From contig NZ_RQYW01000012.1 of assembly GCF_003932895.1 (NCBI RefSeq), positions 1 to 64,000 on the forward strand: a stretch of DNA of 64,000 bases. The letters run 5' to 3'. The notes beneath the pieces were generated by a model. That model was given only the letters and a program-made list of their open reading frames with translations, did no database searches and was not told where the DNA came from. This DNA comes from Leptotrichia sp. OH3620_COT-345 (GTDB taxonomy: Bacteria > Fusobacteriota > Fusobacteriia > Fusobacteriales > Leptotrichiaceae). Shown one piece after another: positions 1 through 64,000 of the stretch. The stretch's first letter is position 1; each line of letters begins with the position of its first letter. Made by a program: the position numbers and the translations under genes.

Positions 1-37
1 TTGTCCTCGTCAAACACTCTCGCAATTGACAAAATCT

Positions 38-66
38 ATATTATCAAATTTATTAACCTTTGTCAA
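38..66 (-). promoter_or_regulatory. sigma70-type promoter reading out of the window
   Basis: On the minus strand TTGACA is followed after exactly 17 nt by TAATAT. It lies downstream of tsaD and points left, so it should drive a gene or RNA beyond position 1. The first 30 nt of the transcript can form a small stem (GTCAA pairing with TTGAC, positions 9-13 and 26-30). The identity of the transcript cannot be told from this window. Confidence 0.6.
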
Positions 67-136
67 CTACTTTTTTCCCTTTTTTTTTCTTTTTTTTCTT
101 CTCAACTATATATTTATTTTTTTTCTCCATTTTTGA

Positions 137-1162
137 CTACATCTTGGGATTGTCCTTATGTTTTTCTTTTGTTGATTTGGCATCTAAATTATATTTATTT
201 TCTTTTATATCATATTCTTTATTTTTGAGTTTATAATATGCTGCAGCGCCTATCATTGCACCATTGTCAGTACAATATTCCATTTTAGGGAAATTTATTT
301 TGATATTTTCAGGAAGTTCTTTAAATTTCTCTCTTAACCTTTTATTTGCTGAAACTCCTCCTGCCACTAAGACTGTATTTACTTTTTTTTCATTAACTGC
401 TTTTAATACTTTATCATATAAAATTTGAACTATAATTTCCTGAAATGATTTTGCCACATTTTCTTTACTTATTTTATTTCCCTTCATACTTTCATTATTT
501 ATATAATTTGTTATATATGTTTTAATTCCGCTAAAACTGAAGTTATATCCTTCAATATTCGGCTTCTTTATTTTCAATATTTTTTCTCCTCCAACTGAAA
601 GTCTTTCTATTTCAGGCCCTCCAGGATAAGGTAAATTAAGTATTCTGGCAATTTTATCATAAACTTCTCCGACAGCATCATCTAGAGTCTCCCCCATTAA
701 TTCTATTTTTATTTTTCCATTTTCATTATTTATATAATATAAATCTGTATGACCGCCTGAAACAATTAATGAAACAGCCGGTAAATTAACATCATTTTCA
801 ATAAAGTTAGAAAATATATGTCCCTCTATATGATTTATCGGTATTAACGGAATCTCATTCGCATAACTTAAAGATTTTGCAAACATTAATCCTACAAGAA
901 GAGAACCTATTAAACCGGGAGTATTGGTTACAGCAATATAATCAATATCTTTTAGTCTACACTCGGCTTTTTCCATAGCTTCTTCAAATACAGGCAATAT
1001 ATTTTCAATATGATGTCTTGATGCTATTTCAGGCACAACTCCTCCATATTCTTTATGTATATCTATCTGAGAAGATATTATGTTGCTTAATACATTTTTA
1101 CCGTTTTCAACTACTGCTACGGAAGTTTCATCACATGATGTTTCAAATGCAAGTATTTTCAT
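137..1162 (-). CDS. tsaD: tRNA N6-threonylcarbamoyltransferase TsaD
   Basis: TsaD transfers the threonylcarbamoyl group to A37 of ANN-decoding tRNAs (t6A synthesis), working with TsaB and TsaE, which are encoded at 13.5-14.7 kb. The protein is 341 residues, normal for the family apart from a short Lys-rich C-terminal tail. It opens with the ASKHA nucleotide-fold start (ILAFETSCDETSVAVV), carries HIEGHIFSNF with the metal-binding histidines near residue 112, VSGGHTDLYY, and ends with VAGGVSANKRLR near residue 268. The start follows the upstream glycosyltransferase by only 20 nt, and the only good Shine-Dalgarno lies inside that gene, 47 nt away, with a stem-loop between (separate entry). Co-transcription with the heptosyltransferase is likely. 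Confidence 0.97.
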   Translation of the reverse strand: MKILAFETSCDETSVAVVENGKNVLSNIISSQIDIHKEYGGVVPEIASRHHIENILPVFEEAMEKAECRLKDIDYIAVTNTPGLIGSLLVGLMFAKSLSYANEIPLIPINHIEGHIFSNFIENDVNLPAVSLIVSGGHTDLYYINNENGKIKIELMGETLDDAVGEVYDKIARILNLPYPGGPEIERLSVGGEKILKIKKPNIEGYNFSFSGIKTYITNYINNESMKGNKISKENVAKSFQEIIVQILYDKVLKAVNEKKVNTVLVAGGVSANKRLREKFKELPENIKINFPKMEYCTDNGAMIGAAAYYKLKNKEYDIKENKYNLDAKSTKEKHKDNPKM

Positions 1163-1216
1163 TTTTTAAATTCACTGTTATATTATACAAAATATTTATA
1201 ACCGTGTATCTCCTTT
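1163..1216 (-). promoter_or_regulatory. distant Shine-Dalgarno bridged by a stem-loop, tsaD start
   Basis: The nearest Shine-Dalgarno for tsaD is AAAGGAGAT at 1208-1216, inside the last codons of the upstream gene and 47 nt from the ATG. Between them CACGGTTATA (1197-1206) can pair with TATAACAGTG (1173-1182): 9 bp with one G-A mismatch and a 14-nt loop that holds the upstream gene's stop codon. Folding the stem leaves 13 nt between GGAG and ATG. No closer Shine-Dalgarno is present. That the stem works as a bridge is inference. Confidence 0.5.
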
Positions 1217-2232
1217 CCTTTTTTATAATATTCACCAATTATTTTTTCATAAACTTCTTCCACAGAAATATCTGACATACATTTTTCATACTTTTTCGGA
1301 AATTTATCATCTCCATAAAGAGAATGAGGAATACATTTCGAATTTTTTATTAAAAAAGTTATATCTTCAAAACTGAATAAATCCGGATCCGTGGGACCGA
1401 AAAATACAAAAGTTTTTGTCTTTAACGCTCTTGAAATATGAAAAGGTCCTGAATCATTGACAACCGATATTTCAGCATATTTTATTATTACTCCGCTTTC
1501 CTTAAAAGATATTTTTCCACACAAATTTATAATTCTGTCATTTTTTTCAATCAAATCATAATCTTCTTTCCCACCTGTAATAAAAATTTTTATATCAGTT
1601 TCTCTTACTATTTTTTTAGCAAGTTCATTATAAAAAGGCCATTTTTTTGTAAATTTTGATGCCCCCGGAGAAAGTACAATATATTTTTCCGACAACAAGT
1701 TATATTTCTGTATTAATTTTTTTTCCTGATTTTTATCAATATAAAATTCTAAATCATCACCTTTTCCCAGTTTTCGAGCATTATCATCAAAATATATTCC
1801 CAACTTTTTCAGTGAAGTAAAATAACTTTCCACAATAGTACAATCAGCTTTATAATTTATAAGCTTAGCTTTTACCAATAATGTTTTCCACCACTTTCTT
1901 TTTTTATATCTATAATATTTCGTTTTTTTATTTTCAAGATTTTTTCCAATAATTCTTGATAAAAATTTTGAATGAAGATCTATTATGTAGTTATAATTTT
2001 CAGACTTCAATTTATTAATAATTTTCTTTATATACTTTCTGTCTTTACTTTTTTCCCTGTCAAATAATACAACTTTTTTAACATTTGGATTTAAGGAAAT
2101 CGCCTCCGAAAATGTTGTATATACTAAAAAGTCTATCGTTGCTTCAGGATACTTCTCCTTTATCTTTTTTATAACCGGTGTTGTAAGCACTATATCTCCA
2201 AATGAACTGAACCTTATTATTAATATTTTCAT
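1183..2232 (-). CDS. glycosyltransferase family 9 (lipopolysaccharide heptosyltransferase-like)
   Basis: A GT9 enzyme that should transfer heptose from an ADP-heptose donor to the lipopolysaccharide inner core at the inner face of the cytoplasmic membrane. The N-terminus has the family signature (KILIIRFSSFGDIVLTTPVI), and the C-terminal nucleotide-binding half has VVNDSGPFHISRAL near residue 255 and FVFFGPTDPDLF. Its length of 349 residues is typical of WaaC/WaaF proteins. GAGG lies 6 nt before the start. RfaE2 at 14.7 kb makes the matching donor, which supports a heptose role, but the exact acceptor (heptose I, II or a related step) cannot be read from sequence. The Shine-Dalgarno for the following tsaD sits within the last codons of this gene. 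Confidence 0.85.
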   Translation of the reverse strand: MKILIIRFSSFGDIVLTTPVIKKIKEKYPEATIDFLVYTTFSEAISLNPNVKKVVLFDREKSKDRKYIKKIINKLKSENYNYIIDLHSKFLSRIIGKNLENKKTKYYRYKKRKWWKTLLVKAKLINYKADCTIVESYFTSLKKLGIYFDDNARKLGKGDDLEFYIDKNQEKKLIQKYNLLSEKYIVLSPGASKFTKKWPFYNELAKKIVRETDIKIFITGGKEDYDLIEKNDRIINLCGKISFKESGVIIKYAEISVVNDSGPFHISRALKTKTFVFFGPTDPDLFSFEDITFLIKNSKCIPHSLYGDDKFPKKYEKCMSDISVEEVYEKIIGEYYKKGKEIHGYKYFV

Positions 2233-2263
2233 TTATTTCCTCATTTTCATATTTTTTATTATT

Positions 2264-3247
2264 TTAAATTGCCCCCATAACTTTATGAGGCATATACGGT
2301 TCTTCTAAATATTTTATATCTTCTTCACTTAATTTAACATTTAATGATGAAATAGCCGTTTCAAGATGAGAAATTTTTGTTGCCCCGATAATAGGTATTA
2401 CCGTCTGTTTTTTATGCAATAGCCAAGCTAAAGCTATTTCAGCCCTTTCTCTATTATATTTTTCAGCTATTTCCTTTACTCTTTCTATAATTACTTTATC
2501 ATATTCCATTGTGGAATCGTATTTTCCTTTTTCCGTCTGATCCGTTTCTTGCCTTTTTGTCTTTTCTGAAGAAATATCGCGTGTAAGTCTACCTGAAGCA
2601 AGAGGACTGTAAGGAGTAACCGCTATTTTTTCTTCTTTACACAAAGGCATCATTTCTCTTTCTTCTTCTCTATACAGTAAATTCATATGATTCTGCATTG
2701 ATACGAATTTTGTCCAACCATTTTTCTCAGCTACATATAATGCTTTCTGAAATTGCCACGCATACATGGCAGATGCACCTATATATCTTACTTTCCCCGA
2801 TTTCACTATATCGTGTAATGCAGACATAGTCTCTTCTATGGGAGTTTTATAATCCCATCTATGAATTATATATAAATCAATATAATCAGTTCCAAGTCTT
2901 TTAAGACTGTTTTCCACTTCAGTCATAATTGATTTTCTTGATAGGCCTTGAGCATTAGCTCCGTTATACATTTCGAAAAAAACTTTTGTTGCAATTACTA
3001 TTTCATGACGTTTAGCATAATTTTTCAAAACTTTTCCCAAAATCTCCTCACTTTTTCCGAATGAGTAAATATTTGCAGTGTCAAAAAAATTAATTCCCAT
3101 ATCCAATGCTTTTTTTATAATGGGACGACTTTCCTCTTCTTTAAGCAGCCATTTATGAATCCAGTTTTCAGGGTCTCCGAATCCCATACATCCAAGACAA
3201 ATTTTTGATACATCCAGTCCTGTGTTTCCTAATTTAATGTATTCCAT
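2264..3247 (-). CDS. aldo/keto reductase
   Basis: An NADPH-dependent oxidoreductase of the aldo/keto reductase superfamily with a TIM-barrel fold, 327 residues. The start (YIKLGNTGLDVSKICLGCMG) is that of the YajO/IolS-like branch. The catalytic set is visible as D and Y in FFDTANIYSFGKSEE (residues ~55-68), K in IATKVFF, and H in YIIHRWD (~residue 129). The NADP-binding end is VIPIIGATKISHLE. GAGGG precedes the ATG by 6 nt. The physiological substrate is not evident. It lies just upstream of the heptosyltransferase on the same strand with a 31-nt gap, so it may share that transcript. Confidence 0.93.
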   Translation of the reverse strand: MEYIKLGNTGLDVSKICLGCMGFGDPENWIHKWLLKEEESRPIIKKALDMGINFFDTANIYSFGKSEEILGKVLKNYAKRHEIVIATKVFFEMYNGANAQGLSRKSIMTEVENSLKRLGTDYIDLYIIHRWDYKTPIEETMSALHDIVKSGKVRYIGASAMYAWQFQKALYVAEKNGWTKFVSMQNHMNLLYREEEREMMPLCKEEKIAVTPYSPLASGRLTRDISSEKTKRQETDQTEKGKYDSTMEYDKVIIERVKEIAEKYNRERAEIALAWLLHKKQTVIPIIGATKISHLETAISSLNVKLSEEDIKYLEEPYMPHKVMGAI

Positions 3248-3395
3248 TCCAATCCCTCTTTTCTTAAATAAAACTATAAATTTTTGAATCTAATTTTCTT
3301 TTTTATTTTGAGTTTAGTAGTTTAAAATATTATACCTTATTTTGGAAAAGAATAACAGTCAATTTTATTGATTATTACAAATTAATCATTAAATA

Positions 3396-3421
3396 GAAAA
3401 AAGAAAGTTCAACACTTTCTT
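3396..3421 (-). terminator. Rho-independent terminator of the tRNA operon
   Basis: Reading the minus strand, AAGAAAGT pairs with ACTTTCTT around a 5-nt loop and runs into a T tract (an A run at 3396-3402 on the given strand). It lies about 80 nt past the last tRNA, which suits an end for the tRNA transcript. Confidence 0.6.
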
Positions 3422-3500
3422 CTTCATAAATTATGAATAACTTTAATATACTCACTATTGAATCAACTGCAAGTATATCTACTGTTATTTAGAAATATAA

Positions 3501-3577
3501 TGGTGCCTAGAAAAGGATTCGAACCTTCGACCCTGCGGGTATGAACCGCATGCTCTAGCCGACTGAGCTATCTAGGC
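3501..3577 (-). tRNA. tRNA with CAU anticodon (elongator Met, or Ile2)
   Basis: A 77-nt cloverleaf with encoded CCA. The acceptor stem is GCCTAGA with TCTAGGC, the D arm is AGCTCAGTCGGCTAGAGC, the anticodon stem is TGCGG with CCGCA around TTCATAC, and the T arm has GGTTCGAATCC. Unlike the neighbouring initiator it has a fully paired acceptor stem and lacks the three G-C pairs under the anticodon, so it is not the initiator. A CAU tRNA may be elongator Met or a lysidine-modified Ile2; sequence alone does not settle which. Confidence 0.93.
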
Positions 3578-3582
3578 AAAAT

Positions 3583-3659
<77 letters not shown>

Positions 3660-3683
3660 ATATTGACTTTCAATAAGTTTAAA

Positions 3684-3771
3684 TGGTGCCTCGGGCCGGA
3701 CTTGAACCGGCACGGTAATAATTACCACAGGATTTTAAGTCCTGTGCGTCTACCGATTTCGCCACCAAGGC
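3684..3771 (-). tRNA. tRNA-Leu (UAA)
   Basis: A class II tRNA of 88 nt with encoded CCA, acceptor GCCTTGG with CCGAGGC, anticodon TAA in CTTAAAA, and a long variable arm (TGGTAATTATTACCG) typical of leucine tRNAs. It is the first gene of the three-tRNA operon. Confidence 0.97.
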
Positions 3772-3805
3772 ATTTTATCAACTTAATTTCTTAAAGACAA
3801 AACAA

Positions 3806-3834
3806 ATTATATATTAATAAATAATATTTGTCAA
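3806..3834 (-). promoter_or_regulatory. consensus promoter of the tRNA operon
   Basis: Minus strand: perfect TTGACA, a 17-nt spacer, perfect TATAAT. The transcript would begin near 3799, about 28 nt before tRNA-Leu. A full-consensus promoter suits constitutive tRNA synthesis. Confidence 0.85.
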
Positions 3835-3887
3835 GGCTTTTTTAAATTATTTTCTGATATTATTTTTCGATTTGATTTTGTATCTTG

Positions 3888-4514
3888 TTAAATCTTACTT
3901 TCAGCTTCTTCAAGAGAAGTATATCCTTTTTCTTTTATAATATTTTCTATATTCAATTCTGCAAGATTTATATTTTTTTGGATACATTCTTTTATATACA
4001 TTAAATACATCGTTACTGTTTCAAAAGAATAAGAAAACAGCTCCCCTTTAAGATAAGTTTCTATCGAAGTATGCTCAGGAGTATCGTCTTTTGAGTTAAG
4101 AACCCTTCCTTTACTTGTAAGTTTCGGGTACTTTTCCATGAGTTCCTTTTCCCAATTCAGATATATCTTGACAATCTGATTTACCGTTTCTCTTTTTTCA
4201 GGCAAAATTTCTGGGAAAAACCCTTTTATTTTTTCGTATTCTTCAGGTGCGCTATATTTCATCATTCTTGCATATTTTTCAACTACAAGATTGGATTTAT
4301 TTTTTTCTGCTTCTTTCAAATCTTCCAAATAACTCTTGAGTACATTTAAAGGAAATGTTTTCCATTGACTTTTTCTCATAATAAGAAATTCTTCTTTATT
4401 ATCCTGACATTCTGCTCTACCTCCTGTATTTTGAGCAGATTGAAAAAACTGCCATTCCCTTTCAAGAATCTCTTTTATAATTTTTATTTTCCCCTCACTA
4501 TTTTCAAAATCCAT
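3888..4514 (-). CDS. DUF4125 family protein
   Basis: A 208-residue soluble protein that I recognise as DUF4125 from its N-terminal pattern (EREWQFFQSAQNTGGRAECQ near residues 18-37) and a helical remainder. No function is established. It is the third gene of a compact operon with a TPR protein and a DUF4037 protein. The gap to DUF4037 is 8 nt, and AGGAGG lies just before the ATG. No signal peptide or membrane segment is seen. Joint action with the DUF4037 putative nucleotidyltransferase is inferred from adjacency only. Confidence 0.8.
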   Translation of the reverse strand: MDFENSEGKIKIIKEILEREWQFFQSAQNTGGRAECQDNKEEFLIMRKSQWKTFPLNVLKSYLEDLKEAEKNKSNLVVEKYARMMKYSAPEEYEKIKGFFPEILPEKRETVNQIVKIYLNWEKELMEKYPKLTSKGRVLNSKDDTPEHTSIETYLKGELFSYSFETVTMYLMYIKECIQKNINLAELNIENIIKEKGYTSLEEAESKI

Positions 4515-4522
4515 TTTTCCTC

Positions 4523-5473
4523 CTAATCAAGCCACGGTGACCATTTTCTCAATTTTTCATCTTTTATTTTTTCCTGAATTTCAGGTCCATAATCTAAAAG
4601 AAAATCACTGACATTCGCATTATTTATAATTCCCTGATTTTCCAATTCAAAAATTATATTTTCACATATATTTTCTATTATATTAATTTTTTTATCAGTT
4701 TCATTTAAAGAAAGCTCACAAAATTCTTTCAGTAAATAATAAATTTTTTCACCTAAAACAGATAATTCTTTCATCTTTCTGTGCATCCATTTATAAAACA
4801 GTTTATACTCTCTATTCAGAAGATAAATCATATGAACAGTTTCATCTATAAATTCAGCTTCTGCTACTCTTGCAGCCACATATTCTCCTCTTTTCATACA
4901 TCGTCCAAAATTATACTGCCCTGATTGTGCTATTTTCATACATCTTGTAGCTATTTTATTAAGTCTTATATCTTCAGGAAAATATTTTTTCAATTCATTT
5001 CGTATTTTAGAAAATTCTCCCAAGTTATCAATAAAAATTTCACCGTTTATAGCTGAAGCAAGAGCCGTTTCAGGAATAATACGCCAATCATACAACCTTG
5101 TAGGAGCTGTTTCCATTCCTAAAAATTTATAATACCATTCTCCCATATCCAATATTCCCCGTCTTCCGTTACCCCACTCACTTATATTTAATTTCTGAAA
5201 TCCCATAAACTCTTTAGGAAGTTTGTTTAATCTATCACTAATCATTTTTCCGTACTCTCTATAATCTTCAGATGTCAGCCATATACAACATGATGGTCCG
5301 AAATCATGATCTCTGGAAATTTCATCATCATATCCGAAGCATTCCGATCCTTCTCCTGCAAGGCCTGCTGCCACTCTGTCCAACAATTGAGGAAATTCTT
5401 TTTTCAGCTCGGGTAAATATACATTTTCAAAATACAGTTTCGATAACTCAAGACCCTTTATTTTATTATCCAT
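4523..5473 (-). CDS. DUF4037 domain protein, nucleotidyltransferase-like
   Basis: A 316-residue protein matching DUF4037. Residues ~35-60 read AGLAGEGSECFGYDDEISRD followed by HDFGPSC. This resembles the G-S...D-x-D active site of the polymerase-beta nucleotidyltransferase fold, which is the basis for suggesting nucleotide transfer. The C-terminal half is helical. The substrate is unknown. It lies 5 nt downstream of the TPR gene and 8 nt upstream of DUF4125, so the three are almost certainly one operon. Confidence is high for the family and low for any chemistry. Confidence 0.8.
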   Translation of the reverse strand: MDNKIKGLELSKLYFENVYLPELKKEFPQLLDRVAAGLAGEGSECFGYDDEISRDHDFGPSCCIWLTSEDYREYGKMISDRLNKLPKEFMGFQKLNISEWGNGRRGILDMGEWYYKFLGMETAPTRLYDWRIIPETALASAINGEIFIDNLGEFSKIRNELKKYFPEDIRLNKIATRCMKIAQSGQYNFGRCMKRGEYVAARVAEAEFIDETVHMIYLLNREYKLFYKWMHRKMKELSVLGEKIYYLLKEFCELSLNETDKKINIIENICENIIFELENQGIINNANVSDFLLDYGPEIQEKIKDEKLRKWSPWLD

Positions 5474-5478
5474 GATTA

Positions 5479-6312
5479 TTACTTTCCTATTCTTTCTTTT
5501 ACAATTTCAATATTTGATACAAGATTTCTGTAATTATTACTATTTTCTCCGAAAGATTTTTTACATATTTCAGCACTTTGTTCAAAAAGTTCAAGGGCTT
5601 TTTCAAAATTTTTCTCATTATAATAATGTATTGCAAGATTATTCAAAGAAGCTGAATAAAGGCTGTGATTTTTCCCCACTTCTTTTTCAATTAATTCAAG
5701 GGAAGTTTTTAAACAGTTTTCAGACAAATCATTTTTTCCGACTTTCATATACGGAATTACAAGATTGCTCAAAGTTGTTGCATATTGTAACCTATATTTT
5801 TCAGAATTTTCAAGTATTCTAAGACTTTTTTCATGAAGTTCCACAGCTTCTACATATCTGGAGTGCTCTTGATAAAAAAGCCCCAAGTTATTACATACTC
5901 CGGCATATAAATAATCATTCTGAAGATTATTCTTTTCATATATTCTCATCGCATCCAAATAAAATTTTTCAGCTTCATCAAATTTCTTCATAAATCTGTA
6001 TACTTCAGCTAAATTTAAGTTACATGTTGCATATCCTGTATTTTCAACACCATAACATTTTTCTATTATTTTTTTTGCTTTTAAGAGAGCATTTTCAGCT
6101 TCATCAAAAGCACTTACATATTTTAAAGTCCCCCCAAGTTCGTTTAAAATTTTTATATTTTCATCACTTTCATTTCCATATACTTCTTCAGTTAATCTTG
6201 CGAGCTTTTTCAGAACTTCGACTTCTTCCAAAGTTTTCCCCTCATACATGTAACGATTTCTCAATTCAGTCAGCTCAACTATTTCAATTTTTTTTTCTTC
6301 AATTAAAGCCAT
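5479..6312 (-). CDS. tetratricopeptide repeat protein
   Basis: A 277-residue soluble protein made almost entirely of TPR helices with the kinesin-light-chain-like pattern (e.g. YAGVCNNLGLFYQEHSRYVEA, then the repeats starting YATTLSNL and YSASLNNLAIHYYNEKNFE). Such repeats bind protein partners. As the first gene of the operon with DUF4037 and DUF4125, it may scaffold those two; this is inference. AGGAG lies 9 nt before the ATG. Confidence 0.85.
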   Translation of the reverse strand: MALIEEKKIEIVELTELRNRYMYEGKTLEEVEVLKKLARLTEEVYGNESDENIKILNELGGTLKYVSAFDEAENALLKAKKIIEKCYGVENTGYATCNLNLAEVYRFMKKFDEAEKFYLDAMRIYEKNNLQNDYLYAGVCNNLGLFYQEHSRYVEAVELHEKSLRILENSEKYRLQYATTLSNLVIPYMKVGKNDLSENCLKTSLELIEKEVGKNHSLYSASLNNLAIHYYNEKNFEKALELFEQSAEICKKSFGENSNNYRNLVSNIEIVKERIGK

Positions 6313-6372
6313 AATTATTTTCTCCTGATTCTATATTTATCCTAACTTTTCATTTAAACATTCTAAAGCAGT

Positions 6373-6400
6373 AAGCAGGCAATTTTCTGTATGCCTGCTT
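6373..6400 (-). terminator. possible adhE terminator hairpin
   Basis: AAGCAGGCA (6373-6381) and TGCCTGCTT (6392-6400) form a perfect 9-bp stem with a 10-nt loop, about 100 nt past the adhE stop. The T tract on the minus side is poor, so termination is uncertain. The flanks to either side (6313-6497) hold nothing else. Confidence 0.45.
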
Positions 6401-6497
6401 ATCTTTTTCTTAATTTGAATATACCATCTTTAAAATTCTTTGTCAATTAAAATAACTTTCTGACATATTTTAGACATCTTTACTATAAAAGAAACCT

Positions 6498-9098
6498 TTA
6501 CTTATTTTTTACCTTTTTATATTCCTTTCCATAATAAGCTTTAAGATAAATTTCCTTCAATTCTGAGATTAACGGGTATCTCGGATTTGCCGGTGTACAC
6601 TGATCATCAAATGCATCAAGTGCCATTTTATCCACTGAATCTAAAAAGTCTTTTTCAGGTATTCCATATTCTTTTATACTCATAGGAACTCCTATTTTTT
6701 CTTTCAACTCATCTATATGTTTAATTAAATTTTCCGTTTTCTCTTCTTTTGTTTTCCCTCCTAAATTGAAAAAATCAGCCATTGCAGCATATCTCTGCAT
6801 TGCATCAGGATATCTATATTGAGGAAACAATCCCATTTTTGTAGGGGCTTCTACAGAATTATATTTTATAACTTCATTTAAAAGCATAGCGTTAGCAATG
6901 CCGTGAGGAACGTGGAATCTTCCTCCCAGTTTATGAGCCAACGAATGGCATATTCCTAAAAACGCATTTGCAAAGGCCATTCCTGCAAGACATGAAGCGT
7001 TTGCCATTTTTTCCTTTGCCTTTATGGCATCTTTCCCTTTTTCTACCGATTCAGGAAGATACTTAAATACAAGTCTCGTAGCTTCCAATGAATAAGGTTT
7101 TGTATATTCTGTTGCCAACACTGATACATATGACTCTATCGCATGAGTCAGAACGTCTATCCCCGACGCTACAGTAAGTCCTTTAGGCATTGTCAACATT
7201 AGTTCAGGATCATTTATCGCTACATTAGGAGTCAATTCATAATCTGCAAGAGGATATTTTATCCCTGTAGTATCATCAGTAATTACTGAAAAAGGCGTTA
7301 CTTCAGAACCTGTCCCTGCTGATGTTGCCACCGCTACGAATTTTGCTTTCAATCCCATTTTAGGAAATTCAAATATTCTCTTTCTTATATCCATAAATCT
7401 CATTGCCAGATCTCTAAATCTTATTTCAGGATATTCATACAATACCCACATTATTTTAGCCGCATCCATTGCTGAACCTCCTCCTAAGGCTATAATAACA
7501 TCCGGTCTGTATTCAAGCATAGCTTTAGCTCCTTCCTGTGTGGAACTTAATGTAGGATCTTCATTTACTTCAGAAAAAATTCTGTAGTCTATTCCTATTT
7601 CATCAAGAACTCTTGTTACGTGTGTTGTAAAACCTAATTCTGCCAAAGTTTTATCAGTTACTATAAAAGCTTTTTTATGTTCTCCCTTCAATTCTTCAAG
7701 GGCAATAGGTAACGAACCGTATTTAAAATATACCTTTTCAGGAATTCTGAACCACAACATATTTTCTCTTCTTTCCGCTATTGTTTTCACATTCAACAAA
7801 TGTTTTACTCCGACATTTTCAGACACTGAATTTCCTCCCCATGAACCACATCCTAATGTTAGCGAAGGCTCCAGTTTAAAGTTAAAGACATCTCCTATCG
7901 CTCCTAATGAAGCAGGCATATTTATTAACGTTCTCCCTGTTTTCATGCTTACACCGAATTTGTCTATTTTTTCTTTTTCAGCTAAATTAATATATAAAAG
8001 GGATGTATGTCCCAATCCTCCCAATTCTATAAGTTTTTTGGCTTTATCCAAGGCATCATCAAAATTTTCAGCCTTGTACATCGCTAATACGGGAGAAAGT
8101 TTTTCATGAGCAAAAGGTTCTTCTTCACCTGTCGACTTTACTTCACCTATAAGTACTCTTGCTTCTTCAGGTACTTTTATTCCTGCAAGTTTTGCTATTT
8201 TATATGCACTTTGTCCTACAATATCTGCATTCAAATTTCCTTCAATAAACATTATTTTTCTAACTTTTTCAATTTCATCTTTATTAAGAATATAGGCTCC
8301 CCTCAGCTCAAATTCCTTTTTTACTTTCTCGTAAATAGACTTATCGACAATTACCGACTGTTCCGAAGCACATATTACCCCATTGTCAAAAGTTTTTGAA
8401 AGTAACGTATAGTTTACCGTCATTTTAATATCTGCACTTTCATCTATTATTACCGGTGTATTTCCTGCTCCTACTCCTATCGCAGGTCTTCCTGAAGAAT
8501 ATGCCGCTTTTACCATTCCCGGCCCTCCTGTCGCTAAAATCAGGTCCGAATTTGACATAAGTTCTTTTGACAGCTCTACACTCGGTTCATCTATCCAGCC
8601 TATTATATCTTTTGGAGCTCCATATTTTATAGCTGTTTCCAATGCAATCTTCGCAGTTTCTATTGTACTTTTTTTTGCTCTCGGATGAGGTGACAATATT
8701 ATTGCATTTCTTGTCTTTAATGCAAGAAGCATTTTAAAAGCGGCAGTTGATGTAGGGTTTGTTGTAGGTATTACTCCCGCTATTATTCCTATTGGAGTGG
8801 CTATTTTTTTTATCCCGTATGATTTATCCTCTTCCAGTACTCCACATGTTTTTTCATCCTTATATCTGTTATAGATATATTCGGAAGCAAAATGATTTTT
8901 TATAACTTTATCTTCTAATATCCCCATTCTTGTTTCTTCCACAGCTAATTTAGCAAGAGTTATTCTTTCATCATTTATTCTCTGTGCTACTTTTCTAAAA
9001 ATTTTATCCACTTTTTCCTGTTCAAACGTAGCAAACTCTTCCTGTGCTTTTTTTACTCTTTCCATAAGTTCTTTTAAACTTTTTAAGTCTTTCACCAT
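6498..9098 (-). CDS. adhE: bifunctional acetaldehyde-CoA/alcohol dehydrogenase AdhE
   Basis: Reduces acetyl-CoA to acetaldehyde and then to ethanol, oxidising two NADH; in other bacteria AdhE forms cytosolic spirosomes. The protein is 866 residues, full length. Residues ~1-440 are the CoA-acylating aldehyde dehydrogenase, with catalytic Cys243 in NGVICASEQS. Residues ~450-866 are the iron-dependent alcohol dehydrogenase, with GGGSAMDAAKI for NAD and metal-binding histidines in FLGICHSLAHKLGG and HVPHGIANA. AGGAGGAG precedes the ATG. It has its own strong promoter, and a Rex-like inverted repeat lies in the roughly 105-nt leader, so redox control is likely. It stands alone as a transcription unit. 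Confidence 0.98.
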   Translation of the reverse strand: MVKDLKSLKELMERVKKAQEEFATFEQEKVDKIFRKVAQRINDERITLAKLAVEETRMGILEDKVIKNHFASEYIYNRYKDEKTCGVLEEDKSYGIKKIATPIGIIAGVIPTTNPTSTAAFKMLLALKTRNAIILSPHPRAKKSTIETAKIALETAIKYGAPKDIIGWIDEPSVELSKELMSNSDLILATGGPGMVKAAYSSGRPAIGVGAGNTPVIIDESADIKMTVNYTLLSKTFDNGVICASEQSVIVDKSIYEKVKKEFELRGAYILNKDEIEKVRKIMFIEGNLNADIVGQSAYKIAKLAGIKVPEEARVLIGEVKSTGEEEPFAHEKLSPVLAMYKAENFDDALDKAKKLIELGGLGHTSLLYINLAEKEKIDKFGVSMKTGRTLINMPASLGAIGDVFNFKLEPSLTLGCGSWGGNSVSENVGVKHLLNVKTIAERRENMLWFRIPEKVYFKYGSLPIALEELKGEHKKAFIVTDKTLAELGFTTHVTRVLDEIGIDYRIFSEVNEDPTLSSTQEGAKAMLEYRPDVIIALGGGSAMDAAKIMWVLYEYPEIRFRDLAMRFMDIRKRIFEFPKMGLKAKFVAVATSAGTGSEVTPFSVITDDTTGIKYPLADYELTPNVAINDPELMLTMPKGLTVASGIDVLTHAIESYVSVLATEYTKPYSLEATRLVFKYLPESVEKGKDAIKAKEKMANASCLAGMAFANAFLGICHSLAHKLGGRFHVPHGIANAMLLNEVIKYNSVEAPTKMGLFPQYRYPDAMQRYAAMADFFNLGGKTKEEKTENLIKHIDELKEKIGVPMSIKEYGIPEKDFLDSVDKMALDAFDDQCTPANPRYPLISELKEIYLKAYYGKEYKKVKNK

Positions 9099-9148
9099 TA
9101 CTTTTCTCCTCCTGTGTTATTTTTTCTCCGAATTTTCAACATATTTAT

Positions 9149-9166
9149 TTGTGAATTTTTTAACAT
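9149..9166. promoter_or_regulatory. candidate Rex (NADH-sensing repressor) operator
   Basis: TTGTGAA-TTTT-TTAACAT is an imperfect inverted repeat with 7-nt halves and a 4-nt centre. Each half differs by one base from the Rex consensus TTGTTAA-N4-TTAACAA. It lies between the adhE promoter and the adhE start, where repressor binding would block transcription. Rex control of adhE is well known in fermenting bacteria; that this copy is bound is inference. Confidence 0.5.
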
Positions 9167-9207
9167 AAATATTATTTAAAAAAACGGAATTTTTTTCCAC
9201 ATTAATG

Positions 9208-9236
9208 ATAATACATTTTTTCAAGCTTAATGTCAA
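9208..9236 (-). promoter_or_regulatory. adhE promoter
   Basis: Minus strand TTGACA, a 17-nt spacer, TATTAT. The predicted leader is about 105 nt and includes the Rex-like repeat. Confidence 0.8.
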
Positions 9237-9525
9237 GATATTTTTTTCATTTAGTAAAAATTTTAATTGAAAATCATTGAAACACAATAGAAGTTTTCCT
9301 TGTTTTTTTAAACATTTCAAATATTTTTCCAACCTTTTTTAGAAAAAAGGGGAAGTCAAAAACTTTCCAACTCAAACTATTTCTTACTTAAAAACATTTC
9401 ATTTATTGAAAAATCACAAACTCACTTCGCTCAAGCATTGATTTTTTTTACATTCATTTTCTTATTTTTTCATTAAATAATTTAAATGTTGAATTTCAGT
9501 TTTGACTTTATTTCTTCATATGTAT
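9237..9525. other. AT-rich intergenic stretch without a gene
   Basis: Between the adhE promoter and the end of flavodoxin I see no gene. There is a simple hairpin of CCTTTTTT with AAAAAAGG at 9333-9350, built almost wholly of A-T pairs, and otherwise low-complexity AT sequence. Confidence 0.5.
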
Positions 9526-9573
9526 AAAAATAACAGAACAAACGGAATTTTACTGCAACTGCCGTCTATTCTG
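9526..9573 (-). terminator. possible flavodoxin terminator
   Basis: On the minus strand CAGAA pairs with TTCTG and, inside that, ACGG pairs with CCGT, separated by 3-nt internal loops, followed by a T-rich run (TTATTTTTAT). It lies 35 nt past the flavodoxin stop. It is a broken stem, so confidence is modest. Confidence 0.35.
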
Positions 9574-9607
9574 CCATTCTATAAATTTATTTTTTGTATT
9601 GTTATTT

Positions 9608-10030
9608 TTAGCTTACAATTGCTTTTCCATACTCTTTACATGCTTCTACTTTTTCGTCGTCATCAGGGGATAAATTCACCATACACCCTTCTCCCACAAC
9701 AGATATATCTTCTTTATCCAGATCCTGAATCCACATACTTAGCCAGTCTCCTTCACCCCAATCATAAGAACCGAAAACTCCTATTTTTTTGCCTTTCAAC
9801 TTATCTTTTACACTTTCTACAAAATCTGCTATTTCAGGCGCAACTTCTTCAGACCCTGTTGCAGGTGATCCAAACGCTAAAAAATCAGCTTCTACAGAGT
9901 TTTCATCAGCTGAATCCACAGAAATCATTTCAACTTCAACTCCTGCACTTTTAGCTCCTTCTTCTATATAAGTTGCCATCTGTTCGGTATTTCCAGTGCC
10001 ACTGAAATAAATAATATTCAACTTAGCCAT
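9608..10030 (-). CDS. flavodoxin
   Basis: A small FMN-binding electron carrier, 140 residues, the usual size for short-chain flavodoxins. The FMN phosphate loop is IYFSGTGNTEQMA at residues ~7-19, and the flavin-stacking regions are GSPATGSE (~residue 55) and GSYDWGEGDW (~residue 87). It is strongly acidic. It has its own promoter 17/17 nt in register and GGGAGG before the ATG. It probably carries low-potential electrons in fermentation or enzyme activation; its partner is not shown by context. Confidence 0.95.
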   Translation of the reverse strand: MAKLNIIYFSGTGNTEQMATYIEEGAKSAGVEVEMISVDSADENSVEADFLAFGSPATGSEEVAPEIADFVESVKDKLKGKKIGVFGSYDWGEGDWLSMWIQDLDKEDISVVGEGCMVNLSPDDDEKVEACKEYGKAIVS

Positions 10031-10080
10031 AATTTTCCTCCCAAAAATTTAATTTATTTTTATATTTTCATATGCATTTA

Positions 10081-10109
10081 ATTATATAATCAAATTACTT
10101 CAAAGTCAA
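10081..10109 (-). promoter_or_regulatory. flavodoxin promoter
   Basis: Minus strand TTGACT, a 17-nt spacer, TATAAT. The transcript would start about 45 nt before the flavodoxin ATG. Confidence 0.8.
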
Positions 10110-10166
10110 TATTTTATTATTTCCTTTATTATAATTTTTATTATGAAACTGTTCAAAATTTACCAG

Positions 10167-11363
10167 TTATTTTGTAAGTCTGTAAGTATCTCTTGCTATT
10201 ACAAGCTCTTCCGCAGTTTCTATCTTATACACTTTTATTTTTGAATCAGGCATTGATAATTCGACATTCCCTGAAGTTCTTATTCCATTTTTTTCAAAAT
10301 CGAATTTTACTCCCAGATAGCTTAAACCTTCACATATAGTTGCTCTCGGATCGGAACCGTTTTCTCCTATACCTCCTGTGAAAGCAATCGCATCGACTCC
10401 ATCCATTGCAGCTGCATAAGCACCTATATAAAATTTTACTCTGTAACAGAACATGTCATAAGCCAACTTTGCCCTTTCATTTCCTGCTTTCATCGCATTT
10501 TCCAGATCTCTGAAATCTGAACTTTCTCCAAATATGCCTAAAATTCCTGATTTTTTATTCATTCTTGTATCTATTTCTTTAATAGACAAGCCTCTTTTTT
10601 CCATTACATATAAACTTGCGGCAGGATCAATATCTCCTGTTCTTGTTCCCATCATAATCCCTGCAAGAGGTGTCATTCCCATTGATGTATCCACTACTTT
10701 TCCGTCTTTTACTGCAGATATGCTTGCTCCGTTTCCTAAGTGACAAACTATTATTTTAGAATTTTCTTTTCCGAGAAGTTTTGCAGTCACTTCACTTACA
10801 TATTTATGTGAAGTTCCATGGAACCCGTATTTTCTTACTTTCAGCTCTGTATAATCTTCATAAGGTAAAGGATACATATATGCCTCTGGTTTCATTGTTT
10901 GATGAAATGCCGTATCAAATACTGCAACATTTTTCTTTTCAGGTAATAATTTTTTCATTACTTTTATTCCCATTATATTTGCAGGATTGTGTAAAGGAGC
11001 AAGAGCTGACACCTCTTCAAGATTTTTTATAACTTCTTCATCTATGATAACCGAATCGTCATAATATTCTCCTCCATGAACAACCCTATGTCCGATAGCA
11101 TCTATTTCATCAACATTAGATATTACACCTATTTCTTTATCCTGAAGTGTTTTCAGAACCAGATCAATCGCAGCAGAATGATCTTTCATAGGTGCTTCCT
11201 GCTTGTCTATTTTTATATCCTTTCCCAAATTTTTATATGTAAAGATAGGATTTGCTATTCCCACTCTTTCACATATTCCCTTAGAAATTGTCTTTTCGTT
11301 TGTCATGTCAATAAGTTCAAACTTTAAAGATGAACTTCCACTGTTTATTACCAGTATTTTCAT
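10167..11363 (-). CDS. ackA: acetate kinase
   Basis: Converts acetyl phosphate and ADP to acetate and ATP, the energy-yielding end of acetate fermentation. The protein is 398 residues, the standard length, starting KILVINSGSSSLKFELID. The substrate and ATP loops are HRVVHGGEYYDD (~residue 88), VFDTAFHQTM (~147), CHLGNGASISAV (~205) and FTGGIGENGSDPR (~324). It lies 36 nt downstream of pta on the same strand, so pta-ackA is one unit. AAGGAGG precedes the ATG. No clear terminator was seen in the gap to flavodoxin. Confidence 0.98.
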   Translation of the reverse strand: MKILVINSGSSSLKFELIDMTNEKTISKGICERVGIANPIFTYKNLGKDIKIDKQEAPMKDHSAAIDLVLKTLQDKEIGVISNVDEIDAIGHRVVHGGEYYDDSVIIDEEVIKNLEEVSALAPLHNPANIMGIKVMKKLLPEKKNVAVFDTAFHQTMKPEAYMYPLPYEDYTELKVRKYGFHGTSHKYVSEVTAKLLGKENSKIIVCHLGNGASISAVKDGKVVDTSMGMTPLAGIMMGTRTGDIDPAASLYVMEKRGLSIKEIDTRMNKKSGILGIFGESSDFRDLENAMKAGNERAKLAYDMFCYRVKFYIGAYAAAMDGVDAIAFTGGIGENGSDPRATICEGLSYLGVKFDFEKNGIRTSGNVELSMPDSKIKVYKIETAEELVIARDTYRLTK

Positions 11364-11399
11364 TTTTCCTCCTTAGTTATATTATATATTTTTTATTTT

Positions 11400-12401
11400 T
11401 TATTCAGATTCTACTGCAGTAATTGCAACTACTTCAACTATATCATCCACACTGCATCCTCTGGACAGATCATGTACCGGACTTGCAAGCCCTTGAATCA
11501 AAGGCCCTAATGCCTTTGCTCCTGCCAGTCTCTGTGTCAATTTATACCCTATATTTCCTGAATTCAGGTCAGGGAAAATAAGAACATTTGCATGTCCTGC
11601 CACTTTTGAATCGGGAGCTTTGGATTTTGCCACTTCAGGTACTATTGCAGCATCCAGCTGAAGCTCTCCATCAAATTCAAAATCTACATTTCTTTCTTTC
11701 AATATACTTATTGCCTCTCTTACTTTTGTAACTGATTCTCCATCAGCACTTCCTTTTGTAGAAAATGAAAGAAATGCCACTTTAGGCTCTTTTATTCCTG
11801 CAGTAAGCTTAGCTTTTTCGGCACTTGAAACTGCTATATCAGCTAATTGGAGAGCTGTAGGGTTCGGTATAACTCCTCCATCGGCATATATAAATACTCC
11901 GTTATCTCCAAATTCAGGAGTTTTAGTTATCATAACAAAGGAACTTGATACTGTTTTAAGTCCTTCCTTAGGCCCTATAACCAAGATTGCCGCTCTTAAT
12001 ACTTGAGCTGTAGGAGAACTTGAACCTGCAACCATTCCGTCAACTCTTCCTTGATGAACAAGCATCGCTGCAAAAAATCTCGGATCGGACAGTAATGTCG
12101 CTTTCGCAGTTTCAAAAGTCATTCCTTTTTTTTCTCTTCTTTTTCTCAGCATTTCAGCCATATCATCTATTGTTGCACAGTTTTGAGGATCGTATATGAT
12201 TGCTCCTTCTAAAGAAACCCCCAATTTTCGAGCTTCTTCTTTCAATTTTTCTTCATTTCCCACTAATGCCACTTTTGCTATTTTTTCAGCTATCACTTTT
12301 TCAGCCGCTCTAAGTACTCTTTCATCTTCTGTTTCAGGTAAAATTATAGTTTTACCGAGTTTTTTTGCTCTTTCTTTTAAACTTGTTACTAAATCTGCCA
12401 C
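11400..12401 (-). CDS. pta: phosphate acetyltransferase
   Basis: Exchanges CoA of acetyl-CoA for phosphate, giving acetyl phosphate for AckA. The protein is 333 residues, the short single-domain form (no N-terminal DRTGG domain). Motifs include KTIILPETEDERVLRAAEKV at the start, MVAGSSSPTAQVLRAA (~residue 130) and GHANVLIFPDLNSGNIGYK (~270). The start codon is GTG, supported by GGAG 9 nt upstream. It follows ftsY by 42 nt, so readthrough from the rfaE2-tsaE-tsaB-ftsY unit is possible. Confidence 0.97.
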   Translation of the reverse strand: MADLVTSLKERAKKLGKTIILPETEDERVLRAAEKVIAEKIAKVALVGNEEKLKEEARKLGVSLEGAIIYDPQNCATIDDMAEMLRKRREKKGMTFETAKATLLSDPRFFAAMLVHQGRVDGMVAGSSSPTAQVLRAAILVIGPKEGLKTVSSSFVMITKTPEFGDNGVFIYADGGVIPNPTALQLADIAVSSAEKAKLTAGIKEPKVAFLSFSTKGSADGESVTKVREAISILKERNVDFEFDGELQLDAAIVPEVAKSKAPDSKVAGHANVLIFPDLNSGNIGYKLTQRLAGAKALGPLIQGLASPVHDLSRGCSVDDIVEVVAITAVESE

Positions 12402-12443
12402 TAAAATTCACTCCATTTCTAAAATATATCTTTATCAAATTAT

Positions 12444-13523
12444 TTATTCAAACATTGCTTTGACAAATTCTCCCGTATCAAACTTTCTCAAATCATTTAT
12501 CCCTTCACCTACTCCTATAAATTTGATAGGTTTTTTAAGCTCTTCAGAAATCGGAAATATTATTCCTCCTTTAGCCGTTCCATCAAATTTTGTAAGTATT
12601 ATTCCTGTTAAATTGACTATTTCATTAAATATTTTCGCCTGTTCCAGACCATTTTGTCCTGTTGTGCTGTCTATTACCAGTAAAGTTTCAAATTCTTCAA
12701 GACCTGACTGCTGTTTTATTATTTTATTTATTTTTTCAAGCTCTTTCATTAAATCAATTTTGTTATGAAGCCTTCCTGCAGTATCAATTATTGCAACATC
12801 AAAACCTCTGTTTTTTGCTGTACTTACAGTATCAAAAATAACCGCGGCAGGATCACTTCCATGTGTCTGTTTTACAACTTCTATACCTGTTCTTTTGCCC
12901 CATTCTTCTATCTGTTCAACAGCTGCGGCTCTGAATGTATCTCCTGCACCTATTATTACTTTCTTCCCTTCATTTTTAAGCTTATTTGCTATTTTTCCTA
13001 TGGAAGTGGTTTTTCCTACCCCATTTACTCCGACAACAAGTATAATATTCAGTTCTCCATCTTTCAGATTTAACTCGGCACTATTTTCAACAGTATTGTT
13101 ATATATAAGTTTTTCTTTAAGTATTTCCTTAAGTTCATCATAAACATTTTCCGATGTTTTCAATTTCTTTTTTTCTACATTTTTTTCAAGCTCTTCTACC
13201 AACTTCATAGTCATGTTCATTCCTATGTCCGACTGTATTAAAAGCTCCTCAAGCTCTTCATACAGCTCATCATCGATTGTTTTACCTAAGAGCATCTGTT
13301 TCAGTTTCCCGAAAAAACTTTTTTTCGGTGCTGCAAGTCTTTCTTTTAAAGGTTTCATCGTTTCAATATCAGAATTTTGATTATATTTTTCTCCATTACT
13401 TTGATTATTATCTTTAATTTCCGATGTAATTTCTTCTTTCAGATTTTCATTTTCTTCTGTTATTCGATTATTTTCGATTTCTTTATCTTTTTTTCCGAAT
13501 TTAAATAAATTTTTTAAAGCCAT
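12444..13523 (-). CDS. ftsY: signal recognition particle receptor FtsY
   Basis: The SRP receptor GTPase, which docks ribosome-SRP complexes at the membrane. The protein is 359 residues: an acidic Asn/Glu-rich N-terminal region (~1-60), the N domain, and the G domain with G1 GVNGVGKTTSIGKIA (~residue 168), DTFRAAAVEQ, DTAGRLHNK (~250), TKFDGTAKGG (~315) and GVGEGINDLRKF near the end. AAGGAAAGG precedes the ATG. It is the last gene before pta and is 14 nt from tsaB. Confidence 0.98.
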   Translation of the reverse strand: MALKNLFKFGKKDKEIENNRITEENENLKEEITSEIKDNNQSNGEKYNQNSDIETMKPLKERLAAPKKSFFGKLKQMLLGKTIDDELYEELEELLIQSDIGMNMTMKLVEELEKNVEKKKLKTSENVYDELKEILKEKLIYNNTVENSAELNLKDGELNIILVVGVNGVGKTTSIGKIANKLKNEGKKVIIGAGDTFRAAAVEQIEEWGKRTGIEVVKQTHGSDPAAVIFDTVSTAKNRGFDVAIIDTAGRLHNKIDLMKELEKINKIIKQQSGLEEFETLLVIDSTTGQNGLEQAKIFNEIVNLTGIILTKFDGTAKGGIIFPISEELKKPIKFIGVGEGINDLRKFDTGEFVKAMFE

Positions 13524-13537
13524 TACTTTTCCTTTCC

Positions 13538-14251
13538 TTATTTTTTATCTCTTTCAGCTTGGGATTTTTCCAAATAATAAGGTTTCAGCCCAAAAATATC
13601 AGTCCGTTTCAATTTTCCTTTTAAAAACATTTCAGCAAAAGTCAAAGAACTTATTCCAATATTTCTGTCATTCAAAAATTTCACTTTTCCTTCTGATATT
13701 TCAACAATTTTCTCCTTATAATTAAAGGCTCCTCCTCCTGTTAAAAATACAGTATCTTTATTTCCTATATTTTCTATTATATTTTGCAGCTTATCCGCTT
13801 TATAGTCTTTTATTTTTTTCAAATTTCCTTTTTCTTCAATTTCATAGACTGAATAATATATTTTTTCTTTTCCCGAATCAATCATTGAATATATTTTTAT
13901 TCCTGAATCCTCTTTTTCCGAAATATTATCAATAACCGAACAAGCCTGATGCGCCAGAGCATCCAACTCATTAACTTCATAAATTTCAACATCTTTGCCG
14001 TAAAAAAGTCCTTTCACTACCGATATAGCTATTCTCACTCCTGTAAACGAGCCGGGACCTGAAGAAACTGTTACTTTGTCCACTTCTTTTATTTTTTTTC
14101 CTGTCCATTCAAACAGTCTGTCTATCTGCTCAAGAATTGTCGTAGAATGAGTTTTTGCAACTTCCACTCTTATTTCTCCTAAAATCCTGTTTTCACTACA
14201 TAAAGAAACAGAAGCTGTTTTAGTTGCTGTTGTTATTGAAAAAATCAACAT
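13538..14251 (-). CDS. tsaB: tRNA threonylcarbamoyladenosine biosynthesis protein TsaB
   Basis: TsaB is the catalytically inactive partner that dimerises with TsaD in t6A formation. The first residues (MLIFSITTATKTASVSL) and KVTVSSGPGSFTGVRIA (~residue 60) identify it; its length is about 237 residues. An ATG five codons further upstream overlaps the Shine-Dalgarno itself; the ATG chosen here lies 9 nt after GGAG and is preferred. It overlaps tsaE by 32 nt, which indicates coupled translation. Confidence 0.95.
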   Translation of the reverse strand: MLIFSITTATKTASVSLCSENRILGEIRVEVAKTHSTTILEQIDRLFEWTGKKIKEVDKVTVSSGPGSFTGVRIAISVVKGLFYGKDVEIYEVNELDALAHQACSVIDNISEKEDSGIKIYSMIDSGKEKIYYSVYEIEEKGNLKKIKDYKADKLQNIIENIGNKDTVFLTGGGAFNYKEKIVEISEGKVKFLNDRNIGISSLTFAEMFLKGKLKRTDIFGLKPYYLEKSQAERDKK

Positions 14252-14687
14252 AATATTTTTCTCCATTTTTTAATTTATAAACTGATACTTTTCTAGTCAT
14301 TTCATTATTATGCTCTATTTCAATGTACAAAGTATCTTCCGGCATTTCATCTAAAATATTGTCAGCCCATTCCACAATTACAACGGCATTTTCTTCCCCT
14401 ATATAATCTTCAAAACCTATTTCATATATTTCTTCAGGATTCATAATTCTATACACATCAAAATGATATATTTTTATATTTTCTGAAATATATTCCATAA
14501 CATATGTAAATGTGGGACTTTTTATATTCTCTTTTATTCCATAACAGCTGCATATTTTTTTCGTAAAAGTCGTTTTCCCTACTCCCAAATCTCCTATTAA
14601 TCCTAAACAGCCCCCATTTTGTAATATTTCCGCCGTTTTTTTCGCCAGTTTATTTATTTCCTCAAATGTCAATATTTCCGACTTCAT
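14220..14687 (-). CDS. tsaE: tRNA threonylcarbamoyladenosine biosynthesis ATPase TsaE
   Basis: A small P-loop ATPase that supports turnover of the TsaBD complex. The protein is 155 residues with Walker A LIGDLGVGKTTFTKKIC (~residue 30), the switch-like FTYVMEY, IYHFDVYRI, and VVIVEWADN (~105), the usual TsaE landmarks. GGGAG lies 14 nt before the ATG, slightly long. It overlaps tsaB. Confidence 0.95.
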   Translation of the reverse strand: MKSEILTFEEINKLAKKTAEILQNGGCLGLIGDLGVGKTTFTKKICSCYGIKENIKSPTFTYVMEYISENIKIYHFDVYRIMNPEEIYEIGFEDYIGEENAVVIVEWADNILDEMPEDTLYIEIEHNNEMTRKVSVYKLKNGEKYYVDFFNNNSN

Positions 14688-14726
14688 GATTTATTTTTAA
14701 ACTCCCGATTCTAATTTTAAAATACT

Positions 14727-15236
14727 CTATTTTTTTGATGAATACACCTTAATTATTTTATTTATAATCCCTGTTGTAGAGTTATTATCTACAAAGGAAA
14801 GTATTCTTACTTCTCCACCGTTTTTTTCCACAATTTCCGTTTCAGGCAAATCTTTTTTTTCATAATCTCCGCCTTTTACGTGAATATCAGGCTTTAACAA
14901 TTCCAACAGTTTTTCCGGAGTTTTTTCATCAAAAATAACGGTATAATCTACAAATTTCAGACCAAGCAGCATTTCAGCTCTGTTTTTTTCATTATTTATA
15001 GGACGTTTATCACCTTTATTCACTTTTACAGAAGCATCACTATTCACACCTATTATTAAAACATCTCCCAACTCTTTCGCTTCTTCAAGATATGTCAAAT
15101 GTCCTATATGAAGTATATCAAAAACTCCATTCGTGAAAACTGTTTTTTTCCCTTCTCTTTTCAGATCCAGAATTTTTTCTTTCATTTCTTTTTGAGTCAG
15201 TAAATTCTCTTTAAACTTACCTTTATTTTTAACCAT
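14727..15236 (-). CDS. rfaE2: D-glycero-beta-D-manno-heptose 1-phosphate adenylyltransferase
   Basis: Adenylates heptose-1-phosphate to ADP-heptose, the donor for heptosyltransferases such as that at 1.2-2.2 kb. It is a stand-alone C-terminal HldE-type domain: KTVFTNGVFDILHIGHLTYL carries the cytidylyltransferase-like HxGH motif (~residue 45), and IIGVNSDASVKVNKGDKRPI follows. At about 169 residues it lacks the kinase half, which must be encoded elsewhere. The ATG two codons upstream abuts the Shine-Dalgarno; the one chosen is 6 nt from GGAG. First gene of its operon. Confidence 0.93.
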   Translation of the reverse strand: MVKNKGKFKENLLTQKEMKEKILDLKREGKKTVFTNGVFDILHIGHLTYLEEAKELGDVLIIGVNSDASVKVNKGDKRPINNEKNRAEMLLGLKFVDYTVIFDEKTPEKLLELLKPDIHVKGGDYEKKDLPETEIVEKNGGEVRILSFVDNNSTTGIINKIIKVYSSKK

Positions 15237-15278
15237 TTTCATCTCCGTATTCTACCATTAAAATTTTTCTCTTTTTAA

Positions 15279-15287
15279 ATTATAACA
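15279..15287 (-). promoter_or_regulatory. extended -10 promoter of rfaE2 operon
   Basis: Minus strand TGTTATAAT fits the extended -10 form (TG, one base, TATAAT). No good -35 lies at 17 nt. It sits about 40 nt before rfaE2. Confidence 0.55.
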
Positions 15288-15428
15288 TATTTTTTTGATA
15301 ATGGTGTAATTTTTTAAATGTTTTTTTTAAAATGATATATTAAAATCAAGTATAATATGATTTACATTATTAAAAAGAACCCCTCAGAATTTTGTTCAAT
15401 CCTTCAGGGAACTTAATATTCCACTATT

Positions 15429-17603
15429 TTAATCTTCTTTTGTCCTTATAATTCTTGCCGAATTTAAAATTGCTATTAATGCAACTCCCACATCTGCAAA
15501 TATAGCTTCCCATATTGTAGCAAATCCGGCTATCCCCATTAAAAGCGTTATCAGTTTTACTCCTAATGCAAATGTTATATTTTGCCATACTACTTTTCTT
15601 GTTTTTTTAGCTATTTTTATAGCTGTCACTATTTTTGACGGCTCATCATTCATTATGACAACATCTGCCGCTTCAATGGCAGCATCACTTCCAGCTCCTC
15701 CCATTGCTACTCCTATATCAGCTCTCGCAAGTACAGGAGCATCATTCATTCCATCTCCTGCAAATAAAACTCTTCCACCATCTTTTTTTCTTTCAAATAT
15801 GTATTCCAGCTTCTCAACTTTTTCATTTGGAAGAAGCTCTGTATAAACTTCATCAATATTCAACTGTCTTGCTATCTCTTCTCCTATAGATCTGTTATCT
15901 CCCGTAAGCATTACAATTTGTTTTACACCGTTACTTCTCATTTCTTCTATGGCTCTTTCGGAATCTTCTTTAATCTCATCAGCTATAAGTATATTCCCCG
16001 CATATTTTCCGTCAATAGCAACGTACACAGCTGTACCTGCTTCAAGTCCTTTTTCTATCGAAATATTTTCAAGGTTCATTAGCTTTATATTACCCGCTAT
16101 CACTTTTTTCCCGTTTATATCCGCTTTTATTCCATATCCCGATATTTCTCTATAATTTTTAATTATATTTCTATCTATGCATGTATTATTTTCTTCGTAT
16201 TTTCTCACAATCGACTCTGCAATAGGATGTGTTGAAAAACTTTCGGCATGTGCCGTATATTTCAATAATTCTTCTTTTGTAAATAGTCCACTATTTTCAA
16301 CATTTATTTCAGTAACTTTAAACACACCTTTTGTAAGTGTGCCTGTTTTATCCATTATCACAGTATCAACATTATTCAAAGCTTCAAGATAATTCCCTCC
16401 TTTTACAAGAATACCATGTTTGGAAGCTCCCCCTATCCCTCCGAAAAATCCTAAAGGTATGGATATCACCAAAGCACACGGACATGAGAGCACAAGAAAT
16501 ATCAATGCTCTGTAAAACCATTCATAAAAAGTTGTACTTTCCAATATAAGAGTGGGAACTACAGCGACTATCAAAGCAACTCCCACAACTATCGGAGTAT
16601 AATATTTTGCAAATTTTGTAATAAAATTTTCCGTTTTGGATTTTTTGCTGCTTGCATTCTGAATTAAATCCAATATTTTTGAAGCTGTAGATTCTGAAAA
16701 TACTTTCATAACTTTTACTGTGACGAGTCCCGTCTTGTTTATATATCCACTTAAAATTTCATCTCCTTCATATTTTTCAGACGGTAAAGACTCTCCTGTA
16801 AGTGCGGAAGTGTCAAACACTGAATTGCCCTCGATTATTACCCCATCCAAAGGAACTTTTTCTCCGGGTTTTACAATTATTAAATCATTTACTTCCACTT
16901 TTTGAGAAAGAACTTTTTCTATTTTCTCACCTTTTTTCAAATTTGCATAATCAGCTCTTATATCCATTAAAGATGCTATAGAATTTCTTGATTTTTTCAC
17001 TGCCATACCTTGAAATAATTCTCCTACCTGATAAAAAAACATAACAGCTACTGCTTCATGATATTCTCCAATTATAAATGCACCTATCGTTGCAATTGAC
17101 ATTAGAAAATTTTCGTCGAATATCTGACCTTTTCTTATATTTTTAAAAGCTTTTACAAGAACTTCTCCTCCTATTATAAGATAACTTATTAAAAATAGAT
17201 GTGTTCTTATTGAAAGACGTATATCCAGATTAAAATTTTCAGGAGAAAGTCTCAAAAAACTTGCTAAAATATAGACTAATGACCCTAATGCAAGCATTAT
17301 AATTAATTTTTTAGTTTCGTCTAAATGACTATGATTGTGAATGTGAGAATGCTCACTACCAATATGTTTTTCAGGTAAAAATATTTTAACTCCTTCTTCT
17401 ACGGAGTCAGCTATTTTCTGTACTGAATTTACTAAAAATGTGCAATTTTTCTCATCTGTTTCAAGTAATATCTTTTCTCCCATAAAATCTACATGGGCTT
17501 CCTTTATCTGTTTTATTTCGTTTATTTTTCTTTCGATTTTAGCTGCACAATTTGCACAGTTTAAACCTTCCACTTTTAAAATTATCTGATTTTTTCGGTT
17601 CAT
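15429..17603 (-). CDS. P1B-type heavy-metal ATPase (Zn2+/Cd2+/Pb2+ exporter)
   Basis: An inner-membrane ATP-driven metal efflux pump, 724 residues. In order: an N-terminal HMA domain with GLNCANC (Cys16, Cys19); a His-rich linker (HIGSEHSHIHNHSHLDE, ~80-96); paired TM helices; the actuator loop SALTGESLPS (~266); the TM metal site SCPCALVI (CPC at 374-376), as in group P1B-2; phosphorylated Asp418 in DKTGTLTKG; and the hinge AGDGMNDAPVLARADIGVAMG. CPC plus the ArsR-family regulator 24 nt upstream points to Zn/Cd/Pb rather than Cu. Regulator and pump are almost certainly one transcript under the palindromic operator at 18.17 kb. Comparable to ZntA/CadA. Confidence 0.93.
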   Translation of the reverse strand: MNRKNQIILKVEGLNCANCAAKIERKINEIKQIKEAHVDFMGEKILLETDEKNCTFLVNSVQKIADSVEEGVKIFLPEKHIGSEHSHIHNHSHLDETKKLIIMLALGSLVYILASFLRLSPENFNLDIRLSIRTHLFLISYLIIGGEVLVKAFKNIRKGQIFDENFLMSIATIGAFIIGEYHEAVAVMFFYQVGELFQGMAVKKSRNSIASLMDIRADYANLKKGEKIEKVLSQKVEVNDLIIVKPGEKVPLDGVIIEGNSVFDTSALTGESLPSEKYEGDEILSGYINKTGLVTVKVMKVFSESTASKILDLIQNASSKKSKTENFITKFAKYYTPIVVGVALIVAVVPTLILESTTFYEWFYRALIFLVLSCPCALVISIPLGFFGGIGGASKHGILVKGGNYLEALNNVDTVIMDKTGTLTKGVFKVTEINVENSGLFTKEELLKYTAHAESFSTHPIAESIVRKYEENNTCIDRNIIKNYREISGYGIKADINGKKVIAGNIKLMNLENISIEKGLEAGTAVYVAIDGKYAGNILIADEIKEDSERAIEEMRSNGVKQIVMLTGDNRSIGEEIARQLNIDEVYTELLPNEKVEKLEYIFERKKDGGRVLFAGDGMNDAPVLARADIGVAMGGAGSDAAIEAADVVIMNDEPSKIVTAIKIAKKTRKVVWQNITFALGVKLITLLMGIAGFATIWEAIFADVGVALIAILNSARIIRTKED

Positions 17604-17627
17604 TTTCGTATTCCTTTCAAAAACTGA

Positions 17628-17990
17628 TTATCCTTTTTCAAGAATATGAGTTAACCCCTGCTCCACTATTTTCTTTATATGCTCATCATCTAATGAATAA
17701 TATACTACTTTCCCGCTTTTTCTATATTTTACAAGCCTTCCCTGCTTAAGTACCCTCAATTGATGTGATATGGCGGACTGAGTCATTTCAAATAAAGATG
17801 CTATATCACATACACACATTTCCGAATGAAAAAGTGCACTTAATATTTTTATTCTTGTGCTGTCTCCAAGTAATTTAAAAAAATCTCCGAGATCGTATAA
17901 AACTTCTTCTTCAGGTATTTTTGTCTTTACATTTTCTATAATTTCTTTGTGAATTATAGTATTTTCACATACAGGTAACTTTTTTTCCAT
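17628..17990 (-). CDS. ArsR/SmtB-family metal-responsive repressor
   Basis: A winged-helix metal sensor that should release its operator when Zn/Cd binds, letting the downstream pump be expressed. About 120 residues from the chosen ATG. The HTH core is LLGDSTRIKILSALFHSEMC and VCDIASLFEMTQSAISHQL; the ELCVCD-like SEMCVCDIA segment carries the alpha3 cysteines used by CadC-type sensors, and PVCENT near the N-terminus offers another Cys. The frame stays open for 58 more codons upstream to an ATG in the operator, but that stretch is unlike the family and has no Shine-Dalgarno, so I prefer the start at 17990. GGAG is 38 nt upstream across a perfect stem-loop (separate entry). Confidence 0.9.
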   Translation of the reverse strand: MEKKLPVCENTIIHKEIIENVKTKIPEEEVLYDLGDFFKLLGDSTRIKILSALFHSEMCVCDIASLFEMTQSAISHQLRVLKQGRLVKYRKSGKVVYYSLDDEHIKKIVEQGLTHILEKG

Positions 17991-18038
17991 CTTATTTTTT
18001 ATACGATATATACTATATATATCGTACACTCCTTTCCC
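17991..18038 (-). promoter_or_regulatory. distant Shine-Dalgarno bridged by a perfect stem-loop, arsR-type gene
   Basis: AAAGGAG (GGAG at 18029-18032) lies 38 nt before the ATG. Positions 18002-18026 are a perfect 11-bp inverted repeat (TACGATATATA and its complement) with a 3-nt centre. Folding it leaves 13 nt between GGAG and ATG. The same repeat could instead be a second DNA operator, so both readings remain open. Confidence 0.5.
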
Positions 18039-18160
18039 TAATTTTTTAAATATATATATAATTGAATTTATTATAAATAACTGCAATCTTTTTATTTGAA
18101 GCTTTTCCCTTTGTTCATCATTATATATCCTTACAACTTTTTTTCTTAAAATTCTACAAA

Positions 18161-18184
18161 ACATATGAATATATATTCATATGT
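18161..18184. promoter_or_regulatory. ArsR/SmtB-type operator
   Basis: A 24-bp perfect palindrome built from the half ACATATGAATAT. It closely follows the 12-2-12 AT-rich inverted repeats with ATATGAA halves bound by SmtB/CzrA/CadC-type repressors. It begins right after the -10 element and covers the predicted transcription start, a normal place for repression of the regulator-pump operon. Confidence 0.8.
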
Positions 18185-18187
18185 TTT

Positions 18188-18216
18188 AATATACTACTTT
18201 TTAAGTTACTTGTCAA
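18188..18216 (-). promoter_or_regulatory. promoter of the metal-regulator and pump operon
   Basis: Minus strand TTGACA, a 17-nt spacer, TATATT, ending 3 nt before the palindromic operator. The leader to the preferred ATG is about 190 nt. Confidence 0.8.
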
Positions 18217-18592
18217 TATGTATCTTTATATTTTATTATTCTCTTATTTTAAAAATATTTAGTTTTGGAGTTCTAATATCATTAAAACTTATTATATTTC
18301 TTATTTTAAAGTACTTTATATTATTTTTCTAACTTTCAACTTCAAATTTTCTAACATAAAAATACTTAAATTAGTATCATAAAAGCATCCTTTCTATATT
18401 TTTAAAGCAAACGGGCATTTTTGATTCACATAAAATTTAAGTCAAACAATTCTTTAGTTTAAAAGTTATCTTGTAAGATACCAAAATCAAATCATAAATT
18501 TTAAACACATTTAGTAAAAATAGCAATTTCTATTTTTTGAAATAATCCTTGAAAACTCGACAATAAAACCTCATAAAAAATAATTTCAGCTA
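18217..18592. other. AT-rich intergenic stretch without a gene
   Basis: Between the divergently placed metal operon promoter and the marR terminator nothing coding or structured stands out. Confidence 0.5.
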
Positions 18593-18629
18593 TAAAAAAA
18601 GAGCCTCAATAATATATATTTTATTTGAG
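18593..18629 (-). terminator. marR terminator
   Basis: On the minus strand CTCAA pairs with TTGAG (18625-18629 with 18605-18609), followed by GCTC and a run of seven T. It lies 20 nt past the marR stop. Confidence 0.6.
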
Positions 18630-18648
18630 TACCCCATTTTTATAATTT

Positions 18649-19107
18649 TTACAGATACTTCTGATTTTCCTCCATTAAATCAGTAAACTCCCTAATTTTT
18701 TTACCTGTCTCCAAAAGATATTCTTTGTTATCCGCAGTTTTTTCAATCTTACTGAATATATCTCCCCATGACTTATAAACTTCAGGCATAACTTTTAATC
18801 CTTCGCTGGTTATTTTTGTAAATGACTGTTTTCCTGATTTTATTCTTTCCACATAACCTTTTGAAACCAGTTTATCAACAAATCTTGTAACTGTTGAAGG
18901 AGCAATAGTTAGAGCTTCGGATATTCTATTTACCGATAGTCCTTCTTCTTCTTCTTCAAGCAGAACCATCAAAAATCCGTGGGTAGGACAGATATCCATT
19001 TTGCTGAAAGATTCTTCTGCTATTTTATTCACTACTCTGAACAATCTTGATATGGTAAAATAAAGACAGTCGTTTATCTGCATTTCTCCTTTGCTGCAAT
19101 TTTTCAT
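18649..19107 (-). CDS. MarR-family transcriptional regulator
   Basis: A 152-residue winged-helix regulator with the MarR layout: N-terminal dimer helices, HTH SVNRISEALTIAPSTVTRF (~residues 58-76), wing VERIKSGKQSFTKITSEG, C-terminal helices. Cys at 4, 13 and 40 (DICPTHGF) could be redox- or ligand-sensitive, but that is conjecture. AAGGAA lies 10 nt before the ATG. It has its own promoter, whose -35 and spacer lie inside the end of the next gene upstream. The regulated target is unknown. Confidence 0.9.
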   Translation of the reverse strand: MKNCSKGEMQINDCLYFTISRLFRVVNKIAEESFSKMDICPTHGFLMVLLEEEEEGLSVNRISEALTIAPSTVTRFVDKLVSKGYVERIKSGKQSFTKITSEGLKVMPEVYKSWGDIFSKIEKTADNKEYLLETGKKIREFTDLMEENQKYL

Positions 19108-19217
19108 ATTTACTCACTTCCTTCTTTCTCAACATTTTAAAATCAAATTTACTGATATTTATACTTTTTTAGTATAATAAATTTTTAAATTTCTTTTCTC
19201 AAAATCTTGTATGTACA

Positions 19218-19246
19218 ATACTATCATATCCCTTTATTTTTGTCAA
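19218..19246 (-). promoter_or_regulatory. marR promoter
   Basis: Minus strand TTGACA, a 17-nt spacer, TAGTAT. The -35 and spacer overlap the last codons of the AI-2E-family gene. Confidence 0.6.
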
Positions 19247-20309
19247 TTTTTCCTCTCTTTTCCAATTTATCAAAATAAAAGATAACTGACAACTTCAAAA
19301 CCACGTATACAGGAATTGCAATAAATGCACCTCCAATACCAAACAATGCACCTCCGATTAATACAACCAAAAGAGTCGTTATCGGATGGATATCTACTGA
19401 TTTACTTGTAAGCCAAGGTTTTACTATGTTAGCTTCTATAGTCTGCAATATTGTTATAAGAACGATAACCGTTACAACAAGCTTAAACGATTTCGTGGCC
19501 GCATAAAGTATTATAGGAATAAGTCCTATAAAAGGTCCTATAAAGGGTATTACATTTCCTGCTCCTATTATTATTGAAAATAATGAACTATATTCCATTT
19601 TCAGAAATAAAAATATAACATAAGAGCATATCCCCACAATTATACTGTCTAACACCGTTACTTTTATGTATTTTCCTATAGCTTCATCTATTTGCCTTAT
19701 TAACGGAATCAGTTCTTCTTTATTAAGTTTTTTCAGACCTTTTTTTACACCTTCACCTATTTTATCATAACTGAATATAAGCATTATAGTGAAAATCGGA
19801 GTCATAAACAGCAAACTGAATGTTCCTGTTAAAAGAGAAACACTGGAATTAAGTACTTTTAAAAAATTAGTAAAAATGATTTCTTTTGAATTTATTATAG
19901 AGTCTCTTATATTTAGATTGTTATGTTCCAAAAAAGAAAAAAGATTTCTTTGAAACTTTTCCTGATTTTTCAGAAAAAATTCTATAAAACTCGACAGTTG
20001 ACTCCCAATTAACGGTATGAATGCCAGTATTACATATATAAAAAAAACAAAAAACACGGATAATACAAGAAATATCGAAATTTTCCTATCCATTTTAAAA
20101 TTCTCACTTAACATATCAATAAACGGCATAAGTGAATATACTATTACAAAAGATAAAATAAAAGGAAATATCGTTCCTGTTATTATCTGAATAGATTTTT
20201 CAAAGTAGACATATACTTTAAAAAACAAAAGCACGGATAACAATGTCAGTACCATTAAAGTCAGTATATTTTTCCATTTTATAAACTTTTCTTCATTATA
20301 AAAATTCAT
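19224..20309 (-). CDS. AI-2E family (PerM/TqsA-type) membrane protein
   Basis: A polytopic inner-membrane protein of about 361 residues from the AI-2 exporter-like/PerM family, whose members export signals or exchange ions; the substrate is not known here. It has several hydrophobic segments from ~13 onward. The family core is the GAGNVIPFIGPFIGLIPIIL region (~250) and IHPITTLLVVLIGGALFGIG near the end. An ATG four codons upstream contains the Shine-Dalgarno; the chosen ATG lies 5 nt after GAGGT. It is 30 nt downstream of der. Confidence 0.9.
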   Translation of the reverse strand: MNFYNEEKFIKWKNILTLMVLTLLSVLLFFKVYVYFEKSIQIITGTIFPFILSFVIVYSLMPFIDMLSENFKMDRKISIFLVLSVFFVFFIYVILAFIPLIGSQLSSFIEFFLKNQEKFQRNLFSFLEHNNLNIRDSIINSKEIIFTNFLKVLNSSVSLLTGTFSLLFMTPIFTIMLIFSYDKIGEGVKKGLKKLNKEELIPLIRQIDEAIGKYIKVTVLDSIIVGICSYVIFLFLKMEYSSLFSIIIGAGNVIPFIGPFIGLIPIILYAATKSFKLVVTVIVLITILQTIEANIVKPWLTSKSVDIHPITTLLVVLIGGALFGIGGAFIAIPVYVVLKLSVIFYFDKLEKRGKIDKNKGI

Positions 20310-20339
20310 TTTTAACCTCATTTTATTATATTTAATTTT

Positions 20340-21659
20340 TTAGTACATTTCATTTTTTTTATTAAATACTATTTCAATTGGACAACCTTCAAATCCAAAA
20401 TACTCTCTTAATTTATTCTCAATATATCTCTGGTATGAAAAATGTATTAATTCCGGATTATTTGAAAAAAATACAAACTTAGGAGGAGCCTGCCCTATCT
20501 GTGTTCCGTAATTTATTTTTACCGCTCTCCCTTTTCGCGTAGGAACAGGATTTTGAGCTATCATTTCTGATAAAATCTGATTCAACAGACCTGTAGTAAT
20601 TTTCTTATGATACTCTTCATTTATAAATTTAGCCTGTTCCAATACATTTACAGTCCTTTTTCCTGTCAGTGCCGACACGGTAATTATCGGAGCATAACTC
20701 AAGAATGCTAAATCCGCTTTTACAAGTTCAGTAAATTCTTTTACACTGTTATTGTCTTTTTCTATTAAATCCCATTTATTTATAACTATTATAATCGGCT
20801 TCTTCTCTTCATATATGAGACCTGCCACTCTTTTATCCTGTTCTGTAAGCATTTCCGTAGCATCAAGCATAAGTACACATACGTCAGCTCTTTTTATGGA
20901 TTTCATAGCTCTTAGCACACTGTAATATTCAATAGAGTCCTCTATTTTAGATTTTCTTCTGATTCCTGCAGTATCTATTAATGTATATTTTTCTCCATTA
21001 TATTTTAAAGTAGAATCCAGAGCATCTCTCGTTGTTCCTGCTACATCACTTACAATGGATCTCTCTTCATTCAATAATTTATTTACAAGGGATGACTTAC
21101 CTGCATTAGGTCTTCCTAATATGGCTATTTTCAGTCCTTCTTCAGTTTCTCTTTCTTTTCTGTCATCAAACTTTCCTATAACTGCATCCAGTAAATCTCC
21201 CAAATTCACTTTATGCTCCCCTGAAATTCCTATTACTTCTTCAAATCCTAAAGTATAAAATTCAAATATATTTTCCTGTTCCTTCATATAATTATCTATT
21301 TTATTCACTGCTACTACAACTTTTTTATCTTTTTTTCTGAGTATGTTTGCTATGTCCTCATCAAGACCCGTTATTCCTGTTTTCCCATCAACAAGAAAAA
21401 TCACTACATCTGCTTCATCGATAGCAACTTGTGCCTGATCCTTTATTTTTTTCATCATAAAGTCTTCCGTTTTCGGTTCAAGTCCCCCTGTATCGACTAG
21501 TATAAAATTCTTTCCCGCCCATTCTGTTTCACGATAAAGTCTATCTCTTGTAACTCCCGGTTCATCTTTTACTATTGAAAGCCTGTCTCCTACCAGTTTA
21601 TTAAATAGTGTAGATTTCCCCACATTAGGTCTTCCCACTATTGCTACCACCTGTTTCAT
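20340..21659 (-). CDS. der: ribosome biogenesis GTPase Der (EngA)
   Basis: Der has two tandem GTPase domains and a KH-like C-terminal domain and acts in maturation of the 50S subunit. Both G1 loops are present, GRPNVGKSTLFN (residue ~8) and GRPNAGKSSLVN (~182), with DTAGIRRKSKIEDSIEYYS (~228) and NKWDLI (~297). The KH-like end binds RNA. Its length of 439 residues is standard. AAGGAGG precedes the ATG. Confidence 0.98.
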   Translation of the reverse strand: MKQVVAIVGRPNVGKSTLFNKLVGDRLSIVKDEPGVTRDRLYRETEWAGKNFILVDTGGLEPKTEDFMMKKIKDQAQVAIDEADVVIFLVDGKTGITGLDEDIANILRKKDKKVVVAVNKIDNYMKEQENIFEFYTLGFEEVIGISGEHKVNLGDLLDAVIGKFDDRKERETEEGLKIAILGRPNAGKSSLVNKLLNEERSIVSDVAGTTRDALDSTLKYNGEKYTLIDTAGIRRKSKIEDSIEYYSVLRAMKSIKRADVCVLMLDATEMLTEQDKRVAGLIYEEKKPIIIVINKWDLIEKDNNSVKEFTELVKADLAFLSYAPIITVSALTGKRTVNVLEQAKFINEEYHKKITTGLLNQILSEMIAQNPVPTRKGRAVKINYGTQIGQAPPKFVFFSNNPELIHFSYQRYIENKLREYFGFEGCPIEIVFNKKNEMY

Positions 21660-21705
21660 TTTACCTCCTTAGTTACACCTTATAATAACCTGATTATTGA
21701 CATTT

Positions 21706-21714
21706 ATTATAGCA
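21706..21714 (-). promoter_or_regulatory. extended -10 promoter before der
   Basis: Minus strand TGCTATAAT, an extended -10 element without a recognisable -35, about 45 nt before the der start. Confidence 0.55.
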
Positions 21715-21733
21715 CACTTTTGAGTTATTTTGT

Positions 21734-22324
21734 TTATAATTTTATTACAATCACTTTATTCATTTCGTTCAGTTTTCCTTCTACACTACTGTCTGCCTTT
21801 ATTTTCAAGGTTACTCTATTTGAATAATTTTTTTCAACAATTTCTATTCCAAACTTATTTTCATTTGAATTTAAAAAACTTTCTATTTCAGAAGTATATT
21901 CATAATCATAATCTATTATAAATACTGATTTTTCCTTATATTCAATTATTCCCGCTTCGTTTATGACAAGTTTTGCAGTCTTGGCATAATTTCTTATAAG
22001 TCCTCCTGCACCAAGTTTTACTCCTCCAAAATATCTTGTTGCCACTATCGCCACATTATATATATCTAGAATATTAAGTATTTCTGCCATAGGCTTTCCT
22101 GCTGTATTTGAAGGCTCACCGTCATCATTATACTTAAAATATTCCTGCCCATTTTCCATAACTCTGTAAAGGGGGACATTATGAGTAGCATTAGAATGCA
22201 TTTCTCTTATAGATTTTATAAATTTCTCAGCTTCATCTACAGTAGCTACAGGCTTTATATAACCTATAAATTTTGATTTTTTTTCTTCAAATTCAATAAT
22301 TGTTTCTTTTAAGACTGTTTTCAA
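21734..22324 (-). CDS. YigZ/IMPACT family protein
   Basis: A 196-residue protein of the UPF0029/YigZ family, related to eukaryotic IMPACT. The N-terminal domain has KKSKFIGYIKPVATVDEAE and the family hallmarks DDGEPSNTAGKPM (~residue 68) and VATRYFGGVKLGAGGLIRNY (~94); the C-terminal half is the small DUF1949-like domain. A role in translation control is proposed for the family but not settled. The start codon is TTG, supported by GAGAGG 6 nt upstream. Confidence 0.93.
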   Translation of the reverse strand: MKTVLKETIIEFEEKKSKFIGYIKPVATVDEAEKFIKSIREMHSNATHNVPLYRVMENGQEYFKYNDDGEPSNTAGKPMAEILNILDIYNVAIVATRYFGGVKLGAGGLIRNYAKTAKLVINEAGIIEYKEKSVFIIDYDYEYTSEIESFLNSNENKFGIEIVEKNYSNRVTLKIKADSSVEGKLNEMNKVIVIKL

Positions 22325-22345
22325 GATTTTACCTCTCTACTATTA

Positions 22346-23341
22346 TCATATTTCCAATTTTTCCATTAATCCTTCTTTTTCAAACTTCCTGAATTTTTCA
22401 GTTTTTTCAAGTTTTTCATATATTTTCTCTAAATTTTCCTCATTATTTACAGTTCCGTTATTTTCCGCATCATTAAAATACTGAAAAAAAAGTCCGAAAA
22501 AGGGTGACATCAATATAAATTTCATTGTTGAGATATCCTTTTCCTTATTATATTCCGAAACTTCCTTTGATATTTTTTTTTCAGCAATATTTTCAATATA
22601 GTAATTTATACCTTTTTCCAATTCACCTTTAAGAATATAAGCCAATGTTCCGGAACTTATTATATCCAGCTGTCTTGAGTATACTTCTTCATCAGTAATC
22701 CCGTACTCGGACATCAGTGCTTTATTCTCCAATATTTTATTTACTTCTTCAGATTTCGTTATCATTGACAAAAAGATTTTATCCATCGTATTTTTATTTT
22801 CTTTTTCACTCTTACTTTTCTTTTTTATTTCCTCTTTCTGTTCAGTTAATTCAAAAAATTCTATCATTTTTAAATAAAGTATATTTTTACTTTCATCTTT
22901 TACTTTTTTTAAGTATCTGTCACTTTTTTCCTTTTCATTTAAATTCAAAAAGTATTCTCCAAGAAAAAAATTTTTCTTATCTTCAGGAAGTTTTATTTTC
23001 AAGTAATCTTTTTCATACTCTTTTATTTTTTCGACATCTTCCTTTTCCTTATTCCTTCCTGCAATATTCATAAGTTTTTGAAGGATAATATAATTTCTTC
23101 CATCTTTTACAAAAACATTTTCCAGCTCCTTTATTTTTTCCTTTTCCACCTTTCCTACATTTTCTGAATCCCATAAAATTATATCTCCTATTTCCTTATC
23201 CAGTTTTACGGTTTCATCTATTACACTCTGTGTAACTCTAAGTTTTGACAGATTTTCCTGTATATATTCCTTTCTTATAAATGCATTCAATCCCACACTC
23301 ATTAACAAAAATAGAACTATTGATAATATTCTTTTTTTCAT
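22346..23341 (-). CDS. exported protein of unknown function
   Basis: I do not recognise a family. The protein is about 331 residues with a clear signal peptide at the start (KKRILSIVLFLLMSVGLNAF, probable cleavage after LNA). The mature part is highly charged, Lys/Glu-rich and helical, with possible short helical repeats, suggesting a periplasmic soluble protein. The chosen ATG lies 7 nt after AGGAGG; ATGs further upstream overlap or precede that site. It lies 21 nt before the YigZ gene on the same strand and has its own promoter. Confidence 0.75.
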   Translation of the reverse strand: MKKRILSIVLFLLMSVGLNAFIRKEYIQENLSKLRVTQSVIDETVKLDKEIGDIILWDSENVGKVEKEKIKELENVFVKDGRNYIILQKLMNIAGRNKEKEDVEKIKEYEKDYLKIKLPEDKKNFFLGEYFLNLNEKEKSDRYLKKVKDESKNILYLKMIEFFELTEQKEEIKKKSKSEKENKNTMDKIFLSMITKSEEVNKILENKALMSEYGITDEEVYSRQLDIISSGTLAYILKGELEKGINYYIENIAEKKISKEVSEYNKEKDISTMKFILMSPFFGLFFQYFNDAENNGTVNNEENLEKIYEKLEKTEKFRKFEKEGLMEKLEI

Positions 23342-23393
23342 CTCCATTCCTCCTAATTTAGACATCTTATTTTTTATTTTGTATATGTAACAA

Positions 23394-23422
23394 ATTTTAC
23401 ATTAATTTCAATAAATATTCAA
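23394..23422 (-). promoter_or_regulatory. promoter of the exported-protein gene
   Basis: Minus strand TTGAAT, a 17-nt spacer, TAAAAT, about 50 nt before the start. Confidence 0.5.
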
Positions 23423-23570
23423 TAAAAATAACTTATTTTCAATTTTTGTCTAAAAAATATATTTAAAAATTTTATATTTCCAATATTCATATATTGAGGA
23501 CTGTTATAAATCTCAAAATATTTTATAAACAATTTCCTTATTTCAATTAAATCTATTGAATTTTTCTAAT

Positions 23571-23595
23571 TAAAAAACCGGCTGAAATCAGCCGA
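23571..23595 (-). terminator. Rho-independent terminator
   Basis: CGGCTGA and TCAGCCG form a 7-bp GC-rich stem with a 2-nt centre, followed on the minus strand by GTTTTTTAA. It overlaps the stop codon of the degenerate gene that ends at 23588, which shows that gene once had a proper terminator. Confidence 0.8.
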
Positions 23596-24238
23596 GCTTC
23601 TTCCTCTTATTTATCCCGTAAACGGCAAAGTCAAATATTATAATCATCAACAAAACTATAAAACTTCCGGAAATAAAAAACAATATAGAAGAACGGAAAT
23701 CTCTTTCACTTATATAGTCTTTTTTTCTGCCGTTGCTATTATAATTTTATAGTATAATATCCTACAATCCGTTTCTTTAAATTTATCCGCCATATTTTTT
23801 TCTGTCAGGTTGAATTTCATATTTTCTTTTTTTACTGAATTAATATAAAAATAACTGTTACATTCCTTTTCTTCCTTGTGACTTTCAAGGTAACCTGTAT
23901 AATAAGTTCCTTTTCTATCTAATTTTGTTATGCTCTCACAAATTTTTATTTCATTTTTATACAAATTTAACTTATCTATCGTTTCATCATAATCCGCTTT
24001 CTATTTTAAATATAATATTTTTCATTTAATACTACTGAAAAATTTTCAGGTAAAAACTTTGTCCTGAACAGATCCAATGACATAAAAAAACAAGTGCATG
24101 AAGAAAAACAAGCATTAAAAATAATACTTTCACTGTTTTTTTCCATATGGAATTTTTCTCTTTACAGAATATAAACGGTAATTTAAAAAAGTTTTTTATT
24201 TTTCTTTTTATAATTTCCGCTTTGTTTAATATAATCAT
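23588..24238 (-). pseudogene. degenerate two-TM membrane protein gene (copy 1)
   Basis: Three frames join into one protein-like path. First comes an N-terminal TM segment (VKVLFLMLVFLHALVFLCHW, ~24.1 kb). A shift follows, then a middle region containing RKGTYYTGYLES and CNSYFYINSVKK (23.7-24.0 kb). A second shift occurs in a run of seven A near 23716, then comes a C-terminal TM segment (ILFFISGSFIVLLMIIIFDF) and stop TGA at 23588. This two-TM layout with a beta-rich outer part matches the intact protein at 30.8-31.5 kb in outline. At least two frameshifts and no Shine-Dalgarno mean it is almost certainly dead. Confidence 0.6.
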
Positions 24239-24304
24239 CGTTAGGGCTGCAAAATTTATATCAACAACATTACAAAAACTTTCATCAAATATTTGAAATC
24301 ATCT

Positions 24305-24762
24305 TTATAGATAACCTATTTCCCCGTTTTTCTGATAGACATATCCTGCGGGATTATTGTATACCATTTCTACATTTCTCAATTCTTCTCCGACATCTTT
24401 TTTCAGTTTTTCCTCAGCCTCACTTTTTGTCAGTTCAAAATCCCTACTTCTACTTATATAAAAATAATGTTTATCCCCATCGATACTTCCGTTTTCTTCC
24501 AAGCATCCTATGTAATTACAGCTAACTTCTGTTATTTTTTACAACTCTGCCTATACTTAAACAGAGTAATCTTTATTTTTATTATTTAATACCAGTTTTA
24601 CCGTTTCTTCCAAGACGTATTCACCTTCAAGGTAGTAATTGCCTGATAAATAATACGAATTTATCGGTGTATTCCGACTTTTTGTTATTTTTATGGATAG
24701 TAAGAGTATACATAAATATAGGCTATCGTTAAAGATGTAATAAATATTATAATCTGTTTTTA
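24305..24762 (-). pseudogene. degenerate relative of copy 1 (copy 2)
   Basis: Fragments in successive frames read a TM segment (KQIIIFITSLTIAYIYVYSY, ~24.7 kb), then YYLSGNYYLEGEYVLEETV ending in a stop near 24546. They resume in another frame as CNYIGCLEENGSIDGDKHYF and YISRSRDFELTKSEAEEKLK, ending at 24305. The parts resemble copy 1 (YYTGYLES, then N/H-x-YFYI). GAGAGG lies just upstream of the TM part. I read it as a second, broken member of the same family. Confidence 0.5.
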
Positions 24763-24770
24763 ATTATCTT

Positions 24771-25167
24771 TCACCTCTCTGATTTTTCCGGTTTTTTCTG
24801 TTTTTTAATTTGCCTATTTTTTATTCTTTTTTCTACATCTTTCACCAATCGATTTATATTCAGTATTGCTTCTTTTCCGTTATTATAAATTTTTCTGAAT
24901 ACCGAAGAAGATAATTTATAACCACTAGACATATTATATGAATTTTCGGTTTCCTTCCCATATGACAATCCCGTATCACTTAAATCATAAGGTTTTTAAA
25001 ATTTATCAAATATTTTATAATTTTTTTAATTACTACTTCTATTTTTTCATCTTTCAATCTTTTCATTTTTACTTTTGAATCAATTTTCTTCAAAAGGCAC
25101 TTTACTTTTTTATTTTCACCTTTTTATTATTAAAAGATTTCAAAAGCTCTTCCATAGCTTTACTCAT
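24771..25167 (-). pseudogene. degenerate small gene, unknown
   Basis: A plausible start (ATG at 25167 after GGGGGA) gives MSKAMEELLKSFNNKKVKIK. The path then needs two frame changes through a Lys-rich stretch (KKIDSKVKMKRLKDEK) to reach KPYDLSDTGLSYGKETENSY and a final charged tail that stops at 24771. No family is recognised. It is directly upstream of copy 2, so the two may once have been a gene pair. Confidence 0.45.
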
Positions 25168-25404
25168 AATTTCCCCCTTTTTTCCATATCCCGCAAAACT
25201 TTTTTTACCCTATCTTTTCCTTAATTAACTATTGCAATCAAAAATTAAAATTTTTCTAAACAATATAACTAATAATATTATAACAGTTACAATTTTTTAA
25301 TTTAATATTTATAACTTTTACTATGATTTTTATTTTTCATTTTATATTAATTTATATTTTAATATTAACTATATCATAATAATATCATATTATAATTCAA
25401 ATTC

Positions 25405-26166
25405 TCACATAATTTCTACAGGTATTCCCATATTTGTCAGTTTTATAAAAAAAGTAAACATCCATATAAAAAATTGTCTGAATACCCCTGAATAAACAAT
25501 TAGAAAAACTACTACCATTCCATACTTTTCTATCTGATTATAAAATCTTCTCACTTTTTCTCCGGCCATCGAATATACTATTCTCCCTCCGTCAAGGGGA
25601 GTAACAGGAATTAAATTGAAAAATGCCAAAGCCAGATTTATCATATACATATATAGAAATATTGTTATTATAATATCATTTTCTCCGAAAAAAGGTATTC
25701 CGTACCTTAAAACGGTTAAAGAAACAGCTGCAATTATAAGATTTACTACAATTCCCGCTATTGCTACACAGAAAAGACCCAATCTTTCAGGTTTCAGTTT
25801 ATAAAAATTTACAGGAACAGGTTTTGCCCAACCAATTACAAAAGGAAATCCGGTTAATATAAGTAAAATTGGCAGCAGCATGCCTGCCAAATCTAAATGT
25901 TTTAAAGGATTTAATGTGATTCTTCCTTCTTCTTTTGCAGTATCGTCTCCAAATTTATACGCTATATATCCATGAGCCACTTCATGTAAAGTCATGGAAA
26001 TTACAAATATACACAAGGAAATTACTATGTCCCATGAAAATCTGAAATCCGAAATTCCTCTGAATAACATAATCGACAACAATACAAAAACTATCAAAAA
26101 CTTTAATTCAGTATTTTCAGGATTCATTATTTTAAACTTTTCATAATATTTTTTTATAATTTTCAT
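25405..26166 (-). CDS. site-2 protease (M50) family membrane metalloprotease
   Basis: A 253-residue polytopic protein with the zinc site of M50 intramembrane proteases: SMTLHEVAHGYIAYKFGDD (HEVAH near residue 61) and NLIPVTPLDGGRIVYS (~190), the third ligand being the Asp in the latter. GRITLNPLKHLDLAG is typical of the short rhomboid-like YwhC/SpoIVFB branch without PDZ domains. The substrate is unknown. AGAGGTAGGA precedes the ATG. It lies divergent to the accessory island that starts at 26.2 kb. No gene is seen between it and the pseudogenes (25168-25404, very AT-rich). Confidence 0.92.
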   Translation of the reverse strand: MKIIKKYYEKFKIMNPENTELKFLIVFVLLSIMLFRGISDFRFSWDIVISLCIFVISMTLHEVAHGYIAYKFGDDTAKEEGRITLNPLKHLDLAGMLLPILLILTGFPFVIGWAKPVPVNFYKLKPERLGLFCVAIAGIVVNLIIAAVSLTVLRYGIPFFGENDIIITIFLYMYMINLALAFFNLIPVTPLDGGRIVYSMAGEKVRRFYNQIEKYGMVVVFLIVYSGVFRQFFIWMFTFFIKLTNMGIPVEIM

Positions 26167-26224
26167 TTTCCTACCTCTTTAATTATATTTACGTTTTATT
26201 ATACCATAATTTATATTTTTCTGC

Positions 26225-26253
26225 TTGACTGTTTTTAATTAATTGTGTTAAAT
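26225..26253 (+). promoter_or_regulatory. promoter of the GHKL ATPase operon
   Basis: Plus strand TTGACT, a 17-nt spacer, TTAAAT. Predicted start near 26260, just before the Shine-Dalgarno at 26269. Confidence 0.55.
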
Positions 26254-26268
26254 TAAGTATATAAAAAT

Positions 26269-26309
26269 AAGGAGGGCAAAGCTGAATAATTTTATTTCAG
26301 TTAAATATT
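26269..26309 (+). promoter_or_regulatory. distant Shine-Dalgarno bridged by a stem-loop, GHKL ATPase start
   Basis: AAGGAGGG (GGAG at 26271-26274) is 35 nt from the ATG. AGCTGAA (26280-26286) can pair with TTCAGTT (26296-26302) in 7 bp including one G-U, with a 9-nt loop. Folding leaves 12 nt. An in-frame TGA follows the Shine-Dalgarno closely (26283-26285), so no earlier ordinary start is available. The bridge role is inference. Confidence 0.45.
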
Positions 26310-28229
26310 ATGAGTATAAATTGGAATTTCCCCGAGAGTAACTACTCTCAAAGATTCGGAATAAGTGAAGCGGGTATTGAAACTTTCAGAGGTTCCCTAT
26401 TCGGCTCACTGGCAAAAGAAATATGTCAAAATTCTCTTGATGCAAGACTGAATTTTTCGGAACCTGTCATCGTTGAATTTTCAAAATTTGAGATTAAAAT
26501 CCAAAACATTCCGGGTTACTTAATATTAAACGACGCTTTAAACAAATGCTTAAATTCAAGTTCAGATAAAAAAGCAAAAAAATTTTTTAAAAATGCCTGT
26601 AAAAAAATGGAAACCCAGAAGATAGGAATATTAAGGGCAAGTGATTTCAATACTACAGGTTTAAAAGGAGCAAAGGAATCGAATATATCCATTAATCCTT
26701 GGCAAAGTCTTATAAAATCTTCAGGTATTTCAGATAAAACTTCCACTTCAGGAGGAAGCTACGGCATAGGAAAATCAGCACCTTTTGCCTGTTCGGAAAT
26801 AAGAACTATATTTTATACTACTTTTGATACTGAAAATATTTTAGCAACTCAAGGAGTTTCAAGACTGATTTCTTTTCCGGCAAGTGATGATAAACTTACT
26901 CAAGGAATAGGATATTACGGAGAAACTAAAAAAAATACCCCTATTTTTAAAGAACTTAATCTGGATAATTCTTTCAAAAGAAAAGGTCAGACAGGAACAG
27001 ATCTCTATATAATAGGGTTTCTTGAAAGGGAAAAATGGAAGGAAGAACTCATTTCAGCCGTACTGGAAAACTTTTTGATAGCCATTTATAATAAAAATCT
27101 TATTGTAAAAGTGAATGATACCTTAATTTCAAAAGAAACACTCAAAGAAACAATAGAAAATCTTAAAATAGGTGAAAAAAAGAAAAATCTTACTATAAAC
27201 GATTACTACAAAGTATTGACAGCTACATCGGAAATTAATAGCGGAAAAAATGCCTTCTTCTTAGGAGATACTTTTAAAAATCTTGACGATTTTGAACTAA
27301 AAATTTTATATGAAGACCTCAATAGAAAAGTTTTAATTTCAAGAAGCAACGGAATGAAAATTTTTGATTTGGACAGATTTCCTTCCTCATTACAATTTTC
27401 AGCAATTTTTACATTGACAGGGGAAAAACTCAATGGTTATTTTAGAGAAATGGAAAGCCCTCAACATGACAGCTGGCAACCTGACAGACATTCAGATGAA
27501 AATGCTAAAGTTATGTTAAAGGAATTAAAGCAGTTAATAAGGAGTAAAATTGTTGAATTAGGAAAAAATACAGTTGCAGATCAGATGGATGCTGACGGTA
27601 TAGGAGATTTTCTGCCTGATGATCTCGTATTTCTTGAAAAGAAAAAAGAAGATGAGAAAATTGATAAAGTAAGCGATAAAACTAAAAAAATTGAATTACA
27701 GTCTGTGGATGCACCTCCTAAAAAAAGAAATGACAAAGTTCCTCCTAAAAGTCGAGAAGAATTTAACGATGCTTCATCAACGGGAAATTTCCCTGACGGA
27801 ACGCCTGAAACAGGAGATATTCCTTTCGGAATCAATAAAACTGAAGAAAATAATCTTGAAAAGGAATTTTCTATAATTAAAGATGAAAACGGATTTTTAA
27901 AGGTCAAAAAGATTTCCATTGTTTCAGATGCAAATATACGTCTGATTTTAATGAATAAAAAACTTAGAAAATACAAACTTGTTATTCTTCCAAAAAAAAA
28001 TATTCCTGATGCCTGTGTAAGAATCAGTCTTTCAGGAGAACAAACCAATTTAAAGGCAAAAATCAGAAATGCCTATGAAAATGATAATGTATTAAATCCT
28101 TTAAGAATTAATCAGGATAAAATTTACATGAACAATCTTGAAGAAAATCAAAAATTTTCATTATCATTTATTCTAAATTATTCTGATGATTGTTCAATGG
28201 AGGTAGAACTGTATGAATATAGAGTATAA
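26310..28229 (+). CDS. GHKL (Hsp90/MutL-fold) ATPase of a putative conflict system
   Basis: A 639-residue protein with a Bergerat ATP-binding fold. The N box is AKEICQNSLDA (Glu37, Asn41, Asp44), the G1 box SDFNTTGLKG (Asp112, Gly117), the glycine lid GGSYGIGKSAP (148-158), with TGTDLYIIGF (~229) as the MutL/Hsp90-like G3. A transducer-like region runs to ~420 with a conserved-looking MESPQHDSWQPDRHSDE (381-397). Next comes a charged, Pro-rich, probably disordered linker (445-515), then a beta-rich C-terminal domain. GHKL ATPases of this MutL/MORC type occur in prokaryotic restriction-like and defence cassettes. It overlaps the next gene by 17 nt. No nuclease motif is evident. The function of this operon is not known to me. 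Confidence 0.8.
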   Translation: MSINWNFPESNYSQRFGISEAGIETFRGSLFGSLAKEICQNSLDARLNFSEPVIVEFSKFEIKIQNIPGYLILNDALNKCLNSSSDKKAKKFFKNACKKMETQKIGILRASDFNTTGLKGAKESNISINPWQSLIKSSGISDKTSTSGGSYGIGKSAPFACSEIRTIFYTTFDTENILATQGVSRLISFPASDDKLTQGIGYYGETKKNTPIFKELNLDNSFKRKGQTGTDLYIIGFLEREKWKEELISAVLENFLIAIYNKNLIVKVNDTLISKETLKETIENLKIGEKKKNLTINDYYKVLTATSEINSGKNAFFLGDTFKNLDDFELKILYEDLNRKVLISRSNGMKIFDLDRFPSSLQFSAIFTLTGEKLNGYFREMESPQHDSWQPDRHSDENAKVMLKELKQLIRSKIVELGKNTVADQMDADGIGDFLPDDLVFLEKKKEDEKIDKVSDKTKKIELQSVDAPPKKRNDKVPPKSREEFNDASSTGNFPDGTPETGDIPFGINKTEENNLEKEFSIIKDENGFLKVKKISIVSDANIRLILMNKKLRKYKLVILPKKNIPDACVRISLSGEQTNLKAKIRNAYENDNVLNPLRINQDKIYMNNLEENQKFSLSFILNYSDDCSMEVELYEYRV

Positions 28230-29079
28230 ATTGTATCCTTACCCTGTGCTGAATTATTTTTCCGACGACTATATAAATTCAATTTTTACTTCAAATTTAA
28301 GTGTAAGTAAACAGGGAAACAGTATTATTCTGGATTTAACGGCAAATACTGATGATGAAGGATTAATGGAACTTATAGGAAAAGGATTGGCTGACTATGT
28401 CTTCCATATTGAATGTTCTTCCACGTCTTACAGAAACATTGTAAAATCCCACTCAGGGAAAGAAACGATAACAATCCCTGAATCTAAACTGGATAACAAA
28501 GTAAATATATGTTTCTTTATTGTTGCAAAAAAAGATTTGGAAAATTACTCCAACAAAAATTTTAATCAGGATTATGAAGGAATCTCTTTCAACATAGATA
28601 AAGCCAATATTTTAGCTATTGCACGACAGTTCAACATAGATATTGAAAAGGAAAAGGATAATCTTGCTCAAGTTCCGTCAATCTTTCTCATAATAAAAAA
28701 AGAATCCGATAAAAAAGACGGTATTGAGATAGATATGCTTCAGGATAAGCTGCAAATTTTCCTCAGTAAAAGAGATTATGAACGATATGCCCTCCTTTCC
28801 AAAGGCAGTTATCAGCCCCTACTTCATTCTTCAATTATTTTTCCGGCATTAATTTATGTTTTCGAAAATCTAAGAAAATCGGATTTGGAAACTTTTGAAG
28901 ATTTCAATTGGTTTAAAACCGTAAAAAAAGTTCTATACAACATAGATATTGATTTAAATCAGGAAACTTTGGAAAGAGAATATTCATATGATTTGGCTCA
29001 AAAAATAATAAACTACCCCGTAAGCAGAAGTCTTGAAGCTATGCTTACATTTGAAACCGAAGAGGAGGAAATTGAATGA
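28213..29079 (+). CDS. unknown beta-rich protein, partner of GHKL ATPase
   Basis: A 288-residue soluble protein. The N-terminal ~110 residues (YPYPVLNYFSDDYINS, GLADYVFHIECSSTSYR, VNICFFIVAKKDLENY) look like a beta-sandwich. The middle is mixed (ILAIARQFNIDIEKEKDN, then FLIIKK) and the C-terminus is helical (LLHSSIIFPALIYVFENL). I know no named domain for it. It starts inside the end of the ATPase gene with GGAGGT before its ATG, and its stop overlaps the next start, so stoichiometric co-translation is expected. No catalytic motif is apparent; it may be an adaptor or sensor, which is inference. Confidence 0.75.
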   Translation: MNIEYKLYPYPVLNYFSDDYINSIFTSNLSVSKQGNSIILDLTANTDDEGLMELIGKGLADYVFHIECSSTSYRNIVKSHSGKETITIPESKLDNKVNICFFIVAKKDLENYSNKNFNQDYEGISFNIDKANILAIARQFNIDIEKEKDNLAQVPSIFLIIKKESDKKDGIEIDMLQDKLQIFLSKRDYERYALLSKGSYQPLLHSSIIFPALIYVFENLRKSDLETFEDFNWFKTVKKVLYNIDIDLNQETLEREYSYDLAQKIINYPVSRSLEAMLTFETEEEEIE

Positions 29080-29825
29080 AACTCGAATTTTTAAGAGAAA
29101 TACCTCTTGAAACATTAAGAAAAAATGTAGAAAATAATTTTTCAAATTATTCCATGCCCACAAATGAATGGATTTTCAGCTTTTTTGAAAATCAAGCTTC
29201 CCCTTTCCTTGAATTTAAAAAAGAGGTTCCTGATTTTGAGTTGAATATGTCTTATGAAAAACCTGAAAAAAGTGACATTGAAAATATTAAAATTTTGTAT
29301 AATGCCTTAAAGGATTTATCCGTAGTTGAAGCTACAAATGAAAATTTATGGTCAGGAATGGCACACAGCAAATTTTGGAACTACATGCAATATCGTTTAT
29401 CTCTTGATAAAAATAAATCTTATGTAAATAATATAAAAAATTCATTTTTCTTTTCACATGGTAAAAAACGTTCCCTTATAGAACATGCTTTATCAAGATT
29501 ATGGTGGGCAGGAAAAATGACTTATGATGAAAACAGGACAGATCCTTTTGAACTGCTTCAGGTATTTAATGTTGATTTCAGAACTAAACTGCTTTATCTG
29601 TTTTCAAGTAATTTCAGTAACAACCTTAAAATTACAAGGGCATTTTTATCTGCAATACTTGACTTTGAAAAAAACGGAGTTAAGATAAAAAGAGAAATTT
29701 TCAATGAAACTGTAATGTACCTCAATATTTTAGGAGGAACATATATTCTTGACTATTTTGAAGAAAATGAACTGAAAGATAAAATTACGAAAAAAATTGA
29801 CAGTTTACTCCTTACTGTTGATTAA
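29076..29825 (+). CDS. DUF6339 family protein
   Basis: A 249-residue, mainly helical protein that I match to DUF6339 from the pattern NLWSGMAHSKFWNYMQYRL (~residues 88-106), NSFFFSHGKKRSLIEHALSR (~121-140) and LWWAGKMTYDE. Function unknown. Conserved aromatic/His/Arg positions hint at a nucleic-acid or ligand site, but this is conjecture. The start overlaps the previous stop (ATGA), with GAGGAGG before it. It closes the three-gene ATPase operon. Confidence 0.75.
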   Translation: MKLEFLREIPLETLRKNVENNFSNYSMPTNEWIFSFFENQASPFLEFKKEVPDFELNMSYEKPEKSDIENIKILYNALKDLSVVEATNENLWSGMAHSKFWNYMQYRLSLDKNKSYVNNIKNSFFFSHGKKRSLIEHALSRLWWAGKMTYDENRTDPFELLQVFNVDFRTKLLYLFSSNFSNNLKITRAFLSAILDFEKNGVKIKREIFNETVMYLNILGGTYILDYFEENELKDKITKKIDSLLLTVD

Positions 29826-29885
29826 TTTTAAAAAATATAGTCATAACATAAAATTTAACTTTTAATAAAATTCAATATATAATCA

Positions 29886-30809
29886 ATGAAAAATTCGACA
29901 ATATATTTTAACAAATTTAAAAAAGGAGAAATACCTGAAGAAAAAAGTGCCCTTGAAATTTTAGAACAAATTTTATCAGATAGAAATAAAAGAAATATAA
30001 AAAAGCTTTCATCTGAGAACGGAAATACTACTAAAATACCTATCAAAAAGTCAAAAGAGAAGAATAAAGAAAACACATTTACTTCATATATAACAATAAG
30101 AACTAAAGAGTCTAAAGCTCCCCGTCCGTTTATCCCCAGTCCAAGTGTCGGAGGAGCAATAGCTCTTTTTAATAAACAGCAGGAAAATATTTTAAAAATG
30201 ATAGAAAATAATGCCCCTAAAAAAGATATTTTAAAAGAATTGGCTATGTTAAGTCATATAGGCGGTTTTTCATCTGAAAGTCCCTATGAAGGTCTGTATG
30301 TGGCTACTAATAAAGAATTAAGAAAAAAATTTATTGATGAAAGAAATAATCTGTATCTTGATAAATTTGATCCTGAAGGTTGGAAAAATATAGAAAATCA
30401 TGAAGTATATAAAAAAGCTGTTAATGATATTGTTAAAAAAGCAGAAGAAAACTTCTGGAAATATGGAAGAGAAGAAAGAGTGAAAAAAGGAATAGAATTT
30501 GCAAAAGAATATAATGTCGATAAAATTAAAAAATTGGAATATGCTTTGGGAAGATCAGTTATAATAGGAAAAATAAAAACTTCCGTAACTGAAAATAAAA
30601 ACGGAAAATATAATCTCCGCATTTATGTAAGATATAATCTGTCTGATAAATTTCAAAGAATAATAGGAGATAAAATTCCTATTGAATGGGGAAAACCTTA
30701 TGATATGGTAGGTCCGTCACAGGAAAAAACTATATACGAAAAAACTTTTAATAATAAACGGGACGCCCTTTCTCATCTCAATAGAATGAGAAAAGAATTA
30801 GTAAGATAA
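29886..30809 (+). CDS. unknown protein, possible orphan polymorphic-toxin module
   Basis: A 307-residue protein with no recognised family. The N-terminal ~75 residues are Lys/Asn-rich and low-complexity; then PRPFIPSPSVGGAIALFNKQ (~82), a helical middle (DIVKKAEENFWKYGREERV), and a compact C-terminal region with ALGRSVIIGKIKT, RIYVRYNLSDKFQ and IPIEWGKPYDMVGPSQEKT. The last reads like a small enzymatic or toxin domain but has no motif I can name. No Shine-Dalgarno precedes the ATG, and a TATAAT lies 2 nt before it, so the 5' end may be truncated. It is followed 22 nt later by a two-TM protein, a layout seen in toxin-immunity pairs. That function is inferred and weak. Confidence 0.55.
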   Translation: MKNSTIYFNKFKKGEIPEEKSALEILEQILSDRNKRNIKKLSSENGNTTKIPIKKSKEKNKENTFTSYITIRTKESKAPRPFIPSPSVGGAIALFNKQQENILKMIENNAPKKDILKELAMLSHIGGFSSESPYEGLYVATNKELRKKFIDERNNLYLDKFDPEGWKNIENHEVYKKAVNDIVKKAEENFWKYGREERVKKGIEFAKEYNVDKIKKLEYALGRSVIIGKIKTSVTENKNGKYNLRIYVRYNLSDKFQRIIGDKIPIEWGKPYDMVGPSQEKTIYEKTFNNKRDALSHLNRMRKELVR

Positions 30810-30831
30810 TTTCACCTTTGGAGGATAATAT

Positions 30832-31509
30832 ATGAAAATATTTATACAGTTTATTTTTATTCCTTTAGCACTAATTATAGGTATATCAACTATATTTTAT
30901 ATACCTTTTAAAGCTCGAAAAGAACCTATAGACTTAATATTACCAAAAGGATACGAATTATTGCTATATAAAAACGGTATTATAAAATTAAAAATTTATG
31001 ATTCATATTTAAGCTCAGAAGAATTTTTAAATTCACAGAATTATAAAACCTTTCCTGCTGACAGAAATTCCGACATAAGATATAAAAGAAGCATATTTAC
31101 AGTAAGTAAGCTGGCAAGATATATAAAAAAATATGAAGAAAACGGGGAAACTTTTTATTATGATTATGTAGGATATATTACTGATGAAAAAGTTGAAATA
31201 AAAAACAGAGGGGGAAACATCCGAATGGAAAAAAGTAATAAAAACTTGGGATATTTTTACTCTGATGACAAAAATGACATAATAAAATTTGGAGTATCGG
31301 AAAAGGAACTTAAGGAAAAATACGGAAAAGATGTTATTAAAAAAATGAAAAACTCTAAAAAGATAATGAAAAAATATGGAGATGACGGAGTAGGAAACAG
31401 GGACATTCAAAATGGTGTTTACATCAGAAGTATTTGGATTTGGATAATTATAAACTGTTTATATTATTTAACTTCATATTTTAAAAAGAAAAAACTATCA
31501 GAAAAATAA
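30832..31509 (+). CDS. two-TM membrane protein, possible immunity partner
   Basis: A 225-residue protein of unknown family. There is one TM segment at the N-terminus (FIQFIFIPLALIIGISTIFY, residues ~4-23), a ~165-residue outer domain rich in Lys and Tyr (FYYDYVGYITDEK near 105), and a C-terminal TM (SIWIWIIINCLYYLTSYF) with a KKKK tail. GGAGG lies 7 nt before the ATG. It follows the 307-residue unknown and ends at a good terminator. The layout and the YY-x-GY-type motif echo the broken genes at 23.6-24.8 kb, suggesting a small family in this neighbourhood. An immunity role is a guess from arrangement. Confidence 0.6.
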   Translation: MKIFIQFIFIPLALIIGISTIFYIPFKARKEPIDLILPKGYELLLYKNGIIKLKIYDSYLSSEEFLNSQNYKTFPADRNSDIRYKRSIFTVSKLARYIKKYEENGETFYYDYVGYITDEKVEIKNRGGNIRMEKSNKNLGYFYSDDKNDIIKFGVSEKELKEKYGKDVIKKMKNSKKIMKKYGDDGVGNRDIQNGVYIRSIWIWIIINCLYYLTSYFKKKKLSEK

Positions 31510-31533
31510 AATTTAAATATAATTATGTTATAT

Positions 31534-31552
31534 TCCGCCTATTGCGGATTTT
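31534..31552 (+). terminator. terminator closing the accessory island
   Basis: TCCGC-CTATT-GCGGA followed by TTTT, 25 nt past the membrane-protein stop. Beyond it, up to 31695, only AT-rich sequence is present. Confidence 0.7.
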
Positions 31553-31695
31553 CCCAAGTTTTTTTATAAAATTAAACTATATATTACAGCAAAGTATATC
31601 AAAAAATTTCAAAATAACACTATTTATACTTATATGACTTTTATTTTGTTTCCCTCTCCTAATATTAATTCTAAAAATTACAATTATAATATTTT

Positions 31696-33270
<1,575 letters not shown>

Positions 33271-33274
33271 CTAA

Positions 33275-33302
33275 ATTATATCTTTTGAAATAAAAATGTC
33301 AA
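33275..33302 (-). promoter_or_regulatory. glpK promoter
   Basis: Minus strand TTGACA, a 16-nt spacer, TATAAT, about 30 nt before glpK. The rest of the 389-nt gap to fbpA (33303-33513) is AT-rich with nothing further seen. Confidence 0.75.
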
Positions 33303-33513
33303 CTGTAAATTTTAAAAATTCAGGTTGTTTAACTTTCATATGAAAATATAAACTCTGAAAATTGATATGATGATTTCCAATTTTTATTTGATTGAAATTA
33401 AAAATAAAATTTTACTTCAAAATTTATTATTTTTTTATTATATATAAAAATTAAATTCAAAAAAGTATAAAATAGAAATTTTATTAAAATTTAGAATAAA
33501 AGATGATTTTTTA

Positions 33514-33542
33514 TTGACATATTCAAATAATTAAGGTATATA
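33514..33542 (+). promoter_or_regulatory. promoter of the FbpABC-type transporter
   Basis: Plus strand TTGACA, a 17-nt spacer, TATATA, about 85 nt before fbpA. Confidence 0.65.
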
Positions 33543-33632
33543 TTATTGGGTATTAAATTTTATTTATAACTTACATAATCTAAATTAAAATGAATAATTT
33601 TTTAAAATATATTAAAATTTTAGGAGGAAAAA

Positions 33633-34670
33633 ATGAAAAAGATACTTTTATCTGTTTTACTAATAATTTTTGCATTGTCATGCGGTTCAAGTGACAATGG
33701 AGATTCTGGAGGTAAAGACGGAAAAGGAAAATTACTGTTTTATGCAGGATTGCAGGAAGATCATGCAGCACTTATCGCTCAGGAATTTGAAAAAGAAACC
33801 GGGATTAAAACAGAGTTTGTAAGATTAAGCAGTGGAGAAACATTGGCAAGATTAAAAGCTGAAAAAGATAATATGACTGCTTCAGTATGGTATGGAGGTC
33901 CTGTAGACGGTATGGTTGCAGCCATTGATGAAGGACTTATTGAAAAATACATTTCATCTGAAGCTGCAAATATTAAACCTGAATATAAAAATGCTGAAGG
34001 TTACTGGACAGGGATATATGTAGGATATTTGGGATTTGTAGGAAATAAGAAAATGCTTGATGAAAAGAAAATCCCTATGCCCACATCATGGGAAGATTTA
34101 CTTAAACCTGAATACAAAGGAGAAATAGTTGTAGCTCATCCGGGATCTTCAGGAACTGCTTACACAATGCTTGCGACTCTTGTGCAATTAATGGGAGAAG
34201 ATAAAGCAATGGAATACTTGAAAAAATTTAATGGACAGGTAAGACAATATACAAAATCAGGAACTGCTCCGGGAAGAATGGTCGGAACAGGAGAAGCCAC
34301 TGTAGGGATTACATTCTTACATGACGGTATCAAATATCAGAAAGAAGGATACAGCGACATTATTTTAGCTTCACCAAGTGAAGGTACAGGATTTGAAATA
34401 GGAGGAGTTGCTCTTCTTAAAAACGGACCTGATCAGGAAAACGCTAAAAAATTCATCGACTGGGTACTTTCTAAAAAAATACAAGAATTAGGGAAAACTG
34501 TGGGTTCATTCCAATTCCTTACAAACAAGGATGCTGTAAATCCTGAAGAAGCAAAAACGGTAGAAAATGCTAAACTTATAAAATACGATTTTGATTGGTC
34601 AGGAAAAAATAAGAAGAGATTAGTTGAAAGATTTACAAAAGAAACAAATACAGCTGTTCCTAAAGAATAA
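33633..34670 (+). CDS. fbpA: ABC transporter substrate-binding lipoprotein (Fe3+-type, FbpA-like)
   Basis: A 345-residue solute-binding lipoprotein. The signal peptide ends in a lipobox (IIFALSC, Cys17), followed by a Gly/Ser/Asp linker. The mature part is a type 2 periplasmic-binding fold of the FbpA/AfuA group: LLFYAGLQEDHAALIAQEFE, ASVWYGGPVDGMVAA, then AHPGSSGTAYTMLATLVQLM. The permease and ATPase downstream complete an Fe3+/FbpABC-type system; members of this group also bind phosphonates or sugar phosphates, so iron is likely but not certain. AGGAGG precedes the ATG. A 187-nt structured gap separates it from the permease. Confidence 0.85.
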   Translation: MKKILLSVLLIIFALSCGSSDNGDSGGKDGKGKLLFYAGLQEDHAALIAQEFEKETGIKTEFVRLSSGETLARLKAEKDNMTASVWYGGPVDGMVAAIDEGLIEKYISSEAANIKPEYKNAEGYWTGIYVGYLGFVGNKKMLDEKKIPMPTSWEDLLKPEYKGEIVVAHPGSSGTAYTMLATLVQLMGEDKAMEYLKKFNGQVRQYTKSGTAPGRMVGTGEATVGITFLHDGIKYQKEGYSDIILASPSEGTGFEIGGVALLKNGPDQENAKKFIDWVLSKKIQELGKTVGSFQFLTNKDAVNPEEAKTVENAKLIKYDFDWSGKNKKRLVERFTKETNTAVPKE

Positions 34671-34707
34671 CTGAATTTTTAAAACAATTTGATACTAAAT
34701 TACAAAA

Positions 34708-34835
34708 TACTGGAGCTGTTTCAAATAGAAAAATATTTCTTCCCTTTTATTTAAAGTTTACTTTATAAATCTAAGACGGAAAACGGGCTTTAAATATGGA
34801 AATGAAATAATCTTTCACTTTGGACTTCTCCAGTA
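34708..34835 (+). repeat. long-range inverted repeat in the fbpA-fbpB gap
   Basis: TACTGGAG (34708-34715) and CTCCAGTA (34828-34835) are perfect complements 112 nt apart. Inside lie smaller hairpins, for example AGAAA-AATA-TTTCT near 34727, and ATTTAAAG with CTTTATAAAT near 34750. The right arm ends about 10 nt before the fbpB Shine-Dalgarno. A folded intercistronic RNA that sets the binding-protein to permease ratio is plausible. Confidence 0.5.
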
Positions 34836-34857
34836 AATTTTCTTAACGGAGGAAAAA

Positions 34858-36573
34858 ATGAGTAATGATTTTAAACTGAAACTAAATCACGAATTAAAAA
34901 ATATAAGAAAACTTATAAATGATCCTACATTATTACTGACAATTATTTTTTCTTTGGCTGTTGTTACATTTTTCGTATTAGTTCCTTTATGGAACATATT
35001 TCTGGAAAGTTTGAAAGTAGATAAAGGAAAATTCGGTTTTGGAAATTATGTAGAATCCCTCACTTCAACAGGAAACTTTCAAGTAATAGTAAACACAATT
35101 TTGCTGGGCTTTGTGACATCCGCTATTTCTTTAATAATAGGATTCTTCTTTGCCTACGTATCTGTATATATTAAAGTTAAAGGAAAAAAGATCTTTGATT
35201 TTATTGCAATGTTACCTATAATCTCACCTCCTTTCGTCATTGCACTGTCGGCAATAATGTTATTCGGAAGACAGGGAATTATTACAAATAAACTACTGGG
35301 TCTTAAAGGATTTGAAATATATGGATTTCACGGTCTTGTACTCGTACAGGTTTTGAGTTTTTTCCCTATTGCATATATGATGCTTGTAGGGCTGCTTCAA
35401 ATGATCGATCCGTCAGTGGAAGAAGCTGCAAGATCACTGGGAGCCTCAAGATTCAAAGTGTTTTCCACCGTTACATTCCCTCTAATGGTACCCGGACTTG
35501 CAAATGCTTTTCTGCTCGTTTTTATACAATCCATTGCGGATTATGCAAATCCTTTTGTAATAGGAGGAAAATTTACTACAATTGCTGTAAAAATATTTCA
35601 GGAAGGAGTCGGAAATTATGAGTTGGGCATAGCAACTGCACTTTCCATAATACTCCTTTCTCTATCAATTACAATGTTTACAATACAAAGATATTACATT
35701 AACAAAAAATCTTATGTTACGGTAACAGGAAAAGTTTCAAGAGAAAGAGAGCTTATTAACAGTAAAAAAATAGTAACTCCCGTATTTATAGCACTGTTGA
35801 TTTTGACATCATTCGTAATAGCCATGTATATATTAATACCTTTAAGTTCATTCGTAGAAATATTCGGTATAAAAAATAACTTTACTCTTAAACATTACAG
35901 AGAAATTTTCAGATTCAAAAACAGGATTGCTCCTATAATCGCTACAACAAATTTATCATTCTGGGCAACATTGATAGCAAGTATTTTTTCAATGATTATC
36001 GCATTCCTGATTGTCAGAAAAAACTTTATAGGAAAAACTTTTATAGAGTTTACGACTATTATGGCACTCGCCATACCGGGAACAATAATAGGTATAGGTT
36101 ATGCTATAAGCTATAACAGAGTATACAAAATTCCTTTCACAAATATAACTGTAATTCCTACACTTACAGGAACTGCATTTATTATTGTAATGGCATTTAT
36201 TATAAGAAGCCTGCCTGTAGGAGTACGTTCAGGAATGAGTGCATTAAATCAGATCGATCCGTCTATTGAAGAAGCTTCTACAATACTCGGAGCATCAAGT
36301 AGACAGACATTTTTTAAAGTTACTATCCCAATGATAAGGGAAGCTTTCCTCAGCGGTCTTATATACTCTTTTGCAAGAAGCATGACTCTTGTAAGTACTG
36401 TAGTATTCCTTATTTCGGCAAAATGGAAACTGTTGACTCCTGAAATAATGAATCATATTGATCAGGGAAGAATAGGAATCGCTTCAGCTTACTGTACAAT
36501 TTTAATAATAATCGTATCAGCATTTATGATAACTGTAAAAATACTTATGTCGTTTACAAATGCAAAAAAATAA
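34858..36573 (+). CDS. fbpB: ABC transporter permease, fused two-domain FbpB type
   Basis: A 571-residue inner-membrane permease made of two homologous BPD_transp_1 domains in tandem, about 12 TM helices. Each half carries an EAA loop: EEAARSLGASRFKVFSTVTFP (~residue 184) and EEASTILGASSRQTFFKVTI (~475), which dock on the ATPase. A fused duplicate permease is characteristic of Fe3+ FbpB proteins. GGAGG precedes the ATG; fbpC follows after 25 nt. Confidence 0.92.
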   Translation: MSNDFKLKLNHELKNIRKLINDPTLLLTIIFSLAVVTFFVLVPLWNIFLESLKVDKGKFGFGNYVESLTSTGNFQVIVNTILLGFVTSAISLIIGFFFAYVSVYIKVKGKKIFDFIAMLPIISPPFVIALSAIMLFGRQGIITNKLLGLKGFEIYGFHGLVLVQVLSFFPIAYMMLVGLLQMIDPSVEEAARSLGASRFKVFSTVTFPLMVPGLANAFLLVFIQSIADYANPFVIGGKFTTIAVKIFQEGVGNYELGIATALSIILLSLSITMFTIQRYYINKKSYVTVTGKVSRERELINSKKIVTPVFIALLILTSFVIAMYILIPLSSFVEIFGIKNNFTLKHYREIFRFKNRIAPIIATTNLSFWATLIASIFSMIIAFLIVRKNFIGKTFIEFTTIMALAIPGTIIGIGYAISYNRVYKIPFTNITVIPTLTGTAFIIVMAFIIRSLPVGVRSGMSALNQIDPSIEEASTILGASSRQTFFKVTIPMIREAFLSGLIYSFARSMTLVSTVVFLISAKWKLLTPEIMNHIDQGRIGIASAYCTILIIIVSAFMITVKILMSFTNAKK

Positions 36574-36598
36574 CTGAAAATAACCAAAGGAGAGCGAA

Positions 36599-37663
36599 AT
36601 GAACGAATCAAAAAACTTAATAATAAAAAATCTGTCAAAAACGTTTATAACAAAATCAAGAAGAGTGGATGCCGTAAAAAATGTAAATTTGTCAATTAAT
36701 TCAGGAGAATTTGTCTGTCTTCTCGGACCGTCAGGATGTGGGAAAACAACGGTTCTCAGAATGATTGCAGGATTTGAAATACCTACTGAGGGAAGTATCG
36801 AAATAGGAGGAAAAGACATTGCTTATCTAACTCCTGATAAAAGAGGAATTTCAATGGTTTTTCAAAACTACGCTTTATTCCCTCATATGAATGTCTATGA
36901 CAATATCGCTTACGGTCTTAAACTTCAGAAAAAAAGTAAAAGTGAAATAGATGAGCGTGTGCATAAAATACTGGATTTAATGAAAATGGAAGATTTTGCC
37001 GAACGTGTTCCGTCACAAATGTCGGGAGGTCAACAACAAAGAGTTTCTCTTGCAAGGGCATTAATAATGAATTCAGCTGTATTACTGTTTGATGAACCTT
37101 TGTCAAATCTTGATGCAAAATTAAGACTCCATATGAGAGATGAAATAAGAAAACTTCAACAGGAAGTTGGAATTACTTCAATTTACGTGACTCATGATCA
37201 GGCTGAAGCAATGGCTCTTTCAGATAAAATCATTTTAATGAAAGACGGTGAAATTGTTCAAATCGGAAGTCCTCAGGAAATATATCAAAAACCTAACTGT
37301 GAGTTTGCTGCTAAATTTATCGGAAGAGCAAACATACTGGATGCAAAAATTGTTCAAAAAGGAAATGATTTTACAAAAATAAAATTACTCGGTTCGGAAT
37401 ACAATGTTCCTGAAGTAACTGAACATAACACAGATGATGATGTAAAAGTTGTTGTAAGACCTGAATCTATTGATTTTTCCAAAAATATGAATACACTGAA
37501 AGTCACAAAAAGCGTATTCATGGGAGAAAATCACGAATATGAAGTTCAATATGAAAATGATATAATAGAGATTATACTCAGTAATCCTCATGGAAAAGAA
37601 GTAAAAAAAGTAGGAGAAATGCTGACTTTCGGAATTGATGAAGAAGCAATACATATATTATAA
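36599..37663 (+). CDS. fbpC: ABC transporter ATP-binding protein, FbpC type
   Basis: A 354-residue nucleotide-binding subunit of the CUT1/Fe3+ group. Walker A LLGPSGCGKTTVLRMIAG (~residue 42), Q loop VFQNYALFPHM, signature MSGGQQQRVSLARAL (~140), Walker B LLFDEPLSNLDAKL, switch His in YVTHDQAEAMALSD. A C-terminal TOBE-like region (~245-354) is present. AGGAGAG precedes the ATG. It ends the operon just before a strong terminator. Confidence 0.95.
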   Translation: MNESKNLIIKNLSKTFITKSRRVDAVKNVNLSINSGEFVCLLGPSGCGKTTVLRMIAGFEIPTEGSIEIGGKDIAYLTPDKRGISMVFQNYALFPHMNVYDNIAYGLKLQKKSKSEIDERVHKILDLMKMEDFAERVPSQMSGGQQQRVSLARALIMNSAVLLFDEPLSNLDAKLRLHMRDEIRKLQQEVGITSIYVTHDQAEAMALSDKIILMKDGEIVQIGSPQEIYQKPNCEFAAKFIGRANILDAKIVQKGNDFTKIKLLGSEYNVPEVTEHNTDDDVKVVVRPESIDFSKNMNTLKVTKSVFMGENHEYEVQYENDIIEIILSNPHGKEVKKVGEMLTFGIDEEAIHIL

Positions 37664-37668
37664 ATAAC

Positions 37669-37707
37669 TATGAGGGCAATAGTAATATTGCCCTCATAAT
37701 CTTTTTT
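37669..37707 (+). terminator. terminator of the FbpABC operon
   Basis: TATGAGGGCAATA pairs with TATTGCCCTCATA in a 13-bp perfect stem with a 4-nt loop, followed by ATCTTTTTT, starting 6 nt after the fbpC stop. Confidence 0.9.
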
Positions 37708-38101
37708 ACTTTTTGATATCTCTTTCATAAAATCTTGTAATTATAATCACATCTCAGTAAAATTTTTTCTCAATCTTTTTTGTAAAAAATATCAAAGTAA
37801 AAAATTACTCGACACAAATTATTTTATACTCAACTTTCTTCTGTAAACCATTATTACTCCTTGAACTCCAAGTTTGACTATAAAACTTTTAATTTTCAAA
37901 AAATTCATTTTATTTGGAAAGTAACTTACTTCATTTAGATAACTTTATTTCTCTAATCAGTATAACTCATATTTTCAAAAAAATTCGAATGTAAGAAAAT
38001 CCGAAATATAAGCTGAAAATAAGGGGCTCTAACATGGAAAAATTCTCCAATAAGTCCTTTATTATTTTATTATTGTTATGTTCACTTATAAATTCCATTC
38101 T
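37708..38101. other. AT-rich gap without a gene
   Basis: Between the convergent fbpC and M29 peptidase genes no coding region is seen. A weak imperfect stem near 38020-38070 (AATAAGGGG against CCTTTATT) could help end the peptidase transcript, but it is not convincing. Confidence 0.4.
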
Positions 38102-39337
38102 TTAAAATGCCCAGTTTCCTTTTCTGAACACAGGTTCCCTCGTACCGTCTTCATTTATTCCGTCAATATCCATTTCAGAATCTCCTATCATAAAATCCAC
38201 ATGAGTTATCGACTGATTCAAATGAGCTTTTTCAAGCTCCTCCTCATTCATATTTTTTCCTCCCTCAACATTAGTAGGGTATGCCGCCCCCAATGCCAAA
38301 TGATTTGATGCATTTTCATCAAATAATGTCTGATAATATAAAAGTCCTGAATTTGAAATAGGGGAATCATGAGGAACAAGGGCTACTTCTCCTATACTCT
38401 TTGCTCCCTCATCCGTTTCCAAGAGCTGTTTCAAAATATCGTACCCTACTTCAGCTTCAAAATCAATAACTTTTCCGTCTTTAAAAGTCAGTTTAAAATT
38501 ATCAATAATATTTCCTTGATAAGATAACGGCTTTTTATTTGAAACATATCCATTTATTCTATATTTATCCGCTGCGGTAAATACTTCTTCAGTAGGCATA
38601 TTCGGCATAAAATCTATCCCTTTAAGATTTTTACTTCCGGCTGCAATCCATATATGATTTTCAGGTAATCCTACTGTCAAATCAGTTCCTGATGTCTTAT
38701 AATGTAAAGCCCTGAACTTTTTCTTATTAAGATAATCAGCTTTTTCAGATAAAGTTTTATGATGTTCTTCCCACGCTTTTAGAGGATCTTCTTTATCAAT
38801 TCTCACTGTTTTTAATATAGCATCCAGCAGCTTTTCCTGTGCCTTTTCAACATCAATTTCTTCAGGAAATACAAGTCTTGCCCAATCGGGAGAAGGATAA
38901 CTCGCTATTGTCCATGAATTTGCATCTGTCATTATACGAGAACGATAATATTTAAAGGCTTCTCCCATATTTTTAGCATAAACTCCCAGCTTTTTCGCTT
39001 CTATTCCTGAAAAAAGATTTGGAGAACTACTCAAAATATGTATAAATACTACATTATCATCCAAATAGTCGTTTCTTTCATCTATAGCCCATTGAGGTAC
39101 ATAAGAATACACTTCTGTGGACTGATATTCAGCATGCATACGTGAAAGCCTGTCATCGGAAAGCTTTATATGAACGTCACTCGCTCCTGATTTATATGCA
39201 AATTCAGTTACTTTATAAACTAAAGGAAGTGAATCTGTAGTACAATTTATCCACACTTTCTGATCTTGTTGAATATTTGCACCTACTTTTACTATCACCT
39301 CTGCATATTTTTCCAATTTTAAATCCAAATTTTCCAT
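38102..39337 (-). CDS. M29 family metallo-aminopeptidase (PepS/AmpS-like)
   Basis: A cytosolic aminopeptidase of the thermophilic aminopeptidase T family, 411 residues, standard length. Metal-ligand regions are at the C-terminal half: IGEVALVPHDSPISNSG (~residue 315), SNHLALGAAYPTNVEGG (~345) and HVDFMIGDSEMDIDGI (~380). The N-terminal half opens KYAEVIVKVGANIQQDQKVW. It has no Shine-Dalgarno next to its ATG; the nearest, a very strong one, lies 40-43 nt away across a stem-loop (separate entry). It is a single-gene unit with its own promoter. Confidence 0.93.
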   Translation of the reverse strand: MENLDLKLEKYAEVIVKVGANIQQDQKVWINCTTDSLPLVYKVTEFAYKSGASDVHIKLSDDRLSRMHAEYQSTEVYSYVPQWAIDERNDYLDDNVVFIHILSSSPNLFSGIEAKKLGVYAKNMGEAFKYYRSRIMTDANSWTIASYPSPDWARLVFPEEIDVEKAQEKLLDAILKTVRIDKEDPLKAWEEHHKTLSEKADYLNKKKFRALHYKTSGTDLTVGLPENHIWIAAGSKNLKGIDFMPNMPTEEVFTAADKYRINGYVSNKKPLSYQGNIIDNFKLTFKDGKVIDFEAEVGYDILKQLLETDEGAKSIGEVALVPHDSPISNSGLLYYQTLFDENASNHLALGAAYPTNVEGGKNMNEEELEKAHLNQSITHVDFMIGDSEMDIDGINEDGTREPVFRKGNWAF

Positions 39338-39386
39338 AAATAATTCGTATGATTAATTCTAAATAATAACCATACTTCTCCTCCTT
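39338..39386 (-). promoter_or_regulatory. distant Shine-Dalgarno, stem-loop and mini-ORF before the M29 peptidase
   Basis: AAGGAGGAG (39378-39386) is followed by GTATGGTTA (39367-39375), which pairs with TAATCATAC (39347-39355): 9 bp with one G-U and an 11-nt loop. The peptidase ATG at 39337 is 40-43 nt from the GGAG cores, 11-14 nt with the stem folded. A five-codon frame ATG-GTT-ATT-ATT-TAG (39359-39373) also begins 4 nt after the Shine-Dalgarno, so a leader-peptide reading is possible. Confidence 0.5.
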
Positions 39387-39435
39387 ATTACTAAATATTT
39401 ACGTTTATTAAGGACAACGTATAATCCTCAGATGT

Positions 39436-39463
39436 TTTATAATGCCTTAATTATAATAGACAA
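39436..39463 (-). promoter_or_regulatory. M29 peptidase promoter
   Basis: Minus strand TTGTCT, a 16-nt spacer, TATAAA. This gives a leader of about 90 nt containing the stem-loop. The remaining gap to 39628 is AT-rich. Confidence 0.5.
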
Positions 39464-39628
39464 TTTTTTCTGAGAACAGTATAACATAAAATCGGAAATT
39501 TCCAAAACTTTGATTATTTCAGAACAAAATAAAAAATGTAAAATTAATAAGAAATTTTTTTAAATTTCAGATCAATTAATTAAATAAATTTCGTATTTAA
39601 TTTTTTCCTAAAATGAAAAATATTCAAA

Positions 39629-40987
39629 TCAACTATTATTTATCACTTTGGATTTTATCTTTAAAAAGTTCGGGATAATAAGAACTATAGTAATTATAAT
39701 CATAATTAAATATATTCCCGAATGACCAGAAAAACTATTCACCATTCCAAGTAAAATTCCTATAAGAGTAAAATCCACATCTCCAAATGTAGTATTTACA
39801 AAGCCAAGTTTACCAAGTACAGGCAACAATGCCGCAGGTAAAAATGAAAGCAGAAGTCCGTTTACAAATGAACCTATTACAGCTCCTCTTTTACCTCCTG
39901 TGGAATTCCCATAAATACCTGCTGTAGCACCACAGAAAAAATGTGGAACCAATCCCGGAATAATTAAGATTCCTCCTGAAATTCCAAGTATTAGCATTCC
40001 TACTATTCCTCCTATAAAACTGAAAATAAAACCTATTATTACAGCTGTCTGTGCAAATGTGAAAAATACTGCACAGTCAACTGCCGGAATACTGTCAGGA
40101 ATTATTTTTGTGGCAATTCCTTGAAATGCAGGTATAAGATCAGCCAGTATCATTCTAACTCCATTGTATACAATAGCTACTCCCACTGAAAATTTTAATC
40201 CCAACATTATCAAGTACAAATACGGTGAAATTCCATTTGACAAAGTTTCAACATATGTATTCCCTGCGACTATTCCTGCTATCAAATAAAACATTGTCAT
40301 TGTAATAGCTGTGGCTATAGTTGTATTTCTCAAAAATCCCCATTTTTCAGGAATTTTCATATTTTCAGTAGTATTTTCAACATCACCTACTTTTTTTCCT
40401 ATCCATGCGGAAATATAATAGCCTAAACTTCCAAAATGTCCCATAGCAATTTCTTCACCATCAGTGACTTTTAATGTATATTTCTGTCCTATTGCAGGAG
40501 ATATGGCACTCCATGTTCCCAAGAAGAACCCTCCAATAAATATTAAAAGAATATTTGAAAATCCCATGGCACCTAATACTGCTGATAACAGACATGCCAT
40601 ATAGAAACTATGATGCCCTGTTAAAAATATATATTTATATTTTGTAAATTTGGCTACCATTAAATTTATAAACAATCCTACAACAAGGATAAGCATTGTT
40701 TCCTTTCCAAGCAAATTTTGAGCTGCAGCTACTACAGCTTCATTATTCGGAACAACCCCCTTAATATTAAAACCTTTTTCAATCATTTTTCCTAAAGGCT
40801 CTAAATTCATCACTATAAATTCAGCTCCTACCCCTAACATTATATATCCCAATATAGGTCCTAAAGTTCCAATCAAAATTTTATGTCTCGGTTTTCGGAG
40901 AGCAGTTAATCCGACAAAAGAAACTATCCCGAGTAATATAGCAGGCTGACTTAAAATATCTCTCAAAAATATTAATATCTCTTTCAT
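39629..40987 (-). CDS. PTS EIIC, UlaA/SgaT family (system 1)
   Basis: A 452-residue inner-membrane sugar channel of the ascorbate-type (UlaA) PTS family, about 11-12 TM helices. Family features: TALRKPRHKILIGTLGPILG, FLTGHHSFYMACLLSAVLG (~residue 120), YNGVRMILADLIPAFQGIA (~270), IPGLVPHFFCGATAGIYGN (~345). The operon order is regulator, IIA, IIB, IIC. No catabolic enzyme accompanies it, so the sugar is undetermined; UlaA-type permeases take L-ascorbate and probably other acidic or keto sugars. AAGGAG precedes the ATG. The 11-nt gap to IIB shows co-transcription. Confidence 0.92.
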   Translation of the reverse strand: MKEILIFLRDILSQPAILLGIVSFVGLTALRKPRHKILIGTLGPILGYIMLGVGAEFIVMNLEPLGKMIEKGFNIKGVVPNNEAVVAAAQNLLGKETMLILVVGLFINLMVAKFTKYKYIFLTGHHSFYMACLLSAVLGAMGFSNILLIFIGGFFLGTWSAISPAIGQKYTLKVTDGEEIAMGHFGSLGYYISAWIGKKVGDVENTTENMKIPEKWGFLRNTTIATAITMTMFYLIAGIVAGNTYVETLSNGISPYLYLIMLGLKFSVGVAIVYNGVRMILADLIPAFQGIATKIIPDSIPAVDCAVFFTFAQTAVIIGFIFSFIGGIVGMLILGISGGILIIPGLVPHFFCGATAGIYGNSTGGKRGAVIGSFVNGLLLSFLPAALLPVLGKLGFVNTTFGDVDFTLIGILLGMVNSFSGHSGIYLIMIIITIVLIIPNFLKIKSKVINNS

Positions 40988-40998
40988 ATTTTTCTCCT

Positions 40999-41283
40999 TT
41001 ATCCTTTATAATATTTTTTCATACTTTCTAATATATCTTCTTTTATTTTCTTTTTATTAGTATAACTTCTTGTGACAATTATTTTCTTATTTTTAGGAAA
41101 TTGTTCCGCTATTTCCTTTACCGTAATTATTACATCTGCTTCCTTAGACAATGCTCCGTTAAGGTCTGATGATTCGACTGAGACATTATTTATTCCCTCC
41201 TCCCTGCACAATTCTTCTATTTTCATTGCAAGCATCAGACTGCTCCCTATACCGTTTCCACAAACAGTTAAAATTCTCAACAT
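40999..41283 (-). CDS. PTS EIIB, UlaB type (system 1)
   Basis: About 94 residues. The phosphoryl-accepting Cys sits in the P-loop LRILTVCGNGIGSSLMLAMK at the very start (Cys8). An ATG five codons upstream overlaps the Shine-Dalgarno; the chosen start lies 7 nt after GGGAGG. It passes phosphate from the IIA to the sugar entering through the IIC. The upstream IIA ends 4 nt before it. Confidence 0.93.
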   Translation of the reverse strand: MLRILTVCGNGIGSSLMLAMKIEELCREEGINNVSVESSDLNGALSKEADVIITVKEIAEQFPKNKKIIVTRSYTNKKKIKEDILESMKKYYKG

Positions 41284-41287
41284 ATTA

Positions 41288-41725
41288 TTACCTCCCATTT
41301 TTTATGATTTCTTCTATTTCAGTAGTTGTTCCTGCATTTAAAATTTTTTCTATTTTGTCATCTCTGTCAAGAAATAGCGATAAGTCTTTCAATATTCCAA
41401 TATGTTCTTCTTTATCCCGTGCAGCAAGAATGAAAATAAGATATATCTCCTGTTCTCCATATTTAACAGGATTATCCAACTTCAGCAGTGACATTGAAGT
41501 TTCTTCTACTCCATTTTCAGGTCTTGAATGAGGCATAGCAATTTTATCTGTTATCACAATATAAAATCCCATTTTTTTTATATCGTTTATCATTGCTCTT
41601 ATATAGCTTTCTCTTATTTTATTTTTTTTCAATAATGGAAAAGCAGCTATTTTTATACTTTCTTCCCATGTTTCTATTTTTTCCATTATAGTTATATTAT
41701 CCTTTAAAACCCTGTCTAACATCAT
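41288..41725 (-). CDS. PTS EIIA, UlaC/fructose-mannitol type (system 1)
   Basis: A 145-residue phosphocarrier. The active His is in VITDKIAMPHSRPENGVEE (~residue 62), the classic EIIA2 motif. It receives phosphate from HPr and gives it to EIIB. GGAGG lies 4-7 nt from two adjacent ATG codons, either of which may be used. Its start overlaps the regulator stop by 4 nt (ATGA), a sign of translational coupling. Confidence 0.93.
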   Translation of the reverse strand: MMLDRVLKDNITIMEKIETWEESIKIAAFPLLKKNKIRESYIRAMINDIKKMGFYIVITDKIAMPHSRPENGVEETSMSLLKLDNPVKYGEQEIYLIFILAARDKEEHIGILKDLSLFLDRDDKIEKILNAGTTTEIEEIIKNGR

Positions 41726-43737
41726 ATTTCCTCCAAATATCGATATACTTCCTTTGTATTTTTACATTTCATTAAGTTTTTCATTAAGTTTTTCCGTGTT
41801 ATCAAATCAAATAAAAACTTTATTATTTCCTGTCGATTTTCTTTTTCTTTTATAGCAAAACCTATAAATATGTTTACTTTTTTTTCATTAGGAAGAAAAA
41901 CCGGCTGTTTACATATAAGTAGCAAAATTCCGTTTTTTAACACATTTTTTGAAATGTTTCCATGAGGAATCGCAATACCCTCTTCAACCACAATATATGA
42001 ACCAAATTTTTCTACAATATCGAGCATTTCACAAATATATTCTTTTGTTACATATCCTTGCATACACATATATTTTCCTACAGCTTCTATCCCTTCTCTC
42101 CAATTCATTTTCCTATCTGAAATTATTATGTCCGAATAATTTATAAAGTGACTGATTTTGTTACTTAAAGGATCTATATCATCAAATATACTTTCTCTAA
42201 ATCTCCTGTTCAGTATTATCCGCAGATTTTCTTTATTATTATTATTATTTTCCTCTATAATTTTCAGCAATTCCGACATCAAAATCTTATTTTTTCTTTT
42301 GGAAATACCATATTTCATCATTTTATTGATATCCTTTTCTTCTAACAGAGGATTTATCTTTAAAATCGGGATTTTATAAATATTTTTCAATTTCGGAGTT
42401 GTTAAAATTAAATCTGCTTTAATATCCGAATTTAAAGTTTCTTCCAATTTATAATAAGGAATTACAGCTGAAATCTCCACATTAAAATCTTTTTTTAATT
42501 TCTGCTCCAATAACCTTGAAGTTCCTTCTCCCAGACCGCAGACTAATATTATTTTTTTCTTTGCATTTTCACTATTTCTTTCAACAGATGCTTTAAAATG
42601 ATAACCAAGCAATGCTATTTCATCTTCAGGAAAAGAAATTCCGATTTCTTTTTCTATAACTTTCATTACTTTTTCACTAATTTTCAAAATAGGATCTCCA
42701 TTTTCAATTAATTCTCTGAATACGGGATTGGATATGTGTATTCCTCTTTTTATCCTGTATATTGTCGGCTTTAAATGATAAATCAAACATTCATATAAAA
42801 CTTCGTCTTCGTTTACGGACAAATTTGCATATTGGAAAAATTTTTTCATAATTTTTCTTATTAAAATTTCTTGATTCAACCAATTTTCAAGATTAAGACT
42901 ACTAATTGTAACTCCCATTAAAAAATCAACAAATTTTATTATTGAATTTTTATATAAAACTGCAATTCCATTTTTTATTAAACTATTTTCTATTATTTTA
43001 AATTCTTCTGTTTTTTCAATAAACAGAAGGGACTGTTTTTCTTTTTCTATTTTTTCATCTTTTATTACAAGCAGATATGAGTACAAAATTTTATAAGCTT
43101 CATCTCCGATATTTAATTTCAATTTTTCATTTATATCATACAGAAAATCTGATATTTTTTTTTCTTCTGCTTTTTCATTATTAAAAATATACATTTTCTT
43201 TATAAATTCCGAATACATCTTTTTTTCTTCTTCGTATTGGAATAGAATTTTTTCAAGTTTTTTTATTTTCATCCATTCCATGTTTTCGTGATCCTTATAT
43301 TCAAGATAATATCCAAAATTATTTTTATAAAGAATTTTTATTTTTTTTCTATTTAAAATATTTTTCAAAATTCTAAAATCTTTTTTCAACGTAGTTTTAG
43401 AAACTTCCAATTCCTGAGATATTTTTTTTAAATTTATATTTTCTTTAAAAAACAATATAAATTCTAAAATTCCTATTCTTTCCTCTCTGTCAAATTTTCT
43501 CATACTTTTAATTACGGAATGTACATTTTCAAAGTTCTGGTTATTATCAAAACATATTGTTTTTCCTTCCTTTTTTACTTTTTTTAATTTCATATTTTGA
43601 AGAAAAACATTTATATTCTGTAAGTTGTATGAAAAAACTCTTTTATTTATTTTATTTTTTTCAAGAATATCATTTTCACATATATTTCCATTTTTTATTA
43701 ATTCTTCCAAAATTTTGATTTCCCTATTGTTCAGCAT
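41722..43737 (-). CDS. PRD-containing PTS-controlled transcription activator (system 1)
   Basis: A 671-residue multidomain regulator of the BglG/MtlR/LicR kind. N-terminal HTH units (~1-130, with VSKTTLKKDFRILKNIL at ~113-129) precede two PRD modules, with phosphorylatable His in YHLKPTIYR (His321) and GYHFKASVER (His380). An EIIB-like domain with Cys400 follows (IILVCGLGEGTSRLL), then an EIIA domain with His592 (GIAIPHGN). Phosphorylation by HPr and the cognate PTS should tune it. It is the first gene of the operon, so it probably controls its own PTS. A possible promoter (TTGAAA-16-TATAAA, 43755-43782) would leave only a ~11-nt leader, so it is doubtful. Confidence 0.9.
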   Translation of the reverse strand: MLNNREIKILEELIKNGNICENDILEKNKINKRVFSYNLQNINVFLQNMKLKKVKKEGKTICFDNNQNFENVHSVIKSMRKFDREERIGILEFILFFKENINLKKISQELEVSKTTLKKDFRILKNILNRKKIKILYKNNFGYYLEYKDHENMEWMKIKKLEKILFQYEEEKKMYSEFIKKMYIFNNEKAEEKKISDFLYDINEKLKLNIGDEAYKILYSYLLVIKDEKIEKEKQSLLFIEKTEEFKIIENSLIKNGIAVLYKNSIIKFVDFLMGVTISSLNLENWLNQEILIRKIMKKFFQYANLSVNEDEVLYECLIYHLKPTIYRIKRGIHISNPVFRELIENGDPILKISEKVMKVIEKEIGISFPEDEIALLGYHFKASVERNSENAKKKIILVCGLGEGTSRLLEQKLKKDFNVEISAVIPYYKLEETLNSDIKADLILTTPKLKNIYKIPILKINPLLEEKDINKMMKYGISKRKNKILMSELLKIIEENNNNNKENLRIILNRRFRESIFDDIDPLSNKISHFINYSDIIISDRKMNWREGIEAVGKYMCMQGYVTKEYICEMLDIVEKFGSYIVVEEGIAIPHGNISKNVLKNGILLLICKQPVFLPNEKKVNIFIGFAIKEKENRQEIIKFLFDLITRKNLMKNLMKCKNTKEVYRYLEEI

Positions 43738-44072
43738 TTTTACCTCCCATTACATTTATACCCCTTTTCATACTATTTTCAAGATAAAGTTTTTTTACCG
43801 TTATTTTACAAAAAGTTTCCCCTCAAAACTGTAGAGTTTTTTATAAAAACAGTCGACTTTCTTTCCATGAATATCTGTCGCATCTTCCACTCCTGCTACC
43901 TATCACTTCAAAACATTAATGTCGAAGAATATTTGAAATATTAAACTAAAAGCCAACATTTAAATTATTTCAATAAAAAAACATGAATGAGCATCCAGAA
44001 AAATAACTATTTGAGCAAAATAAATTTATTATTTTTAATAAATGGAGTTTTTTTAAGTACGAAATAATCTTA
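43738..44072. other. intergenic region upstream of PTS regulator 1
   Basis: 335 nt without a gene. It includes ACTGT and ACAGT arms around an A/T-rich core near 43829-43853 that could be an operator for the regulator, and the doubtful promoter noted with that gene. Nothing else stands out. Confidence 0.35.
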
Positions 44073-44123
44073 TATAAAAATAGAGGACTCTTTTACAGAA
44101 AATTTCTGTTAATTATGTCCTCT
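44073..44123 (-). terminator. terminator of the als operon
   Basis: Minus strand AGAGGAC (44117-44123) pairs with GTCCTCT (44082-44088). A second hairpin inside pairs ACAGAAA with TTTCTGT, and an ATTTTTATAT run follows. It begins 12 nt past the alsB stop. Confidence 0.8.
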
Positions 44124-44135
44124 TCATTAATATAA

Positions 44136-45119
44136 TTATTCTGTAACAAGCTTTGATTCTACCGGAACTTCTTTCGGAACTGTATCTGGAGATATTTCGG
44201 GTTTATTTTTTATAGCTTCTAACAAAATCTTGAAACTTTCCGCTCCAATACTTGAAGAATCCTGTGCAACTGTTGCACTTAACCCTTTTTGCTTTATTGA
44301 TTCCAATGCTTCAGGTGCACCGTCAGTTCCTACTACTATTATCTGATTTTGTTTATTCGCATTTATGACAGCCTGTAAAGCACCAAGTGCCATTGTATCA
44401 TTTGCTGCATATATTGCTTTCAGATTAGGATATTTCTGGATCAGATTTGCAGCAAGATCAAGAGCTTTCGATCTGTCCCAGTCTGCCGGCTGACTTGCGA
44501 CAAGTTTTATTTTTGAATCAGCTTTAAATATTTCAGTAGCTCCCTGTTTTCTATATTCTCCTGAAGCATTTCCCGCTTTCCCTTCAATAATTGCCACTTC
44601 TCCTCCTTCAGGCAATTTACTTACAATATATTCAGCTCCTTTTGCTCCCACTTTCACATTATCTGTTGTAACAAATGCCAGTACACTTCCTCCTGATGCT
44701 TTTAATTGGTTCATATCTATTTTTTCATCGATATTTACTACATAAATACCTTTTTTATTTGCCTCGACAATTCCCTGTATTAAATTTACGGGCGATAACG
44801 GTGCCACTCCTATTGCTTTATATCCTTTTCTCATTAAATTTTCCAGAAGTTTCAATTGCTCCTGTACATCCTCTTCAGAGTTCACAGCAAAAATATCAAC
44901 CTTTACTCCTTGAACCGCAGCTTCTTTTTCAATTCCTTCTTTCATGCTTACCCAGAAAGGATTGGATAAAGTTTTCAGAATAATTGCAACTTCAGCTTTT
45001 CCTGTTCCTGTATTAGACTTTCCGCTTTCAGACTCTTTAGCTTCTTTTTCTCCTCCACCGCATGACGCTAACAAAAGCACTCCTAGAAGCACTAAAATAC
45101 TTTTAAAAAATTTACTCAT
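44136..45119 (-). CDS. alsB: sugar ABC transporter substrate-binding lipoprotein (allose/ribose type)
   Basis: A 327-residue type 1 periplasmic-binding lipoprotein. The signal ends in lipobox LLLASCGGG (Cys20). The mature fold has the RbsB/AlsB features: VAIILKTLSNPFWVSMKEGI, YKAIGVAPLSPVNLIQGIVE, AIYAANDTMALGALQAVINA, VGTDGAPEALESIKQKG. Context (AlsE, ROK kinase, RpiB) favours D-allose over ribose, but ligand choice cannot be proved by reading. It is the last gene of the als transcript; AGGAGG precedes the ATG, and the high-expression end product precedes the terminator. Confidence 0.88.
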   Translation of the reverse strand: MSKFFKSILVLLGVLLLASCGGGEKEAKESESGKSNTGTGKAEVAIILKTLSNPFWVSMKEGIEKEAAVQGVKVDIFAVNSEEDVQEQLKLLENLMRKGYKAIGVAPLSPVNLIQGIVEANKKGIYVVNIDEKIDMNQLKASGGSVLAFVTTDNVKVGAKGAEYIVSKLPEGGEVAIIEGKAGNASGEYRKQGATEIFKADSKIKLVASQPADWDRSKALDLAANLIQKYPNLKAIYAANDTMALGALQAVINANKQNQIIVVGTDGAPEALESIKQKGLSATVAQDSSSIGAESFKILLEAIKNKPEISPDTVPKEVPVESKLVTE

Positions 45120-45164
45120 ACTAATTCCTCCTATAAAATTATATTTTTAATTTTCATGTATTAT

Positions 45165-46076
45165 TCATAAATTTTGTTCCACATAATTCCTTATGTAGTA
45201 TGCAGCGCCTAAAATACCGCTTTTCTGATCATGTTTTGATATAATTATATTCATATCTTCTGCCGGATAGGGCTTTCTCACTTTTCTATAAATTGCCTTT
45301 TTTAATTCTTCAATGGGAAAATCTTTCATAATAGGAACTCCCCCTGCAATAATAATATAATCAGGATCAAGAATATTAATTTCCGTAGCAATCGGTACTG
45401 CCAAAGAGTCAATAAAATTTTTTATAATTTCAGTATTTCCATAATTTGTAAAAATATTATCTATATTTAAACCCGAAAAATTTTCTTCTACAATTTTTTT
45501 TAAAACTTTTCCTGAAGCATGTGCTTCAATACATCCGATATTCCCGCAAGCACATTCTTTCTTTGAATTCAGGACAGGAATATGCCCGAGTTCTCCTGCA
45601 ACGCCATGTTTCCCTTCAATAATCTGACCGTTTATATAAATGGCATTTCCAAATCCTGTACCTATATAAAGACCAATTGCTATTTTATCTTTTCCTATAT
45701 TATTTTCTTTTATGTCTTTTAATATGAGAAAATTTACATCTTTATTTATATACACGGGAATATCCAGTTTTTTTTCAAGAGTATCCGTTATATTAATATT
45801 ATCAAGATTTTTTATATTCGGCGTAGAATATACATATTTCTTATCTTTACTGACAATTGACGGAAAGCCTATTCCTATACCTTCTATTTCATTTTTATAA
45901 ACATCTGTATAATATTTTATATTCTCAAGTAGATTAGTTATAAAATCACCTTTTTGCAACTCGGTAATTGATTTTATTTGAAAGTCTCTGATTTCACGAT
46001 TTCGAGAAACAAGTCCTATTCTGAAATTTGTTCCTCCTATATCTATTCCCAAAATATACTCTTTATGTTCTCTCAT
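45165..46076 (-). CDS. alsK: ROK family sugar kinase, probable D-allose kinase
   Basis: A 303-residue ROK kinase expected to make D-allose-6-phosphate. ATP site ILGIDIGGTNFRIGLVSR at the start; catalytic Asp in VYINKDVNFLILKD (~residue 114; the usual Asn-Asp is Lys-Asp here); zinc-binding GELGHIPVLNSKKECACGNI and GCIEAHASG (~175-200) with the His and Cys ligands; IIIAGGVPIMK. AAAGGAG precedes the ATG. It lies between alsE and alsB in one operon. A different aldose or N-acetyl sugar is possible, but neighbours argue for allose. Confidence 0.85.
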   Translation of the reverse strand: MREHKEYILGIDIGGTNFRIGLVSRNREIRDFQIKSITELQKGDFITNLLENIKYYTDVYKNEIEGIGIGFPSIVSKDKKYVYSTPNIKNLDNINITDTLEKKLDIPVYINKDVNFLILKDIKENNIGKDKIAIGLYIGTGFGNAIYINGQIIEGKHGVAGELGHIPVLNSKKECACGNIGCIEAHASGKVLKKIVEENFSGLNIDNIFTNYGNTEIIKNFIDSLAVPIATEINILDPDYIIIAGGVPIMKDFPIEELKKAIYRKVRKPYPAEDMNIIISKHDQKSGILGAAYYIRNYVEQNL

Positions 46077-46091
46077 TGTAAGCTCCTTTGT

Positions 46092-46772
46092 CTATTCAGA
46101 AGTTTCTCTGTTAAATATTTCAATCATTTTATCCCATGCATCTGTAAGACTGTTATCCAGATTAAATAATCCGGAACTTCCTACTATGAAAACTTCTCCT
46201 CCTGCTTTGACCAGTTTTCTGAATGTCTTTTCATTACATGAACCGTCAATTTCAATTATATATGAATAACCGTTTTCCTCTTTCAAAGTTTTCAATTCCT
46301 TAATTTTTTCCAGCATTTCAGGTATAAATGGCTGGCCGGCAAATCCAGGATCTACTGTCATAACTGTTATTTTGTCTACTAAATGTATGTAATATTTTAT
46401 CCATTCCACGGGAGTGGCAGGATTTAGGACTACTCCTACCTTACAACCGACATTTTTTATTTTATTTATAATTCTGAATGCATCTTTATTGATAGTTTCC
46501 GCATGGGGAGATATATATGCCGCTCCTACTTTTCCAAGCACATCTATATAATCTCCGGGAAATTCCGTCATTAAATGAACATCAATAGGTAACTTTGATA
46601 TTTTATTCAACTGTTCCACAAAAAAAGGTGACAATGTTATATTTTTTACAAAATGACCATCCATTATATCTACATGATAAAAATCTGCTCTTTCATTTAA
46701 TATATCAACCTGCTCTTTAAATCTTGTCAAATCCATACACATAAGTGATGGTGAAAATCTTACTTTTTCCAT
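46092..46772 (-). CDS. alsE: D-allulose-6-phosphate 3-epimerase
   Basis: A 226-residue TIM-barrel epimerase of the ribulose-phosphate 3-epimerase family, converting D-allulose-6-phosphate to fructose-6-phosphate. Active-site landmarks are SPSLMCMDLTRF, ADFYHVDIMDGHFVKNITLS (His34, Asp36), DVHLMTEFPGD (His66), TVMTVDPGFAGQPFIPEM (~141) and EIDGSCNE (Asp175). The LMCMDL start and the operon with a LacI regulator, ROK kinase and sugar ABC transporter are characteristic of AlsE rather than housekeeping Rpe. It begins 1 nt after the alsC stop. Confidence 0.9.
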   Translation of the reverse strand: MEKVRFSPSLMCMDLTRFKEQVDILNERADFYHVDIMDGHFVKNITLSPFFVEQLNKISKLPIDVHLMTEFPGDYIDVLGKVGAAYISPHAETINKDAFRIINKIKNVGCKVGVVLNPATPVEWIKYYIHLVDKITVMTVDPGFAGQPFIPEMLEKIKELKTLKEENGYSYIIEIDGSCNEKTFRKLVKAGGEVFIVGSSGLFNLDNSLTDAWDKMIEIFNRETSE

Positions 46773-46773
46773 A

Positions 46774-47727
46774 TTACTCTCCTTTCTTTTTCCCTCCGAA
46801 TATTTTATCTATTGTAACTGCAAGGATAATAAGTCCTCCCATTACAATCTGCTGATAATAAGTAGGTACAGTAAGCAGATTAAGACCGTTACTTATAACT
46901 CCGATAATAAGTCCTCCCATTACTACACCGAATATTTTACCCTTTCCTCCGAAAAAGCTCGTTCCTCCAATAATAGCGGCAGCTATTGCAAATGTTTCAA
47001 AACCTGCTCCTGCTCCCGGTTCTGCTGCTCCTACTCTTGCAGTTGAAACTACTCCGGCAATTCCTGCACATGCCCCTGAAATAATAAAAACAATAAGAGT
47101 ATGCAATTTTACATCTATTCCTGAATACCATGCAGCCTGTTTATTTCCTCCGAGGGCATATATATTACGTCCCAGTTTGGTTTTTGAAGTTATAAAACCG
47201 AGAATAAATGCCACTGTTACTGCTATAATTGCAGGTATAGGTATTCCTATTATTCTTCCTGCTACCATTTTTGTGAATACAGGAGGAAATCCGAATATAG
47301 AATTTGCATTGGATATTATCAGCGTTATTCCCTTTAAAATCGCCTGAGTTCCCAAAGTAATTATAAAAGGATGAAGTTCAGTCACATTTACAAGAAATCC
47401 ATTTAACATCCCTATTAATGCTCCTGCCAGAACTCCCCCTATAAGTATTGCAAAAACAGGATTCATACCTGCTATAAGAAACTTTCCTGTCAACATTCCT
47501 GTAAGGGCAATTACCGAACCTACGGACAAATCTATCCCTGCTATTAATATAGCAAAAAATTCTCCACATGCAATTAGAATATTTACCGAACTCTGTAATA
47601 TAATTTGAGTTATATTGTCAAAAGAGAAAAACAGTGCAGGCTGGCCTATTCCAAATACAACCATTACTATAATTAAAATTCCGAAAGTTCCATATTTTTG
47701 CCATAATATATTAAAGCCCGATTTCAT
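46774..47727 (-). CDS. alsC: sugar ABC transporter permease (AlsC/RbsC type)
   Basis: A 317-residue inner-membrane permease of the CUT2 family, about 8-10 TM segments. Signatures: GEFFAILIAGIDLSVGSVIAL (~residue 54), VNVTELHPFIITLGTQAILK, GRNIYALGGNKQAAWYSGI (~190), AAAIIGGTSFFGGKGKIFG (~250). Transports the sugar delivered by AlsB with energy from AlsA. It overlaps the AlsA stop by 1 nt. AAGGAG precedes the ATG. Confidence 0.93.
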   Translation of the reverse strand: MKSGFNILWQKYGTFGILIIVMVVFGIGQPALFFSFDNITQIILQSSVNILIACGEFFAILIAGIDLSVGSVIALTGMLTGKFLIAGMNPVFAILIGGVLAGALIGMLNGFLVNVTELHPFIITLGTQAILKGITLIISNANSIFGFPPVFTKMVAGRIIGIPIPAIIAVTVAFILGFITSKTKLGRNIYALGGNKQAAWYSGIDVKLHTLIVFIISGACAGIAGVVSTARVGAAEPGAGAGFETFAIAAAIIGGTSFFGGKGKIFGVVMGGLIIGVISNGLNLLTVPTYYQQIVMGGLIILAVTIDKIFGGKKKGE

Positions 47728-49256
47728 TATTTCACTCCTTCACTTGTTAATATTTGCATTATAGCTTCTTCTGAAGCTTTTTCTATAGGTAAAATTTCTA
47801 CTATTCTTCCTTCCCTAAAAACTGCTATTTTATCGCAAACAGCAAATAATTCAGGCATTTCAGACGAGATCATCATTACGATTTTTCCTTCATCTGATAA
47901 CTTCCTTATAATAGTGTAAATTTCACTTTTACTTCCTATATCTATGCCTTTAGTAGGTTCGTCGAATATCATTAAAGATGAATCTGCCATTATCCATTTA
48001 CTTAAAATAACTTTCTGTTGATTTCCCCCTGACAACTCCGTTATATTTTGATTTATTGAGGTACATTTTATATTCATCTGATTTTTACCTTTCAGAGCAT
48101 ATTTTTTTTCTTTTTCATTATCAATAAGTCCCCAAATCCCCTTTAATCGTGATTTTTTTATAAAAGGAAGTATCGATATGTTCTGTTTAATATCAAAATT
48201 ATGGAAAAACCCCATTTCCCTACGATTTTCAGTAACAAATCCCATTCCTTTTTTTATTGAATCATATTCATTTTTAGGTACCGAATTTTCTCCGAACATA
48301 GTTATACTTCCTTTTTTTATCGGTTTTACTCCAAAAATCGCTTCCATTAATTCACTTCTTCCCGAACCTACGAGACCTGCAAATCCTAAAATCTCTCCTT
48401 TATGAATTTTAAATGAAACGTCTTTTACTTTTCCATCAACACGGGTCAGATCATTTACTTCAAAAATTACTTCTTTTTTATCCTGTTCCGTGTTGTTTGA
48501 ATCATATCTTGATTTTATTTCCCTTCCTACCATCATTGTTACAAGGTCGTTTATATCTACATTTTTTACATCTCTGTTTCCTACATCTTTACCGTCTTTT
48601 AAGACAGTAACCGTATCTCCTATTTCTTTCAATTCTTTAAGTTTATGGGAAATGTATACAATTCCTTTTCCCTCCAGTTTTAATTGTCTTATAATTTTAA
48701 AAAGATGATTTGTTTCAGTTTCAGTCAAAGATGTGGTAGGTTCGTCCATTATTATTATATCTGCATCGGAAGCAAGGGCTTTGGCTATTTCCACTTGCTG
48801 TTTTTCACTTATTGTCAGTTCTTCTACAAGAGTATAGGGATTTTTATCCAACCCTATTTTTGCCAGAATTTTTTTCGTCACATTTTCCATATATTTATAA
48901 TCAACCGTTTCTATTCTGAGTACTTTTTTTACCGGTAATTTTCCTACAAATAAATTCTCCTGAATGGATAATTCATTTATTACACTTAATTCTTGATAAA
49001 TTATACTGATTTTGTTTTCAAAAGAAAGTTTCGGAGTAAGAAATTCATAATCTTTTCCATTTATAACTATTTTTCCCGAAGTCGGCTGATAAACTCCGCT
49101 TAAAATCTTCATAAGAGTTGATTTCCCCGCCCCGTTTTCTCCTAATAGTATATGAACTTCTCCTCTATTTATTTTAAAAGAAATTTCATCTAAAGCCGTT
49201 ACTATCCCGAATTTCTTCGTAATATTTTTCATTTCCACTAACGGACTTCCCTTCAT
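47727..49256 (-). CDS. alsA: sugar ABC transporter ATPase (AlsA/RbsA type)
   Basis: A 509-residue CUT2 ATPase with two tandem nucleotide-binding domains. Domain 1 has Walker A LLGENGAGKSTLMKIL (~residue 37), signature LTISEKQQVEIAKAL, Walker B IIIMDEPTTSLTE. Domain 2 has the degenerate Walker A FAGLVGSGRSELMEAIFG (~290), ELSGGNQQKVILSKW and LMIFDEPTKGIDIGSK (~438). AAGGAGG precedes the ATG, which lies 14 nt after the LacI-type regulator gene. Confidence 0.95.
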   Translation of the reverse strand: MKGSPLVEMKNITKKFGIVTALDEISFKINRGEVHILLGENGAGKSTLMKILSGVYQPTSGKIVINGKDYEFLTPKLSFENKISIIYQELSVINELSIQENLFVGKLPVKKVLRIETVDYKYMENVTKKILAKIGLDKNPYTLVEELTISEKQQVEIAKALASDADIIIMDEPTTSLTETETNHLFKIIRQLKLEGKGIVYISHKLKELKEIGDTVTVLKDGKDVGNRDVKNVDINDLVTMMVGREIKSRYDSNNTEQDKKEVIFEVNDLTRVDGKVKDVSFKIHKGEILGFAGLVGSGRSELMEAIFGVKPIKKGSITMFGENSVPKNEYDSIKKGMGFVTENRREMGFFHNFDIKQNISILPFIKKSRLKGIWGLIDNEKEKKYALKGKNQMNIKCTSINQNITELSGGNQQKVILSKWIMADSSLMIFDEPTKGIDIGSKSEIYTIIRKLSDEGKIVMMISSEMPELFAVCDKIAVFREGRIVEILPIEKASEEAIMQILTSEGVK

Positions 49257-49270
49257 ACCATCCCTCCTTT

Positions 49271-50275
49271 TTAAATTTCCGTACTTTTTCGTCTAATAAG
49301 ATTAACAGGTATTTTTATATTTTTTACATTACTTTTTCTTAACAGTATTTTATCCATAAGAAGTTCTACTGCCAGTTCTCCCATTTTCCATTTATTCTGA
49401 TTTATAGTTGTAAGAGGTATTCCTGATATTTCACATGCTGATATGTTGTCAAAACCGACTAATTTCACTTCACTAGGTATTTTTATTCTTCTTTCATTCA
49501 ATGCCATCATTGCTCCTAATGCCATAGTATCATTTGTTGCAAAAATTCCGTCAAAAATTTCTCCTGAATCAAGAAGTTCCAGAGTTTTTTCCTTAGCTTC
49601 TTTGTAGCTTATCACAGTCATGTCACAAAGCAGCTGCTCATCAAACTCTATTCCGTAATCTTTTAATGCTTTTAGAAATCCTAAATACCTTCTATGAGCT
49701 GAAGATATTTTTCTTATATCCTTCATTATAGCTATTTTCCTACAACCTGCCTGTATCAGTTCCTGTGCTGCCAGATATCCTCCATGGAAATTATCAGATT
49801 CGACATACATTTCTTTATTATCAATATATCTGTCTATATAAACTACAGGAATTTTTAGCGAACGGATTCCACTTATAAGTTGTACTCCTCCTCCGATGTA
49901 TATTATCCCGTCTACAAACTGTCCTATGAGATTGTTCAACTGTCTTTTTTCCGTTTCAAGATTTTCGTCCGTATTACATACAAAAACTGAATAATCGTAT
50001 TTTATTGCCTGTTTTTCCACTGCTTGTATAATTTTTGCAAAAAACTCATTACTTATGTCCGGTACAATAACTCCTATTGTCTGAGATTTTTTCGTTCTCA
50101 GACTTCTTGCATTTACATTCTGCTTATAAGAATTACTTTCTATCAGCTTTAAAATTCTCTTTTCGGTCTCTTCAGAGTATCCTCCTTTTTTGTTTATTAC
50201 TCTGGAAATTGTCGCTATCGATACTCCTGATAATTTTGCAAGTTCTTTAATAGATATTTTTTTTTCTTTTTTCAT
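49271..50275 (-). CDS. LacI-family repressor of the als operon
   Basis: A 334-residue LacI/GalR regulator. HTH ISIKELAKLSGVSIATISRV at residues ~7-26 with hinge NARSLRTKKSQTIGVIVPD, then a periplasmic-binding-type sugar domain (DGIFATNDTMALGAMMALNE, ELVGFDNI-like VGFDNISAC). First gene of the operon with a consensus LacI-type operator and promoter just upstream, so it is probably autoregulatory and relieved by allose or its phosphate. E. coli uses an RpiR-type AlsR instead, so this is a different regulator on the same pathway. Confidence 0.92.
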   Translation of the reverse strand: MKKEKKISIKELAKLSGVSIATISRVINKKGGYSEETEKRILKLIESNSYKQNVNARSLRTKKSQTIGVIVPDISNEFFAKIIQAVEKQAIKYDYSVFVCNTDENLETEKRQLNNLIGQFVDGIIYIGGGVQLISGIRSLKIPVVYIDRYIDNKEMYVESDNFHGGYLAAQELIQAGCRKIAIMKDIRKISSAHRRYLGFLKALKDYGIEFDEQLLCDMTVISYKEAKEKTLELLDSGEIFDGIFATNDTMALGAMMALNERRIKIPSEVKLVGFDNISACEISGIPLTTINQNKWKMGELAVELLMDKILLRKSNVKNIKIPVNLIRRKSTEI

Positions 50276-50293
50276 ACTATCCCCTATTTTTTA

Positions 50294-50305
50294 GTAAACG
50301 TTTAC
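50294..50305. promoter_or_regulatory. LacI-type operator, als operon
   Basis: GTAAACGTTTAC, a perfect 12-bp palindrome with the central CG typical of LacI-family sites, lying 16-27 nt downstream of the -10 element. A related copy lies before rpiB, consistent with one regulator for both. Confidence 0.75.
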
Positions 50306-50320
50306 GTTATTCTTTTATAA

Positions 50321-50348
50321 ATTATACCTCATCTTTTCAACTTGTCAA
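50321..50348 (-). promoter_or_regulatory. als operon promoter
   Basis: Minus strand TTGACA, a 16-nt spacer, TATAAT, followed by the operator. The stretch from 50349 to 50569 is AT-rich and holds no gene; no clear rpiB terminator was seen. Confidence 0.8.
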
Positions 50349-50569
50349 TACAAAAAAATAATTAAAAATAAATTTATTTAATAATACAAATAAAATAAAA
50401 AACTGTAGTATAAGTTTGAAAAAATATTCATTTACATACTTTATCGTTTTCTTTAAAATTAATAAAACAAAATTTTATAATTTCAGAAAATATATGTCTA
50501 TATACACTTAAATATTATTTTCAACTTATAAGACAGTTTTTCTTTACATTTATTTTTCTTTAATTGCAA

Positions 50570-51001
50570 TTATATATTATCTAACATATCCACTCTTTTC
50601 TGATGTCGTCCCCCTTCAAATTCTACTGACAACCATTCTCTGACAATCATTTTTGCCAGTTCCGACCCCACTACTCTTGAACCAAAAGCTAATATATTAG
50701 TATCATTATGCTCTTTTGACAGTTTTGCCGAATAAGGCTCGCTACATACAACTGCCCTTATTCCTTTCACCTTATTTGCCGCTATTGAAATTCCGACACC
50801 CGTTCCACACATAATTATTCCGCAGTCAAAATTCCCCTTTACAACTTCTTCTGCAACTTTTACTCCATAAACAGGATAATCCGTCCTTTCGCTTGAATAG
50901 GCTCCAAAATCTTGTACGTCATATCCTAACTCTTTTAAATAATCAATTATGGTAAGCTTCAGTTCCAAGCCCACATGATCACTTCCAATGGCTATTCTCA
51001 T
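50570..51001 (-). CDS. rpiB: RpiB-family sugar-phosphate isomerase (ribose-5-P / allose-6-P)
   Basis: A ~143-residue RpiB isomerase, which interconverts ribose-5- and ribulose-5-phosphate and, in allose users, allose-6- and allulose-6-phosphate. Active-site regions are MRIAIGSDHVGLELK (Asp-His near 8-9), IIMCGTGVGISIAANKVKGI (catalytic Cys ~65) and AVVCSEPYSAKLSKEHNDTN (His ~99). The ATG six codons upstream lacks a Shine-Dalgarno; the chosen one lies 7 nt after AAAGGA. A separate transcript with a degenerate LacI-type operator supports regulation with als. Confidence 0.95.
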   Translation of the reverse strand: MRIAIGSDHVGLELKLTIIDYLKELGYDVQDFGAYSSERTDYPVYGVKVAEEVVKGNFDCGIIMCGTGVGISIAANKVKGIRAVVCSEPYSAKLSKEHNDTNILAFGSRVVGSELAKMIVREWLSVEFEGGRHQKRVDMLDNI

Positions 51002-51034
51002 ATTTTTATTTCCTTTCATTATTTTTTCAATTAA

Positions 51035-51046
51035 GAAATCGTTTAC
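51035..51046. promoter_or_regulatory. degenerate LacI-type operator before rpiB
   Basis: GAAATCGTTTAC: one perfect half (GTTTAC) and one half matching 4 of 6 bases of GTAAAC, same CG centre as the als operator. It lies just downstream of the rpiB -10. Confidence 0.55.
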
Positions 51047-51051
51047 GTATT

Positions 51052-51081
51052 ATTATACAACATATAAAAATAAAATTTCAA
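51052..51081 (-). promoter_or_regulatory. rpiB promoter
   Basis: Minus strand TTGAAA, an 18-nt spacer, TATAAT. Upstream to 51391 the sequence is AT-rich with nothing else seen. Confidence 0.65.
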
Positions 51082-51391
51082 TCTTTTTTCCTTATTTCTT
51101 ATATTTTGAATTTTTAAATTGCATTATTTATAATATAAAATTACTCTGATTTTATAGAATAAAATCTTTATAAAATATATTCTATACATTTGAAATCTCA
51201 TTTTTTAAAAATTATTTGATTTTTTGATATAATATATTTATAAAAATATTATTCAAAATAAATTTAAAAACTTTTCATTATTTTAGATACTTTAACTTAT
51301 AAAAATCCGCTTTAAATATTTTATTCCACCATATATCTTAAAAAGAAAAACTGATAAAAATTCGCTCTTAAACCACCTCTTTATAACCATA

Positions 51392-51802
51392 CAGGATAGA
51401 AAAAAATGTTTGGGAAATCCTTATGAACAAGCTATAAAAATAGGATTAGAAAAAAAGCTAAAAATGGAAAATACTATAATTTTAAAAATAACAAGGAAAG
51501 AAAGTACTTAAGCAATATAAAGCCTTATTTTCAAAATAATATTTTTACTTATGATAAATTTGAAATTATAAAAGGAGTCCCGGATGATGACATTATGTCA
51601 GAACATTACACTCCCTTTATTATATACTAAATATAAAAACAGACAGTTATTTAATGACTATTTTTCCAAAGTTAAGACAGATATAAAGTTTAAAAATACA
51701 AACTCTACCGTTTTTGCTAAATATAATGATAGTGAAAAACCTAAATTCTTTGAAATAAGTCTTAGAAGAACATATAAAAATTTGGGAAAGACTGTCTTTT
51801 AA
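51392..51802 (+). pseudogene. frameshifted remnant of an unknown gene
   Basis: Three frames read through one plausible protein. DRKKCLGNPYEQAIKIGLEK comes first. A shift leads into GKYYNFKNNKERKYLSNIKP and FTYDKFEIIKGVPDDDIMSE, ending at a stop near 51630. A third frame gives YTKYKNRQLFNDYFSKVKTD and ends SLRRTYKNLGKTVF at 51802. No start with a Shine-Dalgarno is present. I do not recognise the family. At least two frameshifts imply a dead gene on the opposite strand from its neighbours. Confidence 0.55.
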
Positions 51803-51983
51803 AATAAGCTCACTTTTAAATTTCATCTATTTTATAAGCAGTAAAATTAACTTTTCTGTTAAAGTAATCTTATAAACCAAAATTAATTCTCCAATTGTAA
51901 GCAGTGTATTTTTATTATTATCTTTACTAAATTCCATAATTTGATATATTTCTATATTTTATGAAAAATTCCTAATATAAAAC

Positions 51984-52025
51984 AATAAAATTATGAAGGC
52001 AGTAATAAACCCTCATAATTTTATT
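51984..52025. terminator. long bidirectional terminator-like hairpin
   Basis: AATAAAATTATGAAGG pairs with CCCTCATAATTTTATT with a single mismatch and a 10-nt loop; both flanks are T/A-rich, so it could stop transcription either way. It may serve the transketolase/PTS operon (230 nt away) or the dead gene. The rest of 51803-52257 is AT-rich with no gene. Confidence 0.6.
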
Positions 52026-52257
52026 ATAATAGAAAAACTTCCATTTCAAAATAATTTTGCTATTTTTCATTCTTTTTCATTCTTTTTTATCTCTTTTTTC
52101 TTTCTATAATTTTTAGAAAACACATCACATTTTTCCTAAAATTTTTTATAGAGAAATTATAATATATGCAGTACACAAAATAAAAATGTATAGAGTTCGT
52201 ATTTTGAATTTTTTCTATCTTTTAAAACATCTTTTTTCTTTAAAACAATTCTTTCCT

Positions 52258-53193
52258 TTAAAATGTCTCTATTATTTCAACTATACTTTTTCCTGATAAA
52301 CCATACTTTTCTTTTACGACTTCCGTCTTTCCCGACTCGGTAAATTTATCCTGTACCCCTATTCTTCTTAATGGAATCCTCACTACACTTTCTCCGACTA
52401 TTTCCGAAATCAATCCCCCTAATCCTCCATTAATCGTATGATTTTCAATTGTTAAAATACCTTTCATTCCTTCCGCTTCCTTCAGTACCACTTTCTTATC
52501 CACCGGTTTTATACTCCTTATATTTAAAAGTTTATTTTTATACCCTTTTTCTTTTAAAAGTTCAAATCCTTCTATTGCCTGTTTTGCCGCAGTTCCTTCA
52601 AAAATAAGTAAATAATCATTTCCTTCATTAAATAACATTTCTGAATTTCCCTCGTTAAAGTCTATTTCCTTTTCGTGTATTACAGGAACAACATCTCTGG
52701 CTACTCTTATATATATAGGTCCTTTTATTTCCACAGCCCTTTTTATTGCACCTTTTAAATCTTCCAAATCAAGAGGATTAAATACTTTCAGATTAGGCAA
52801 AACCCTTGTCAATGCAATATCTTCAAGAGCGTGATGAGAAGCTCCGTCAGATCCGTTATCCATTCCCGAATGTGTTCCTATTATTTTTATATTCAGATTT
52901 GCATAACAGGACTGACGTAACTGTGTCCATACAGTTCCTGTTCCGAAAATTGCGAAATTTACATAAAAAGGTACAAAACCTTCTGTCGCAAGTCCGGCAG
53001 TTACTCCCAATGAATTCTGTTCCGCTATACCCATTTCGAAGAATCTTTCCGGAAATTTTTTCTGAAATTTGTGTGTAGTTACCGATGAAGCCAAATCACT
53101 GTCTATTACAACTATTTTATTATTTTTTTCAGCCTCTTTTATGAGTATGTCTCCTATATAATCTCTCGGTGAAATATATTCATACTTTTTCAT
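52258..53193 (-). CDS. transketolase, C-terminal subunit
   Basis: The pyrimidine-binding and C-terminal half of a split transketolase, 311 residues. GIAEQNSLGVTAGLATEGFV (catalytic Glu ~77) and SHHALEDIALTRVLPNLKVF (~140) are the pyrimidine-domain motifs; the end (~190-311) is the transketolase C domain. It works with the N-terminal subunit 3 nt upstream; split forms are common in Firmicutes and Fusobacteria. It is the last gene in PTS operon 2, so the operon's sugar probably enters the pentose phosphate pathway. Confidence 0.93.
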   Translation of the reverse strand: MKKYEYISPRDYIGDILIKEAEKNNKIVVIDSDLASSVTTHKFQKKFPERFFEMGIAEQNSLGVTAGLATEGFVPFYVNFAIFGTGTVWTQLRQSCYANLNIKIIGTHSGMDNGSDGASHHALEDIALTRVLPNLKVFNPLDLEDLKGAIKRAVEIKGPIYIRVARDVVPVIHEKEIDFNEGNSEMLFNEGNDYLLIFEGTAAKQAIEGFELLKEKGYKNKLLNIRSIKPVDKKVVLKEAEGMKGILTIENHTINGGLGGLISEIVGESVVRIPLRRIGVQDKFTESGKTEVVKEKYGLSGKSIVEIIETF

Positions 53194-53196
53194 TAT

Positions 53197-54006
53197 TTAT
53201 ATCCCCCTTTCAATATCCTGTATCGCAATACTGTATTCTTCATCGGATATAGCACTGCTATGCCATTTCGGATTATTTTCCATAAAGCTGACACCTTTTC
53301 CTTTTACAGTATGGGCAATAATAAAAACAGGAGTTTTCTTTGATTTTTCAGAATATTCCAATGCCTTTCCTATTTCTTCAAAATTATGCCCATCTATTTC
53401 AAGAACTTCCCATCCGAAAGCTTCAACTTTTGATTTTACAGGCTCCAAATTCATTATTTCATTCACATTGCTTTTTGAAGATAGTTTATTATAATCCAGA
53501 AAAACAGTCAGATTATCCAATTTATAATGCGAACCGCTCATTAGAGCCTCCCAAATTTGTCCCTCCTGCATTTCTCCATCCCCTATGACAACATAAACTC
53601 TACTGTCATCTTTCTTCAATTTTTTTCCCAAAGCCATGCCCACTCCTATTGATAATCCCTGACCTAAAAGACCTGTATTGGCATCAATTTCAGGAATCTT
53701 ATTTCTATCGGGATGTCCCTGAAGTCTCGAATTTAAAGTTCTGAAAGTACCTGTTTCTTCCTGAAATATAAATCCCAAATCAAGAAAAACCGCATATAAT
53801 GCAGGTGTTACGTGACCTTTGGATAAAATCAGTCTACTCCTGTTTTCCTTGTTGAAATCTATTTTATAATTATATAAATAATTCAATATATCTATACAGG
53901 ATAAAGAACCTCCCGGATGTCCCGCTTTAGCTTTGTAAACCATTTCTATTATGATTTTTCTATACTTTTCGGATTTCTTTTTTAAAAATTCCAAATCATA
54001 TTTCAT
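53197..54006 (-). CDS. transketolase, N-terminal (TPP-binding) subunit
   Basis: A 269-residue TPP-binding half: YKAKAGHPGGSLSCIDILNY (~residue 24), LSKGHVTPALYAVFLD (~62), LGQGLSIGVGMALGKKL (~114) and the TPP motif VYVVIGDGEMQEGQIWEALM with NLTVFLDYNKL (~139-175). Shine-Dalgarno AAAGGAG lies 13 nt before the ATG, slightly long but unstructured. It sits 21 nt downstream of the UlaA-like permease. Confidence 0.94.
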   Translation of the reverse strand: MKYDLEFLKKKSEKYRKIIIEMVYKAKAGHPGGSLSCIDILNYLYNYKIDFNKENRSRLILSKGHVTPALYAVFLDLGFIFQEETGTFRTLNSRLQGHPDRNKIPEIDANTGLLGQGLSIGVGMALGKKLKKDDSRVYVVIGDGEMQEGQIWEALMSGSHYKLDNLTVFLDYNKLSSKSNVNEIMNLEPVKSKVEAFGWEVLEIDGHNFEEIGKALEYSEKSKKTPVFIIAHTVKGKGVSFMENNPKWHSSAISDEEYSIAIQDIERGI

Positions 54007-54027
54007 AATTCTTTTTCATCTCCTTTA

Positions 54028-55296
54028 TTATCTTCCCAACATTTTTCCTAAATAATAAATTACGAGCCCTAATACTACAAAATCCGTTTCAGGAAAAGTC
54101 GTTCCTTTCAGTCCTATAATTTCCATAATAGGATACAACATTGCAGGTCCGACAGCTATTAAAATCCCTGTTACAAATCCTCCTGCAACTGCACCTTTCC
54201 AACCGCCGGTAGCATTTCCAAATACTCCCGCTGTGGCTCCTATAAAAAAATATGGAATTGCCACAGGAATAATTACCGTCATTCCTGCCATTGCCAATAA
54301 AACCATACATAACAGTCCGCCTACATAAGCTGAAAGAAATCCTACTACTGTCGCAGTCGGTGCATAAGGGAAAACTACAGGACAATCCAATGCAGGCTTA
54401 GCATTAGGTATAAGTTTTTCTGAAATTCCTACAAATGCCGGAACTATTTCCCCTAAAAGCATTCTTACTCCTGTAATAATAATGTAAAGAGAAGCGGTAA
54501 AAGTTAAGGATTGGAACAGAGGATAAACAAACCAACTTACTCCTCCTGACAATGATTCAACAGCTTCCTTTCCTGCTGCAAATGAAGCTATATAGAAAAA
54601 TACAATTATTGAAATGCTGACTGAAACGATATAATCTTTAAATATGGAAAGCCAGCCCGGTAATTTCAGTTTTTCAGTGCTTTCTTCAGCATTTCCGACT
54701 TTTTCACCTAACCATCCTGACAATGCATAAGCAATAGTTACATAATGTCCCATTGCTATATCGTCATTTCCCGTCACTTTACGCATATAAGGCTGTGCCA
54801 GTGCAGGATATAATGCTGCAGCTATACCGAGTATAACTCCCCCCAATATAACAGTAACAGTATCATTCAGATTCAATGCTTTCAACACAACCGTCAGCAG
54901 CGCTGCCAGATATAAGTTATGCTGCCCTGTAAGAAAAATATACTTGAATTTTGTAAATCTGGCTACTAATAGATTACATAAAAATCCTAAAACCATTATT
55001 AAAGAAACGACTGTTGCAAATTTTGTCTGTGCCAGTGCCGTTACAGCTTCAGCCAAAGGCAGAACCCCTTTCAACCCGAAACCCTTACTGAACAGCTTCT
55101 GAAAATTATCCAGTGCCGTCACTGCAATTCCTGCTCCTCCTGCAAATATTAGAAATCCTACTATCGCTTTTAATGTTCCCGTTATAATCTTTTCAGGAGA
55201 TTTTTTCTGTAAAGTCAATCCTAACAGTGCCATTAGTCCCACTAATATAGGTGCCGATCCTAACAAGTCAAATACTATGATTTTCATTAGTTCCAT
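54028..55296 (-). CDS. PTS EIIC, UlaA/SgaT family (system 2)
   Basis: About 422 residues with ~11-12 TM segments, paralogous to the permease at 39.6 kb. Shared landmarks: IFLTGQHNLYLAALLTVVLK, MRKVTGNDDIAMGHYVTIAY, ITGVRMLLGEIVPAFVGISE, AIPYFFIGATAGVFGNATGG. A GTG three codons upstream overlaps GGAG; the chosen ATG is 8 nt from GGAG. Linked transketolase genes distinguish this operon from system 1 and suggest a pentose or related sugar, though the substrate is not proven. Confidence 0.92.
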   Translation of the reverse strand: MELMKIIVFDLLGSAPILVGLMALLGLTLQKKSPEKIITGTLKAIVGFLIFAGGAGIAVTALDNFQKLFSKGFGLKGVLPLAEAVTALAQTKFATVVSLIMVLGFLCNLLVARFTKFKYIFLTGQHNLYLAALLTVVLKALNLNDTVTVILGGVILGIAAALYPALAQPYMRKVTGNDDIAMGHYVTIAYALSGWLGEKVGNAEESTEKLKLPGWLSIFKDYIVSVSISIIVFFYIASFAAGKEAVESLSGGVSWFVYPLFQSLTFTASLYIIITGVRMLLGEIVPAFVGISEKLIPNAKPALDCPVVFPYAPTATVVGFLSAYVGGLLCMVLLAMAGMTVIIPVAIPYFFIGATAGVFGNATGGWKGAVAGGFVTGILIAVGPAMLYPIMEIIGLKGTTFPETDFVVLGLVIYYLGKMLGR

Positions 55297-55322
55297 AATA
55301 TCCACTCCTTATTTTATATTTT

Positions 55323-55607
55323 TTACAAATTATCATTTTCATTAAAAAATTTTTCTATTTTTTCTTTCATCTCATTTTTATTCATAAGATCATTTATTCC
55401 TATTACATATTTCCCTTCATCTTCCAACTGTTTCACTAAGTCCGCCATTGTTATAATACAGTCCACATTATAATTACTCACTGCACTTAGCACATCGTGT
55501 TCCAACTCCAATGGAAAATTATTTTCCCCTATAACCTGCTCGAGTTTTATCCTAAGCATCATGCTGCTTCCCATTCCTGTCCTACAAACAACCAGTCCTC
55601 TTTTCAT
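55323..55607 (-). CDS. PTS EIIB, UlaB type (system 2)
   Basis: About 94 residues. The phospho-Cys is in KRGLVVCRTGMGSSMMLRIK (Cys7). The ATG three codons upstream lies against the Shine-Dalgarno; the chosen one is 9 nt after GGAG. The gene overlaps the end of the IIA gene by 26 nt, implying coupled translation. Confidence 0.92.
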   Translation of the reverse strand: MKRGLVVCRTGMGSSMMLRIKLEQVIGENNFPLELEHDVLSAVSNYNVDCIITMADLVKQLEDEGKYVIGINDLMNKNEMKEKIEKFFNENDNL

Positions 55608-56079
55608 CAGAATCATCTCCTATATTTTCAAAATTAATTAAATATCTGTGTATAATATTTATATTTTTTCCGGTGTTACCTTTACACTTTTCAGCCAGTT
55701 CAAAAATTTTACCGTCTTCCACTACTTTTGTAATAAATCTTATAAGGCTAATGTGTTTTTCAGAGTCTAATGCCATTAAAAATATCATATATTTTACAGG
55801 ATCATTTTCTTTATTACCGAAATTTAAAGGTTTCCTCAATCTTACAAAACTGAATCCATTTTTTCTAACTCCTTCATCAGGACGCACATGTGGAAGAGCT
55901 ATTCCCTTTGTAATAATATAATACGGACCCTCTCTTTTGGATATTTTCAAGAGACTCTCTATATATTTTTTATCTATATAGCCTTCTTTTATTAATATTT
56001 CACCTCCTTTTTCAATTGCCTCCTCCCAATTTTCAGCCTCCAAATCAAGATTTATCAATTTTTTATTTATTTCTTCCAT
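55582..56079 (-). CDS. PTS EIIA, UlaC/fructose-mannitol type (system 2)
   Basis: A 165-residue phosphocarrier with the active His in IITKGIALPHVRPDEGVRK (~residue 64). C-terminal ~20 residues are Asn/Ile-rich beyond the usual domain. GAGGTG lies 10 nt before the ATG, which is inside the end of the regulator gene (17-nt overlap). Donates to the EIIB that follows. Confidence 0.9.
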   Translation of the reverse strand: MEEINKKLINLDLEAENWEEAIEKGGEILIKEGYIDKKYIESLLKISKREGPYYIITKGIALPHVRPDEGVRKNGFSFVRLRKPLNFGNKENDPVKYMIFLMALDSEKHISLIRFITKVVEDGKIFELAEKCKGNTGKNINIIHRYLINFENIGDDSDEKRTGCL

Positions 56080-58159
56080 TATCTTTTTTCACCTCATTTC
56101 TTATATTGTCTATTAATCTGATTAATGATTTTTCATCCCTTATTTTTTCCGTTTTCTGCCTGAAATCATATTTATCTATCAAATTTATTATATCTTCTAT
56201 TATTTTTATATTATCTTTCTTTTCCAGTGATGAAAGAAAAAACAAAATTTTAACTTTTTTATTTTCAGGAAAAATTATCGGATATTTCAATACTATAAGT
56301 GCCGTTCCCTTGCAATACACGTTTTTATTTATTTCTGCATGAGGTATTGCAACATTTTCAGTAACAACCATATAAGAACCGAAATTCTTTATTAATGATT
56401 TTATATCTTCCGAATAATTCATACTAACTTTTCCGTTATTTTTTAAAATTTCAACTCCCTTGTCTATTATTTCTTCCCAACTTTCAATTTTATTTTCTAT
56501 ATATCTTATATTGTGCAAATTCAGATAATCATACAGACTTTCTTTTCTTTTTCCTTCATTATCATTTTTACTGTTATCCGTTTTTACAAGTTGGTTTTTA
56601 TCAAATAACAAATTTTCAAGAGATTCTGTCAAAGCTTTTTCATTTTTTATTTCTACAAATCCTCTAATACTTTTTAATATTTCAGACACTCCTATTTCCT
56701 TTATCTTTTTTTTATTAAAGTAACTGTCAAGTTTTTTTATATCTTCTTCAATCAAAAATGGAGAAACTTTTATAATTTCTATCTTCAGCTTTTCCTGTAT
56801 ACTTTTTTTCAAATTTATAGTCGTTATCATCGCATCATATTCTTTCAGATTTATTTCCGAAAGACCTAAGTATGAAATAAGCTTCAGTTCTTTCAAATCA
56901 TATTTTTCTTTAAGTTTATACATTAAAATCGTTGTTGTTCCATATCCTCCTGTACACATTAACAAAACTTTTCTGTTCCCCCTATAGTGCTTTTCGGAGA
57001 TCCGCTCTAGAGATGCTTGAAAATGAACGGCAAATAAGATTATTTCCTCCATTTTAAATTTGATGTCCAATAATTTTTCTATTTTCTTCACTTCTTCCTC
57101 TACTACTTTCAATAAATTTTTGTCCAGATGCTCAGATTCATTAAAATATATTTCGGATTCTTCGAGATATATTTTATTTTTAGCTCTGTATATAGCGGGC
57201 TTTATATGATTTAAAAGACTTTCCAATAATATTTCATCTTCTGAAAATTTTACTTTTATTTCTTTTTCCAGTTTACAAATCATACTTTTTATTATCAAAT
57301 TTATTTCTATCCATTTTTCAAACATTTCAGTATTATATGAATAAGAAAAAAATCCCGTCAGATAATCTGCAAGTTGTAGTTTTTCATTTTCATTAAATAC
57401 TATTTTACTGCTATTTTCTATTAAACTTATATTTTTAAGTATAATTTCATATTCTTTAGTAGACTTTATAAAATCTCTATTTAACATTTTCATATTAATA
57501 CTTTTTCCGGAAATTATTCTAAAAATACTTATAAGTATGTACGAATAGAAAAAACTGTAAAATTCACTTTTAGGCAGTTTCCCTTCTGAGATTTTTTCTA
57601 AAAAAATTTTTACATATTTTTTATTTCCGGAAAAAATATTTTTCCCCATAAATTCCGTCACAATATTGTTATTTATTTTCAGCATCATATTTCCTATATA
57701 TTTTAGAGAGATCTCTACAAGAATTTTCCGTATTTCCACTTCATCATTAATTTCTGAAAAAGTCCTCCGAAGTTTTTCTTCTATATATTTCAAATCTTTT
57801 TTTATTGTTGTCCGACTGACTTTAAATTCATCCGACAATTTTTTTATATTAGTTTTTTCATCAAGTAAATATTTGAAAATTATTAAATCTCTTCTCTGCT
57901 CCTGAGACGGTCTTTCCAGTAAAGACAGTATTTTACCGAATTTTAACGTTTCCGAATTTTTTTCTATTGATATTTTTCCTGCTGAATTTAATATTTTACA
58001 ATTAATTTTATTCATAGATAATAAAAAATTTAAGTTTTCTATTTCATATCTTATTTTCCTGTTATTGATATTCATATAACGTGCTACTTCCTTTAGGGTT
58101 TTTCCGGGATTTTTCAAAATATAATTATAAATTTCCACAGTTCTTATATTAATTATCAT
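56063..58159 (-). CDS. PRD-containing PTS-controlled transcription activator (system 2)
   Basis: About 698 residues with the same domain order as the regulator at 41.7 kb: N-terminal HTH modules (TLKEVARYMNINNRKIRYEI and FKVSRTTIKKDLKYIEEKL), two PRDs with His in NHIKPAIYRAKN (~318) and AVHFQASLERI (~379), EIIB-like Cys in VLLMCTGGYGTTTILMYK (~402), C-terminal EIIA with NVAIPHAEINKN. A GTG four codons upstream lies inside GGAGGT; the chosen ATG follows by 5 nt. First gene of the operon and probable activator of it. The gap 58172-58380 lacks a convincing -35/-10 pair. Confidence 0.9.
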   Translation of the reverse strand: MIINIRTVEIYNYILKNPGKTLKEVARYMNINNRKIRYEIENLNFLLSMNKINCKILNSAGKISIEKNSETLKFGKILSLLERPSQEQRRDLIIFKYLLDEKTNIKKLSDEFKVSRTTIKKDLKYIEEKLRRTFSEINDEVEIRKILVEISLKYIGNMMLKINNNIVTEFMGKNIFSGNKKYVKIFLEKISEGKLPKSEFYSFFYSYILISIFRIISGKSINMKMLNRDFIKSTKEYEIILKNISLIENSSKIVFNENEKLQLADYLTGFFSYSYNTEMFEKWIEINLIIKSMICKLEKEIKVKFSEDEILLESLLNHIKPAIYRAKNKIYLEESEIYFNESEHLDKNLLKVVEEEVKKIEKLLDIKFKMEEIILFAVHFQASLERISEKHYRGNRKVLLMCTGGYGTTTILMYKLKEKYDLKELKLISYLGLSEINLKEYDAMITTINLKKSIQEKLKIEIIKVSPFLIEEDIKKLDSYFNKKKIKEIGVSEILKSIRGFVEIKNEKALTESLENLLFDKNQLVKTDNSKNDNEGKRKESLYDYLNLHNIRYIENKIESWEEIIDKGVEILKNNGKVSMNYSEDIKSLIKNFGSYMVVTENVAIPHAEINKNVYCKGTALIVLKYPIIFPENKKVKILFFLSSLEKKDNIKIIEDIINLIDKYDFRQKTEKIRDEKSLIRLIDNIRNEVKKDNGRNK

Positions 58160-58380
58160 TTTTACCTCCACTGTCTTATTAAATGATACCTCATTTTAAA
58201 AAATTGAAAAGATACACCTTTTGTCTCTTTCACATTACAAAAAGTTACATTTTTAAAGTCAGTATTTCTGAAATTCTATGTTAAATCTGTTTCATTATAA
58301 GTTTTCCTTTAGTTTTTATAGATAAAATAATATTTTTATGTTATCATTTTATTATTAAATTACGGATAAAGGAGTTTTTC

Positions 58381-58929
58381 ATGTCAAAAGATAAAATACG
58401 AAGTGATATTATTCAGAAAAGAAATCTTCTTACAGAAGAATTTATTGAAAAAAATAGCAATATAATAATAGGAAATCTTAAAACTTATATTGAAAAAGCT
58501 CAAAATATTATGATTTTTATGGATATGAAAAACGAAGTGAAAATTACAAAATTAATTAATCTATATCTTCATAAAAATTTTTACATACCTAAAATTTTTC
58601 CCGACGGAGATATGAAAATAAATATGTACAATGAAAAAGATCTGGTTTTACATAAATTCGGTTATTATGAATCCAACTCTCCTGTTTTTTATAACGAAAA
58701 TATTTTAGAGCTTGTTATTGTTCCTGCTGTGGCTTTTGATAAATCAAAAAATAGAATCGGCTTCGGAAAAGGTTACTATGACAGATTTCTGCATAAAATA
58801 GGAGGAAATCCAAATAAAACTTTAAATATCGGTATTTGCTATGATTTTCAGCTATTAGATGAAATTCCATTTGAGAACCATGATATAAAAGTTGATTTTG
58901 TTATTACTGAAAAAAGGACTATATATTAA
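58381..58929 (+). CDS. fthC: 5-formyltetrahydrofolate cyclo-ligase
   Basis: Converts 5-formyl-THF to 5,10-methenyl-THF with ATP. The protein is 182 residues. Family motifs: SDIIQKRNLLTEEFIEKNS at the start, VIVPAVAFDKSKNRIGFGKG then YYDRFLHKI (~122-147), the ATP/substrate-binding Gly-rich stretch. AAGGAG lies 8 nt before the ATG. It is alone on the plus strand and ends in its own terminator, whose left arm overlaps the last codons. Confidence 0.93.
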   Translation: MSKDKIRSDIIQKRNLLTEEFIEKNSNIIIGNLKTYIEKAQNIMIFMDMKNEVKITKLINLYLHKNFYIPKIFPDGDMKINMYNEKDLVLHKFGYYESNSPVFYNENILELVIVPAVAFDKSKNRIGFGKGYYDRFLHKIGGNPNKTLNIGICYDFQLLDEIPFENHDIKVDFVITEKRTIY

Positions 58930-58951
58930 ATTTATAAAATAGTCCTTTTTT
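58910..58951 (+). terminator. fthC terminator, possibly bidirectional
   Basis: AAAAAAGGACTAT pairs with ATAGTCCTTTTTT across a 16-nt A/T loop. The left A run and right T run suit termination on both strands, serving the convergent LD-carboxypeptidase gene too. Confidence 0.85.
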
Positions 58952-59026
58952 ATTATCAGAAAAAAGAAATTGAAAAATTTCACGGTCTTTCTAAGATATA
59001 TCACTCTCTAAATATCTTATTTCCCA

Positions 59027-60013
59027 TTATTTTACAGATTTTTCTATTATTATTTCTCCTTTATAAGTATCTATTTTTGCTTTTGCTCCTATAGGAACAG
59101 TAATAAACGGTCTTACATGCCCCGAATCCAATCCACTTATTACAGGAATATTCATCTTTCCGAAATTATCTTCAAATACATCGTTTAAGTTCATATCATT
59201 AGGTTCGGCTTTTCTCGGATTTTTAAAATCTCCAAGGATTACCCCTTTTAAATTTTTCAGTTTTCCTGCTAATTTCAATTGTTTCAGCATTCTGTCGATT
59301 CTATATGTCGGCTCATTTACTTCTTCAATGAACAATATTTTCCCGTCAGTATTAATTTCATATTCCGTTCCGAGTGAAGCTACAATAAGAGATAAATTTC
59401 CTCCGGTAATTTTCCCTTCACCTTTTCCATTTCTTATTACAAAATATTCATTGTCAAGTTCTGCAAGATTAAATTCAGAAACTTCTATAAATGTCTTATT
59501 AAAAGAGGTTTCTGTAACTTCAGGAATATCTCTAAAATTGGAGCTCATAGGTCCATGATACGTTACAAGTCCCGTTTTTTCATTAATTGCAATTAAAAGA
59601 GTAGTGATATCACTATATCCTGAAAATATTTTCGGATTTTTCTTTATTACTTCATAATCAAGTTTATCCACTATCCTTATACTTCCATAACCTCCTCTTA
59701 TGGCAAAAATAGCTTTTATTTCTTTATTTGCAAACATATCATTTATGTCTTCGGCTCTCATTTCGTCTATTCCTCCAAAACCATACCACATGGAATCAAA
59801 AGATTTTCCATACACTACTTTAAATCCTCTGTTTATAAGATACTCTACTTCATCATCAGCTGAAGTGCCTTTATAGTTTGCAGGAGCTATAAGTCCTATA
59901 GTATCTCCCTCTTTCAATTTTTCAGGTATTATTATCTGCTGCTTTTCAGCTCCTGTCAATATTACAGTCATTGTAAAAAGAAATATTAAGAATATGTTTT
60001 TTATTTTAATCAT
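59027..60013 (-). CDS. LD-carboxypeptidase (S66 family), exported
   Basis: A 328-residue peptidase that removes the terminal D-Ala of murein tetrapeptides. N-terminal signal sequence (KNIFLIFLFTMTVILTGAEK) points to the periplasm, unlike cytosolic LdcA. Core motifs: KEGDTIGLIAPANYKG, AIFAIRGGYGSIRIVDKLDY (nucleophilic Ser ~112), ILFIEEVNEPTYRIDRMLKQ (Glu ~228) and GLDSGHVRPFITVPIG (His ~297), giving the Ser-Glu-His triad. It overlaps the HAD gene by 4 nt. Confidence 0.93.
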   Translation of the reverse strand: MIKIKNIFLIFLFTMTVILTGAEKQQIIIPEKLKEGDTIGLIAPANYKGTSADDEVEYLINRGFKVVYGKSFDSMWYGFGGIDEMRAEDINDMFANKEIKAIFAIRGGYGSIRIVDKLDYEVIKKNPKIFSGYSDITTLLIAINEKTGLVTYHGPMSSNFRDIPEVTETSFNKTFIEVSEFNLAELDNEYFVIRNGKGEGKITGGNLSLIVASLGTEYEINTDGKILFIEEVNEPTYRIDRMLKQLKLAGKLKNLKGVILGDFKNPRKAEPNDMNLNDVFEDNFGKMNIPVISGLDSGHVRPFITVPIGAKAKIDTYKGEIIIEKSVK

Positions 60014-60588
60014 TTTAAAAATCCTTCCAGTTTTTCTTTTAATTTTGTATGATCGGGTAGATGAATTCCTTTTATTCCTAACTTTTCCGCAGCTTCTATA
60101 TTTACTTCCATATCATCTATAAATAACGTTTCTTCAGGATTTAAAGAAAATTTATTTAAAATTTCCTCATATATTTCTTTTTCAGGTTTTAATAAATGAC
60201 AGTAACAGGAAACCACTTTTCCTTTGAAATTTTTAAAAAATTCATAATTATTGTACACTTCTTCAAAAGAGTCTTTATGAAAATTCGATAAAATATATAA
60301 ATTATAATTTTCTTTCAATAAAGGCAGCAAAGAAACATTTTCTTTTATCGGTTGCAATAAACCGGCAAAATTACTGTCAAACATTGAATCAATCTGCTCT
60401 GCTACTTCAGGTACTCTCTTCTTGAATATTTCTTTTGCTTCTCCATAAGAAAGTGTCCCTCTGTCAAGCATTAACCATTCAGGACTTCCAAATACCTCCT
60501 TTAAAAATTTTTCATTATCCGTATAATCTTTAGGGTTAAAACTTATAAGAACATTCCCTAAATCAAATATTATATTTTTAATACTCAT
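60010..60588 (-). CDS. HAD-superfamily hydrolase (IA, HAD-2-like)
   Basis: About 192 residues. HAD motif I IKNIIFDLGNVLISFNPKDY (nucleophile Asp ~9), motif II LYILSNFHKD (~100), motif III Lys in KPEKEIYEEIL, motif IV TLFIDDMEVNIEAAEKLG (~155). Resembles YihX/PhoE-type sugar-phosphatases. A TTG four codons upstream overlaps the Shine-Dalgarno TTGGAG; the chosen ATG lies 6 nt after GGAG. Substrate unknown. Confidence 0.9.
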   Translation of the reverse strand: MSIKNIIFDLGNVLISFNPKDYTDNEKFLKEVFGSPEWLMLDRGTLSYGEAKEIFKKRVPEVAEQIDSMFDSNFAGLLQPIKENVSLLPLLKENYNLYILSNFHKDSFEEVYNNYEFFKNFKGKVVSCYCHLLKPEKEIYEEILNKFSLNPEETLFIDDMEVNIEAAEKLGIKGIHLPDHTKLKEKLEGFLK

Positions 60589-60604
60589 CGTTTTCTCCAA
60601 TCTG

Positions 60605-61507
60605 TTAATTATATTTTACTTTTACATCGGTAATAATGACATACTGTTTCCTGAATTTTATAATATCACAGTTTTTCCACGTAGCTGCATATTTTTTCAG
60701 ATATTCTTCAGCTTGAGGATATTCTTCTCCGTTAATTCTGACATCCGCATCAAGCGTTCCGTCAGGCTCTTTTAAAGCAAATAATCTGATTGCATAACTT
60801 TTTCCGCTATCTCTCATTTGCTTGGAAAAAACTTCCATTGATTTCGTAAAAAAGCAGCAAGGACAAAATTCATCAATATAAGGATGAACATCAATTCCTG
60901 CTTTTTCAGACTTCTCTACATCAAAATTCGGATAAATTACCATATTCCCAAAAAACAAATGTCTTTTCGAAGATTTTTTATCTTCAGAAGTTACCTCAAT
61001 TATTTCGTTCATATTTTCAGCATTTTCAGGATTTGCAGCATCGCACAAAGTAGCCCAGTCGAGCATTATCCAACTGTTAAAAGCATCTATAATTCCCATT
61101 GAAAGCTCATCACTCCACCGACTATACTGATACTCGAAAATACCTTTCAAAAATAATTCTTTATGATGAATCTGAATAGTAGTTGCTACTCTGTACTTCC
61201 CTTCTTCATCATTATCCACCCAATTCAACAAAGGCAACAGATAATAACCGTTTTCAGGAATATGGAGCCATTTATTTTCACCGTTACTTTTGAGTATTTG
61301 AACATTCCAACCCTTTTTTGCCAACAAATCATACAAAAACTCAGCAAAGACAATATCGGTATGTTTCGGATCAGAACTTTTAAGGCATCCTATTTTTGCA
61401 GGATTATTCGGTAAAATTTCCCATCTTACAATTTCACTGCCATGATTACGGCTGTTCTGCTCCTTTTCAGATTTTAAAATTTTTTTCAACTTATTAAACA
61501 TAACCAT
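60605..61507 (-). CDS. DUF6348-like protein of unknown function
   Basis: A 300-residue soluble protein which I tentatively match to DUF6348. Visible features: a charged helical start (~1-25), KWLHIPENGYYLLPLLNWVD, a Trp-rich middle (SRWSDELSMGIIDAFNSWIM then LDWATLC), a CPCCFF motif (~222) that could bind a metal, and a final mixed domain. No signal peptide. AAGGG precedes two nearby ATG codons (M1, M3), either may be used. It lies 16 nt before the HAD gene, after proS. Confidence 0.7.
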   Translation of the reverse strand: MVMFNKLKKILKSEKEQNSRNHGSEIVRWEILPNNPAKIGCLKSSDPKHTDIVFAEFLYDLLAKKGWNVQILKSNGENKWLHIPENGYYLLPLLNWVDNDEEGKYRVATTIQIHHKELFLKGIFEYQYSRWSDELSMGIIDAFNSWIMLDWATLCDAANPENAENMNEIIEVTSEDKKSSKRHLFFGNMVIYPNFDVEKSEKAGIDVHPYIDEFCPCCFFTKSMEVFSKQMRDSGKSYAIRLFALKEPDGTLDADVRINGEEYPQAEEYLKKYAATWKNCDIIKFRKQYVIITDVKVKYN

Positions 61508-61525
61508 TTTCCCTTATATTTTATA

Positions 61526-63238
61526 TTATTCTTCTATAAATTTTTTTAAAAAATCAGTTACTTCTTCCACTTTTATTTCCTGACTTTCTCCCGTTCTTCT
61601 GTCTTTAATCTCAACTTTTCCCTCAATCGCTCCTTTTCCAACAACTATTTTCAAAGGAAACCCTATAAGATCAGCATCTTTAAACTTAAATCCCGCTCTT
61701 TCATTCCTGTCATCTAAAACTACATCTATTCCTTTACTGTTCAGTTTTTCATAAAGCTTTTCTCCTAATGAATATTGTGTCTCATCTTTTATATTTGCAA
61801 TTATTATATCCACCAGATAAGGAGCTATAGCTTTAGGCCATATTATCCCCCATTCATCATGGTTCTGTTCTATTGCCGCTGCCATTACCCTGGAAATTCC
61901 TATTCCATAGCATCCCATTTTTATTATACGCTGTTTTCCGTTTTCATCTAAAACTGTTGCATTCAATGCTTTTGAATATTTTTCGCCTAATTTGAATATA
62001 TGTCCCACTTCAATTCCTCTTGCAATTTTAAGAGTCCCTTTACCACCGGGACAACCATCCCCCTCTCTTGCTTCTCTTATATCTCCTGTTATATCATAGT
62101 GTATATCTTCAAGGTTTACATTTGCATAATGATACCCTTCTTTATTTCCTCCTACAATGAAATTCCTCATATATTTTACCGTTTCATCCAAAACTACTTT
62201 TATATTTTCATTTTTATCAAAAGAACCTACATATCCTTTTGCAATTCCAAGTTTTTCACAATCTTCCTCATCCATCATTTCCAGTTCCGTTGCTGCTCCT
62301 GCAATATTTTTTACCTTAATTGGATTTATATCAAGATCTCCCCTTATTAAAGCCATAAAATAATTTGCTCCGTCTGCAAGAACTTCTTTCAACAAAACAG
62401 CTTTTACCGTTTTTGTCTTATCCACTTTAAAAAAATTTGCAACATCCTCTATTGTCTTACAATCAGGAGTCTCTACAAGTTCCTTTTCTTTTTTTTCTTC
62501 ATTGCTCATTTCAAGTTTTATTATACTCGAAGCTTTTTCCTTATTTGCAGCATAATCAGAAACATCACAATAGAGTATATCATCTTCACCGCTATCTGCA
62601 AGCACCATAAATTCATGGGACGAATCTCCTCCTATAGAACCTGAATCAGCTTCTACAGCTCTAAAATTAAGACCGCATCTTTCAAATATCCTTTCATAAG
62701 CTGCTTTCATATTCAAGTATTCTTCATCAAGAGATTTTTCGTCAATATGAAAGCTGTAGGCATCTTTCATAAGAAATTCCCTACCCCTCATTAGCCCGAA
62801 TCTCGGTCGTATCTCATCTCTAAACTTTGTTTGTATCTGATAAAGGTTAAAAGGTAAATCTTTATATGAATCTACCATATTTCTTACAATATCCGTTACA
62901 ACTTCTTCATGAGTGGGTCCCAACGCAAACTCCCTCTCATTTCTATCTTTTAGCCTCATCAATTCAGGTCCGTATGCAAACCATCTTCCTGTTTCTTCCC
63001 ATAAAGAAGAGGGCTGTAACACCGGCATATGTATTTCCTGAGCATTTGCCCGATCCATTTCTTCACGAACAATATTTTCTATTTTTCTCAAAACTTTATA
63101 CCCCAAAGGGAGATAGCTGTATATGCCTCTTGTAAGCTGTTTTATCATAGAAGCTCTTAACATTAACTGATGACTTATTACTTCAGCCTCTTTCGGTGCT
63201 TCCTTATACGTTTTTAAAAATGCTTTTGATAGTTTCAT
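61526..63238 (-). CDS. proS: prolyl-tRNA synthetase
   Basis: Charges tRNA-Pro. The protein is 570 residues, bacterial type with an internal editing (INS) domain at ~230-390. Class II motifs: motif 1 IVREEMDRANAQEIHMPVLQP, motif 2 FRDEIRPRFGLMRGREFLMKD (~136), motif 3 GCYGIGISRVMAAAIEQ (~441). C-terminal anticodon-binding domain ~470-570. The strong Shine-Dalgarno lies 45 nt upstream of the ATG across a perfect 11-bp stem-loop. It leads the run proS-DUF6348-HAD-LdcA. Confidence 0.98.
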   Translation of the reverse strand: MKLSKAFLKTYKEAPKEAEVISHQLMLRASMIKQLTRGIYSYLPLGYKVLRKIENIVREEMDRANAQEIHMPVLQPSSLWEETGRWFAYGPELMRLKDRNEREFALGPTHEEVVTDIVRNMVDSYKDLPFNLYQIQTKFRDEIRPRFGLMRGREFLMKDAYSFHIDEKSLDEEYLNMKAAYERIFERCGLNFRAVEADSGSIGGDSSHEFMVLADSGEDDILYCDVSDYAANKEKASSIIKLEMSNEEKKEKELVETPDCKTIEDVANFFKVDKTKTVKAVLLKEVLADGANYFMALIRGDLDINPIKVKNIAGAATELEMMDEEDCEKLGIAKGYVGSFDKNENIKVVLDETVKYMRNFIVGGNKEGYHYANVNLEDIHYDITGDIREAREGDGCPGGKGTLKIARGIEVGHIFKLGEKYSKALNATVLDENGKQRIIKMGCYGIGISRVMAAAIEQNHDEWGIIWPKAIAPYLVDIIIANIKDETQYSLGEKLYEKLNSKGIDVVLDDRNERAGFKFKDADLIGFPLKIVVGKGAIEGKVEIKDRRTGESQEIKVEEVTDFLKKFIEE

Positions 63239-63290
63239 TTTTACAGTATGGTAATTATTTTAATTTTTAAAATTACCATACATCTCCTTT
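63239..63290 (-). promoter_or_regulatory. distant Shine-Dalgarno bridged by a perfect stem-loop, proS
   Basis: AAAGGAGAT (63282-63290) is 45 nt from the ATG. GTATGGTAATT (63271-63281) and AATTACCATAC (63246-63256) are perfect 11-bp complements around a 14-nt loop; folding leaves 9 nt. A 12-codon frame also begins at the ATG in the first arm (MVILKIKIITIL) and stops 2 nt before the proS ATG, so leader-peptide coupling is an alternative reading. Confidence 0.55.
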
Positions 63291-63312
63291 CCCAAAATTT
63301 TATATTTCTTTT

Positions 63313-63342
63313 ATTTTATCATATCTTTATAAATTTATTCAA
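63313..63342 (-). promoter_or_regulatory. proS promoter
   Basis: Minus strand TTGAAT, an 18-nt spacer, TAAAAT preceded by TG (extended -10). The leader is too short (~70 nt) for a T-box. Confidence 0.55.
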
Positions 63343-63391
63343 TTAATAAATCACTTTAAATTTGTCTGCATTATTTTATTAAAGAGTCCTT

Positions 63392-64000
63392 TCATTCTTT
63401 CTTCAGTTCATTTTTATTAAATTTTATTTCAGAAACAAGTACAGAAAGCATTATTAATCCGGCTCCTGTTATTACTTTTAAAGTCAGAACTTCTCCAAGG
63501 AGAAAGAAAGCGAATAAAGGAGCAAACAGTGATTCTGTTGTCAATACTATTGAAGCTCTTGTAGATGTAGTCCATTTCTGAAAATAAGTCTGCAATAAAA
63601 AAGGAATTGCCGTTGAAAATATTGTCAGGTACAGTATTGCGATTAATGACATCCCATGCAACGGTTTTATTTCTTTCATCCCTGAAATAAATAAAAGATT
63701 TAACAAAAACAAGACTCCTCCCACTATCATCTGTATAAAAACAAGATTTAATGTATAAATCCTTTCACTATAATATCCTGTTGAAGCAACTTGTGCTGCA
63801 AAAAATACGGCACATATTATAGTAAGGATATCTCCCTTATTCAGACTTGTCAAATTCATATTATTATCAAAACTCATTATCCCTACGCCCAGTATACACA
63901 AAACTGAAGCCAGAAATGTTGATCTATCAGGCCTTTCTTTATATATAAACCAAAAGAAGTAAGGAACTATAACTACATTAATCGCTGTAAAAAAAGCATT
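63392..64000 (-). CDS. EamA/DMT-family transporter (partial, start outside window)
   Basis: The open frame runs off the right edge. About 200 residues of a drug/metabolite transporter are visible: the edge encodes NAFFTAINVVIVPYFFWFIY, followed by several TM helices (ILTIICAVFFAAQVASTGYY, LVFIQMIVGGVLFLLNLLFI), then the second EamA repeat end SIVLTTESLFAPLFAFFLLG, with the Lys/Asn tail after LIMLSVLV. Substrate unknown. An internal TTG near 63901 is not the true start. Confidence 0.85.
   Translation of the reverse strand, partial: NAFFTAINVVIVPYFFWFIYKERPDRSTFLASVLCILGVGIMSFDNNMNLTSLNKGDILTIICAVFFAAQVASTGYYSERIYTLNLVFIQMIVGGVLFLLNLLFISGMKEIKPLHGMSLIAILYLTIFSTAIPFLLQTYFQKWTTSTRASIVLTTESLFAPLFAFFLLGEVLTLKVITGAGLIMLSVLVSEIKFNKNELKKE

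Follow-up and report, generated by a model that had tools for sequence, protein, structure and literature searches.

The window, a stretch of 64,000 nucleotides from Leptotrichia sp. OH3620_COT-345, carries three overlapping genes (A, B and C), which lie on the strand opposite to a flanking M50 peptidase gene and a flanking glycerol kinase gene. The reading frames, their lengths and the overlaps of 4 and 17 nt agree with an earlier sequence-only reading of this DNA, as does the orientation relative to these neighbours.

25405-26166, strand opposite to the trio: M50 peptidase gene flanking the trio
26310-28229, plus strand: gene A, 639 aa, PDC-M33A, a paraMORC2-like GHKL and S5 ATPase (PADLOC E 2e-216)
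28213-28229, plus strand: overlap of A and B, 17 nt, probable translational coupling
28213-29079, plus strand: gene B, 288 aa, PDC-M33B (PADLOC E 9.5e-104)
29076-29079, plus strand: overlap of B and C, 4 nt
29076-29825, plus strand: gene C, 249 aa, PDC-M33C with DUF6339 (PADLOC E 6.5e-94; PF19866 E 4e-55)
29886-30809, plus strand: ORF of 307 aa directly downstream of the trio
30832-31509, plus strand: ORF of 225 aa after the 307-aa ORF
31696-33243, strand opposite to the trio: glycerol kinase gene flanking the trio

The trio has only housekeeping genes around it in the window and lies outside any defence island, and A is 93% identical to its counterpart in the closest named relative, a Leptotrichiaceae metagenome-assembled genome (MAG). 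The overlap of A and B measures 17 nt in 47/89 loci and 11 nt in 23/89. The plus-strand ORFs of 307 and 225 aa had gone without mention in the sequence-only reading. An extension of the operon to these two ORFs was rejected, and they are excluded from the system because neither is present near the trio in any relative.

All three proteins match the PDC-M33 A, B and C models of PADLOC-DB in order and over nearly their full length. The system is therefore already catalogued as a phage-defence candidate, and the claim that it was undescribed does not stand; the ATPase also fits paraMORC2, a class set out by Iyer, Abhiman and Aravind in 2008 (PMC2292703, available part). PDCs are the product of a guilt-by-embedding study (Payne et al., bioRxiv 2024.01.29.577857, as cited in PMC12988326) and mostly lack validation (PMC12988326). 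The PADLOC M33A model carries no functional description, and a search of the literature found no experimental test of PDC-M33 and no paper naming PDC-M33 or DUF6339. In the available part of the 2008 paper, paraMORC2 proteins are ATPases of GHKL and S5 domains in which an ExxxH in the C-terminal portion of S5 is strongly conserved; they are common in Gram-positive bacteria and neighboured by methylases, Vsr and restriction enzymes, a restriction-modification context already set out at that time (PMC2292703). Geobacillus thermodenitrificans and an Oceanobacillus are among the species named there, and three relatives from these taxa (L074, L077 and L078) carry the trio.

The motifs on which the classification of A depends are as follows.

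26418-26441, plus strand: N box, Glu37-Asp44, E-x2-QN-x2-D
26643-26663, plus strand: G1 motif, Asp112-Leu118, DxNTxGL
26751-26774, plus strand: glycine lid, Gly148-Lys155, GGSxGIGK
27453-27467, plus strand: ExxxH, Glu382-His386, the paraMORC2 signature (PMC2292703) in a putative S5 domain

The residues E37, N41, D44, D112, G117, G149, G152, G154 and K155 are identical in 67/67 aligned relatives of A, as is the ExxxH, and L118 is kept in 66/67. The N box, G1 motif and glycine lid that had been read as intact are thus conserved throughout the alignment. As judged from this alignment, conservation of the predicted ATP site is far above chance, and A is very probably an active ATPase. No GHKL model of Pfam reaches A in a Pfam scan, and the GHKL assignment therefore rests on the conserved motifs and the paraMORC2 signature. 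The MORC-proper motif GhXhhpXXRhl in S5 was found in 0/67 relatives, as was the MutL endonuclease motif DQHAx2Ex4E; the latter is not universal in MutL, and so its absence excludes that nuclease function only. No nuclease family of Pfam matches A, and a PDB sequence search with a profile of A returned nothing significant. By its signature A is a strong fit to paraMORC2, short of proof of identity.

Relatives were gathered in a contig search with an alignment of A, which gave 223, of which the best 80 were kept; with five viral contigs and nine plasmid or phage records added, the sample comprises about 95 relatives, mainly the 80 closest of the 223, and is biased towards the window's own kind. 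Among viral contigs, window protein A alone as the query found no relative, and the alignment found five. The co-occurrence of the three genes, a check proposed in the sequence-only reading, is nearly complete: A, B and C are present and in order at 87/89 loci with enough sequence. Pairwise protein distances are strongly correlated (A-B 0.925, A-C 0.908, B-C 0.930). DUF6339 occurs in 7/98 Fusobacteriota genomes, exactly those with a strong canonical match to A, and two further genomes (9/98 with A in all) have a distant A only; in one of these genomes, G001, two contigs share the trio between them. The three genes evolve together as a strict unit.

The surroundings of this unit were surveyed by clustering five genes on each side, and 58 loci had full flanks. 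The commonest neighbour across PDC-M33 relatives is a C5-cytosine methyltransferase, present within five genes at 32/58 full-flank loci in at least six sequence clusters and confirmed by Pfam in the individual members checked. Relative genomes carry 0 to 3 C5 methyltransferase genes, from which the chance of such a neighbourhood is estimated at about 1 per cent. The correlation of distances between A and the methyltransferase is 0.588; the partner is kept in kind and exchanged in detail. An unnamed protein of about 76 residues lies directly upstream of A at about 40 loci and is associated with the methyltransferase (Fisher p 4e-5, calculated before seven more copies were found and uncorrected for relatedness). 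At 15 loci a protein of about 950 residues directly follows C, and the copies scanned have RNA polymerase alpha-CTD-like and sigma-70 region 4-like domains. The cassette converges at ten loci on a methyltransferase of 531-555 aa; within five genes, these loci broadly have in common no more than the small protein, A, B, C and this methyltransferase, beyond which lie mobile-element and other unshared genes.

The methyltransferase is unevenly distributed on a tree of A (98 rows, built by a quick method, with several inner branches weakly supported). It is present at 19/19 full-flank loci in one clade of 36 rows, whereas in the window's clade of 30 rows a C5 methyltransferase is present at 0/12; a Bacilli clade is mixed. 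The label changes 8 times on the tree versus 18.4 times when shuffled, and 0/500 shuffles were as low, a contrast that near-copies inflate. The description of the locus as lacking a methylase is right for the window and for its clade; it is wrong for the family as a whole. Neighbours in the window's clade are a mixture of housekeeping and recombinase genes with some helicase or GmrSD genes, and no methylase family is enriched among the counts listed. The window's genome does encode a C5 methyltransferase, but on an element that looks mobile and next to an ORF resembling a restriction enzyme. For this reason, and because G002 (one contig) and G049, both hosts of window-clade trios, gave no match to such an enzyme genome-wide, an obligatory C5 methyltransferase acting in trans was rejected. 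Both kinds of copy are found within a single genus, g14, where G035 has a methyltransferase-linked copy and G049 a solitary copy from the other clade. The distribution can be read to mean that one lineage is functionally coupled to the methyltransferase and the other is independent of it.

Restriction genes near some copies suggest that the trio could be an ATP-dependent accessory that serves a conventional restriction enzyme as its motor or as a site-bridging subunit, the enzyme itself coming from neighbouring restriction-modification genes or acting in trans. The helicase-like H subunit of the CglI and NgoAVII systems is a comparable accessory. Some methyltransferase loci encode a restriction enzyme, either a PLD nuclease of NgoFVII type in fusion with the methyltransferase or a nuclease of FokI type, and plasmid copies of the trio lie beside restriction, Shedu and AbiG genes, with MutH/Sau3AI and type II enzymes among the neighbours. 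DNA looping by paraMORCs in restriction-modification systems was also proposed by Iyer et al. (2008, PMC2292703, available part). However, no common nuclease gene was found in the ten loci with the 531-555 aa methyltransferase, although single loci among them may encode an unrecognised restriction enzyme, and the window's clade has no C5 methyltransferase neighbour at 12/12 full-flank loci. An accessory role is therefore unlikely.

In the sequence-only reading the effector was expected to be B, C or a host factor. The predicted fold of B (AlphaFold2, mean pLDDT 88.7, pTM 0.54) comprises an N-terminal Ig/FN3-like beta sandwich (about residues 20-145) and C-terminal helices (186-287), so that the label of beta-rich suits the N-terminal half but not the helical remainder. 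The sandwich has weak FN3/Ig-like matches in a Foldseek search of the PDB (best E 1e-3). C is predicted with a mean pLDDT of 93.8 to be almost all helical; it has no relative in the PDB by Foldseek (best E 1.1), and no viral match was found for its predicted structure. PDB sequence searches with profiles of B and C gave nothing significant. In a Pfam scan of the trio only C was recognised, and what had been called DUF6339-like is a full match to that family (PF19866, 186.7 bits against a Pfam gathering cut-off of 23.2). A PD-(D/E)XK or HEPN effector was not found in either protein: the Foldseek matches in the PDB include no supported nuclease, and no conserved catalytic motif was identified; no histidine of C is conserved above 80% in the alignment of relatives. 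Neither predicted structure looks like a nuclease.

These proteins bear on abortive infection, in which A would sense infection and release a toxic activity of C (or B) that kills the host cell. C is compact, confidently predicted and without a known relative, and its conserved polar residues (E89, R90, R107, R132, R141, D151, N183, N217 and D226) could form an unrecognised active site. Their conservation could equally be structural or reflect an interface, and neither B nor C matched a toxin family in the Pfam, PADLOC and structure searches, which makes abortive infection improbable.

A role in DNA repair, in which the trio would deal with C5-methylation damage (mismatches from 5mC to T) much as MutL does together with Vsr, would account for a MutL-like ATPase and for the adjoining C5 methyltransferases, which come from several families and in some cases are accompanied by Vsr; that such proteins might be recruited to mismatch repair is mentioned by Iyer et al. 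(PMC2292703, available part). Such a role is nevertheless very unlikely, given that G002 and G049 carry the trio with no C5 methyltransferase match, that BLAST found Vsr relatives in six loci only, and that the MutL endonuclease motif is missing from all 67 relatives.

The genomic sites of the trio vary. In the window's genus it adjoins the M50 peptidase gene in 3/3 genomes, with glycerol kinase on its other side where the contig extends that far. In G009 the trio lies between what are, from a reading of the sequences, presumably Tex/IleS and EamA/RecG genes, and in G028 it lies at yet another site. The trio is sporadic, occupies different sites in different related genera and is also found on plasmids, and near-identical trios occur in MAGs assigned to different phyla; on this scale it is mobile and keeps to no single housekeeping context. 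The constant M50 neighbour and the Tex and EamA/RecG genes of G009 might suggest a cellular housekeeping operon with no part in conflict, but this is most improbable for a trio that is present in 9/98 Fusobacteriota genomes, at sites that differ between genera, on plasmids and in near-identical copies across phyla. Loss of the Bergerat residues, or lone homologues in a conserved housekeeping context, had been named as arguments against a defence ATPase. Neither is seen: the residues never vary, and the trio lies in a different setting at each of three sites inspected.

The locus is probably a mobile paraMORC2 ATPase complex that acts as an ATP-gated DNA clamp in antiviral defence and belongs to a methyltransferase-free lineage. 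A, B and C would most likely form one complex, with B and C as dedicated partners of A. By analogy with the biochemistry of GHKL proteins, such as MutL- and MORC-type ATPases, binding of ATP would cause A to dimerise at its N-terminal heads and to close around DNA, and B (Ig-like sandwich and helices) and C (helical) may form a platform for recognising the target and exerting the effect on it. From the context of the genes, this target is most likely the DNA of invading phages or plasmids. No recognisable effector activity was found in A, B or C, and since a known nuclease domain is absent from all three proteins, the system would either block replication or expression or leave cleavage to a nuclease of the host or of a neighbouring gene. 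Where it is present, the C5 methyltransferase probably marks self DNA, a role again suggested by context, and the window's lineage would distinguish self from non-self by another route that does not require this enzyme. The defence role of PDC-M33 itself is suggested by association. The sequence-only reading was a correct observation of a catalogued candidate system, and its interpretation is partly supported: the general idea of a GHKL-based conflict system is consistent with a trio that is cohesive, sporadic, found at varied sites and often beside restriction-modification genes.

A more specific and rather doubtful proposal, which draws on the ten loci without a shared nuclease, is that the trio may itself do the restricting in a type of restriction-modification not recognised before. 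A nuclease-free GHKL/Ig-like/helical clamp would silence or trap DNA left unmarked by an exchangeable C5 methyltransferase, the cassette would at a minimum comprise the small protein with A, B and C plus the C5 methyltransferase, and the window's lineage would discriminate without C5 methylation. ATPases of the MORC and paraMORC kinds are regarded as a link between restriction systems of bacteria and chromatin silencing in eukaryotes, and few prokaryotic members have been studied. PDC-M33, with three genes and no recognised nuclease, is perhaps among the simplest testable cases, and its two lineages, with and without the C5 methyltransferase, constitute a natural experiment on whether it is DNA methylation or some other feature that such ATPases read.

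Among known systems, MZA is composed of MutL, Z1, a DUF protein and AIPR, and likewise places a MutL/MORC-type GHKL ATPase within a multi-gene cassette. The tie to MZA drawn in the sequence-only reading was rejected, since the window's locus has no Z1 or AIPR: neither was matched by Pfam in the trio and adjacent genes or by PADLOC in the trio and downstream ORFs, and among the relatives there is no Z1 match and AIPR adjoins one distant relative only. A functional precedent for a GHKL domain in phage defence is VcSduA, a paraMORC3-type Shedu protein with an N-terminal GHKL ATPase and an experimentally proven anti-phage role, in which the ATPase-dead E27A loses protection and nuclease mutations abolish it too (PMC12137116). 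VcSduA shares its GHKL ATPase with A but has its own C-terminal PD-(D/E)XK nuclease (DUF4263), whereas A has no Pfam nuclease match and the system in the window comprises three genes. With paraMORC2, A shares the GHKL motifs, the ExxxH in a putative S5 domain, the Gram-positive distribution and the methylase neighbourhoods; the available part of PMC2292703 describes neither the partners B and C nor a split into methyltransferase-linked and methyltransferase-free forms. With PDC-M33, the trio shares near full-length matches and gene order, but the PADLOC models cover A, B and C only: the upstream protein of about 76 aa has no PADLOC model, and the methyltransferase neighbour is matched there only as a generic MTase. 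New here, beyond the catalogued candidate, is that the trio is strictly cohesive, that a C5 methyltransferase recurs beside it in exchangeable form, that a small protein often lies upstream, and that the window belongs to a lineage free of the methyltransferase.

In the window, a Shine-Dalgarno-like AGGAGG lies at 26270-26275, 34 nt 5' of the ATG of A, the paraMORC2-like GHKL ATPase of the PDC-M33 trio, and this distance is too great for the motif to serve A directly. In many relatives, the place of this motif is occupied by the gene of a protein of ~76 aa, and homologues of this protein were found on three plasmids:

L121:5995-6222, ~76 aa protein homologue
L122:5983-6213, ~76 aa protein homologue
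L123:6016-6213, ~76 aa protein homologue

On alphaproteobacterial plasmids, the ~76 aa protein is encoded directly 5' of two further apparently GHKL-type ATPases besides A, one of 800 aa and the other of 621 aa, the latter with a HATPase_c_3 match below threshold. This position next to ATPases other than A suggests that the ~76 aa protein is a general partner of GHKL-type ATPases.

On the 3' side of the window's trio, two orphan ORFs separate C, the DUF6339 protein, from the glycerol kinase gene glpK:

29886-31509, two orphan ORFs of 307 and 225 aa

The 225-aa ORF has a paralogue (33% identical) at G000:C6:67677-68276 of the same genome, and no paralogue of the 307-aa ORF is present within that genome. 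The stretch G000:C6:52000-70000 contains an integrase, relaxase-like and replication genes, a C5 methyltransferase, a restriction-enzyme-like ORF of 270 aa and a metallo-beta-lactamase-fold-like protein, and looks like an integrative element carrying its own R-M system.

At 15 loci (for example L083:13435-16359), the gene immediately 3' of C encodes a protein of about 800-1190 aa; one copy is shortened by a contig end. The two copies scanned possess RNA polymerase alpha-CTD-like and/or sigma-70 region 4-like domains, and the protein is possibly a sequence-recognition subunit. On an Enterococcus faecalis plasmid (L023:7686-12449), an AIPR gene is followed directly by a divergent trio, the only such adjacency noticed among the loci examined.

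Variant forms of A and C occur among relatives. C is extended at its C-terminus by roughly 250 residues at L041:3661-5223 and L087:12805-14349, and the extension has no Pfam match. In A of genome G009 (L012:9416-11422), an insertion adds about 26 residues, and the motif TQG(M/I)GY recurs on its two sides, a pattern resembling the duplication of a short segment. A of Epulopiscium (L038:10001-11938) is split between two ORFs, probably through disruption of the gene or misassembly.

A four-gene cassette is present at two loci:

L122:6224-11313, small protein, GHKL-like protein, AAA_21/AAA_15 ATPase and UvrD-like helicase
L123:6226-11288, the same four genes

At L123, a caspase-family gene adjoins the cassette. 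The cassettes are reminiscent of Gabija, but possess a GHKL protein in addition.
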